From a virus, in the IMG/VR virus record IMGVR_UViG_3300043775_000017, positions 1-31,827 of that record: 31,827 nt of DNA. The stretch is one strand, 5' to 3'. The position numbers and the translations under genes are program-made. The notes beneath the pieces were generated by a model. The model was not told the origin of the DNA. It searched no databases and worked only from the letters and a program-made list of their open reading frames with translations. Positions 1-31,827 of the stretch are shown here, piece after piece; within the stretch, counting starts at the first letter, position 1; the number at the start of each line of letters is the position of its first letter.

Positions 1-127
1 ATCTTGAGTTTGCCTTGCTCTGGAAACATCACATGACCAACCCCTACAGTCCACAGCTTTGCAGGGCATTTATAGGGATTCTGCCTCACGCCCTCGTGAT
101 GGCGAATCATGTGCAAGCACTTGTCTG
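1..127. repeat. Left copy of 127-bp terminal direct repeat (assembly overlap of a circular genome)
   Basis: Bases 1-127 are identical to 31701-31827. The repeat lies wholly inside the endolysin gene, which becomes intact only when the ends are joined. A length of exactly 127 is a common maximum k-mer of short-read assemblers, so I read this as the overlap of a circular or circularly permuted contig. It is unlikely to be a physical terminal repeat. The non-redundant genome would be 31,700 bp. Confidence 0.93.
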
Positions 128-137
128 AGATGTTCAT
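1..137 (-). CDS. Endolysin (GH24 lysozyme), N-terminal part; continues at the right end of the window
   Basis: This is the 5' part of the gene whose 3' part is at 31361-31827. Joining the ends gives a 158-aa protein starting at the ATG at 137, which overlaps the stop of the holin-like gene as ATGA. The N-terminus begins MNISDKC and runs into a T4-lysozyme-type active site: Glu15, Cys24 in the usual Asp/Cys position, and Thr30 just before the GVGH loop, i.e. the E-x8-C-x5-T pattern of phage GH24 muramidases. There is no signal peptide or SAR segment, so the enzyme should stay cytoplasmic until a holin opens the inner membrane. The split is a contig-end artefact and not a broken gene. Confidence 0.9.
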   Translation of the reverse strand, partial: MNISDKCLHMIRHHEGVRQNPYKCPAKLWTVGVGHVMFPEQGKLK

Positions 138-649
138 TTGCCAAAAGCCCGACCACCAAAGTGGAAAGCAATGATTGAGGCAAACAGGGCTTGAGTGTCA
201 GAGTCCCACAACATTTCAGCCAACTCTGTAAACGGCACACCACGATTCCAGCCATAGGCAAACAGGCCAATGTCAATAAATAACAACAGGAAAAAGAACC
301 CGTAAGTAATGACAGGGCGCACACTTGCTCTAAGGTTTTTCATCCATGTGGATGTTCCCTCATTCAAACTTGTGTCATGGGCATAGAGGGCTTGCATTTC
401 AGCTTGCTGTGCGCCAATCAGCACCTGAGTGGTATTGGCTGCACTCTCGGTAGCCAGTTGCTCAGACTTGATGTGTTCAATTCTTTCCTGTGCTTCAAAC
501 CCTGCTTTTCGCAGTTCCAGCTCACGGGTGATCTGCATCTGGGCAAGGTTTAGCTCATGCTTCTTATCTGCCCTGTCTTGGAAGAATTCCAAAATCTTAG
601 GCAATCCGCCCATCAAGAATGAGATTAGGGTTGAAAGTAGTGTCAGCAT
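134..649 (-). CDS. Holin, three-transmembrane (Holin_3TM/GTA-holin-like)
   Basis: A 171-aa protein with a hydrophobic N-terminal segment (about residues 1-22), a charged coiled-coil-like stretch (about 24-90) and two hydrophobic segments near the C-terminus (about 113-133 and 152-166). This layout is that of the three-TM holins first described in gene transfer agents. Known role: forming inner-membrane lesions that release the endolysin. The start at 649 has an AAAGGA ribosome site 6 nt upstream. The stop codon overlaps the endolysin start (ATGA), so the two are translationally coupled, which fits a holin-endolysin pair. Family assignment rests on topology and position; other small membrane proteins in this cluster compete for the holin role. 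Confidence 0.72.
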   Translation of the reverse strand: MLTLLSTLISFLMGGLPKILEFFQDRADKKHELNLAQMQITRELELRKAGFEAQERIEHIKSEQLATESAANTTQVLIGAQQAEMQALYAHDTSLNEGTSTWMKNLRASVRPVITYGFFFLLLFIDIGLFAYGWNRGVPFTELAEMLWDSDTQALFASIIAFHFGGRAFGK

Positions 650-658
650 AGTGATCCT

Positions 659-1270
659 TTACTGTTTGCTTTTACTCAATATATTACTTGCAATCTGCAA
701 CATACTTATGGCTTTGTTCAAGTCGTTGGGTTCTTTGTCCCACCCAACAGTGATTTGCCCAACGAACCGCCCCTGCTCTGGAGGCACACTTACACGGCAT
801 CCAAAGGTAACACCCTTTTCAATGTACCAAAGCCCAATCTCGCTTTGAGCCATCGTATATTCACTGCAAGGAATCTCATTAGCCATCAGTGCAATCACAT
901 CACGATTATTGGCTGAACTCTGGGTGAACAAACCAACATCTAAGCCATCATGCGTTTTGTCTCTGCCCTCACGGGTATAGGCACGAAACAGAACTCTTGT
1001 CCCAAATAAAGGGTTTACTTTGAAAATGGCAATGACTGTTGCATCAGTGTTTTTAAACAAATGCGCTGCAACATCTTCTGCCCTTTCTTCTGCAATCGTT
1101 GGAAGTTTCTTGTTCTCTTTATACGCATCAAATAGAAATGATTGGTTCTGCCAAACAAAGTACCCAGCAAAAGCAAACACCGCCATGAGTATCAGAGCAA
1201 ACAGCTTGAATGGACTATCCACATAGGACAGCACCTTGCTTAATACGTCTGATGGCTTCTCATCACTCAT
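659..1270 (-). CDS. Membrane-anchored protein of the lysis region, function unknown
   Basis: 203 aa: a short charged N-terminus, one clear transmembrane helix (about residues 22-40), then a soluble domain of about 150 residues of mixed alpha/beta pattern. With the N-terminus inside, the large domain would lie in the periplasm. The soluble part contains two cysteines (in EIPCSEY and FGCRVSV) that could pair there. The sequence pattern is vaguely like small sensor (GAF/PAS-like) domains, but I cannot name a family. The start overlaps the stop of the 49-aa gene upstream (ATGA), and the holin-like gene follows 9 nt downstream, so it belongs to the lysis cassette. A spanin-like or lysis-control role is possible but unproven. 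Confidence 0.6.
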   Translation of the reverse strand: MSDEKPSDVLSKVLSYVDSPFKLFALILMAVFAFAGYFVWQNQSFLFDAYKENKKLPTIAEERAEDVAAHLFKNTDATVIAIFKVNPLFGTRVLFRAYTREGRDKTHDGLDVGLFTQSSANNRDVIALMANEIPCSEYTMAQSEIGLWYIEKGVTFGCRVSVPPEQGRFVGQITVGWDKEPNDLNKAISMLQIASNILSKSKQ

Positions 1271-1416
1271 AGACCAATCATTCCTAGTAATTTATTCACG
1301 ATCTTGTCTGACAAGTCGTCAGGCAAAAACTTGAGAAATCCAAGCACCCACCAAGCAATGCAAAGCCTGACAAAGACTTTGAGGAATAAGTCAAATTGCT
1401 TTTGGTACTCATTCAC
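1267..1416 (-). CDS. Small membrane protein in the lysis cassette (49 aa, GTG start)
   Basis: A 49-aa ORF starting at GTG (1416-1414) and ending at TGA (1269-1267). It fills the otherwise empty gap between its neighbours: GTGA overlaps the upstream stop and ATGA overlaps the downstream start. AAGGTG lies 6 nt before the GTG. The product begins MNEYQKQFDL and has a hydrophobic, tryptophan-containing segment (about residues 11-31) followed by a short amphipathic tail ending LLGMIGL. The tight coupling on both sides argues that it is translated. Function is unknown; a small holin/pinholin or lysis accessory protein is a reasonable guess from position and topology. Confidence 0.65.
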   Translation of the reverse strand: MNEYQKQFDLFLKVFVRLCIAWWVLGFLKFLPDDLSDKIVNKLLGMIGL

Positions 1417-1907
1417 CGACCACACCTTGTCTTGGCGCACAAATCTTGTATTTCAGCAATGCCCCAACCAATTGCACCAAGAAGCATTACGATCACAACA
1501 ACACCAACCGCCCATGCCATATATTCTTCTTCTTCTTCTTTTCTTTTCTTTTCTTCTGCCTTGGCTTGTCTGGCTAAATGAGCATCTTCAACATCCATCT
1601 GTTGCTGACGCTGCTTAATCTTTTGCCACACATCAGCACGACCAGTGGCCTGAAACAGCAACATCAATTCGGCCTCAAAACGCTTTGCCTCATCAAGCGC
1701 CATCTCGATTTGAAGTGCAGTTCCTAAGTTTGATTTGTTGCCAGATCGTTTAGCCTCAACCATTGCCTTTGTTGCAACGCTTTTAGCATCAAACATCTTG
1801 GCGATAGACGGTGCTAAACCAGCCAGATCATTTGCGACCTTGCTGGCTTTTTTGACTACGCTGATTGCACTTTGTAATCCTGCAAGCGCTGTTATGGGGT
1901 CAATCAT
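1413..1907 (-). CDS. Membrane protein with coiled coil, spanin-like or structural, unknown
   Basis: 164 aa from the ATG at 1907, which overlaps the preceding stop as ATGA (the in-frame codon at 1928 lies inside the upstream gene). It begins MIDPITALAG, a start seen in many phage virion-associated or lysis-region proteins. A helical alanine/lysine-rich region (about 10-90) is followed by a highly charged coiled coil with a run of glutamates (about 95-129), then one strong transmembrane helix (about 131-151) and a short tail with two cysteines. The coiled coil joined to a membrane anchor resembles an inner-membrane spanin in general design, although the anchor is C-terminal. Function is not established. 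Confidence 0.6.
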   Translation of the reverse strand: MIDPITALAGLQSAISVVKKASKVANDLAGLAPSIAKMFDAKSVATKAMVEAKRSGNKSNLGTALQIEMALDEAKRFEAELMLLFQATGRADVWQKIKQRQQQMDVEDAHLARQAKAEEKKRKEEEEEYMAWAVGVVVIVMLLGAIGWGIAEIQDLCAKTRCGR

Positions 1908-2047
1908 TTCCTTACAACCTTTACCCATTCAAGGCAAACAACCTTCCGGTTGTAAACATCACCTGTCCACGCCCACCTCACACAACGGTACTCGACTTTT
2001 TCTGAAGTTCCTGTTAACAGAAACAATGGCAAAAGAAGCCAAAGCAT
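1904..2047 (-). CDS. Small exported or membrane protein of the lysis cassette (47 aa)
   Basis: A 47-aa ORF from ATG 2047 to TGA 1906-1904. The N-terminal 13 residues are a leucine-rich hydrophobic stretch typical of a signal sequence, followed by a compact domain with two cysteines and the pattern CVRWAWTGDVYNRKVVCLEW. I recognise this Cys-x-Trp...Tyr-Asn-Arg-Lys...Cys-Leu-Glu-Trp pattern as recurring in small phage proteins, but it has no known function. It starts 8 nt after the XhlA-like gene stops, and its stop overlaps the next start (ATGA). The lysis-cassette location suggests an outer-membrane spanin-like or periplasmic accessory part. No lipobox cysteine follows the leader, so a classical Rz1 lipoprotein is not supported. 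Confidence 0.68.
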   Translation of the reverse strand: MLWLLLPLFLLTGTSEKVEYRCVRWAWTGDVYNRKVVCLEWVKVVRK

Positions 2048-2054
2048 CCATTGC

Positions 2055-2252
2055 TCACAAGCCTATGATTTTTTTTACCAACTCGCCAGCAAAGCCTGGC
2101 CCAAGTAATACAGCCGCAATCACCACATAAAGCAAATACTCAATGCGAGTCATGCGCTGTGAACCTGATGCAAACGACTTCTCAATGGCGGTGTACCTCT
2201 CAGCACAAACCGCCTCGTGAACCGCCAGCCGTGTGTCGGTATCCTCAAGCAT
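2055..2252 (-). CDS. XhlA/holin-like small membrane protein
   Basis: 65 aa: an acidic, helical N-terminal half (about 1-36) followed by one transmembrane helix (about 38-55) and a short KK-containing tail. A soluble helical head plus C-terminal TM helix matches the general design of XhlA-type haemolysin/holin accessory proteins. It starts at 2252, overlapping the last base of the preceding gene, and begins the run of membrane proteins that leads to the endolysin. XhlA family membership is inferred from architecture and position, not from a diagnostic motif. Confidence 0.5.
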   Translation of the reverse strand: MLEDTDTRLAVHEAVCAERYTAIEKSFASGSQRMTRIEYLLYVVIAAVLLGPGFAGELVKKIIGL

Positions 2253-2605
2253 TACATACCCTCGCCTTGGACGATATAAACAGTAGAGGCGGCAGAGGCC
2301 AAGCCACTGAAAAATGATTCACGCTGAAAGCGTAAGACTTCAACAGCGCCAGGCACTAGAACAATAGCTGATGATGGTGTACCAGCAACAGGAGCAACAG
2401 CGTTAGCCGTAGCAATCGCAGCCGTACTTCCAACGCCCAAAAATACCGTGTTGGCACTTGAGTTGATGATGCGATATTGCCCTGTGCCTTGACCATCAAA
2501 GCGTGAGTTAACTAGTGCCTGAACGCCAGTAGAGGCAGAAGCAGCCGCAGGGATAACTACCGTATCGCCAAGAGGTGCAAATGCAATTTGACTATTCTGT
2601 GCCAT
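2252..2605 (-). CDS. Small beta-rich structural protein, unknown
   Basis: 117 aa from the ATG at 2605, chosen because GGAG lies 6 nt upstream; the longer frame upstream would overlap the previous gene without a ribosome site. The product begins MAQNSQIAFA and is rich in Ala, Val, Ser and Thr, with alternating hydrophobic residues and almost no charge, as in small beta-sandwich virion proteins. It lies between the tailspike and the lysis genes and may be a tail or head decoration protein. No family is recognised. Confidence 0.6.
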   Translation of the reverse strand: MAQNSQIAFAPLGDTVVIPAAASASTGVQALVNSRFDGQGTGQYRIINSSANTVFLGVGSTAAIATANAVAPVAGTPSSAIVLVPGAVEVLRFQRESFFSGLASAASTVYIVQGEGM

Positions 2606-2606
2606 A

Positions 2607-2855
2607 TCAGACTCCTTGTGAAGCAATAGCTGCTTGGTAAGACGCAATTACTGCGGGTGTATGAATAGATGCGGCAATTGCTTGCACTTTGGCATCTTCA
2701 GCGCTGTAGTCAGCACCAGGCACGACAACGTGGCGGTGAAACTTACTGCTAATTTCAATGCCATCTTCTTTGATAGCGGTCTTGGTGCGAACTTGAATGC
2801 AGCCGTTTTCAATAACTTCAATGCGGTCAACAATTTGAACTTTTTCTAGCGCCAT
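2607..2855 (-). CDS. Conserved phage hypothetical protein (82 aa)
   Basis: 82 aa from the ATG at 2855, which has GGAG 6 nt upstream (an earlier TTG at 2867 lacks a ribosome site). It begins MALEKVQIVD and has a predicted beta-strand N-terminal half (repeated I/V-x-R/E patterns up to the HRHVVVPG segment) and an alanine-rich helical tail. Similar small proteins near tail-fibre genes occur in many phages without known function. It follows the tailspike gene by 55 bp and precedes the beta-rich gene by 1 bp. Confidence 0.6.
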   Translation of the reverse strand: MALEKVQIVDRIEVIENGCIQVRTKTAIKEDGIEISSKFHRHVVVPGADYSAEDAKVQAIAASIHTPAVIASYQAAIASQGV

Positions 2856-2910
2856 TTTAATCTCCAATTAAAATCAATTTTCTGGTCAGTCGGGCCAGCA
2901 CGGTTAAATT

Positions 2911-4803
2911 TCACGTCCAAGCTACGGTTAACTTATTATTGTTAACGTCTGTTACTCCTGAAACACCTCCAGCAATAGTAACAAATAACGCTCCAATAGT
3001 CCCTGTTTTTATTAACAAATTATTGCTACTAATAACGCCAGCAAGTATGCTTGCCGTTACTACTGGGTTTATATCAATAATAGATTCAACCAAGTCTGTT
3101 CTAGCATTGTTGCCAGTTATATTAAAAGTTTGAACATCTTTTATTTCAATTTTTTCACTTGTGGTATTACCAGTAATAACAGCCGTTAATGCTTTTGAAA
3201 TTACAGTCTGCCCAGAAATTAAACAGTTGTTTGAAATAACAACTTGACCTATTTCTGAAGATGCCCCGTTAACAGTAATATTTCCGCCAATAAAAGAGTT
3301 TTCGGAAACAATAATATTGCAAGTATTATTTTGATCTGCCGTTATTCCCCCTCCAATTTTATTGTGGCTAAAAATAAGTTTTCCATCAGCAATAATTTGA
3401 CAAAGAATAGAACCATCAATAGAGCAGTTGATTACTGACATATCTGTTGATGTTTCGGTTACACCAGTATTTCCAGGTATTGCAAACGTAATGTTTGCTG
3501 TTCCACTGCTACCATTTAAAACAACTTTATCTACTACGCTAATATTTGGGCGCTCTATGGTAATTCCCCCATGAGACATAAAACCATTTATCAACCTAAC
3601 ATCAGCATCCGCCGCCGTGTTAGGTAAATACAGCATTGAGATAGCATTCTGGTAACTTACTGGTAAACCAGATATGTAAAAATTACTGATAGTAACCGCT
3701 GCGTTTCCAAGCAAATTACCGCGAATTATTTTATTTATTTTTGCTGTTGATGGGTCTGATAGTAAAACAACATTATTGAAGTTTGTTTGACTTCCTGATG
3801 AGGCAAAAATTTGTACAGAAGAAGAATCCAAAGCATAATCGCGTGAGTTTCTGTCAATAATCCAAACGAAAAGATTGCTCACGTTTGACGTATTGCAATC
3901 TTCTAAGAAAAATGCCCCTGATGGATTATTAGAAAACGCAATACCACTTCCGTTAATGATAAAAATGTTGTTTGCGTTAAATGATCTATTTCTATCTGCG
4001 GTTACACCGCAAGAAGCGTAGTTTCTTACAATTGCATTGTTTAACGCAAAATCACCGTGCGAAACAATAAAATTAAATGAACCTTGGGGGGCGTAAGGGT
4101 CAGCTCTAACTTTTGAAACAGTATCAACTAAAAAACTTGATGGCATTAGCCCAATGTCTTCAGCATAAACATTGTTGACTAGAGTGCGTCCATTTTGAGT
4201 TACCCCATCGTCAGGCGAATGGTAAACATGAAAAGTTTTATTGCTTATGTTTTCATACTCACAGTCGTCAATAAACACAGTACCGTAAGTACCAATTTCA
4301 ATACACGCATCAGCATGAACATTGTAAAAATTTACATTATTAATTTTTACCGTTGTACTGATGTTATAAGCGGTCACTAAAAATACTGGAACAAGCGTAG
4401 GTCTAATACTGTCATATCCACCAAAACTCGAAAAAACAGTCCATGTTTCTAGCCCGACTTTATAAGTTCCGCGACCACCGTCAACAATTACATCTTTTAA
4501 TTCGACAGTCATTGCTGTCGTTCCAGAGCCAGCATTTAATGCAAAACGTCCTTGATTGGCGTAGTCACTATTAAAAACAAATTTTGCGTTACATAGTTTG
4601 AACGTACTTGAAGTTCCATTAATAACAGAAGTAATTTTGTAAGTTTGGCTATTTCCGTCAATCCATTGGTTTACGCCACAAGCGTTAACTGCGGCTTGAA
4701 TTGCAGCAGTATCGTCAGCCACACCATCACCAACAGCACCAAAATCCAATAGACTGATTGGTGCGCCCTCAATCAATGAGTACGAAACTTTTGTTAAGGG
4801 CAT
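2911..4803 (-). CDS. Tailspike with pectate-lyase-type beta-helix
   Basis: 630 aa from the ATG at 4803, with GGAGA 7 nt upstream. The N-terminus holds the pectate-lyase-3/GH28-like signature SLLDFGAVGDGVADDTAAIQ (about residues 17-36), which opens the right-handed parallel beta-helix of phage tailspikes. The rest is a long series of short strands rich in Asn, Ile, Val and Ser, with NN/NVS turns, as expected for beta-helix rungs. Known role of the family: binding and often cleaving surface polysaccharide. The P22-type head-binding domain is not fused here but encoded at 5336-5821. Base composition is clearly AT-richer than the flanking genes, consistent with import of this receptor module. Catalytic residues cannot be assigned by eye. 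Confidence 0.82.
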   Translation of the reverse strand: MPLTKVSYSLIEGAPISLLDFGAVGDGVADDTAAIQAAVNACGVNQWIDGNSQTYKITSVINGTSSTFKLCNAKFVFNSDYANQGRFALNAGSGTTAMTVELKDVIVDGGRGTYKVGLETWTVFSSFGGYDSIRPTLVPVFLVTAYNISTTVKINNVNFYNVHADACIEIGTYGTVFIDDCEYENISNKTFHVYHSPDDGVTQNGRTLVNNVYAEDIGLMPSSFLVDTVSKVRADPYAPQGSFNFIVSHGDFALNNAIVRNYASCGVTADRNRSFNANNIFIINGSGIAFSNNPSGAFFLEDCNTSNVSNLFVWIIDRNSRDYALDSSSVQIFASSGSQTNFNNVVLLSDPSTAKINKIIRGNLLGNAAVTISNFYISGLPVSYQNAISMLYLPNTAADADVRLINGFMSHGGITIERPNISVVDKVVLNGSSGTANITFAIPGNTGVTETSTDMSVINCSIDGSILCQIIADGKLIFSHNKIGGGITADQNNTCNIIVSENSFIGGNITVNGASSEIGQVVISNNCLISGQTVISKALTAVITGNTTSEKIEIKDVQTFNITGNNARTDLVESIIDINPVVTASILAGVISSNNLLIKTGTIGALFVTIAGGVSGVTDVNNNKLTVAWT

Positions 4804-4805
4804 TT

Positions 4806-5324
4806 TCAATTCTCCACGTAAATAATTGTGTAACGCAAATTTTTGCCGCTTAAACTAGCATAAGTTAAACCAGCTCCCCCGTCTGGCCTAAAACGAGAAC
4901 TTGTAGTGTTGTCAATCGCCGCAGCTAATGACCCAAGGCCATAACTATGCTCAATGACAACACCGCCTTGTGAAGAATTGCCCGAGTCAACATTTGCGGC
5001 AAATGGCAAACTAATTTCAGCCACCGTTGCGCTAACAGTAGCGCCAATCGTAATATTACAACTTGCAATTACAAGTCGCCCTATTTTGGTGTATTTGGCG
5101 GTTGCATTATTAGTAATCGTTACGCCAACCCCTGTTGCGTCGGCTGCTGTCCAAGTGCCTTCCTCATAGTCATCAAACAACTCGCTTGTGCCTGTGCCTG
5201 GTGTTGCAGAAAAGTCAATGCCTTTGCCAGATGTTCCAATGACTAAGTTGCCATTGGATAGCGTAACATTACCGCTGAAAGTTGGGCTAACAAAGCCGTT
5301 GATTGCTGATACTGTTTTTAACAT
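4806..5324 (-). CDS. Tail fibre/tailspike accessory protein
   Basis: 172 aa with a clean AGGAG 6 nt before the ATG at 5324. It begins with a phage-fibre linker (PTFSGNVTLSNGNLVIGTS), followed by GKGIDFSATPGTG and FDDYEEGTWTAAD. I recognise the last two as a module very common at the distal ends of tail fibres of aquatic and enteric phages. The remainder is beta-rich and ends LRYTIIYVEN. It lies between the head-binding protein and the beta-helix tailspike and could be a linker or a separate receptor-binding protein. Its stop lies 2 bp before the tailspike ATG, suggesting coordinated expression. Confidence 0.72.
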   Translation of the reverse strand: MLKTVSAINGFVSPTFSGNVTLSNGNLVIGTSGKGIDFSATPGTGTSELFDDYEEGTWTAADATGVGVTITNNATAKYTKIGRLVIASCNITIGATVSATVAEISLPFAANVDSGNSSQGGVVIEHSYGLGSLAAAIDNTTSSRFRPDGGAGLTYASLSGKNLRYTIIYVEN

Positions 5325-5335
5325 TCTGGTTCTCC

Positions 5336-5821
5336 TTAGAACACAAATTCAATAATAGAGGTGAATGGTGGGGCTTCTGTGAATGTTACATTGCCATTCG
5401 CAAATGCGTAAGTGTTTTGATTCTGGTACACACCATTGATATAAATTGACAAGGGTCTTGATGTGACTGAATAAATAGTCTGTGTGCCTGTGCCAGTTGC
5501 ATTTGTCACGACAGCGCCACCACCAAAAGCATTGTCATTCAGCGAGGTATAGACTACCGTTGCGTTCTTGTTCTGCACTTGGATGGAGTAATCGCTTGCA
5601 GTGTAAATGCGTGATGGTGTGCCTTGGTAGACAGGATAACCCCCACTTGTGCGAATCGGCTGAACAGCAGTGATCGTTTTTGCTGAATCCCAATAGGCAA
5701 CAATCGGGTTTGTAATTGGGTTTAGGTTAACCGTGCCAATCCAAATGTAACCATCATCAAGCGGCTGTCCATCAGCATCCGCAAACGCTGGATATGGTGG
5801 TTGAACTGATAGTGCTGACAT
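5336..5821 (-). CDS. Stand-alone P22 tailspike head-binding domain protein
   Basis: 161 aa. Residues 1 to about 110 read as the N-terminal particle-binding domain of P22 gp9: PPYPAFADADGQPLDDGYIW, then NPITNPIVAYWDSA, GYPVYQGTPSRIYTASDYSI and VYTSLND. In P22 this domain fixes the tailspike to the virion and is followed in the same chain by the beta-helix. Here the chain instead ends with a short beta domain (YSVTSRPLSIYINGVYQNQN... to EFVF) and the beta-helix is a separate gene. The protein may be an adaptor that docks to the tail hub and recruits the next two products. The start directly follows the stop of the gp16-like gene. Confidence 0.85.
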   Translation of the reverse strand: MSALSVQPPYPAFADADGQPLDDGYIWIGTVNLNPITNPIVAYWDSAKTITAVQPIRTSGGYPVYQGTPSRIYTASDYSIQVQNKNATVVYTSLNDNAFGGGAVVTNATGTGTQTIYSVTSRPLSIYINGVYQNQNTYAFANGNVTFTEAPPFTSIIEFVF

Positions 5822-7747
5822 TTATTTATTCCCCAAAGGTTGCAAAGCCTGTCTAACTCTGTTTCTGACTTCACGATTTTTGACGTATTTAGATGCTTCC
5901 CTCAAAGCTGTGACTGCTGGTGCTGGTATTCCAGTTAAACCAAAAGTCATCACAGAGTCTAAAGCAACTTGCAAAGCTGATGCTGTATTTGAAAAATTTA
6001 TCGCACCAGGTGGTGCTGTGTAAATATCAATCGCTATTTCACCAAGGTCTCTAATTTGTTGCGCTTGCTTTTTGCCATACAAGCCTTCGAGCTTGCCTTC
6101 TCTATCCAAAGACCGAATGACACTGTTTAATTTGTCAGGGGAAACTAATGCTTGCCCACGTTCATCTCTTTGGGCTGTTGACAAGGATTTATTGATAATG
6201 TAACGAATTGTGTTGGACTTCAATTCATTCCATGCCTGTTTGCCTTCCGGCCCTGCCGTGAGCAAAGTTTTCCTGACTTTGTTCATTTCTTCAAGTGGGG
6301 CATTGATAATGATTTTGTCAAAGACATCATCAAAAGCAATAACACGCTCGTCAGTGCCTCGTTTGGTTGACAGAAGTTTTGCTGTCAATCCTACGTTTTC
6401 AAACTCATTGGCAAAATCCTGACGCAATTTTCGGGCTGCCTTGTAAGATTCGCCACCTTTACCTTCAGTTCCAGCATCAATTGCGGAATTGATTTTTCTT
6501 GCCATCAAAGACTCTCGTCTGTTTGTCCAGTCGGTAGCCTCATTGACAAATTGTCTGAGCAATTCAGTATCGTCAATGGATTTGGCTTGTGCAATCAAGT
6601 TGCCATCTGCATCTTCTACCAATACACCAAGCCTAATTGCTTCTTTGCGAATTGGTGCAACATTTGGCGCAACGCCTTCAAAACGCTGAACATCTGCCGC
6701 AGTTGTTGCCAACTCATTCAGAGTAACTGGCTCAAGCATAGAACCATCTTCTCTGGCCTTTGTATAGGCATCACGAATTTTTCTTCTTTGCACTTCGGCT
6801 TTATTGACAACGGCTTTATCTACGGCTTTGCCAATGTCTCTTGCATCTGCCAGCAATGGTTCAGTACGATCAACCATCGCATCAAATTGCTGAATTAAAT
6901 TTGCTGTTTGATTGCTGACTCGTTCACGCAAAGGTGCTCCAGCCTCACCTAATTTAGCAGTTTCTTTTTCAAACTGAAGGTCTGCAAAATTTCTTGTCCT
7001 CTGACCAGCAGTTAATCCAGCAGGGCCTGTAAAACCTAATTGTTCCGCAACCGTTACTCTTTGTAACTCTGCTGGAGTTGCTGCCGCACCAACAGAAACA
7101 CGCCCACCAGCCGCTGTTGGGGTTGGAGGGGTCTCCATACCTAAAGCCTCACGAACGGCTGTTGTAGCCGCTTGTACAGGCTTTGCAATAGCCTCTCCAG
7201 TTGCTTGTGCCGCTTGCCGTGTCGCAGCCGCACCACGCTGGGCTGTTGCTTGCGTAATGGGGGCGGCACTTCTAATTGCTTGTGCGGTCGCAGTAGGTGC
7301 TGCAATAGTTGGCAAAACAGGCGGTAAAACTTCACCCAAAAATTGACCAGTAGCCTGCACCATTTCTTGGCCTGCTTCTGTCCTTGGTTGATAAGTTAAT
7401 GCCTGCGCTCCTTCTGCTGCGGCTCTTTCAACCGCACGAGCCGCTTGTGGTGTGCCAAACTCACCAGATAAAATTTGTTCTGTCAGACCTTTACCAGCGC
7501 CAATAATTGTGCCTAGCGTACCGCCTGTTGCGGCTGTTCCCAAAGTTAAGGCGGTTTCACCAGCACCAATAATACGACCTAGCACACTTGGCGTTGGTGG
7601 TACAGGCGCAAGTTGCTGTCGAGTACGAGCAGTGGTTTCTTCTGCTTTTGCAATTTCATAGGCTTGAGCCACAGTATCAAACGCAGGCGTACCACGTTTA
7701 TCCGAGTTTCTTACAATCCATGCTGCGTATTCGTCTGCGGTTGCCAT
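5822..7747 (-). CDS. Internal virion / DNA ejection protein (P22 gp16-like)
   Basis: 641 aa, close to the 609 aa of P22 gp16 and in the equivalent position, last of three ejection genes. The N-terminal region (about 60-210) is glycine/alanine-rich with long stretches of low charge that could insert into membrane (LGRIIGAGETALTLGTAATG); the rest is a charged alpha-helical region rich in Arg, Glu and Lys. Known role of the family: ejection with the DNA to help genome passage across the envelope. The start has GGAGG 7 nt upstream and abuts the previous stop. Assigned mainly by gene order, size and composition. Confidence 0.65.
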   Translation of the reverse strand: MATADEYAAWIVRNSDKRGTPAFDTVAQAYEIAKAEETTARTRQQLAPVPPTPSVLGRIIGAGETALTLGTAATGGTLGTIIGAGKGLTEQILSGEFGTPQAARAVERAAAEGAQALTYQPRTEAGQEMVQATGQFLGEVLPPVLPTIAAPTATAQAIRSAAPITQATAQRGAAATRQAAQATGEAIAKPVQAATTAVREALGMETPPTPTAAGGRVSVGAAATPAELQRVTVAEQLGFTGPAGLTAGQRTRNFADLQFEKETAKLGEAGAPLRERVSNQTANLIQQFDAMVDRTEPLLADARDIGKAVDKAVVNKAEVQRRKIRDAYTKAREDGSMLEPVTLNELATTAADVQRFEGVAPNVAPIRKEAIRLGVLVEDADGNLIAQAKSIDDTELLRQFVNEATDWTNRRESLMARKINSAIDAGTEGKGGESYKAARKLRQDFANEFENVGLTAKLLSTKRGTDERVIAFDDVFDKIIINAPLEEMNKVRKTLLTAGPEGKQAWNELKSNTIRYIINKSLSTAQRDERGQALVSPDKLNSVIRSLDREGKLEGLYGKKQAQQIRDLGEIAIDIYTAPPGAINFSNTASALQVALDSVMTFGLTGIPAPAVTALREASKYVKNREVRNRVRQALQPLGNK

Positions 7748-9268
7748 TTATTGACCTCCAGCCAAAATTGCATCTGCCGCTGATCGAATATTATTTTGTG
7801 CTGCCATTGGTTGCGGGCTTCTAGGTGTTGGGATTTGTTCAACTAATGATGTCTGCGTTCTAGGGTCATATTTCTTTGTTACATCATCAATAATTCGTGT
7901 TGAAAAATCATTGAAATTTTCACCTGCTTTTGCCGCATAGTCACCCGCAACAAAAGTATTCTTAGCTCGTGCCAAAGACCCGTTATTATTTGTTAACCAA
8001 TCTGTTTTGGCATTATTGATTGAAGCATCAATGTCTTGCAACTTAGCCATACCACGCAAAAAGCTCGACAAATCTGAGGCTGATGCGGTCTCGCTTGGGA
8101 AACCACGCAATGCCAAGGCAATGTCTCGATCAGTTGCAGGGCCTGGTGGTAAAGATTTTATAGCCGCTGTATTTCTAAGCCGTGTATATTCTTGGCGCAG
8201 TTGTGTCATGCCACCCTGAAAACCAACACCTCTTTTCAGATAGTCAGATGCGCTTGAAAAGACACCATAACCACCACCCTCGGCTTCAAGGCGTTTTGCT
8301 AGATCATTAAATTGACCAGCGGATTGCTTAGATGTTGCCGCTGCCACAGCAGATTCATTAATAAGTTTTTTTGTATCTGCTGGTACTTCATTTAATTTTT
8401 GACCAACAGATGCTAATTTTTCAGCCACCAATGCAGTAGTTTCTTGTGTGCTTAAATTAAGTCGTGCTGAACGATCACTAATTTGGCTTTTCAGATTTTT
8501 AACATCCCAATTGCTTTTCTCAAGAATGGCAAGTTGTTGCCGTTCTGCAAACTGCGCCTCCACTTTGGCTTTGTTGGCATCTGCTGTTGCTTTTGCAGCA
8601 TCAGCGGCTGCTTTTTCTGGTGCGTTCTTTGCAGTGGCCTGGGCTGCGGTAGCATCTGCCACGGCTTTGTCTGCGTCTGCAATCGCCTTTTTCAATGCGC
8701 TTGGCTGGAGGGCTTCTGCCCTCTGTGTTGACAATGTTTTATCAGCATTATCGAGAAAATCTTTACCGCCAGGCAATCCAGCAATGGTCAACGCAATCGT
8801 TGTCTGCGCTCCTGTTGGATTGAGCCTAATAAGATTTGAAAGGTCGTCATAACCCTGCGCTTCTTTTTCTCTCCCAGCATTTCTAAGTGCTGTGGCTTGT
8901 TCCTTGAGTTGCATTTCAGCAACTGGCAAATTTCCAGACTTAATGGCTGTGTAAACCTGAGTGCCTTGTCTTAAAGTATTTTGTTGCTGTTCTTTTGTTT
9001 GAGCCTCAAAACCCGACAATACTGTTGCGGCTTGATCTTTAGGCAAAAATGCAGTAACCCGTGCGTAATCTGTTGCTGTTGCGTTCGGGTTTTTGAATAA
9101 ATTTGCAAGTTCAGTTTGAGCTGTTTGTGCTCTTTCTCTGCTTTGCTGTGCCGCTTGAATTTCAGCAATGCCAGCACCAAGTTTAAAACCGCCCAAAGCA
9201 GATTCAAATGGGCTTTGCACATCCACTGTGTAATCAATCGGGCGCATTAAAGGGTTAATCGTTGCCAT
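7748..9268 (-). CDS. Internal virion / DNA ejection protein (P22 gp20-like)
   Basis: 506 aa (P22 gp20 is 471 aa), the second of three ejection-type genes. After a short N-terminus (NPLMRPIDYTVDVQSPFESA) it is almost entirely helical, with Gln/Ala/Lys-rich heptad-like stretches. The segment with NATATDYARVTAFLPKDQA followed by alanine/glutamine helices is characteristic of phage DNA transfer proteins. The C-terminus is proline/glutamine-rich. A ribosome site AAGGA precedes the ATG by 7 nt. The proteins should sit inside the capsid and leave with the DNA. Confidence 0.7.
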   Translation of the reverse strand: MATINPLMRPIDYTVDVQSPFESALGGFKLGAGIAEIQAAQQSRERAQTAQTELANLFKNPNATATDYARVTAFLPKDQAATVLSGFEAQTKEQQQNTLRQGTQVYTAIKSGNLPVAEMQLKEQATALRNAGREKEAQGYDDLSNLIRLNPTGAQTTIALTIAGLPGGKDFLDNADKTLSTQRAEALQPSALKKAIADADKAVADATAAQATAKNAPEKAAADAAKATADANKAKVEAQFAERQQLAILEKSNWDVKNLKSQISDRSARLNLSTQETTALVAEKLASVGQKLNEVPADTKKLINESAVAAATSKQSAGQFNDLAKRLEAEGGGYGVFSSASDYLKRGVGFQGGMTQLRQEYTRLRNTAAIKSLPPGPATDRDIALALRGFPSETASASDLSSFLRGMAKLQDIDASINNAKTDWLTNNNGSLARAKNTFVAGDYAAKAGENFNDFSTRIIDDVTKKYDPRTQTSLVEQIPTPRSPQPMAAQNNIRSAADAILAGGQ

Positions 9269-9278
9269 GTTCTAATCC

Positions 9279-9923
9279 TTAAAACCCAAGTCCTGGAGTT
9301 TTTCCTGCGCCATATTGGAAACCAAGAAGTTGACCAGGCAAGTTAAATAATTGCCCATAAGCCTTTGCTTGACCGATCTCACCACCAGCACGTGCAGCAC
9401 CCTGTTGAGCAAGTAAATTTGCCACGTTTGTGCCTGACTCCATACCAGCCGCACCAACACCAGCCGCAGACCTCTGTCCCAAGGTGGTCATTCCACCCAA
9501 GCGACCATATTGTTCTTCAATCAATTGATTCAGCACTTGTGGGCGAAACTGAGCCAATGCCGCTTGAACATTGCCACCACGCAAGCCACCAGTTGCAGAT
9601 GCCCTTTGAAGTAAGGCTTCCTCGCCTTGTCGTGTGAGTTCCTGAAAACGCTCACCTCCGCTGATACGCTCGATGGCGGCACGTTCTGCCTCTGGCCCTC
9701 TTAAACCAAGAAATGCTTGTTGTGCTTCCAATGCTGGCAAACCAGCTTCTGTATAAGGTTTTAACAAGGCTTGTAAAGCATCAAACTGTCTGCGTTGCTC
9801 TTCAATACCTGCTTGGGCTGCTCCAGACTGAATCTCTGCGGCTTCACCAGCTGCTTTAGCTTGCGTTCGACTACCTATGAGTTGGCTTCCACCAACGACT
9901 AGAGCTGTTATTGGATCAGGCAT
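9279..9923 (-). CDS. Internal virion / DNA transfer protein (P22 gp7-like)
   Basis: 214 aa from the ATG at 9923 (AAGGAG 7 nt upstream), near the 229 aa of P22 gp7. It starts MPDPITALVVGGSQLIGSRT, a short hydrophobic glycine-containing segment, then a Glu/Gln/Ala helix with the ALLKPYTEAGLPALEAQQ pattern and a C-terminal glycine-rich region ending GLGF. This arrangement is typical of the smallest of the three podoviral ejection proteins. It overlaps the end of the upstream gene by 8 bp and precedes the gp20- and gp16-like genes as in P22. Confidence 0.78.
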   Translation of the reverse strand: MPDPITALVVGGSQLIGSRTQAKAAGEAAEIQSGAAQAGIEEQRRQFDALQALLKPYTEAGLPALEAQQAFLGLRGPEAERAAIERISGGERFQELTRQGEEALLQRASATGGLRGGNVQAALAQFRPQVLNQLIEEQYGRLGGMTTLGQRSAAGVGAAGMESGTNVANLLAQQGAARAGGEIGQAKAYGQLFNLPGQLLGFQYGAGKTPGLGF

Positions 9924-10359
9924 CGCCAAACTCCTTCATGTAATCTTCAAAAGTCTCGCCATACAAAGCCATCACATGATGACCATATTTTGTGGCATAT
10001 CCAGCCCCATGCACTAGCGAAACTGTCATTAAAATTAAATCGTAATACCCGGCTCGCCAAACGAAAGACTTGGCATCTGCCTGTTTATTGCGCTCTGCCG
10101 TGTCCGAGGCTTGCCACTTGAGAATCATTGTCGCCAACAAAGGCGTTAAATTGGTGCTGTTGGCGATAAAAAATGTATTCTGGTGCATACCCACCAGTGT
10201 GTTCCAAATGGTCGCATTGAGGTCTTCTCGTTCCACTTGATCGCCATCTGCAACATCATCAAAGACTTGGATTGCGTCATAGACCATCATCAGCCAATCA
10301 ATGGCTGGTTGGGGTAGCATAAAAACCTTGGTCAGGTTTTCTCGCAGTCCATTGGTCAT
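9916..10359 (-). CDS. Conserved phage protein at the P22 gp14 position, unknown
   Basis: 147 aa from the ATG at 10359, chosen because AGGAG lies 6 nt upstream (the in-frame TTG at 10365 does not have this spacing). The chain is alpha-helical with many aromatic residues and one acidic stretch (VFDDVADGDQVERED). It has two fairly hydrophobic helices but no clear transmembrane segment. In P22 the gene just before gp7 is gp14, which is needed for a functional particle. The equivalent place here suggests a head-assembly or ejection role. No sequence family is recognised. Confidence 0.6.
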   Translation of the reverse strand: MTNGLRENLTKVFMLPQPAIDWLMMVYDAIQVFDDVADGDQVEREDLNATIWNTLVGMHQNTFFIANSTNLTPLLATMILKWQASDTAERNKQADAKSFVWRAGYYDLILMTVSLVHGAGYATKYGHHVMALYGETFEDYMKEFGDA

Positions 10360-10365
10360 CCACAA

Positions 10366-10434
10366 CTCCTAATTAGGGCAGGCCGCTGGATGCCAGAACT
10401 CAGCGGCTTGATTTTCGCACAAATTGACAAAAGG
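10366..10434 (-). other. Intergenic hairpins between tail genes
   Basis: This gap holds two inverted repeats. ATTGAC-CTTTT-GTCAAT on the minus strand overlaps the upstream stop codon and is followed by TTTGTG. A second has arms GCCGCTG and CAGCGGC around a 12-nt loop. Neither has a convincing run of U on the leftward transcript, so they may be processing or attenuation hairpins rather than full terminators. Read from the plus strand, the second hairpin is followed by TTGATTTT. Confidence 0.4.
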
Positions 10435-10830
10435 TCAATCCTCATATTCTCTGTCTTCCCAAGCCTGACAAACCCGCATATCGTTACAGATAAAGTTCAG
10501 CTTTTCGCAGTGACCCCTGTATCCTGCGCCTTTGTCATAAGCCGCCATTGGGATGCGCTCAATCCGTACTTGGGTCATAAAGCTGTTGTCGTAATACTCG
10601 CAGTTTGAGCAATGCTTTCGTCTTGCGTCTTTTTCATCGCATTGCATAGCTTCTGCCAAACCAGCATAAAACTCCTTATTTGCGCCAGGCTCATTGGTGG
10701 GCATTTCAGGGCCATAGTTCCAATCAGCGACCGCAACGGCATAATTCTTTTTATTTTCTGCGTTGGTCAAAAATTCTTCTTCCATCGGCAAGCCATTAAA
10801 GCCCCGTGGGATAACCATAAATTCTTTCAT
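10435..10830 (-). CDS. Cysteine-rich phage protein, likely metal-binding
   Basis: 131 aa with AAGGAG upstream of the ATG. The C-terminal half holds Cys74, Cys77 (HCSNCEYYD), Cys108 (GHCEK), Cys115 and Cys121 (VCQAWE). This spacing resembles small zinc or iron-sulfur (HiPIP-like) domains found in phage hypothetical proteins. The N-terminal half is polar with MEEEF and tyrosine/asparagine-rich patches. It sits among tail and ejection genes, so it may be virion-associated, but no function is known. Confidence 0.6.
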   Translation of the reverse strand: MKEFMVIPRGFNGLPMEEEFLTNAENKKNYAVAVADWNYGPEMPTNEPGANKEFYAGLAEAMQCDEKDARRKHCSNCEYYDNSFMTQVRIERIPMAAYDKGAGYRGHCEKLNFICNDMRVCQAWEDREYED

Positions 10831-10840
10831 TTCTAGCTCC

Positions 10841-11176
10841 TTATGAAATTTCTCGGCCTGATGCTCGGATGGTCAGGGATGTTGCCGCCCCTGCGATTGT
10901 TGAAATAAAACCACCAACGTCTAATGCCTGACCCACCAATTCAGGGCAAGTATAGGTCTCATCTGGCACGATGGTACGTGTATCAATAATCAGGTTTGAT
11001 GCGCCTGCCGTGCCACCAGTTGTCACCAAGTTGCAACTGAAAGTCACATTGTTGGCACTGGTATTGGTAACCGTAAACTTGTCAATAATTGCCTTGACAT
11101 TTGTTGCGGTGTATTGGGTGGTTTGGCTGTTCTCTGCCTGTTTTGCAGGGATTAGCACTTTTACTGTAACTGTCAT
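10841..11176 (-). CDS. Small beta-rich virion protein, unknown
   Basis: 111 aa starting with an ATG that overlaps the previous stop (ATGA) and is preceded by GGAGGTG. The sequence alternates hydrophobic and Thr/Asn/Ser residues (TVTNTSANNVTFSCNLV), has few charges and contains two cysteines; it reads as a small beta-sandwich. It follows the needle candidate directly and may be a decoration or tail-tip part. No named family. Confidence 0.6.
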   Translation of the reverse strand: MTVTVKVLIPAKQAENSQTTQYTATNVKAIIDKFTVTNTSANNVTFSCNLVTTGGTAGASNLIIDTRTIVPDETYTCPELVGQALDVGGFISTIAGAATSLTIRASGREIS

Positions 11177-12042
11177 TGGACACCTCCGATATTGTTGTTG
11201 ACTGTGAGAATTATGGATGGAATGCCTGGGTGCGGTGCAGCCGCAGGAAATGCGGCAAGCTCAACACTTAGGTCGCTGACCGAGAACATCAGCTCAACAT
11301 AGTCATTGGCCTTGAGATCAAAAAAATAATTTAACGATGAAAAAATCTCAGCATTATTACCTTGAATCCTGATCTGACTTGCGCTGTCTGGCACATCCAC
11401 ACCGTTGAGCCTAAACCAAAAATAAAATTCTGCCGTGCCGCCTGCTGTCTTATCCAACTGGAACGAGGTATCAAAGTTATAGATTCCCTCGCTGTCCACA
11501 ATGATGCGTGAAGTGGGAGTTCCAAGATAAACGCCATTGCTTAAATCGGTATTGTTAAATGTGATGGCAGTGGCTGTATTGATAACTGTCGCTGTCTGGG
11601 TCGTGGTGTCGTAAAATGACCCATATCTTGCACGTTTGAACTCTCGTGGTGGTGGGGTCATCTGTAAACCCTCAACTGCTTTATTTAGTTTGTCCACCAA
11701 TGCCAAAGCCTGATTTGCTTTGCTTTCAGCCAATGCCACAGTCACCGCAGTTTCTTGCGCCAGTAATGCGATTCTGTCTAGTGCATCTTGTGCCTTTGCG
11801 CTTAATGCTGCATCATTAACGCCACTCTCTTGTGCTAAGGCACTTAATTGCGCTAATGCTTCATTTGCTGTTGCCGCTGCATTATCTGCCTGATATTCAA
11901 AATCAGTTCCAACAATTACTTGAAGTTGGTCAACAGTAGAAAACAGCAATTCAAACTGCCTGATCTGTTGCTGATCGGTCAAGAACTCCGCAAGCTGGTC
12001 ACGGGTCAAGTTAAGTCTGCGTGAAACTGGTGCGGTTGCCAT
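11173..12042 (-). CDS. Coiled-coil protein with C-terminal C1q/TNF-like knob; tail needle candidate
   Basis: 289 aa in two parts. Residues 1 to about 135 are alpha-helical, with repeated Ala/Leu/Asp heptad-like patterns typical of a trimeric coiled coil. Residues about 140-285 form a beta-rich domain beginning RYGSFYDTTTQTATV and containing YNFDTSFQLDKT, FWFRLNGVDV and DYVELMFSVS, a pattern I associate with C1q/TNF-like jelly rolls in aquatic phage proteins. In P22 the gene after gp10 encodes the gp26 tail needle, and the Sf6 needle ends in a TNF-like knob. The position and design match here, but sequence identity to gp26 is not visible, so a receptor-binding fibre is the alternative. Confidence 0.6.
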   Translation of the reverse strand: MATAPVSRRLNLTRDQLAEFLTDQQQIRQFELLFSTVDQLQVIVGTDFEYQADNAAATANEALAQLSALAQESGVNDAALSAKAQDALDRIALLAQETAVTVALAESKANQALALVDKLNKAVEGLQMTPPPREFKRARYGSFYDTTTQTATVINTATAITFNNTDLSNGVYLGTPTSRIIVDSEGIYNFDTSFQLDKTAGGTAEFYFWFRLNGVDVPDSASQIRIQGNNAEIFSSLNYFFDLKANDYVELMFSVSDLSVELAAFPAAAPHPGIPSIILTVNNNIGGVQ

Positions 12043-13448
12043 CAGTATGCCAATGCTTCAATCTGTGCCTCTAAGCGCACATAGGACACATGGGCATCAC
12101 TATCCCCACGGAAACGCTGTATGCGCCAGTTCCTCATATGTCCTTGCTGAAACCAAGCCAAACGCTTCTGGCGGTTGCCAATCGTGCCGACAGCAATAAA
12201 TTTTTCTTGTGAATAAGTCTGCCCATCCAAAGAGTAGCTGGTGCTGATTTTTGGGTTTTTGCCCAATGCAATGCTACCCGTCAGGCTGACAAGTTCCATC
12301 TCGTTAAATATCGCACCATTGCTCTCATTGTAGACAATCAATGTGCCAAACTCCCAACGCACTTGCTGACCCCAATGATGCCCTGTGTCTTGCACTAAAT
12401 AACCGATACTGGTGGATTGCGGATCGCCAACCATCCACTTGTCGTACACCCAAACTAAATTTCTGGCTCTGTATTGTGCAAATCCAGACAAGGTTGTGGT
12501 CAGAGTAAACCAGACAGGAGTTTGTAATGCCTCAGATGCTGATGCGTCATAAACTATGGTACGGTCAGGCAAATGCACATAAAGGTGTTGATGACTTTTG
12601 TCATTTCTGGCCTCTAACTTAACCAAGGCCAATTGAGCTTCGGTGTATTCAAGAAGCAGATTGTCAATTTCCTGTGTGCTTATCTTTTGTGCAATAGCCG
12701 ATGCGCCAACGTAAATGCTTGGCGCTTCATTCCTGCCACTTCCTAAAAACGCAATGCGTTCGATAAAGACACAGCAAGCAAATGTTCCAACAACGCCCTT
12801 TTGTATCTGTGCGCCATCAATTCGTGCAAATGGGAATAACTCACCACCCACGTTATCGAATACCTCAATCGTATTGCGGTTCAAAGCATAGATTTCGTTT
12901 CGCAACTTTAGTAGCGCAACCACTGGGTCTGGGTCAACTTCAGAACTGCCGTACTTTAGCGGATTGACTTGAGTTGGGTCTGTCAGCTCTGTGACGATTA
13001 AAAACTCGCCATCTGTGGTCATAAAGTAACCATCAACCCACACTACATCAAGCACCACGCCCAAATCAGGGTCAGTTACTTGAGTCAGAGTTGTGCCATT
13101 CCAATAATACAAACGACCACCAGAAGCAATCGCAAGTAAATCAAAGCTGTAATCAAAGGTCACCAGTTGATCTACTGGCCCACCCACATCGCCCAATATA
13201 GTCACTGTGCCTGCGCTGTCTATTTCTACTAGCTTTGTACCCATCACTCGATATAGGTTGCCTTGCCAGTTGATGCCGCCACGGTCAACTCCTGGCCCTG
13301 TGCCGTTGGACACAATGCCATCGCCTGGTCGTAAAAACCCATTGCTAATGCCTGACTGCTTTGGCACAGGCACAAGATTCACTGGGTAGCTGGTACGCAG
13401 TTCAGGGGTGCTATCGGTAAAAATGCCGTTCAGGATAGGTATCTGCAT
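12042..13448 (-). CDS. Packaged-DNA stabilisation / tail hub protein (P22 gp10-like)
   Basis: 468 aa from the ATG at 13448 (AAGG 7 nt upstream), the size of P22 gp10 (472 aa). It begins with a PILNGIFTDSTPELRTSYPV-type start and RPGDGIVSNGTG, shows repeated beta-propeller-like strands (GNLYRVMG, GRLYYWNG, GYFMTTDG, NEIYALNRNTIEVFDN), and ends with the family-like ISTSYSLDGQTYSQ and MRNWRIQRFRGDS segments. Known role: with gp4 and gp26 it closes the portal after packaging and forms part of the short tail. It overlaps the upstream small basic gene and the downstream needle candidate by a few bases. Confidence 0.85.
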   Translation of the reverse strand: MQIPILNGIFTDSTPELRTSYPVNLVPVPKQSGISNGFLRPGDGIVSNGTGPGVDRGGINWQGNLYRVMGTKLVEIDSAGTVTILGDVGGPVDQLVTFDYSFDLLAIASGGRLYYWNGTTLTQVTDPDLGVVLDVVWVDGYFMTTDGEFLIVTELTDPTQVNPLKYGSSEVDPDPVVALLKLRNEIYALNRNTIEVFDNVGGELFPFARIDGAQIQKGVVGTFACCVFIERIAFLGSGRNEAPSIYVGASAIAQKISTQEIDNLLLEYTEAQLALVKLEARNDKSHQHLYVHLPDRTIVYDASASEALQTPVWFTLTTTLSGFAQYRARNLVWVYDKWMVGDPQSTSIGYLVQDTGHHWGQQVRWEFGTLIVYNESNGAIFNEMELVSLTGSIALGKNPKISTSYSLDGQTYSQEKFIAVGTIGNRQKRLAWFQQGHMRNWRIQRFRGDSDAHVSYVRLEAQIEALAY

Positions 13449-13741
13449 CACTTGGCCTTGTTGCGTTCAGAGATGCGTTTTGCTTTGGCTTTGGCATCTG
13501 CTTTTGATGATGCGCCCCAAGCCCTCAGACTTAACAACAATCGAGTGGGTTCACCGTCTTTGTACTCAGGGCCAGTGTTGCCACTCATGCGAGCCAAGAA
13601 CGATGCTCTACGGGGATTATCGCCAGACTTGACAGGAGGCTTCAGATTCATGCCCTCGGCCTTTGCCGCAGCCCTACCTTTAGCGTTCAAGCCGCCTTTG
13701 GGATTCTGGCCTTCTTTTCGTGCATAAGCTGGGCTTTTCAT
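13448..13741 (-). CDS. Small basic protein (DUF6321-like)
   Basis: 97 aa, strongly basic, with the segments GGLNAKGRAAAK, KPPVKSGDNPRRASFLARM and RLLLSLRAWGASSKADAKAK, which I recognise as a conserved family in aquatic phages. It is the last of three basic genes joined by 4-bp ATGA overlaps. Lys/Arg/Ala/Gly composition suggests nucleic-acid contact, possibly as an internal virion protein, but this is inference; no enzymatic motif is visible. Confidence 0.72.
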   Translation of the reverse strand: MKSPAYARKEGQNPKGGLNAKGRAAAKAEGMNLKPPVKSGDNPRRASFLARMSGNTGPEYKDGEPTRLLLSLRAWGASSKADAKAKAKRISERNKAK

Positions 13742-13971
13742 CTGAACCCCTTGATCTTTTCAGCAATCTTTTTAGGCTGCTTGGCAAACTGCTTTCCAGC
13801 CTTTGTAGCCTCACGCTTTGCTCTTGTGGTTGCCGCATATTCAGCCGCACTCAAGGCTTTAATAGCCTTCTCAGGCAGATACCTCTCGCCTGTTTCAGAC
13901 GATGGTTTTCCAGACTTGGTGCGCCAGTTTTGGCTTGACCAATCTTTGAGGCTTTTTTGTGTGGCTTTCAT
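13738..13971 (-). CDS. Small basic protein (DUF5872-like)
   Basis: 77 aa, Lys/Ala/Thr-rich: SLKDWSSQNWRTKSGKPSS, then GERYLPEKAIKALSAAEYAA and a basic tail. The W-x-TKSGKPS and RYLP-K-A-AL patterns belong to a small-protein family common in aquatic phage and large DNA virus genomes (recalled as DUF5872). It starts within the stop of the preceding basic gene and ends within the start of the next, so the three are co-translated. Function unknown; DNA condensation or virion packing is only a guess. Confidence 0.72.
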   Translation of the reverse strand: MKATQKSLKDWSSQNWRTKSGKPSSETGERYLPEKAIKALSAAEYAATTRAKREATKAGKQFAKQPKKIAEKIKGFR

Positions 13972-14153
13972 TTATAACCGCCACCTTTTTCTTTGTACTT
14001 CTTTGCCAACAGTTGGGCTTTGCGAGCCGACCATTCACCAGCCGCAGTGCCTTGCACAGCAGAACCTTTGATTTCCTCAAAGAGCCGCTTACGCATGGTT
14101 GGCTTCGTGTAGTTGCCAGCCTCATTGACAGATGACTTAGGCTTGGTAGCCAT
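13968..14153 (-). CDS. Small basic protein
   Basis: 61 aa: it begins MATKPKSSVNEAGNYTKPTM, contains WSARKAQLLAKKYKEKGGGY near the C-terminus, and carries a high net positive charge. The NxAGNYTKPxMRKRLF and WSARKAQLLA patterns are familiar from many aquatic phage genomes, often beside the DUF5872-like gene as here. The ATG shares bases with the tail-fibre stop codon. No function is known. Confidence 0.72.
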   Translation of the reverse strand: MATKPKSSVNEAGNYTKPTMRKRLFEEIKGSAVQGTAAGEWSARKAQLLAKKYKEKGGGYK

Positions 14154-15325
14154 TATGAATCCACGCCTTTGATAACTGCAAAGTTAAATATTGGCTGTTC
14201 AGTTGTTGTGCCGCCAGTGGTGCGGAATGTAATATCAAAAGAACCCAAGGTTGTCTTAGTGACCATCAAGTCATACAAATCAGTGCCAGTGTGCTGAGTG
14301 AGGATAATCGCATCGGTTGTCGCAACGGTGCTATTGGTCACAGTGAAAGTTGTTGCGCTTGTTGTACCTGCCGCAGAAAATAACGTGATTTGACCAGTTA
14401 TTTTGTTAATCGTCACACCTGTGGTTCGGCTTGTGCCTTGAATAACTACACCACCTGCGCCTGTGGAATAACCCACACCAGCCGTACCAGATGATCTAAG
14501 TGACCCTGTGACTGCTAGACTTGTTCCTGTGGCTGCACCGATATTTGGAGTCACCAATGTAGGTGTATTTGCAAATACGACTGCGCCTGTGCCAGTTTCA
14601 TCGGTTAATGCTGCCGCCAAGTTTGCGCTTGATGGGGTTGCCAAAAATGCACCTACATTTGCGCCAAGTCCAGTTACACCAGCAACAGGCAAACCTGTGC
14701 AATTGGTCAGCGTACCTGATGTTGGTGTGCCAAGAATTGGTGTTACGAAAGTTGGGCTGGTGTTAAATACCAACAGACCAGTGCCTGTTTCATCAGTCAT
14801 TGCCGCCCGTAGATTGGCACTTGATGGTGTCGCCAAAAATGCTTGCATACCCGCAGCATAAACAGTCTCAGCATTAATCTGATACCAAGAGTTTGTAGGC
14901 TGATAAAACCGAATGGCTGTTGCAGTACCAGCACCCAAGAATGTCACGCCACCATAAAGAGCAGTTGCACCATTCAGCGCAATCGTCAGTGAGGTAATCT
15001 CTTGGGTGGTCGTAATCAGCACCGTAGTGCCATCAGGCACTCCAGTATTCAAAGGCAAGGTGATCGTGCCAGATGCCAGCGTTCCAGCAGGTTGCAACAA
15101 CATCCATTGATCTTGACTGACAGGAGTTGGAACAGTGATGTTGAACCCAGAGCCAGGCACATACAGATTCACCGACAGCGTTGGCGATGCAAAACTTTGC
15201 TGGAAAAATGTCAACAGATTGCCAATGGACAAACGTCTTGCATCCCCATTATTGGGCGAATAAACGGGTAACTGGTCTCCGCTTGAAACAGTGCTGAGTA
15301 CTGGTAACTGATTGATTTGTGGCAT
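14153..15325 (-). CDS. Tail fibre-like protein with internal repeats
   Basis: 390 aa, begins MPQINQLPVLSTVSSGDQLP, an N-terminal motif shared by many phage fibre proteins. Two copies of a FLATPSSANL-x-AA-x-TDETGTG unit followed by a TP-x-x-VTP segment start at about residues 163 and 227 (period 64 residues), a well-known stalk repeat of fibre proteins. The C-terminus is a beta-rich domain. It lies between the gp4-like adaptor and the gp10-like hub, so it probably attaches at the tail. An AAGGA site precedes the ATG. Confidence 0.75.
   Translation of the reverse strand: MPQINQLPVLSTVSSGDQLPVYSPNNGDARRLSIGNLLTFFQQSFASPTLSVNLYVPGSGFNITVPTPVSQDQWMLLQPAGTLASGTITLPLNTGVPDGTTVLITTTQEITSLTIALNGATALYGGVTFLGAGTATAIRFYQPTNSWYQINAETVYAAGMQAFLATPSSANLRAAMTDETGTGLLVFNTSPTFVTPILGTPTSGTLTNCTGLPVAGVTGLGANVGAFLATPSSANLAAALTDETGTGAVVFANTPTLVTPNIGAATGTSLAVTGSLRSSGTAGVGYSTGAGGVVIQGTSRTTGVTINKITGQITLFSAAGTTSATTFTVTNSTVATTDAIILTQHTGTDLYDLMVTKTTLGSFDITFRTTGGTTTEQPIFNFAVIKGVDS
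14534..14839 (-). repeat. Two stalk repeats inside the tail fibre gene
   Basis: Copies at about 14726-14839 and 14534-14647 encode the FLATPSSANL / TDETGTG / TPT-x-VTP unit. They are similar but not identical at DNA level (for example LRAAM versus LAAAL). This is a protein-structure repeat that offers a target for recombination between phage fibre genes. Confidence 0.7.
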
Positions 15326-15333
15326 GACTGTCC

Positions 15334-15816
15334 TTAATAGTATTCGAGAGGCCCATCAGGGCCAGCAGTAACAGGGTTGGCTGGTGGTCTGATAAACGGA
15401 TTATCGTAGACCCTCCAAGGCTTATTGCCAGCACCAGCAGGCATTGTTGCCGGAAGTTGCTGTTCAAGCGGGAATGTGGCTCTTTGTAACAGAATGTCGT
15501 AACCCTGCTTGGCAGTCGTCTTGGTCTCAATCATTACTTGCTTGCCAAAACTTGGGGCAAGTCTAATGCCTAGACTGCAAATAATGGCCTCGTAAGCCGA
15601 ATCAGGCACGAGGGTTTCTTCATCTAGGTTGCTATCTTGTGGGCTGGATGGCAAAGGATAACCCAAACGGATACCCTTGGCATTCCAGTCTGCCATCATT
15701 GCATCTAATCTACGCAAGGCAGATTCAAGCTGTTCAGGCTGTAAATCAAATACATAAGACGCAAGCCCGATTTCCTCAAAGGCTGCGCTTATGAATTGTC
15801 GTTTTGTGTAGCCCAT
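15334..15816 (-). CDS. Tail accessory factor / head completion protein (P22 gp4-like)
   Basis: 160 aa (P22 gp4 is 166 aa). The N-terminal half shows the family pattern YTKRQFISAAFEEIGLASYV, ALRRLDAMMADWNAKGIRLG and AYEAIICSLGIRLAPSFGK. Known role: binds the portal after packaging and forms the first ring of the tail, onto which the gp10-like protein assembles. The C-terminus is proline/glycine-rich. The ATG has GAGGA 6 nt upstream and overlaps the 3' end of the preceding gene by 28 bp. Confidence 0.85.
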   Translation of the reverse strand: MGYTKRQFISAAFEEIGLASYVFDLQPEQLESALRRLDAMMADWNAKGIRLGYPLPSSPQDSNLDEETLVPDSAYEAIICSLGIRLAPSFGKQVMIETKTTAKQGYDILLQRATFPLEQQLPATMPAGAGNKPWRVYDNPFIRPPANPVTAGPDGPLEYY

Positions 15817-16118
15817 GCTGATTCCTCAATGTGTTTCAACAGTGTCGCATCTGACCAGCGTTTGTCAACTTTCATGCCAATAGATTCAGCTTGTTGTAGC
15901 ATTTCCTCACGGGTCGGTGGGCTGTCATCAACAGCCTTAACAACTTCAATTGGCTCATCATGCACTTCAATAACTTGTGCGCCAATCGGTGATGGATAGT
16001 AGACTTTATTGAGCTTGCGTTCGATGGCTTGCTCTTTTTTGAGTTTGCGCTTTTGCAAACGCAACTCCCGCCACGGGGCGAGAGTCTTGGTCTTAACGAT
16101 TGCGGCTGACTTAATCAT
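15789..16118 (-). CDS. Phage protein with C-terminal SAP/HeH-like helix motif, unknown
   Basis: 109 aa. The N-terminal part is very basic (LRLQKRKLKKEQAIERKLNK); the C-terminal part has TREEMLQQAESIGMKVDKRW followed by SDATLLKHIE, a helix-extension-helix pattern like the HeH/LEM/SAP domains of phage proteins that bind nucleic acid. It sits between coat-proximal genes and the gp4-like adaptor. Its start overlaps the small basic gene stop (ATGA). Could act in head completion or DNA handling; not established. Confidence 0.58.
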   Translation of the reverse strand: MIKSAAIVKTKTLAPWRELRLQKRKLKKEQAIERKLNKVYYPSPIGAQVIEVHDEPIEVVKAVDDSPPTREEMLQQAESIGMKVDKRWSDATLLKHIEESAWATQNDNS

Positions 16119-16279
16119 TTTTTCATTGGTGCTTTGCTAGGCTTGCCAGCGGCTTTTGCCGACTTTGTAGCCATGCCAAGTGCCATTGCAACGGCTTGCT
16201 TTTGGGGCTTGCCTGATTTCATTTCCATTTTGATGTTCTTGGAAATGGTCTTGTCTGAATAACCTTTTTTCATTGGCAT
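16115..16279 (-). CDS. Very small basic protein (54 aa, DUF6496-like)
   Basis: A 54-aa ORF from ATG 16279 to TGA 16117-16115 with a perfect AGGAG 6 nt upstream. It begins MPMKKGYSDKTISKNIKMEM and continues with SGKPQKQAVAMALGMA and a Lys/Ala/Pro tail. The MPMKKGYS...KPQKQAVA-A pattern is a recognisable tiny family in aquatic phages. It lies directly after the terminator at 16294-16323 and overlaps the next start. Function unknown; basic charge suggests nucleic-acid or capsid-interior contact. Confidence 0.78.
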   Translation of the reverse strand: MPMKKGYSDKTISKNIKMEMKSGKPQKQAVAMALGMATKSAKAAGKPSKAPMKK

Positions 16280-16293
16280 TTTGCTCTCCTAAG

Positions 16294-16323
16294 TAAAACA
16301 GGCCAACATCTCTGCTGGCCTGT
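16294..16323 (-). terminator. Rho-independent terminator after the major head genes
   Basis: On the minus strand the arms ACAGGCCA and TGGCCTGT form an 8-bp perfect stem around a 10-nt loop, followed at once by TTTT. It lies between the coat-proximal beta-rich gene (stop at 16330) and the 54-aa gene. It could lower expression of the downstream tail genes relative to coat protein, a common device in phage late operons. Confidence 0.75.
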
Positions 16324-16329
16324 CTTGGT

Positions 16330-16944
16330 TTAACCACCGATGCGATAAACGACAAAAGTGTCAGCCGCAGTCTTACGGCAACGGAAACGTGCAGATGCAC
16401 CAGCCGTAGCCGCAGTTGCAGCAGAACCAACGATGGTCACGTTTGTGTTGACTGTAAGAGTCAAAGCAAATGCAGCCAAAGTGATGACGCTGAAGTCAAA
16501 CGAATCACCGATGGCCCACTCAGTTGCCAAATCAAGGTTTGCACCTGTTGGCAATTGAATGTCACGGCTTGCTGTGGGAGTAGCAGTGATGATGCCTGTC
16601 AACACGTTGGCAGCAGTTGCCGCCATCGAGCCGCCATCAGCAATGTTGGCTGGCGCACCTTGAGGTTGCCAGTTGCCATTGTTGCTGATGTCAGGAGCAA
16701 CACCCACTGAATAGTAAGCGCCCGATGCACCAGCTTGAATAATCACGTTGGTGGCATTGGTAAATGCGCTTGATACATAGGTGGTGTTGTCAACCGTTGT
16801 CAGCAAATCATTGGCTTCAGGGAATTGGGGAAACCCAACTTCTTGAAACACTTGTGCGGGAGAGAATGCTTGAACAGCGATTTTCTCGCCTGCTGGTACT
16901 GCAACAGTAGCTGTACCTTGTGCAAAAATTACTTGATAGCTCAT
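16330..16944 (-). CDS. Capsid-associated beta-rich protein, decoration candidate
   Basis: 204 aa with AAGGAG 6 nt before the ATG, immediately downstream of the coat gene and before a terminator, so probably made in large amounts with coat. The composition is Ala/Thr/Val-rich with few charges; it has TATVAVPAGEKIAVQAFSPA near the N-terminus and a C-terminal ARFRCRKTAADTFVVYRIGG motif typical of small beta-sandwich phage head proteins. Decoration or head-fibre roles fit, but no family is certain. Confidence 0.6.
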   Translation of the reverse strand: MSYQVIFAQGTATVAVPAGEKIAVQAFSPAQVFQEVGFPQFPEANDLLTTVDNTTYVSSAFTNATNVIIQAGASGAYYSVGVAPDISNNGNWQPQGAPANIADGGSMAATAANVLTGIITATPTASRDIQLPTGANLDLATEWAIGDSFDFSVITLAAFALTLTVNTNVTIVGSAATAATAGASARFRCRKTAADTFVVYRIGG

Positions 16945-16954
16945 GATTTACTCC

Positions 16955-18241
16955 TTAAGCCTGATTGAATAGCAAAATACCAGACATTTCTGGCTGCTTA
17001 TTGACCACACCATACAGGGTGTCCAAGCGATACTTGGTCTTCATGGTGTTGACATCGTACTGCTTCTGCATGACCAACTCGATACCCTGATCGGTGGAGG
17101 CACGCATCACTGCAACGCCAGCATCGGAGGGAACAGCGTAACGACCAGGCAAAATCTCCAATGCATCTTTCTGCCAGAAGCAGTTAATAGGTGCAGTGGT
17201 CGAGTTCAAACGGGTCATTGTTGCAGAGGCGTTAGGTGTCACGATGCAGTTTTGATACTGCAACTCGGCATCAGTTCCACCTTGGGCAGAGATGATTGGA
17301 GGTGTGATAACGCAAGTGGTTGAATTTGTGATGCTTACAACACGGAAAGTCTTGGCAAAACCAGTACCTTGCTTAGTGATGTGATGCACAGCCTCAACAC
17401 CAGAGATTTCAAACGGTGTACCCACTCGCAGATCAGTTGTCGATGTGACAGTGATGGTCTGGAAGCGGTTGTCAACGTTCTGGGTCTCGCCTGTCGCTGC
17501 CGTAGAAGTGGCAACGGGGACATAGTAGTTGTTTGCCGCAGCCAAGGTGGACATAGTGGTATTAGAACCAGTACGTGCAGCCAAGCGGTTTGCGTAATCC
17601 AACTTGTAAGTTTCAAAGCCTGCAACCATACCAACAAAAGAACGCTCGAAAGCGGTGTTGGACTTAGTGCCAGCGAAACTGCGTGATGCACCACCACCAG
17701 TAGCTCCACCAGCGATGTTGCCAGCGATGCCGTTGTAGTCACGGCTTGACAAAGCCAAGTAACGGTCAAAAGACTGAACGCCCTGCTCGTTCATGATCGA
17801 GTCGCACAAGGCCACATCATCATAATCACCAGCAGCGGTGTTGACAGTCACGACCAAAGAACCTTGGGCTGCAGCAACATTCATAATTGAAATGTTGATG
17901 TCAGAGGCAAGTTTCTGCTTGGCAGCTTCGCCCAAACGACCTTCTTGCAACGCATCACGCAGTTCCAAAGCATCCAGAATGAACGGCACAGACTTTTGAA
18001 AGCCGAGTGTCGCTGGTACTGCAAGCTGTGTGTAAGCTGTGAAGTTGTTGGTCTGATCCATGCCATCATACGATTGTGCGATGTAAGGTTGTGGGCGATA
18101 GATCACGTTGTTGGTGCGTTCCATCATCGAGCCATCAGTGTTGTAGATGGACACGTTGCGGGATAAAACCAAAGCATCGTTAAAGCCTTCGAGGATGTCC
18201 TCAAACGCTACGCGCTCTTCTTTTGAAAAACTATTGCTCAT
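16955..18241 (-). CDS. Major coat protein (P22 gp5-like)
   Basis: 428 aa, identical in size class to P22 gp5 (430 aa), and in the right order after portal and scaffold. The N-terminus shows EDILEGFNDALVLSRNVSIY and NNVIYRPQPYIAQSYDGMDQ, and later TLGFQKSVPFILDALELRDA, patterns of the P22 coat family (HK97 fold with an inserted telokin-like domain, about residues 230-340 here). A perfect AGGAG lies 6 nt upstream of the ATG, fitting high expression. Forms the icosahedral shell. Confidence 0.9.
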   Translation of the reverse strand: MSNSFSKEERVAFEDILEGFNDALVLSRNVSIYNTDGSMMERTNNVIYRPQPYIAQSYDGMDQTNNFTAYTQLAVPATLGFQKSVPFILDALELRDALQEGRLGEAAKQKLASDINISIMNVAAAQGSLVVTVNTAAGDYDDVALCDSIMNEQGVQSFDRYLALSSRDYNGIAGNIAGGATGGGASRSFAGTKSNTAFERSFVGMVAGFETYKLDYANRLAARTGSNTTMSTLAAANNYYVPVATSTAATGETQNVDNRFQTITVTSTTDLRVGTPFEISGVEAVHHITKQGTGFAKTFRVVSITNSTTCVITPPIISAQGGTDAELQYQNCIVTPNASATMTRLNSTTAPINCFWQKDALEILPGRYAVPSDAGVAVMRASTDQGIELVMQKQYDVNTMKTKYRLDTLYGVVNKQPEMSGILLFNQA

Positions 18242-18258
18242 AATAAGCTCCTAATAAA

Positions 18259-19092
18259 TTATTTGGATGCTGATCGTTTCTGCGATTTGTACTGAATGAC
18301 TTTGGTCATGTTGCCAGTACGAGCCGCTTCTTCTCTCAGCCGTTCAAGTGTTGAGTCAACCGCACCAGATGATCTTCCAGTTCCTGTAACGATACGCTCT
18401 GGGGCGGGTGCTTGCCTGCGATTTGTAACTTTCAAGTCTTTCTCCAGTTTTGCTACCGCAAAGGCAAACTTTACGGGGTCTTTGATTTCAGCCAACTCTT
18501 TAGCCTTTGCAGGGTTTTTGCCGAGTGCGTAAACAACGAGTGCAGGATTATCTGCACCTTGCAGCAAAACGCCTTGTTGGGTGATAGAAAAAACTTGTTG
18601 AGCAACTTCTTCAGCATCCTCAAAGTCTTTCACTCTTAGCTCGGCTTTCGCTTTGCCATAACCATCCAACTTAGCTTGCCATGCCTTTTGCTGATTCATA
18701 ACTTCAGCTTCTTGCTTGGCGTTGATTTCATCGGCTTGTCGCTTGCGCTCAAACCAACTGGTCAATGCTTCCTCGTATGCATCAGCGTCATAATCATGAT
18801 CTTCTAGCTTGGGCTTATTTCCAATCACCACTGGCTTGGTCTCAGGTGGTGCGGCTTGTACCCTTGCTTGCAATTCACGATTCTGCCTTTGCAGTTCTCG
18901 GTTCGTCTTACGCAACTCTTTTACCCATTCAGGCGCAGGAGTATGTTCTTCGGGAGGTGGCGCTTCCTCACCAATGCTGACAACTACTTCCTCGGTATCT
19001 TCCGGTTCAACCTCATCAACGGGTTCGTTGACTTCGATTTCTTCTTCTATTACCTCGACTTCATTGTCCTCAATTACTGCCTTTTGATTCAT
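18259..19092 (-). CDS. Scaffolding protein (P22 gp8-like position)
   Basis: 277 aa from the ATG at 19092, with GGGG 7 nt upstream (a second in-frame ATG lies at 19104). The N-terminal 55 residues are extremely acidic (DNEVEVIEEEIEVNEPVDEV), followed by a coiled coil (KELRKTNRELQRQNRELQA) and a helical, basic C-terminus (RNMTK/KSQKRSASK-like end). This acidic-helical-basic design, and the place between portal and coat, match P22 scaffold, whose basic C-terminal helix-loop-helix binds coat protein. It should direct procapsid assembly and then exit. Confidence 0.8.
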   Translation of the reverse strand: MNQKAVIEDNEVEVIEEEIEVNEPVDEVEPEDTEEVVVSIGEEAPPPEEHTPAPEWVKELRKTNRELQRQNRELQARVQAAPPETKPVVIGNKPKLEDHDYDADAYEEALTSWFERKRQADEINAKQEAEVMNQQKAWQAKLDGYGKAKAELRVKDFEDAEEVAQQVFSITQQGVLLQGADNPALVVYALGKNPAKAKELAEIKDPVKFAFAVAKLEKDLKVTNRRQAPAPERIVTGTGRSSGAVDSTLERLREEAARTGNMTKVIQYKSQKRSASK

Positions 19093-19163
19093 CTTTGACC
19101 CCATTCAACTCACCCACTTTAAACGGCTGGGTGGTAACCGTTGTTTTAATTGTCGCTTGTTTT

Positions 19164-21227
19164 TTACTGATTCGCAACAGGTTGCACAATCTGCCCTTGC
19201 AAAATTTCTTGCACTGCCTGGGCATTGCTCATCGCCATGCTCTGTGCTGTCTCTTCAACCTTGCCCAAAGTCTCTAGCGTTTGCGCCCGTTTTAGTTCTG
19301 CGCTTGCCACTGTTTCAACAGTATCAGCTCTCGCTTTTGCTGCTTTTGCCATTTCATTTTCGGCTGCGGCTTGCAAATACATTGCGTTCGGGTCTTGAGG
19401 CTTGCCCTGCATTTCTGCCATGAGTTCTTCGGCCTCTTGGTCGCTTGGCTGAACAACGCCCATCCGCAGTAACTTCTTGCGGAAATAGGCATTTGCATCC
19501 CCAACGCCCTCGCCTTCCATATTCATCATCGCCATTGCAGTCAACACTTGGGCTGTCTCTGGGTCTTGGGTGATCTGGAGCATCCCTGTCAAAGCCCTGA
19601 CGGTAGCCGCACGTTTGCTGCTAGAGGATGGGCCAACATCAGCAACCACATCAAATGTGGCACTGGACAGGTCATTTGCCATCACCACAGCACCAGTTTT
19701 GGTGTCAATGGTGGGTTGCATCAACTCAACCATTCCGGCCTCACCAGTAGCAGCAATGGTTTTCATCTTGCGCTTGTCTTCGGTGTAGATTTCCTTTGCC
19801 ATGCCAAGCCAAATCTCACCGCATCGCTTCATGCCCTTGGCAAAGTTGCTCATATAAATGAACGTCTGCATATCCACACGGGTTTGAATTAACTCAACCG
19901 CTTTGCCTGATACGCCTGAAATCATCTTGTCAGCCCCTTGTGGGTTGCCCAAAATGTCTTGCATATCTTGCTCTGTGATCTGCAAAAGTGCCGCCATCGC
20001 AGGTGGGATTTGTGCCGACCTTGTGTAAGCCACAGGGCCACTAATTTGTGTGCCGCCATCAGCGCCAGTTACAGGGTTGATTAGCAAATAAGGGTAATCC
20101 CGCAGATTATCTTCTGCCCACATTACTTGATGCCCAGCCACTTGCTCTGGGGTCATGATGGGCTTTTCAATGCTGGACAAGGCTGAAATCTCACCCAGCT
20201 TGGACAACTGCATATTCTTCAGGCGTTGGGCATCTTTCGCCAGGCGCACCGCACCCATGCAACGCTCGATGTTATCCACAAACCATCGTTTGCCGTAAAC
20301 CACCACGATGGGGATATTTTTGCCTGCAATGTAGCCTGCATCTTCCAGCACCTTGCCACCAGACATAATGTATTTGCGAACACGCATACGCTTGATGCGC
20401 TTTTGGCGAACTTCCCTTGTGCCGACCGCCATCAGGGTTTCTTCTAGCATTTCATCGTCTGCAAAGTCTTGGGCTGTGTAGCGTTCCTCTGTCCCGTCAA
20501 TGGCTTCAAATATGCGGATGACCTCGGTTTTTTCTTCAACCTTGTAGTACTCAGCCACAAACACAACATCAGGAGTTGCCCAATCAAACTCATACTGGTG
20601 AATGATCTTAGGCCAATCAGTTGGGTCATCGTTGTAGATTTCCTTGTAGCTTTCACGGGTCATGCTGTTGACCACAAAAGCATATTTGGCATCTGACTTG
20701 TCTTGCCGCTTGGCGTTCAAGTCAAAGAATACGCTTGAGTCAGCATCAAAGATTGGCTCGAATCTGATGCGCTGGCGTTCATTCTCTGGGTCTTCTTCGT
20801 CTTCGTAAACGGTACGCAGTCGCCATGCACCAATGCCACCGCCAACAGCTTCCTCAAAAGCGTTGTCGTAAGCCTCATCAGCCACCGATGCTTGTTCGTC
20901 AGCACGATAAAGGCCATCACAGACTTCTGCCAGTTTGTCGTTTTCAGTCCCGTCTTTGCTCACATAATCAACTGTGATGCGATTATTTCGGTATTCGTTA
21001 ACGATGCGAATGACCGCCAACATGATTTTGTTGACTTCAAACTTGGGTTTGTTTTCGTACTGATCCCACAATGGCCCTTCCCACTGAGAGCCGCACAACG
21101 AGTAAAAACGCCTGTCTTGTAGGCATTGCAGACGCTCATCCCGCAGCGCAGTTTGTATATCGTTAAACTGCCGCAGTGCTTCAGCGTGTAAATTTGCAAG
21201 GCGTTGGTCGTTGGGTATTCGTGCCAT
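19164..21227 (-). CDS. Portal protein (P22 gp1-like)
   Basis: 687 aa, near the 725 aa of P22 gp1. The N-terminal part carries the family patterns FYSLCGSQWEGPLWDQYENK, NKIMLAVIRIVNEYRNNRIT and CDGLYRADEQASVADEAYDN; these precede IGAWRLRTVYEDEEDPENER and DADSSVFFDLNAKRQDKSDA. The C-terminus is a long Ala/Glu/Gln helix, corresponding to the barrel helix of P22 portal. It forms the dodecameric ring for DNA entry and exit and senses headful filling in P22. It follows the large terminase by 23 bp. Confidence 0.92.
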   Translation of the reverse strand: MARIPNDQRLANLHAEALRQFNDIQTALRDERLQCLQDRRFYSLCGSQWEGPLWDQYENKPKFEVNKIMLAVIRIVNEYRNNRITVDYVSKDGTENDKLAEVCDGLYRADEQASVADEAYDNAFEEAVGGGIGAWRLRTVYEDEEDPENERQRIRFEPIFDADSSVFFDLNAKRQDKSDAKYAFVVNSMTRESYKEIYNDDPTDWPKIIHQYEFDWATPDVVFVAEYYKVEEKTEVIRIFEAIDGTEERYTAQDFADDEMLEETLMAVGTREVRQKRIKRMRVRKYIMSGGKVLEDAGYIAGKNIPIVVVYGKRWFVDNIERCMGAVRLAKDAQRLKNMQLSKLGEISALSSIEKPIMTPEQVAGHQVMWAEDNLRDYPYLLINPVTGADGGTQISGPVAYTRSAQIPPAMAALLQITEQDMQDILGNPQGADKMISGVSGKAVELIQTRVDMQTFIYMSNFAKGMKRCGEIWLGMAKEIYTEDKRKMKTIAATGEAGMVELMQPTIDTKTGAVVMANDLSSATFDVVADVGPSSSSKRAATVRALTGMLQITQDPETAQVLTAMAMMNMEGEGVGDANAYFRKKLLRMGVVQPSDQEAEELMAEMQGKPQDPNAMYLQAAAENEMAKAAKARADTVETVASAELKRAQTLETLGKVEETAQSMAMSNAQAVQEILQGQIVQPVANQ

Positions 21228-21250
21228 ATTTGTCCTTTTGGGGCGATTAT

Positions 21251-22477
21251 CTACCAGCGTTTGACATTGGGCAATGGTGTAAATGTAGCCGATTTTGTGA
21301 CCGCTGACCGCCTGATGCCCTCACACGCATAACGCAAAGCATCAATAACGTGATTCTTTTTGTCCTCAAGCATGGGCAGAATTCTGCCTGTCAATGGGTC
21401 TGATTTATAACTGTACAGGCTCAACTCGTCAATTGTGTGGATGCAACGAGGGTGAACAACAATGTCGTAGTTCTTTAAAAACTCGATGCCTTCCTCTACC
21501 GATTTTGGCCCTTTGATCGCAGTCATGATCTTTGGGAAACCGTTACGCTTCATGTGGCTGATGGTTTCCGGCCTGGCTGAATCTGCCACGATGGGCCACT
21601 TCTCAGCCTCTGGCACTTGCATGAATAACTCAGGGGTGTTTATAATCTCACAGCCCACCATATAGGCTTCATAATCAATGTACAGAGTGCGCCCAATAAT
21701 GTGACAACGCACCAAAACTGTCGGGTCAACTGAGAAACCCCAGTCAGCACCAAGGCGGTGAATGGCATCTGGTGGTGCATCAAAGTCGTCAATTTTCCAG
21801 TTCTTGAATACCTTGCTGTTGCTGTTTTGTAGGTATTGACCCATCCAAACATGCTGATATTTGTCAGGGTCTCTGCGCTTGTCGTATTCCATTTCGTCTT
21901 TTAAGACTTGTGGAAACCACGGGTTATCGCCAAAGTTGACCTTGATTACCGAGGCACTGGATGGCGGCTCTGGCCCACGCAATAGAAAATCCACAGGATC
22001 AGACTGCTGCCTTGGATTCCATGTAAACCATAACTCGCTGTTTGGTTTGCGGATTGTTGGCCTCAGTAGGTCAAGGCTGGTCTGGCTCAAACTTTGGGCT
22101 TCCTCAACCCAAGCGCAGTCATAACCTTCTAGCGACTTGATTGAGTCTGCGGTGTGGTTCTGCATACCTTGGAAAATAATCGCACCATCGCCCTTTTTTG
22201 ACTTGATGACCGAATCTTGGACTTCAAAGTAAGCCCCTGCGTTCATGGCTTCGATCTTGGTTTCTAGCAGCCGCTTGACAGATTGGTTTAGAGATTTCTG
22301 GATTTCACGAACACAAACGCTTCTGCGCTTGGGGTCAATGATGTGTTCCTCAATCATCAACTCGGCAAAGGCATGAGACTTTCCGCTGCCACGACCACCC
22401 CATGCGCCCTTGTATCGGCTTGGTTTTGTCAATGGCAATGCCCAGCGAGGGGTGTCAATCTTCAGTATTTTTTGCAT
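21251..22477 (-). CDS. terL: Terminase large subunit
   Basis: 408 aa from the ATG at 22477, chosen because it directly precedes the conserved N-terminus (the longer frame reaches back into the small subunit). Walker A is GGRGSGKS at about residues 27-34 and Walker B YDCAWVEEA at about 119-127, followed by a coupling-type WNPR motif (about 153-156). The C-terminal nuclease domain starts around LGADWGFSVDPT, where the first aspartate is a likely metal ligand. It packages DNA as an ATP-driven motor and cuts at headful completion. It overlaps the small subunit gene by 23 bp. Confidence 0.92.
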   Translation of the reverse strand: MQKILKIDTPRWALPLTKPSRYKGAWGGRGSGKSHAFAELMIEEHIIDPKRRSVCVREIQKSLNQSVKRLLETKIEAMNAGAYFEVQDSVIKSKKGDGAIIFQGMQNHTADSIKSLEGYDCAWVEEAQSLSQTSLDLLRPTIRKPNSELWFTWNPRQQSDPVDFLLRGPEPPSSASVIKVNFGDNPWFPQVLKDEMEYDKRRDPDKYQHVWMGQYLQNSNSKVFKNWKIDDFDAPPDAIHRLGADWGFSVDPTVLVRCHIIGRTLYIDYEAYMVGCEIINTPELFMQVPEAEKWPIVADSARPETISHMKRNGFPKIMTAIKGPKSVEEGIEFLKNYDIVVHPRCIHTIDELSLYSYKSDPLTGRILPMLEDKKNHVIDALRYACEGIRRSAVTKSATFTPLPNVKRW

Positions 22478-22808
22478 CCACCACCACACGCTCAATGCGC
22501 TCAAACAATAAGGGCGCACCATCTGCGCCAGTGTGTTCTTGCTTAACAGTCTCAGCCCAGCGCATTTGGCTTTTAGTCCACCAGATCAGGCTTGTTGTAT
22601 CCCCTGCCGTAGCCTTCTGAAATAGCGTCTTGGCAATCTGCCCGTTGGCTTTGGCTTTGCCCATGTCTAGTTCATGTCGGTAATGCTTACGCAAAGTCTT
22701 GTCATCGATGCCAACCAGAATGGCAATAGATTCGTGCGGCAAGCCTAATCCAGAACTGGATTCGACCAGCTTTTTGGTTTCATCAGTGGGAATATGCTCG
22801 TGATTCAT
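22455..22808 (-). CDS. terS: Terminase small subunit
   Basis: 117 aa, just upstream of the large subunit with a 23-bp overlap. Residues about 20-50 (LGLPHESIAILVGIDDKTLR and the following RHELDMGKAK) form a helix-turn-helix as in small terminases that recognise the pac site. The middle (ANGQIAKTLFQKATAGDTTS) is the oligomerisation-type helix pair, followed by WWTKSQMRW. In P22 relatives pac lies inside this gene, so the packaging start is probably near here. No clear ribosome site is seen before ATG 22808. Confidence 0.83.
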   Translation of the reverse strand: MNHEHIPTDETKKLVESSSGLGLPHESIAILVGIDDKTLRKHYRHELDMGKAKANGQIAKTLFQKATAGDTTSLIWWTKSQMRWAETVKQEHTGADGAPLLFERIERVVVDAKNTED

Positions 22809-22831
22809 TTTATAAAGGGGAATTTAACCAA

Positions 22832-22861
22832 ATATTACACATTTTGCATTACTTCTGTCAA
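22832..22861 (-). promoter_or_regulatory. Candidate promoter for the late (terminase-onward) genes
   Basis: On the minus strand a perfect TTGACA (22861-22856) is separated by 18 nt from TAATAT (22837-22832, four of six matches to TATAAT). The predicted start would fall near 22825, giving a leader of about 17 nt before the small-terminase ATG at 22808. It lies within the last codons of the ParB-MTase gene. The -10 is weak, so this is a candidate only. Confidence 0.4.
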
Positions 22862-24040
22862 CAAAGTGGCTTTCTTGCCTGTGAAGTCTTCCCATCGCTT
22901 TACGATCACATCGCAATACTTTGGGTCTAATTCCATCAGCCTAGCGTGTCTTCCATGCTTTTCTGCTGCCAATAATGTTGTGCCGCTTCCACCAAACAAA
23001 TCCAAAACAATGTCGCCACCTTTTGTATTGTTAAGCATTTGATACTCAAACAAAGCAACTGGTTTCATTGTTGGATGTTCACCGCTTCGGCTTGGTTTAT
23101 CAAATTCCAAAATGGTGGTTTGCTTACGGTCTGCCGCCCAAAGGTGTCCAGCACCGTCTTTCCACCCATAAAGACAAGGCTCGTGCTTCCAGTGGTAATC
23201 CTGTCGGCCCATGACCATGCTTGACTTTTTCCATATTAAACATTGACGTACTTTCCAGCCAGCGTCAGTGCAAGCGCCTCGAAAATTAAAACCCTCACTA
23301 TCAGCATGCCAAATGTAAAAAACTGCGCCAGCTTTCATTACTAAGTCAGCAGTAACAAATGCGTCTCTTAAAAACTGACGAAACTGGTCATTTTCCATGT
23401 TGTCGTTTTTAATTTTCAAAGCATCCTTTGTTTTACCCTCATAAGCAACGTTGTAAGGTGGATCAGTTAACAGCATATCTACCCCCCCCCCACTTGTAAG
23501 TTTCGTGACAGCATCCACGCTTGTGGAATCTCCGCACATCAGGCGGTGGTTGCCAAGTTGATAAATGTCGCCCAGCTGAGTTGTTGGCTCGTCAGGAATA
23601 TCAGGAACGGCATCTTCGTCTGTCAACCCCTCCACCACTTCAGGTTCAAGCAGTGCGCCTAGTTCTTTGGGGTCAAAGCCCAGCATTTCTAGTGCAAACC
23701 CATCTGCCAGCAAGTCGTTTAACTCGATGGTCAGCATTTCATTGTCCCACCCTGCATTGAGTGCCAGGCGGTTGTCGGCAATGATATAAGCCTTGCGCTG
23801 GGTCTCTGTCAGGTCTTTTAACTCGATGGTGGGGACTTCTTTGTAGCCCAGCTTTCTTGCTGCCATCAGCCGCCCATGCCCTGCAATGATGCCGTTCTCC
23901 CCATCTACCAATATCGGATTAGTCCAGCCGAATTCTTTGATGCTTGAGGCAATCTGGGCTATTTGCTCATCAGAGTGGGTGCGGCTGTTATTGACATAAG
24001 GTATCAACTTGTCCACAGGCTTTTGCACAATTTTTAGCAT
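22835..24040 (-). CDS. ParB-like domain fused to DNA N6/N4 methyltransferase (beta class)
   Basis: 401 aa from the ATG at 24040, which has GAGGA 4 nt upstream (the longer frame to 24136 lacks a site and would cross a terminator). Residues about 5-90 are a ParB/sulfiredoxin-like domain with GENGIIAGHGRLMAARKLGY. The methyltransferase has catalytic DPPY at 193-196 (LLTDPPYNV) and the SAM-binding VLDLFGGSGT at about 345-354, order IV then I, hence beta class. It should methylate adenine N6 or cytosine N4; no cognate nuclease is present, so host-restriction evasion is likely. A G10 tract encodes Gly184-186, seven residues before DPPY; any change not divisible by three would remove catalysis. Confidence 0.9.
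   Translation of the reverse strand: MLKIVQKPVDKLIPYVNNSRTHSDEQIAQIASSIKEFGWTNPILVDGENGIIAGHGRLMAARKLGYKEVPTIELKDLTETQRKAYIIADNRLALNAGWDNEMLTIELNDLLADGFALEMLGFDPKELGALLEPEVVEGLTDEDAVPDIPDEPTTQLGDIYQLGNHRLMCGDSTSVDAVTKLTSGGGVDMLLTDPPYNVAYEGKTKDALKIKNDNMENDQFRQFLRDAFVTADLVMKAGAVFYIWHADSEGFNFRGACTDAGWKVRQCLIWKKSSMVMGRQDYHWKHEPCLYGWKDGAGHLWAADRKQTTILEFDKPSRSGEHPTMKPVALFEYQMLNNTKGGDIVLDLFGGSGTTLLAAEKHGRHARLMELDPKYCDVIVKRWEDFTGKKATLLTEVMQNV
23482..23491 (-). repeat. G10 homopolymer inside the ParB-MTase gene
   Basis: Ten consecutive C on the plus strand (G on the coding strand) lie just upstream of the DPPY catalytic motif. With ten G the frame is intact (…TSGGGVD…). Loss or gain of one base would shift the frame before the active site. 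Poly-G of this length is slippage-prone in bacteria. Confidence 0.85.
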
Positions 24041-24049
24041 GGTGTCCTC

Positions 24050-24073
24050 AAAAAAATGGGAGCATCGGCCCCC
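24050..24073 (-). terminator. Intrinsic terminator between the nin-like early genes and the ParB-MTase gene
   Basis: On the minus strand GGGGGC-CGAT-GCTCCC forms a 6-bp stem (one G-U pair) with a 4-nt loop, followed by A and a run of seven T (24056-24050). The MTase ribosome site GAGGA begins immediately after the T run. This placement would stop early leftward transcription and make expression of the MTase and late genes depend on read-through, antitermination or a separate promoter. Confidence 0.75.
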
Positions 24074-24104
24074 AAAAGCTGGCAACTGCATTTTGTCAGC
24101 GTAC

Positions 24105-24431
24105 TCATTTTGCAATGTCCGGTATAGGAATGTCAACAGGCCATTGGTTTGTGTCCACTAACAATTGAACTGTTTTGAAGTGGGCAATGTTCCATGCTTG
24201 CTGTCTTTCTGCCTTTGACCACTTTGCACCTTGGTCGATGTCATAGTGGCAAGTTTGGCATAAAGCCGCTACCAGATTGTCATCGGCTTTGATTCCTCTG
24301 CCCTTGCCACCACCCCAATTGCTATGTGCTGCTTGAATTCCATGTTCTGTTCCACAAAGCTGACAGGATAGAGCCGCCACTAATTTTAGCAGTTTCTGGC
24401 TTCTCACATATTTGTGTTTCGGGTATTGCAT
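24105..24431 (-). CDS. HNH-type / DUF1364-like nuclease
   Basis: 108 aa. The pattern is SCQLCG (Cys-x-x-Cys) then IQAAHSNWGGGKGRGIKADD and VAALCQTCHYDIDQG (Cys-x-x-Cys-His), which reads as a zinc-bound beta-beta-alpha nuclease core of the DUF1364/HNH kind common in the lambdoid nin region. The histidine in AAHSNW is the candidate catalytic residue. Role inferred: processing of recombination or replication intermediates. The start overlaps the 3' part of the zinc-ribbon gene by 110 bp in a different frame. A terminator follows within 55 bp of the stop. Confidence 0.72.
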   Translation of the reverse strand: MQYPKHKYVRSQKLLKLVAALSCQLCGTEHGIQAAHSNWGGGKGRGIKADDNLVAALCQTCHYDIDQGAKWSKAERQQAWNIAHFKTVQLLVDTNQWPVDIPIPDIAK

Positions 24432-24549
24432 ATTCTTTGGTGTAAAACTTATGGTTGTTTTCGCATTGGCGCTTACGGCTTACAAATTCGGGGTTTGATC
24501 GGGTATCTAAAACCTTGAGGGTTTCAGAGCCACAGCGGGGACACATCAT
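24322..24549 (-). CDS. Zinc-ribbon protein (NrdR N-terminus/Ogr-like), partly overlapping the next gene
   Basis: 75 aa. The N-terminal 43 residues are MMCPRCGSETLKVLDTRSNP followed by RKRQCENNHKFYTKEYAI, i.e. Cys-x2-Cys...Cys-x3/4-His, like the zinc ribbon of NrdR or of short phage transcription activators. The last about 35 codons lie entirely under the start of the HNH-like gene in another frame and look less conserved. The ATG overlaps the previous stop (ATGA). Possible late-gene activator or DNA-binding factor; inference only. Confidence 0.68.
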   Translation of the reverse strand: MMCPRCGSETLKVLDTRSNPEFVSRKRQCENNHKFYTKEYAIPETQICEKPETAKISGGSILSALWNRTWNSSST

Positions 24550-24839
24550 GCTTGTCCCCTTGCTCGGATGGCGGCATCAACTTCGGATTCGCTTAAAACA
24601 GCCCATCGTTTTTGTTGAGTGTTGCGGCACAGCCTGCGATAGGTGTCGTGGTCTGTTTTTGCAATGTCATCAGCCGTGTCGATGTCATCTAACAGCATCC
24701 AAAGTTTTAAAGATTTCTCACGCTCATGCTGTGCTACTAGCTTGGCAAATCGTTCAAGCCAAAGCAAATCTTTTTCTTGAGCCAATTCAATAAATGAACC
24801 AGCTTGTCGCCCCATCTGCATAATTTCTTCTCGTGTCAT
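24546..24839 (-). CDS. Small helical phage protein, unknown
   Basis: 97 aa, helical and charged: MTREEIMQMGRQAG, WLERFAKLVAQHEREK, a central hydrophobic-acidic segment (LKLWMLLDDIDTADDIAK) and a C-terminal RWAVLSESEVDAAIRARGQA. The beginning resembles small hypothetical proteins found beside ninB in many phages. Coupled to NinB (ATGA overlap) and to the zinc ribbon downstream (ATGA). No function known. Confidence 0.65.
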   Translation of the reverse strand: MTREEIMQMGRQAGSFIELAQEKDLLWLERFAKLVAQHEREKSLKLWMLLDDIDTADDIAKTDHDTYRRLCRNTQQKRWAVLSESEVDAAIRARGQA

Positions 24840-25237
24840 GTCTCAATCCCTTTGTCTGCCATCCAAGCCAAAAGCCATTCAATGAACTCTGAGCCTTCTT
24901 CTTTGGTAAATTTGTGGCTTTGGAGGCCAAGTTGGACAACCCTTTGCCCGTCTAGGCTTGGTGCAATCTTGCCGATCTTGCGACCAGTTTCATGCGCCCA
25001 GGCATCGATGAGCAATCTTTTCCAATCCTCTGCTGTCCATTCTGACCCTGCTGCTTTCATTTGCTTGGCAACCATGTCAATCAGGGCATGAAACATATCA
25101 TTCTGGTCTGTGCTGCGGGTGGCCTTCTTGACCTCTAAGCGCAATTGCTTACCCGCCTGTAAGGTTTCTTTAATCTTAGGCCATAAGTCTTTCAGGACTG
25201 TGTGTGCCTGCTGGCTGTTGTGTAGGGTGATGATCAT
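24836..25237 (-). CDS. ninB: NinB-family recombination protein
   Basis: 133 aa, near the 146 aa of lambda NinB (Orf). The central pattern LRLEVKKATRSTDQNDMFHA, then EDWKRLLIDAWAHETGR and QRVVQLGLQSHKFTKEEGSE are typical of the family. Known role: single-strand DNA-binding recombination mediator that can replace RecFOR functions. It lies directly after rusA with a 4-bp overlap, as in nin regions, and complements the ERF/exonuclease pair of the rightward operon. Confidence 0.9.
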   Translation of the reverse strand: MIITLHNSQQAHTVLKDLWPKIKETLQAGKQLRLEVKKATRSTDQNDMFHALIDMVAKQMKAAGSEWTAEDWKRLLIDAWAHETGRKIGKIAPSLDGQRVVQLGLQSHKFTKEEGSEFIEWLLAWMADKGIET

Positions 25238-25653
25238 GCTTGCCTCACAATAACTTCAACTTTTGCCACTTCGCCATAAACCTTGGTGGCATGAATAGAT
25301 GTAATTTGGGAGTCGTTCTCAAAAACAATTTTGTCCATGCCATCGATCACGCTCTTGATCACGTTGTCCAAATCGGGCTTTTTGGTGTGTTTTTCAGAAT
25401 TGTTTAAACAAGCCTCAGTTCGTTTTTTTGAGTATGAGGCGGGAACAGGAAAGGTGACATAAATAAACGCCTCCAAAGCCCCTTCTAGCGGTTCTGATGC
25501 GCCCATTGCCGCTTTTGCCATCATCCCAACATCGGATTCATAGTTTTTGGTCTTTTCAGGTGTGTAGGCAACAGGGAACTTTCCCCTTGTGGAAAACCTT
25601 GGTCTGCCCTTTGGTACAGGCTCGCCATAAATTGTGAACATGATCTGCATCAT
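25234..25653 (-). CDS. rusA: RusA-family Holliday junction resolvase
   Basis: 139 aa. FTIYGEPVPKGRPRF (about residues 6-20), the central KPDLDNVIKSVIDGMD (about 92-107) and the following FENDSQI carry the conserved aspartates of RusA (Asp94, Asp96 and Asp104 region). The dimeric enzyme cuts Holliday junctions; in phages it resolves branched replication intermediates before packaging. The start at 25653 overlaps the previous stop; two more in-frame ATGs lie at 25650 and 25641. NinB follows with 4-bp overlap. Confidence 0.93.
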   Translation of the reverse strand: MMQIMFTIYGEPVPKGRPRFSTRGKFPVAYTPEKTKNYESDVGMMAKAAMGASEPLEGALEAFIYVTFPVPASYSKKRTEACLNNSEKHTKKPDLDNVIKSVIDGMDKIVFENDSQITSIHATKVYGEVAKVEVIVRQA

Positions 25654-25829
25654 TTTTTATCTTTCTGTTCGTTCATGCGTTTTTTCAGATCGTCAGCAGC
25701 CGCTTGGCCTCGCCTCTTGGCAATGTCCGCTAGGGTTTGTTGCCACCAATATTGGGCTTCTCCCCGCCCCTCCTCCAAGGCTTTCTTGCGGTAGCGTCTG
25801 ATCCACTCGACCGCCTCGCTGTTCTTCAT
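25650..25829 (-). CDS. Small basic helical phage protein (frame Y), overlapping frame X
   Basis: From the ATG at 25829 the product is 59 aa: MKNSEAVEWIRRYRKKALEE, then AQYWWQQTLADIAKRRGQAA and a DDLKKRMN tail. The WW-x-x-T-x-x-DI-x-x-RG pattern is familiar in small proteins of phage nin-like regions. AGGAG lies 3 nt before this ATG. The same frame is open up to an ATG at 25919 that overlaps the stop of the C5 methyltransferase (ATGA), giving 89 aa, but that start has no ribosome site and the extra residues overlap frame X. Its stop overlaps rusA. Confidence 0.65.
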   Translation of the reverse strand: MKNSEAVEWIRRYRKKALEEGRGEAQYWWQQTLADIAKRRGQAAADDLKKRMNEQKDKK

Positions 25830-25929
25830 AGTCTCCTGTAAGTTCAAGCGCTCTTGTGATGACAAACTCGCTAAATTGTTGTCCTTCTTTGGCTCGATCA
25901 AGAATTCTGTTTGCTTCATAGTGATTCAC
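25693..25929 (-). CDS. Small phage protein (frame X), N-terminal part conserved
   Basis: 78 aa from GTG at 25929, directly adjoining the stop (25932-25930) of the overprinted frame at 25930-26787. GGAGA lies 8 nt before the GTG. The N-terminal 36 residues, NHYEANRILDRAKEGQQF then SEFVITRALELTGDYEE, read as a known small-protein pattern (EAN-x-ILD...ALELTGD). The C-terminal half lies under frame Y and looks unconserved, rich in Gly, Ser and Pro. Probably a real gene whose tail overlaps the following gene. Confidence 0.55.
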   Translation of the reverse strand: MNHYEANRILDRAKEGQQFSEFVITRALELTGDYEEQRGGRVDQTLPQESLGGGAGRSPILVATNPSGHCQEARPSGC

Positions 25930-26791
25930 TTAGGATTCTCCATGCTGTTGCGGCACACAATGGAACTTGTCCATTTCCAATGGCTTTAAGTCTGTCCACC
26001 CTAGAGGCCACCCCATCAGCCACTCTACCCACATCGGGTTCAGCTTTCCACCATTCCCCGCACCCATCAATCTGGCTTCTTCTCTTGTTGTATTCTTGTT
26101 CAGTAGTTCCCATGAACCTGTCCCACCACACATACCTGCTGTTCTTGGTGTCGGCCAATTCTGCATCCTTTTGGGAGTTAAACTGCCTCCAATCATTGCC
26201 TCCGCTTCTTCCAATGTTGTTGTTCCTGAATCCACCATTTTTCTCATTTGCAGAATCATCCCTTCTGATCTTGCTTGAGATGCTGTTGGAGTTGGCCAAT
26301 TTTTTTCCGACAATCCAGATTCTGTCCCTCTGATGGTTTGCTCCAACATTCGCTGCTCCCAACACTCCCCATCTCGCATCAAACCCCATTGAGGCCAAGT
26401 CTCCAAGAACTCTTCCAAGTCCCCTAGAAGTGAGCATTGGTGAGTTTTCCACGAACACGAATCCTGGTCGAACTTCACAAATGATCCTCGCCATTTCTCG
26501 CCACATTCCGCTTCTTTCTCCATCGATCCCCCCCCCCCCCCCAGCGGCAGAGATGTCTTGGCATGGAAAGCCGCCAGATACAACGTCAACAATTCCTCGC
26601 CACGGGTTTCCGTCAAAGGTTTGTACGTCATCCCAAATCGGGAAAGGCAGGAGAAGTCCGTCATTTTGTCTGGCGCACAGTACGCTTGCTGGGTAGGCTT
26701 CCCATTCGACTGCACAGACTGTTCTCCATCCGAGGAGGTGTCCACCAAGTATTCCTCCACCAGCGCCTGCGAAAAGAGCCAACTCATTCAT
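25916..26791 (-). CDS. C5-cytosine DNA methyltransferase (Dcm-like)
   Basis: 291 aa. Motif I LFAGAGGG (about residues 6-13), catalytic motif IV GGFPCQDIS with Cys77, motif VI ENS (115-117), motif VIII QRDR (154-157), and motifs IX-X RLKAIGNGQVP (about 267-277). A short variable region (165-250) would be the target-recognition domain. It transfers methyl groups to cytosine C5. A G15 tract encodes Gly84-88 between motifs IV and VI. The ATG at 26791 overlaps the upstream stop, but its GGGAG is only 3 nt away. Almost the whole gene is also open in the +1 frame (separate entry). No restriction enzyme is adjacent, so it is likely an orphan protective enzyme. Confidence 0.92.
   Translation of the reverse strand: MNELALFAGAGGGILGGHLLGWRTVCAVEWEAYPASVLCARQNDGLLLPFPIWDDVQTFDGNPWRGIVDVVSGGFPCQDISAAGGGGGIDGERSGMWREMARIICEVRPGFVFVENSPMLTSRGLGRVLGDLASMGFDARWGVLGAANVGANHQRDRIWIVGKKLANSNSISSKIRRDDSANEKNGGFRNNNIGRSGGNDWRQFNSQKDAELADTKNSRYVWWDRFMGTTEQEYNKRRSQIDGCGEWWKAEPDVGRVADGVASRVDRLKAIGNGQVPLCAATAWRILSESL
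25930..26787 (-). CDS. Overprinted +1-frame ORF with phage-protein signatures (frame B of the C5 MTase gene)
   Basis: 285 codons open in the +1 frame inside the methyltransferase gene, starting at an ATG 4 nt after the MTase ATG and 7 nt after GGGAG, a better spacing. It does not look like noise: it contains SCLSRFGMTYKPLTETRGEE, CGEKWRGSFVKFDQDSCSWK, ETWPQWGLMRDGE, two NWPTP motifs (about 163 and 210) and the C-terminal LNPMWVEWLMGWPLGWTDLK. I recognise this pattern as a family annotated next to, or fused with, phage methyltransferases. The stop adjoins the GTG of frame X. It may be a true overlapping gene, a conserved shadow of the MTase, or reached by slippage at G15. Function unknown. Confidence 0.5.
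   Translation of the reverse strand: MSWLFSQALVEEYLVDTSSDGEQSVQSNGKPTQQAYCAPDKMTDFSCLSRFGMTYKPLTETRGEELLTLYLAAFHAKTSLPLGGGGGSMEKEAECGEKWRGSFVKFDQDSCSWKTHQCSLLGDLEEFLETWPQWGLMRDGECWEQRMLEQTIRGTESGLSEKNWPTPTASQARSEGMILQMRKMVDSGTTTLEEAEAMIGGSLTPKRMQNWPTPRTAGMCGGTGSWELLNKNTTREEARLMGAGNGGKLNPMWVEWLMGWPLGWTDLKPLEMDKFHCVPQQHGES
26528..26542 (-). repeat. G15 homopolymer inside the C5 MTase gene
   Basis: Fifteen consecutive C on the plus strand, i.e. G15 on the coding strand, encode five glycines in both overlapping frames. With 15 both frames continue. With 14, the MTase frame would pass into the C-terminal half of frame B; with 16, frame B would pass into the C-terminal half of the MTase. This is the longest homopolymer noticed in the window. 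Confidence 0.88.
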
Positions 26792-27183
26792 GTTCTCCCA
26801 CCATATTGTTTTCTTAATTCTGATAATTTCGCCAATGCTTCTGCCCTGATTCTTTCGCTTTCAATCTGCTCATGAATTGTTTTTTTGCGCTCAATCAAAA
26901 CTGCAGTTGGTGGTTTAACAGGGATTGATGGGCCTTGATTGCACATATCCCGAAAAGCAATGGCGCTCGGTGGAAAGTCTTTGTCCAGCTTGCCAAGCGC
27001 AAAATCTAGGCTTGGCTTGTAGGTCAAGAATCTGCCAAGATATTGCTTCCAAGTCTGTCTGACAAGGTTGGGGTCAACATCTTGCCAATGCGTGATGAAT
27101 CGTGAGCCGTAAATGGCGTTCATCATTCCAAAGATGTAATCAAAACCTGAGTCTGGATCACAAAAGTCGTTTTCGTTCCACAT
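26788..27183 (-). CDS. Replication protein P-like / helicase-loader candidate
   Basis: 131 aa with GGAGG 6 nt before the ATG; overlaps the DUF1376 gene by 26 bp. The core FDYIFGMMNAIYGSRFITHW, DPNLVRQTWKQYLGRFLTYK and PPSAIAFRDMCNQGPSIPVK resembles the middle of lambda P-type proteins of betaproteobacterial and enteric phages, followed by a charged C-terminal helix. The order cro, O-like, P-like supports a role in loading the host replicative helicase. Shorter than lambda P (233 aa), so only part of the family is covered. Confidence 0.68.
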   Translation of the reverse strand: MWNENDFCDPDSGFDYIFGMMNAIYGSRFITHWQDVDPNLVRQTWKQYLGRFLTYKPSLDFALGKLDKDFPPSAIAFRDMCNQGPSIPVKPPTAVLIERKKTIHEQIESERIRAEALAKLSELRKQYGGRT

Positions 27184-27913
27184 CTTGTGCCTCCAGTACT
27201 ATGGTTTCAGGTTTAGCCCAAAATGGCGTTTTAGGAATTGATTTGCCCCTAGTCAACTCTGCCATCACGTTTTGACGTTCTTCAGACTTGGTGAGTTTTT
27301 CTTTTAGCCATTCAGCTTTTAAGCCCTGGCTGCCACGGGTACACCACTCAATCAAAAACTGCTCAAGTGACCAACCAATCTTGCTAGCCTCAGACCTTGC
27401 GCCTTTTAGGACTGTTTCGGTCACAGAGGCTTTCTTGGCTTTCCTGAGTTGCAACCAATCATTCCAAACTTGTTCAGAAACATCAGGGGGACAAGCAACG
27501 ACAGTTGCTTTCTCTTTCTTTGGTTTATGGTTATTGGTTATTGGTTTATGGTTATTGGTTGCTATTGGGGTAGCATTAGGGGGGCTATTAGCCTCCCCAT
27601 TGGGGGGTGTTCCCCACCTTTTAGCCGCCCCACGTTTGCCAGCCTCTGCAAACTCTTTGTATTGCTTTATTTCCTTGTCAGCCCTTGGGTTTACAAATCC
27701 ATCTTCTGTGGACAAAAAGAATTCATTTAACACTGTCAAAACATCTTCTTCATGCTCTTTCATGCCAACTTGTCTGGCAGCATCTCTGTGCTTAATTGGT
27801 TGTTCGTGCAAAAAGTAGTAGTCCAGAAGTCTGCGATAGGCCAAATCTTCCATCAATGAAAGATGCCTGGTGTGACTCATGTAGTCACCAATGTGAAACT
27901 GGTAGTAATGCAT
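27158..27913 (-). CDS. Phage replication protein with DUF1376 (YdaU-like) domain, O-like
   Basis: 251 aa from the ATG at 27913, where family-type MHYYQFHIGDYMSHTRHLSL begins (AAAGG 7 nt upstream; an alternative ATG at 27928 would add 5 residues). Residues 1 to about 90 are DUF1376, a winged-helix-like domain of phage replication initiators. A polar linker with repeated NNHKP motifs (about 118-133) leads to a C-terminal helical domain (about 140-250). It is first after the Cro-like gene, the place of lambda O. The linker repeat encodes a 7-bp iterated DNA array, a possible origin. Confidence 0.8.
   Translation of the reverse strand: MHYYQFHIGDYMSHTRHLSLMEDLAYRRLLDYYFLHEQPIKHRDAARQVGMKEHEEDVLTVLNEFFLSTEDGFVNPRADKEIKQYKEFAEAGKRGAAKRWGTPPNGEANSPPNATPIATNNHKPITNNHKPKKEKATVVACPPDVSEQVWNDWLQLRKAKKASVTETVLKGARSEASKIGWSLEQFLIEWCTRGSQGLKAEWLKEKLTKSEERQNVMAELTRGKSIPKTPFWAKPETIVLEAQDVERKRLL
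27518..27559 (-). repeat. Six tandem 7-bp repeats inside the O-like gene; candidate replication origin
   Basis: On the plus strand six consecutive 7-mers read CTTTGGT, TTATGGT, TATTGGT, TATTGGT, TTATGGT and TATTGGT. A larger 21-bp unit is thus present almost twice (27522-27542 and 27543-27563). In lambda the origin iterons lie within the O gene and encode an inter-domain linker; here too the repeats encode the linker (NNHKP-x-TNNHKP). Repeats and position are seen; origin function is inferred. Confidence 0.6.
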
Positions 27914-27974
27914 AGCTCGCCTTTTCATACTCCCTTAAAAGAAACTGCGGCAGGAGAGGGAGGTAACTCTTTTC

Positions 27975-27996
27975 GGTCTGCTCATGACTTCAGACC
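27975..27996 (-). other. Inverted repeat in the leader between the Cro-like and O-like genes
   Basis: GGTCTG and CAGACC arms separated by 10 nt form a 6-bp hairpin on either strand, in the about 100-nt gap between the Cro-like stop and the DUF1376 start. No U tract follows on the leftward RNA, so it is not a standard terminator; it could be a protein-binding or processing site. Confidence 0.3.
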
Positions 27997-28016
27997 TAGC
28001 CGTGTTTCAAACAATC

Positions 28017-28172
28017 TTAATCCAAAAACCAATCAGGCCGCAACAACTTTAATTGCCAAATTCTTGCTTGAGGCACAGTTTTCCATTGAGACACAGCCGC
28101 TTGGCTGATGCCCAACAACTTGGCAAGCTCATCCTGTGAGCCAGCGAGTGCAATAAACTTATTTTTGTCCAT
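28017..28172 (-). CDS. Cro-like helix-turn-helix repressor
   Basis: A 51-aa protein encoded from ATG 28172 to TAA 28019-28017. It begins MDKNKFIALAGSQDELAKLL and continues GISQAAVSQWKTVPQARIWQ, ending in RPDWFLD. Residues 12-31 (SQDELAKLLGISQAAVSQWK) are a typical Cro/YdaS helix-turn-helix. It is the first gene leftward, divergent from the recombination operon, with a perfect palindrome just upstream. A -10 box (TATAAT) ends 6 nt before the ATG, so the mRNA may be nearly leaderless. It should repress both divergent promoters. No CI partner is present. Confidence 0.88.
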   Translation of the reverse strand: MDKNKFIALAGSQDELAKLLGISQAAVSQWKTVPQARIWQLKLLRPDWFLD

Positions 28173-28178
28173 ACGCAA

Positions 28179-28184
28179 ATTATA
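28179..28184 (-). promoter_or_regulatory. Leftward promoter -10 box of the Cro-like gene
   Basis: A consensus TATAAT on the minus strand lies 6 nt before the ATG at 28172. No good TTGACA is found 16-18 nt upstream. The predicted start would be at or within 1-2 nt of the ATG, so the transcript may be leaderless like lambda cI from PRM. Activity without an activator is uncertain. Confidence 0.5.
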
Positions 28185-28185
28185 C

Positions 28186-28199
28186 ATTAGCTAGCTAAT
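28186..28199. promoter_or_regulatory. Perfect 14-bp palindrome, operator candidate
   Basis: ATTAGCTAGCTAAT is its own reverse complement and lies just upstream of the leftward -10 box and 11 bp before the rightward -35 box. This is the natural place for a dimeric Cro-like repressor to block one or both promoters. No second perfect copy was noticed nearby; TTATATAA at 28219-28226 is a shorter palindrome. Confidence 0.55.
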
Positions 28200-28209
28200 A
28201 ACCCCACAG

Positions 28210-28239
28210 TTGACTTGGTTATATAAGGTGCGTTATAGT
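28210..28239 (+). promoter_or_regulatory. Rightward early promoter (sigma-70 type)
   Basis: TTGACT (28210-28215) and TATAGT (28234-28239) are separated by 18 nt; shifting by one base gives TTATAG at 17 nt. Transcription would start near 28246 and enter the recombination operon. It lies 10 bp from the palindrome, so the Cro-like protein can probably control it. Confidence 0.65.
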
Positions 28240-28248
28240 CCATCCATG

Positions 28249-28272
28249 CCCTGAACTTCTCGGGGTCTTTTT
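28249..28272 (+). terminator. Terminator-like hairpin at the 5' end of the rightward transcript
   Basis: CCCTGA-ACTTC-TCGGGG forms a 6-bp stem (one G-U pair) followed by TCTTTTT, directly before the AGGAG of the first gene. Being within the first about 25 nt of the predicted RNA, it could attenuate early transcription or serve as a protective 5' hairpin. Its closeness to the start site makes real termination uncertain. Confidence 0.5.
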
Positions 28273-28282
28273 AGGAGTCAAT

Positions 28283-28504
28283 ATGACACAACTTTTCAAA
28301 GCAGATTGCTACTTTCAGCAAGAACAATATAACCCCCGTATTCGTGCAACTGTTCCTCCAGCTTGGGTAATTGAGTTTGATTGTGCTTTGCCAGGCACAA
28401 ATGTTCCTCCCGTGTTTTTTGGTCATTCCCGCAAAGAAGCAATCCAAAACGCAATTGATACTTTGAAATCTTTTGGCTTGACAGGCCGTTTAATTCTTAA
28501 TTAA
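28283..28504 (+). CDS. Early phage protein, unknown (73 aa)
   Basis: The first gene of the rightward operon with AGGAG 5 nt before the ATG. The product is aromatic and proline-containing: FKADCYFQQEQYNPRI, PPAWVIEFDCALPG, FFGHSRKEAIQNAIDTLKSF. Two cysteines are present, with no metal motif. A beta-beta-beta-alpha fold is plausible. First genes of such operons often encode host-takeover or anti-defence proteins, but nothing in the sequence proves this. Confidence 0.65.
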   Translation: MTQLFKADCYFQQEQYNPRIRATVPPAWVIEFDCALPGTNVPPVFFGHSRKEAIQNAIDTLKSFGLTGRLILN

Positions 28505-28513
28505 GGAATTGCC

Positions 28514-28786
28514 ATGATTGACTACAAACTTCACTACCACTTTGATGAATTCGTCACTTATGACGATGGCACAACCCTTGAGAAAGTCAAGGTCGGTTAT
28601 GACTACTACCCAGCAGAATTCAATCTGCCCCATGACCACAACTCAGCAGAAATTTACGATGTGTTTGTCTTTAGCGAAAAGGGTGATGACATTTCTTGCG
28701 ATCTGTCCTCATCTGAATTTGAACGCATTGTGTCTGAGGCCAAGATTCACCACGCTCGTATGCTAAAGGAACAAAATGAAATCTAA
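28514..28786 (+). CDS. Acidic early protein, unknown (90 aa)
   Basis: 90 aa preceded by AAGGA. Rich in Asp, Glu, Tyr and His: YHFDEFVTYDDGTTLEKVKV, YDYYPAEFNLPHDHNSAEIY and SEKGDDISCDLSSSEFE, ending in a charged helix. Net charge is strongly negative, a trait of DNA-mimic or anti-defence proteins but also of many small phage proteins. No family recognised. Its 3' end overlaps the small membrane-protein gene by 11 bp. Confidence 0.65.
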   Translation: MIDYKLHYHFDEFVTYDDGTTLEKVKVGYDYYPAEFNLPHDHNSAEIYDVFVFSEKGDDISCDLSSSEFERIVSEAKIHHARMLKEQNEI

Positions 28787-28868
28787 GATCATCACAACAA
28801 TTGTCGAATGGACATTGGCGATCATCATCTTTGGTGGTTGGGGCGTAATGCTCGCATGGAGGGGTTAA
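28776..28868 (+). CDS. Tiny single-pass membrane protein (30 aa)
   Basis: A 30-aa ORF from ATG 28776 to TAA 28866-28868, AAGGA 6 nt upstream. MKSKIITTIVEW is followed by a hydrophobic helix (about residues 10-28, including LAIIIFGGWGVMLAW) and a basic end RG. It overlaps the upstream gene's last codons and ends 2 nt before the next start. An inner-membrane helix with positive ends is clear; function is unknown, and superinfection exclusion or host-membrane effects are only possibilities. Confidence 0.6.
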   Translation: MKSKIITTIVEWTLAIIIFGGWGVMLAWRG

Positions 28869-28870
28869 AC

Positions 28871-29056
28871 ATGATTGACAAACTCAAAGATTATTTCCGC
28901 TTGCCATCACCAAAAGAACTGGCTGCCAAAGAACTTGAAATGGCACAGCGCAAGCTATTGGAGGCTCTCAGTGCCAATGAATACGCAAAGCGCATGGCTG
29001 AGTACCACCAAGACCGAATCAAACGCCTGACAGCTTATTTAAAGGAAGAATCATGA
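28871..29056 (+). CDS. Coiled-coil early protein, unknown (61 aa)
   Basis: From ATG 28871, chosen because GGAGGGG lies 6 nt upstream; an earlier in-frame ATG at 28808 lies inside the membrane-protein gene. The product is almost wholly helical and charged: IDKLKDYFRLPSPKELAAK, LEMAQRKLLEALSANEYAKR, then a basic helix ending LKEES. This looks like a short coiled coil, as in small phage proteins near recombination genes. Its stop overlaps the next start (ATGA). Confidence 0.65.
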   Translation: MIDKLKDYFRLPSPKELAAKELEMAQRKLLEALSANEYAKRMAEYHQDRIKRLTAYLKEES

Positions 29057-29247
29057 ACGCAGACTACATCATCAATGAAGTGGCACAAAATGCCGCCAGT
29101 ATCTATGAGGGCCAAGACCCACGGGATCGCCTGGCCTATCAAGTCGGGATGCTTCAGGGCAAGATTCGCAGCCTTTGCTACTTAATCAACATCACCGCTG
29201 AAGAACTTAAACATTTGCAAATCGAACTTTCACAGGAACAATCATGA
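29053..29247 (+). CDS. Small helical early protein, unknown (64 aa)
   Basis: 64 aa, starts within the stop of the previous gene (ATGA), and its own stop overlaps the ERF start. The sequence MNADYIINEVAQNAASIYEG then DRLAYQVGMLQGKIRSLCYL and a Glu/Leu helix suggest an alpha-helical dimer. No known family or motif. Translational coupling to the recombination gene implies an accessory role. Confidence 0.65.
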   Translation: MNADYIINEVAQNAASIYEGQDPRDRLAYQVGMLQGKIRSLCYLINITAEELKHLQIELSQEQS

Positions 29248-29789
29248 AAAACATCGCAACTGCATTGGTCAAAGCACAAAAGGCTTTCGGCCCTGCGCTC
29301 AAGTCCTCAACAAACCCTCACTTTAAATCACGCTATGCTGACTTGTCAGCTTGTGTTGAGGCAGTCATTGATTCTCTGAACAACAATGGCATTGCCTTGA
29401 TTCAGCAAAACCAACCATCGCCTGATGGGGTGATTATTGAAACCATCTTTCTCCATGAGTCTGGTGAATCCCTAAACTGTGGACAATTATTTGTTCCGGC
29501 TAACAAGCACGATGCCCAAGGTTTTGGCTCTGCTTTGACTTATGCACGTAGATATTCCCTGATGGCGGCTTGCGGCATAGCACCAGAAGATGATGATGGC
29601 AACACAGCCAGCCGTAGACCTCAAGTCAATGAAAGCGCCCTTGTAGACCACTTGGCGGCAATCGAGGCATCTACCGACCAAGATCAATTAAAAGCCGCCT
29701 ACAAAGCCGCTTATGCCGCTTGCAATGGTGATTCTGAATGGCAAAAGAAAGTGATCGCAGCCAAAGACAAAGCAAAGGCCAAATTATGA
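29244..29789 (+). CDS. ERF-family single-strand annealing protein
   Basis: 181 aa. The family pattern is seen as VKAQKAFGPALKSSTNPHFK, SRYADLSACVEAVIDSLNNN, GIALIQQ and AQGFGSALTYARRYSLMAAC-type core with GIAPEDDDGN. In P22 Erf circularises and recombines DNA; the ERF group anneals complementary strands made by a phage exonuclease. The latter is encoded two genes downstream, so together they form a Red-like recombination pair. AGGA precedes the ATG. The C-terminal 50 residues are an Ala/Lys-rich helix. Confidence 0.92.
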   Translation: MKNIATALVKAQKAFGPALKSSTNPHFKSRYADLSACVEAVIDSLNNNGIALIQQNQPSPDGVIIETIFLHESGESLNCGQLFVPANKHDAQGFGSALTYARRYSLMAACGIAPEDDDGNTASRRPQVNESALVDHLAAIEASTDQDQLKAAYKAAYAACNGDSEWQKKVIAAKDKAKAKL

Positions 29790-29995
29790 AAACAGATGAA
29801 GATGATGAATTCGACCGCATCGCCCATGAAGCAGAAATGAAAAGTGGTCAGCCATACCATTGGGATGTTTATGTCTCACCCTCACAGCGCAATCAGGTGC
29901 TAGATGAAGTGGCAGCTGAGATTCAGAAAATGACCGCCTTTGGTCAGGACACATTGGACAGTTTTAGCGTTTACATAAAAGGAATGAAATCATGA
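29786..29995 (+). CDS. Small acidic protein between annealase and exonuclease, unknown (69 aa)
   Basis: 69 aa from ATG 29786 (ATGA overlap with the ERF stop); an upstream in-frame ATG at 29738 lies deep in the ERF gene and is less likely. Starts MKTDEDDEFDRIAHEAEMKS, very acidic, followed by a short beta/alpha region (YHWDVYVSPSQRNQVLDEVA). Ends overlapping the exonuclease start. No family recognised; an adaptor in the recombination complex is possible. Confidence 0.62.
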   Translation: MKTDEDDEFDRIAHEAEMKSGQPYHWDVYVSPSQRNQVLDEVAAEIQKMTAFGQDTLDSFSVYIKGMKS

Positions 29996-30618
29996 TTGAA
30001 ATGATGGATCAAGGCACAGAGGAATGGTTCACCATTCGTATTGGCAAAGTCACCGCTTCCCGTGTGGCTGACGTTATTGCTAAGACAAAAACGGGCTATT
30101 CAGCAACCCGTGACAACTACATGGCCCAGCTGGTGTGCGAACGCCTAACGGGTCAAAAGGGTGAGAGTTTCACTAATGCTGCCATGCAACACGGCACAGA
30201 CACAGAACCCCTTGCCAGAGCCGCTTATGAGGCTTTACAGGATGTTTTGGTTGATGAAGTGGGGTTTGTACCTCATCCCTCAATCATCATGGCTGGTGCT
30301 TCTCCTGATGGCTTGGTGGGTGATGATGGCCTCTTAGAAATCAAATGCCCCAACACAGCCACGCACATTGAAACTTTGCTGTCCCAAAGTGTGCTAGGCA
30401 AGTACAACACCCAGATGCAGTTTCAAATGGCTTGCACAGGGCGGCAGTGGTGCGATTTTGTCAGCTTTGACAATCGCCTACCCGATGAACTTCAATTGTT
30501 TGTGAAACGTGTCCCACGGGATAACGAGTTCATCAAGCAAATGGAAGATGAAGTGGTCAAATTCTTAAACGAACTTGATATCAAAATTGCTCAACTTATG
30601 GATTTAAAAAATGTCTAA
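29992..30618 (+). CDS. YqaJ-family (lambda Exo-like) viral recombinase exonuclease
   Basis: 208 aa (lambda Exo is 226). It shows the family N-terminus QGTEEWFTIRIGKVTASR with W-x-x-x-R-x-G-x-x-T-x-S, then HGTDTEPLARAAYE and the PD-(D/E)XK catalytic core: GASPDGLVGDDG with Asp106, and LEIKCP with Glu116 and Lys118. Known role: 5'-3' resection of double-strand ends to make single strands for the ERF protein. ATGA overlap with the preceding gene. Confidence 0.93.
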   Translation: MIEMMDQGTEEWFTIRIGKVTASRVADVIAKTKTGYSATRDNYMAQLVCERLTGQKGESFTNAAMQHGTDTEPLARAAYEALQDVLVDEVGFVPHPSIIMAGASPDGLVGDDGLLEIKCPNTATHIETLLSQSVLGKYNTQMQFQMACTGRQWCDFVSFDNRLPDELQLFVKRVPRDNEFIKQMEDEVVKFLNELDIKIAQLMDLKNV

Positions 30619-30853
30619 AAAACTCTATGAAATCACCATCGTGTCAGGTAAGTACACAAACAAAGATGGTCAAGAAAAATCACGCTATCAAACCATTGGC
30701 TCGGTCATTGAGACCAAGAACGGCCCAATGCTCAAGTTGGACAGCATCCCACTGCCTGATGGCGGCTGGAACGGCTGGGCATATTTGAACACCCCAAAGC
30801 CAAAGGAAGATTACAAGGGCTTGCCAAAAGACGAGGAAGATATCCCATTTTAA
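30611..30853 (+). CDS. SSB-like small protein with acidic C-terminal tip
   Basis: 80 aa, begins MSKKLYEITIVSGKYTNKDG with alternating beta strands (YQTIGSVIETKNGPMLKLDS) and an aromatic WNGWAYL loop. The C-terminus is KDEEDIPF, like the DDIPF tip by which bacterial SSB binds its partners. A small beta-rich body plus this tip, beside an annealase and an exonuclease, strongly suggests a single-strand DNA-binding protein. It is much shorter than host SSB. Its start overlaps the exonuclease stop. Confidence 0.72.
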   Translation: MSKKLYEITIVSGKYTNKDGQEKSRYQTIGSVIETKNGPMLKLDSIPLPDGGWNGWAYLNTPKPKEDYKGLPKDEEDIPF

Positions 30854-30858
30854 GTAAC

Positions 30859-30873
30859 AGGGGCATTGCCCCT
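30859..30873 (+). other. Perfect short hairpin between SSB-like gene and next gene
   Basis: AGGGGC-ATT-GCCCCT is a perfect 6-bp stem with a 3-nt loop, 6 nt after the stop and just before the AAGG of the next gene. There is no U tract, so it is unlikely to be an intrinsic terminator; it may stabilise the upstream mRNA 3' end or pace translation. Confidence 0.5.
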
Positions 30874-30887
30874 AACAAGGAAATATC

Positions 30888-31214
30888 ATGGACTATAAAG
30901 ACGCATTTAAGAAAATTTTCGCCATGCCAGACTTCCCAAGAGTCAGGGCAAATGATCCCCTAACATCGTTTCAGGCAGCCGATTCAATCAAAGAAGCCGC
31001 CACCCAACACCACCAGAGAATCTTTGAGTGTCTCCAAATAAACGGGCCACTAGGCAAGGATGGCATCTCAGCTTGTACCAACTTGGACAGCAATCAGGTT
31101 GCCAGGCGGCTCAACGAAATGAAAATAATGGGCTTGATTGAATTGACAGGCAACACAGTCAAATCAAACTCAGGCAGAAGCGAAAGAGAATGGCAATGTA
31201 CCCAATCGAACTAG
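30888..31214 (+). CDS. Winged-helix-like DNA-binding protein, phage regulator candidate
   Basis: 108 aa with AAGG 7 nt upstream. The middle ATQHHQRIFECLQINGPLGK, then GISACTNLDSNQVARRLNEM and KIMGLIELTGNTVKSNSGR fit a winged helix, with the recognition helix about TNLDSNQVARRLNEM and the wing after it. Conserved start pattern RANDPLTSFQAADSIKEA is known from other phages. Could regulate early or late transcription. The 3' end overlaps the zinc-finger gene by 25 bp. Confidence 0.7.
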   Translation: MDYKDAFKKIFAMPDFPRVRANDPLTSFQAADSIKEAATQHHQRIFECLQINGPLGKDGISACTNLDSNQVARRLNEMKIMGLIELTGNTVKSNSGRSEREWQCTQSN

Positions 31215-31375
31215 GCGGCAATCAGCCTGTTCACAGATTACGAACTTGTAATAAATGTGATGAGACCAAGCCGCCAGAGGGAGGGGTTGATATGGGACAC
31301 AAATGGATTTGCCAAACTTGTTGGATCATGCGTTTGACAGGCAAACATTTGCGCCAGAACTCAACTCAGAAATAA
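31190..31375 (+). CDS. Small zinc-finger protein, end of the rightward operon
   Basis: 61 aa from ATG 31190 (a second ATG two codons later is also possible). Two Cys-x-x-Cys pairs, CNKC and CQTC, about 18 residues apart form a zinc-binding motif. Such small zinc proteins in phages are often transcription factors or nuclease inhibitors, but no family is clear. The stop overlaps the endolysin stop on the opposite strand by 15 bp, so the two units converge here without space for a separate terminator. Confidence 0.65.
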   Translation: MAMYPIELGGNQPVHRLRTCNKCDETKPPEGGVDMGHKWICQTCWIMRLTGKHLRQNSTQK

Positions 31376-31827
31376 GGCTCTTTCGTCAATTCTGCGTTTT
31401 TGCAAGCCTTTGAGAACTTTGCCGCCAGCCATGCAGTACTTGAGAAGTTCCTCGGCAGCGCCCTCCATGTCTCCCCTAAGTACCTTTTGGCGCAGGGTTG
31501 ACCTCTGGAGTGTGCCTAGCCCTACATTGAAAGAAAATGAAACCAGTGCGTCAAACTGTCCTTGAGTAAGAGGCACAGGACAATAAGTAGCCACGCCTTT
31601 CTCAAACCTAGTAAGGTCTGCCCTAAGTATTGCATCGACTTCCTCCATTGAGTGTTTACGCATGGCCTCTGGCGGTGGCACAAAGGCATCCCGCTGATCA
31701 ATCTTGAGTTTGCCTTGCTCTGGAAACATCACATGACCAACCCCTACAGTCCACAGCTTTGCAGGGCATTTATAGGGATTCTGCCTCACGCCCTCGTGAT
31801 GGCGAATCATGTGCAAGCACTTGTCTG
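31361..31827 (-). CDS. Endolysin (GH24 lysozyme), C-terminal part; continues at the left end of the window
   Basis: This is the main part of the lysozyme gene; the first bases of the ORF are at 137-128 on the left end. Within this part are Glu15 in IRHHEGVRQNPY, Cys24, Thr30 and the TVGVGH loop, then a helical lobe with the GH24 signature LTQGQFDALVSFSFNVGLGT and LLKYCMAGGKVLKGLQKRR, ending ALFLS. It cleaves peptidoglycan glycosidic bonds to release virions. Full length when circularised is 158 aa. The stop converges on the zinc-finger gene. Confidence 0.93.
   Translation of the reverse strand, partial: DKCLHMIRHHEGVRQNPYKCPAKLWTVGVGHVMFPEQGKLKIDQRDAFVPPPEAMRKHSMEEVDAILRADLTRFEKGVATYCPVPLTQGQFDALVSFSFNVGLGTLQRSTLRQKVLRGDMEGAAEELLKYCMAGGKVLKGLQKRRIDERALFLS
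31701..31827. repeat. Right copy of 127-bp terminal direct repeat
   Basis: Identical to bases 1-127. Merging the copies restores one intact endolysin frame and gives a 31,700-bp circle. A circularly permuted, terminally redundant headful genome, as the P22-like terminase predicts, would assemble in this way. Confidence 0.93.

Follow-up and report, generated by a model that had tools for sequence, protein, structure and literature searches.

The question raised by this locus is why a phage gene for a DNA methyltransferase carries ten consecutive guanines just ahead of its catalytic motif, and whether the length of that run acts as a switch. The window, by which we mean the entire stretch of DNA analysed (31,827 nucleotides; IMG/VR record IMGVR_UViG_3300043775_000017), has a 127-base direct terminal repeat at positions 1–127 and 31701–31827, so the record looks complete and circular. 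Pfam, profile and similarity matches identified genes for a P22-type portal, terminase, head and endolysin, and a tRNA search found no tRNA genes in the window. Most of the window gave zero megablast matches to named phages, which leaves it without a cultured close relative, and no P22-type portal was found in the Polynucleobacter, Parasutterella and Methylobacillus genomes that bear related methyltransferases. Among neighbours of the methyltransferase genes, matches were obtained to terminase, HNH/DUF968, NinB, RusA and a primosomal protein; several neighbours had no match, and no named restriction enzyme was among those matched.

Position of the G10 tract in the N6/N4 methyltransferase

The gene (22835–24040, minus strand) encodes an orphan-type DNA methyltransferase of 401 amino acids in which a ParB_N domain (PF02195) is fused to an N6_N4_Mtase domain (PF01555). 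The protein matches phrog_498 (E 6e-177), and Foldseek matches with E of about 1e-9 or better include CcrM, N4CMT, M1.HpyAVI and RsrI, among which both N6 and N4 enzymes are represented. The ParB_N domain spans residues 20–85 (23786–23983) and the N6_N4_Mtase domain residues 187–380 (22901–23482), both on the minus strand by Pfam assignment. The G10 tract (23482–23491, minus strand, read as C10 on the plus strand) encodes Gly184–Gly186 and the first base of Val187, with the whole methyltransferase domain downstream of it. Catalytic motif IV, DPPY (residues 193–196; 23453–23464, minus strand), begins seven residues beyond the last of these glycines, and translation placed tract and motif exactly where the first-pass annotation had put them. 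DPPY is invariant across a 44-sequence alignment of these enzymes, from which one copy with a stop codon (L040) was left out. The order of motifs, DPPY at residue 193 followed by DLFGGSG at 347–353, is that of the beta class, in which DPPY stands ahead of the FxGxG SAM motif; from family knowledge we take the DPPY to favour an N6 over an N4 product.

In the AlphaFold model (mean pLDDT 83), Gly184–186 form the turn between a helix (residues 175–181) and the strand (residues 187–192) that runs into DPPY. Placement of the run within this modeled turn suggests that an extra glycine would be tolerated, whereas any frameshift would remove the catalytic domain; one relative (L057) has four glycines at the site. 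No second long frame was found in the gene, the alternative frames containing 27 and 28 stops, and a switch at this position would thus be plain ON/OFF. Selection for glycine alone was considered as an explanation for the run and set aside, as tract-free relatives mostly have a single glycine at the site.

The G run compared with chance expectation

Only two G/C runs of at least 7 bases are present in the window, the G10 tract and a 15-base run at 26528–26542; the next longest G/C runs are 6, and there is also one T8. This run count bears out the earlier observation that the two longest runs both lie in methyltransferase genes near catalytic motifs, the G15 run following the PCQDISAA motif of a C5 methyltransferase. 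Dinucleotide-preserving shuffles predict 0.06 matches to G10 per window, against 7 observed (six of them contributed by the G15 run). When synonymous codons were resampled with the phage's own usage, the N6/N4 gene acquired a run of 10 or more with a probability of 0.0022 and the C5 gene one of 15 or more with a probability of 8e-5. Of the glycine codons, this phage uses GGG least often (70/520). A chance origin of the G10 run, doubted by the first-pass annotation, is unlikely on both tests.

Long runs were also concentrated in methyltransferase genes elsewhere. In a set of related loci (L003–L161) fetched by protein similarity, blind to poly-G and with the window's own copy excluded, the distinct G/C runs of 10 or more bases numbered 10. 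By inspection of the surrounding frames, 8 of them lie inside methyltransferase genes, whose share of the DNA is 13.7% (binomial P=4e-6). When viral contigs were scanned for G14, the runs in recognisable genes among the matches listed, again classed by inspection, comprised four C5 methyltransferases of the window's family, one type III-like methyltransferase and one clear other gene; the size of the methyltransferase bias is approximate in both cases, because the set of loci is centred on methyltransferases and the G14 scan is a sample. A G9 run in a PAPS-reductase-like gene (L090, about position 6689) is a possible tract outside the methyltransferases.

Tracts at the same site in relatives

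A pattern scan for G8 or longer ahead of the VDMxxTDPP codons found such a run at the N6/N4 site in 35 IMG/VR contigs, with lengths of 8–14. The frame of each was called by comparing the upstream open frame with the DPPY frame: 24 of 33 resolvable contigs were in frame and 9 were out of frame (L165, L170, L172, L175, L177, L179, L187, L192 and L193), counts that are non-independent since near-copies are included, and the remaining two lay too near a contig end. The occurrence of G8–G14 both in and out of frame supports the ON/OFF reading given to the run at first. Lengths are shared between different metagenomes, with G9 in L165 and in L179.

The first-pass annotation had also asked whether homologues keep the run or replace it with mixed glycine codons, and the answer is divided. 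The best 80 IMG/VR relatives, chosen by protein only, mostly have mixed codons at the site (for example, encoding DGQLVDMW), as do most of the more distant relatives, with several carrying a G run exactly there. The run extends beyond this assembly, to one large clade and several separate lineages. In a scan on the flanks only, with any insert allowed, the site was filled by G alone in 16 cases (9, 10 or 11 bases), by an interrupted run in one and by mixed codons in three. Among cultured or binned bacteria, the site holds G8 in frame in Streptococcus equinus prophage Javan213, G8 out of frame in Parasutterella secunda ET73 and G10 out of frame in a Methylobacillus MAG. On a tree of the catalytic domain built with the tract excluded, about 12 changes of the tract label are required, no fewer than 4 of them across well-supported branches, and one large clade mostly retains the tract; judged from this tree, the tract had several separate origins, that in the Streptococcus prophage included. 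Poly-G does not account for the methyltransferase genes annotated as split in prophages of Streptococcus pyogenes and in Mycobacterium phage Jinglebell, which were also inspected.

Length changes between near-identical genomes

Comparison of near-identical contigs located length changes at the tracts themselves. L165 (G9) and L187 (G11) differ over 1787 aligned bases by one mismatch and one indel, the indel being the N6/N4 tract; L174 and L185 (both G10) are about 95–99.6% like these two around the tract. The window and L182 (99.99% identical) differ over 9968 bases by one mismatch and two indels, one in the C5 tract (15 versus 13) and one in a TTC repeat at 1524, with the N6/N4 tract being G10 in both. 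This TTC-rich repeat (1524–1557), which lies inside a small ORF (1413–1928, minus strand), differs by one triplet between the two. Between L205 and L258, 5928 bases contain no mismatches and the sole difference is a C5 tract of 14 versus 15, and the C5 tracts of L260 and L263 are 13 and 15.

The finding of tract-length indels in such pairs ranks the tracts with the positions that change fastest in these genomes; the L182 comparison, in which the C5 tract differs while the N6/N4 tract is equal, indicates that the two vary separately, as the first-pass annotation had proposed for the two switches. At the level of contigs, the length variation it had looked for is present among relatives, where near-identical contigs differ, and absent from the window's own N6/N4 tract, which is G10 in all three near-identical contigs (3/3). 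Some of the out-of-frame lengths may be assembly errors, above all those of G13–G15.

Frame effects and selection on out-of-frame copies

Real out-of-frame contigs encounter a stop 0–55 nt past the N6/N4 tract, leaving the ParB_N half; the predicted OFF product would retain ParB_N and lack DPPY. In the OFF copies examined, the downstream catalytic half is nevertheless a full long open frame. L165 and L170, both OFF, differ in the catalytic half by 26 synonymous and 1 nonsynonymous changes, and dN/dS is about 0.01–0.05 for OFF copies in pairs with enough changes. Since nearly all differences are synonymous even between two OFF copies, the pattern is not one of decay, and on these substitution patterns the catalytic half of OFF copies is under purifying selection. 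The window and L038, L188, L191 and L193 have all kept a pure G run although synonymous sites between them are saturated.

An intact catalytic half in OFF contigs would also be expected if the tract acted at the RNA level, with slippage of polymerase or ribosome giving every genome a fixed mix of full-length and truncated protein, such that the tract sets dosage and not a heritable state. Transcriptional slippage is possible on long homopolymers, but near-identical genomes show heritable differences in DNA length, and in-frame lengths (24/33, near-copies counted) exceed the one-third share expected were frame irrelevant; we regard this explanation as unlikely, while noting that RNA-level slippage could blur the distinction between ON and OFF. 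The same selection data bear on the proposal that the run is a neutral homopolymer or an artefact, a chance run in a dispensable gene whose lengths reflect sequencing or assembly error or harmless drift. Sequencers have difficulty with homopolymers of 10–15, damage is tolerated in accessory phage genes, and mixed codons occupy the site in most distant homologues; against this stand the reuse of one site in separate lineages, retention of the tract at saturated synonymous divergence, strong purifying selection on OFF catalytic halves, concentration of long G/C runs in methyltransferases and the recurrence of equal lengths across metagenomes (G9 in L165 and L179), which together make it improbable. 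It is very improbable that the tract switches between fusion and fission, with one OFF frame ending at a TAG just past the run and restarting at an ATG two bases on to give separate ParB_N and methyltransferase proteins: G9 copies do stop directly after the tract, an ATG in the methyltransferase frame follows (GTAGATATG) and the G run sits at Shine-Dalgarno distance, but the restart product would begin MLLTDPPY and, by the structural model, be missing some of the strand and helix that precede DPPY, stops fall at other places in the remaining OFF frames, and TAG-free relatives also show OFF lengths.

Proposed model: a phase-variable orphan methyltransferase

We conclude, with a probability of about 0.8 for the explanation as a whole, that this orphan methyltransferase gene of N6-adenine type, carried by a phage, has in its G10 run a contingency (phase-variation) tract. 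As judged by sequence comparison, the gene and its run combine three properties of such a locus: an intragenic repeat that sets the frame, length polymorphism between near-identical genomes (seen in relatives and, in the window's own lineage, at the C5 tract) and a gene kept by selection. Slipped-strand mispairing during replication would add or remove Gs in the run. Lengths that keep the frame (10 here, elsewhere set by the flanking bases) are predicted to yield the full ParB_N-methyltransferase, and with other lengths translation would end within about 55 nt, giving the ParB_N half only, without DPPY or the SAM-binding motif. If the change is reversible, a phage population would be a mixture of ON and OFF genomes and, provided that the enzyme is active, ON phages would carry modified DNA and OFF phages would not. 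Methylated progeny may evade host restriction at the enzyme's sites, and unmethylated progeny may evade modification-dependent defences or be spared a cost. The C5 gene having its own tract, the two modifications would vary separately. The population probably hedges in this way between modified and unmodified DNA against bacterial defences, a counter-defence benefit that we propose from what is established about phage methyltransferases. Among the known genes in variable islands of cryoconite phages, methyltransferases are reported as the most frequent (PMC7468147), an observation that fits hedging without testing it.

Orphan methyltransferases of phages are well known, as are phase-variable methyltransferases of bacteria, which serve there as switches of defence and gene regulation. 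The aligned phage and prophage enzymes of phrog_498 share the ParB_N and N6_N4_Mtase fusion at 44–93% identity, but most of these are tract-free, with mixed codons at the site. In bacterial restriction-modification systems, for example those of Helicobacter pylori and Campylobacter, methyltransferases are phase-variable through poly-G or other simple repeats (PMC12003011, PMC4889913). The present locus resembles these in having an intragenic G tract of about 9–15 at which a frameshift would toggle the enzyme ON or OFF. It differs from them in its carrier, a small tailed phage in which no partner endonuclease is recognised, in the position of the tract, within the turn that shortly precedes DPPY in a beta-class enzyme fused to ParB, and in that two methyltransferase genes of one 31.8-kb phage have one tract each. 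Poly-G switching of methyltransferases encoded by phages was not described in the open-access papers searched, which is weak evidence of absence. What may be new is the combination, a phage orphan methyltransferase with a G tract as a widespread contingency locus, each part of which is known already. If the reading is correct, the occurrence of this bacterial device at matching catalytic-site positions in >100 viral contigs would mean that phages too bet-hedge the modification of their own DNA, and that a heritable counter-defence state is masked in consensus genomes, where annotation pipelines read it as broken genes. The reading yields predictions that are testable with existing reads and long-read methylomes.

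A companion tract in a dual-coded C5 methyltransferase gene

The second tract is found in a gene for a C5 cytosine methyltransferase of 291 amino acids (25916–26791, minus strand; PF00145, E 1e-29), which matches the HaeIII and HhaI methylases in the PDB and contains motifs I–VIII and X in an alpha-like frame. The G15 tract (26528–26542, minus strand) is positioned in the catalytic loop directly after PCQDISAA and, from the run count and the length variants of relatives, is a candidate companion switch. At the catalytic-loop site, at least 8 Gs are present in 78 contigs, 55 in frame, 21 out of frame and 2 unresolvable; a long frame follows in 13 of the 21 out-of-frame copies and an early stop in the other 8.

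A second ORF, of 285 amino acids, occupies the +1 frame of the C5 gene (25930–26787, minus strand) and is supported by open-frame and third-position tests; it is beta-like, has a motif-IX-like segment (NPMWVEWLMGWPLGWTDL) and matches phrog_1008, 'DNA methyltransferase', with E 3e-20. The +1 frame is stop-free over about 185 codons in 120 of 121 distinct relatives, where own-codon shuffles predict 3.2 and the +2 frame gives 5–22. At equal protein divergence, the difference at fourfold sites is 0.17 in the C5 gene versus 0.66 in the N6/N4 gene. Motif X is in frame 0 of all 121 relatives (121/121), and the motif-IX-like segment is in the +1 frame of 95/121. By these tests the +1 frame is not accidental; the gene is dual-coded and the second predicted protein is constrained. 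Because of this second predicted protein, the C5 'switch' is not simply ON/OFF. In Mycobacterium phage Firecracker, the two C5 parts are overlapping annotated genes, gp6 and gp5, with gp5 in the +1 frame.

In M.EcoHK31I, the large subunit has motifs I–VIII and X and the small subunit has motif IX (PMC3404938). By motif layout, the companion gene is similar to an alpha/beta enzyme of this type, with motifs I–VIII and X and the motif-IX-like segment split over two frames; it differs in that the C5 gene family has poly-G tracts at several sites and in that the second protein is predicted from the open frame and third-position constraint. A third tract site, just after C5 motif VIII, has 10–15 Gs in 24 contigs (including L274, L285, L331 and L485–L505), leading into frame 0 in 6, the +1 frame in 9 and a short frame in 9.

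These features suggest a broader and more tentative proposal, to which we give rather less than an even chance, that small environmental phages share a common strategy in which two methyltransferases switch separately, one a plain ON/OFF enzyme of N6 type and the other a dual-coded alpha/beta C5 enzyme. Tract length in the C5 gene would then decide whether the alpha chain is made in its normal form, continues into the beta frame or is truncated, allowing more than two modification states per phage.

Two further sites in C5 genes were noted. At motif I (GGILGG), poly-G is G9 in frame in L106–L111 and G8 out of frame in L116. Poly-C runs on the coding strand (C10 and C13) are found near the third site in L084 (about position 4551) and L142 (about position 3833).
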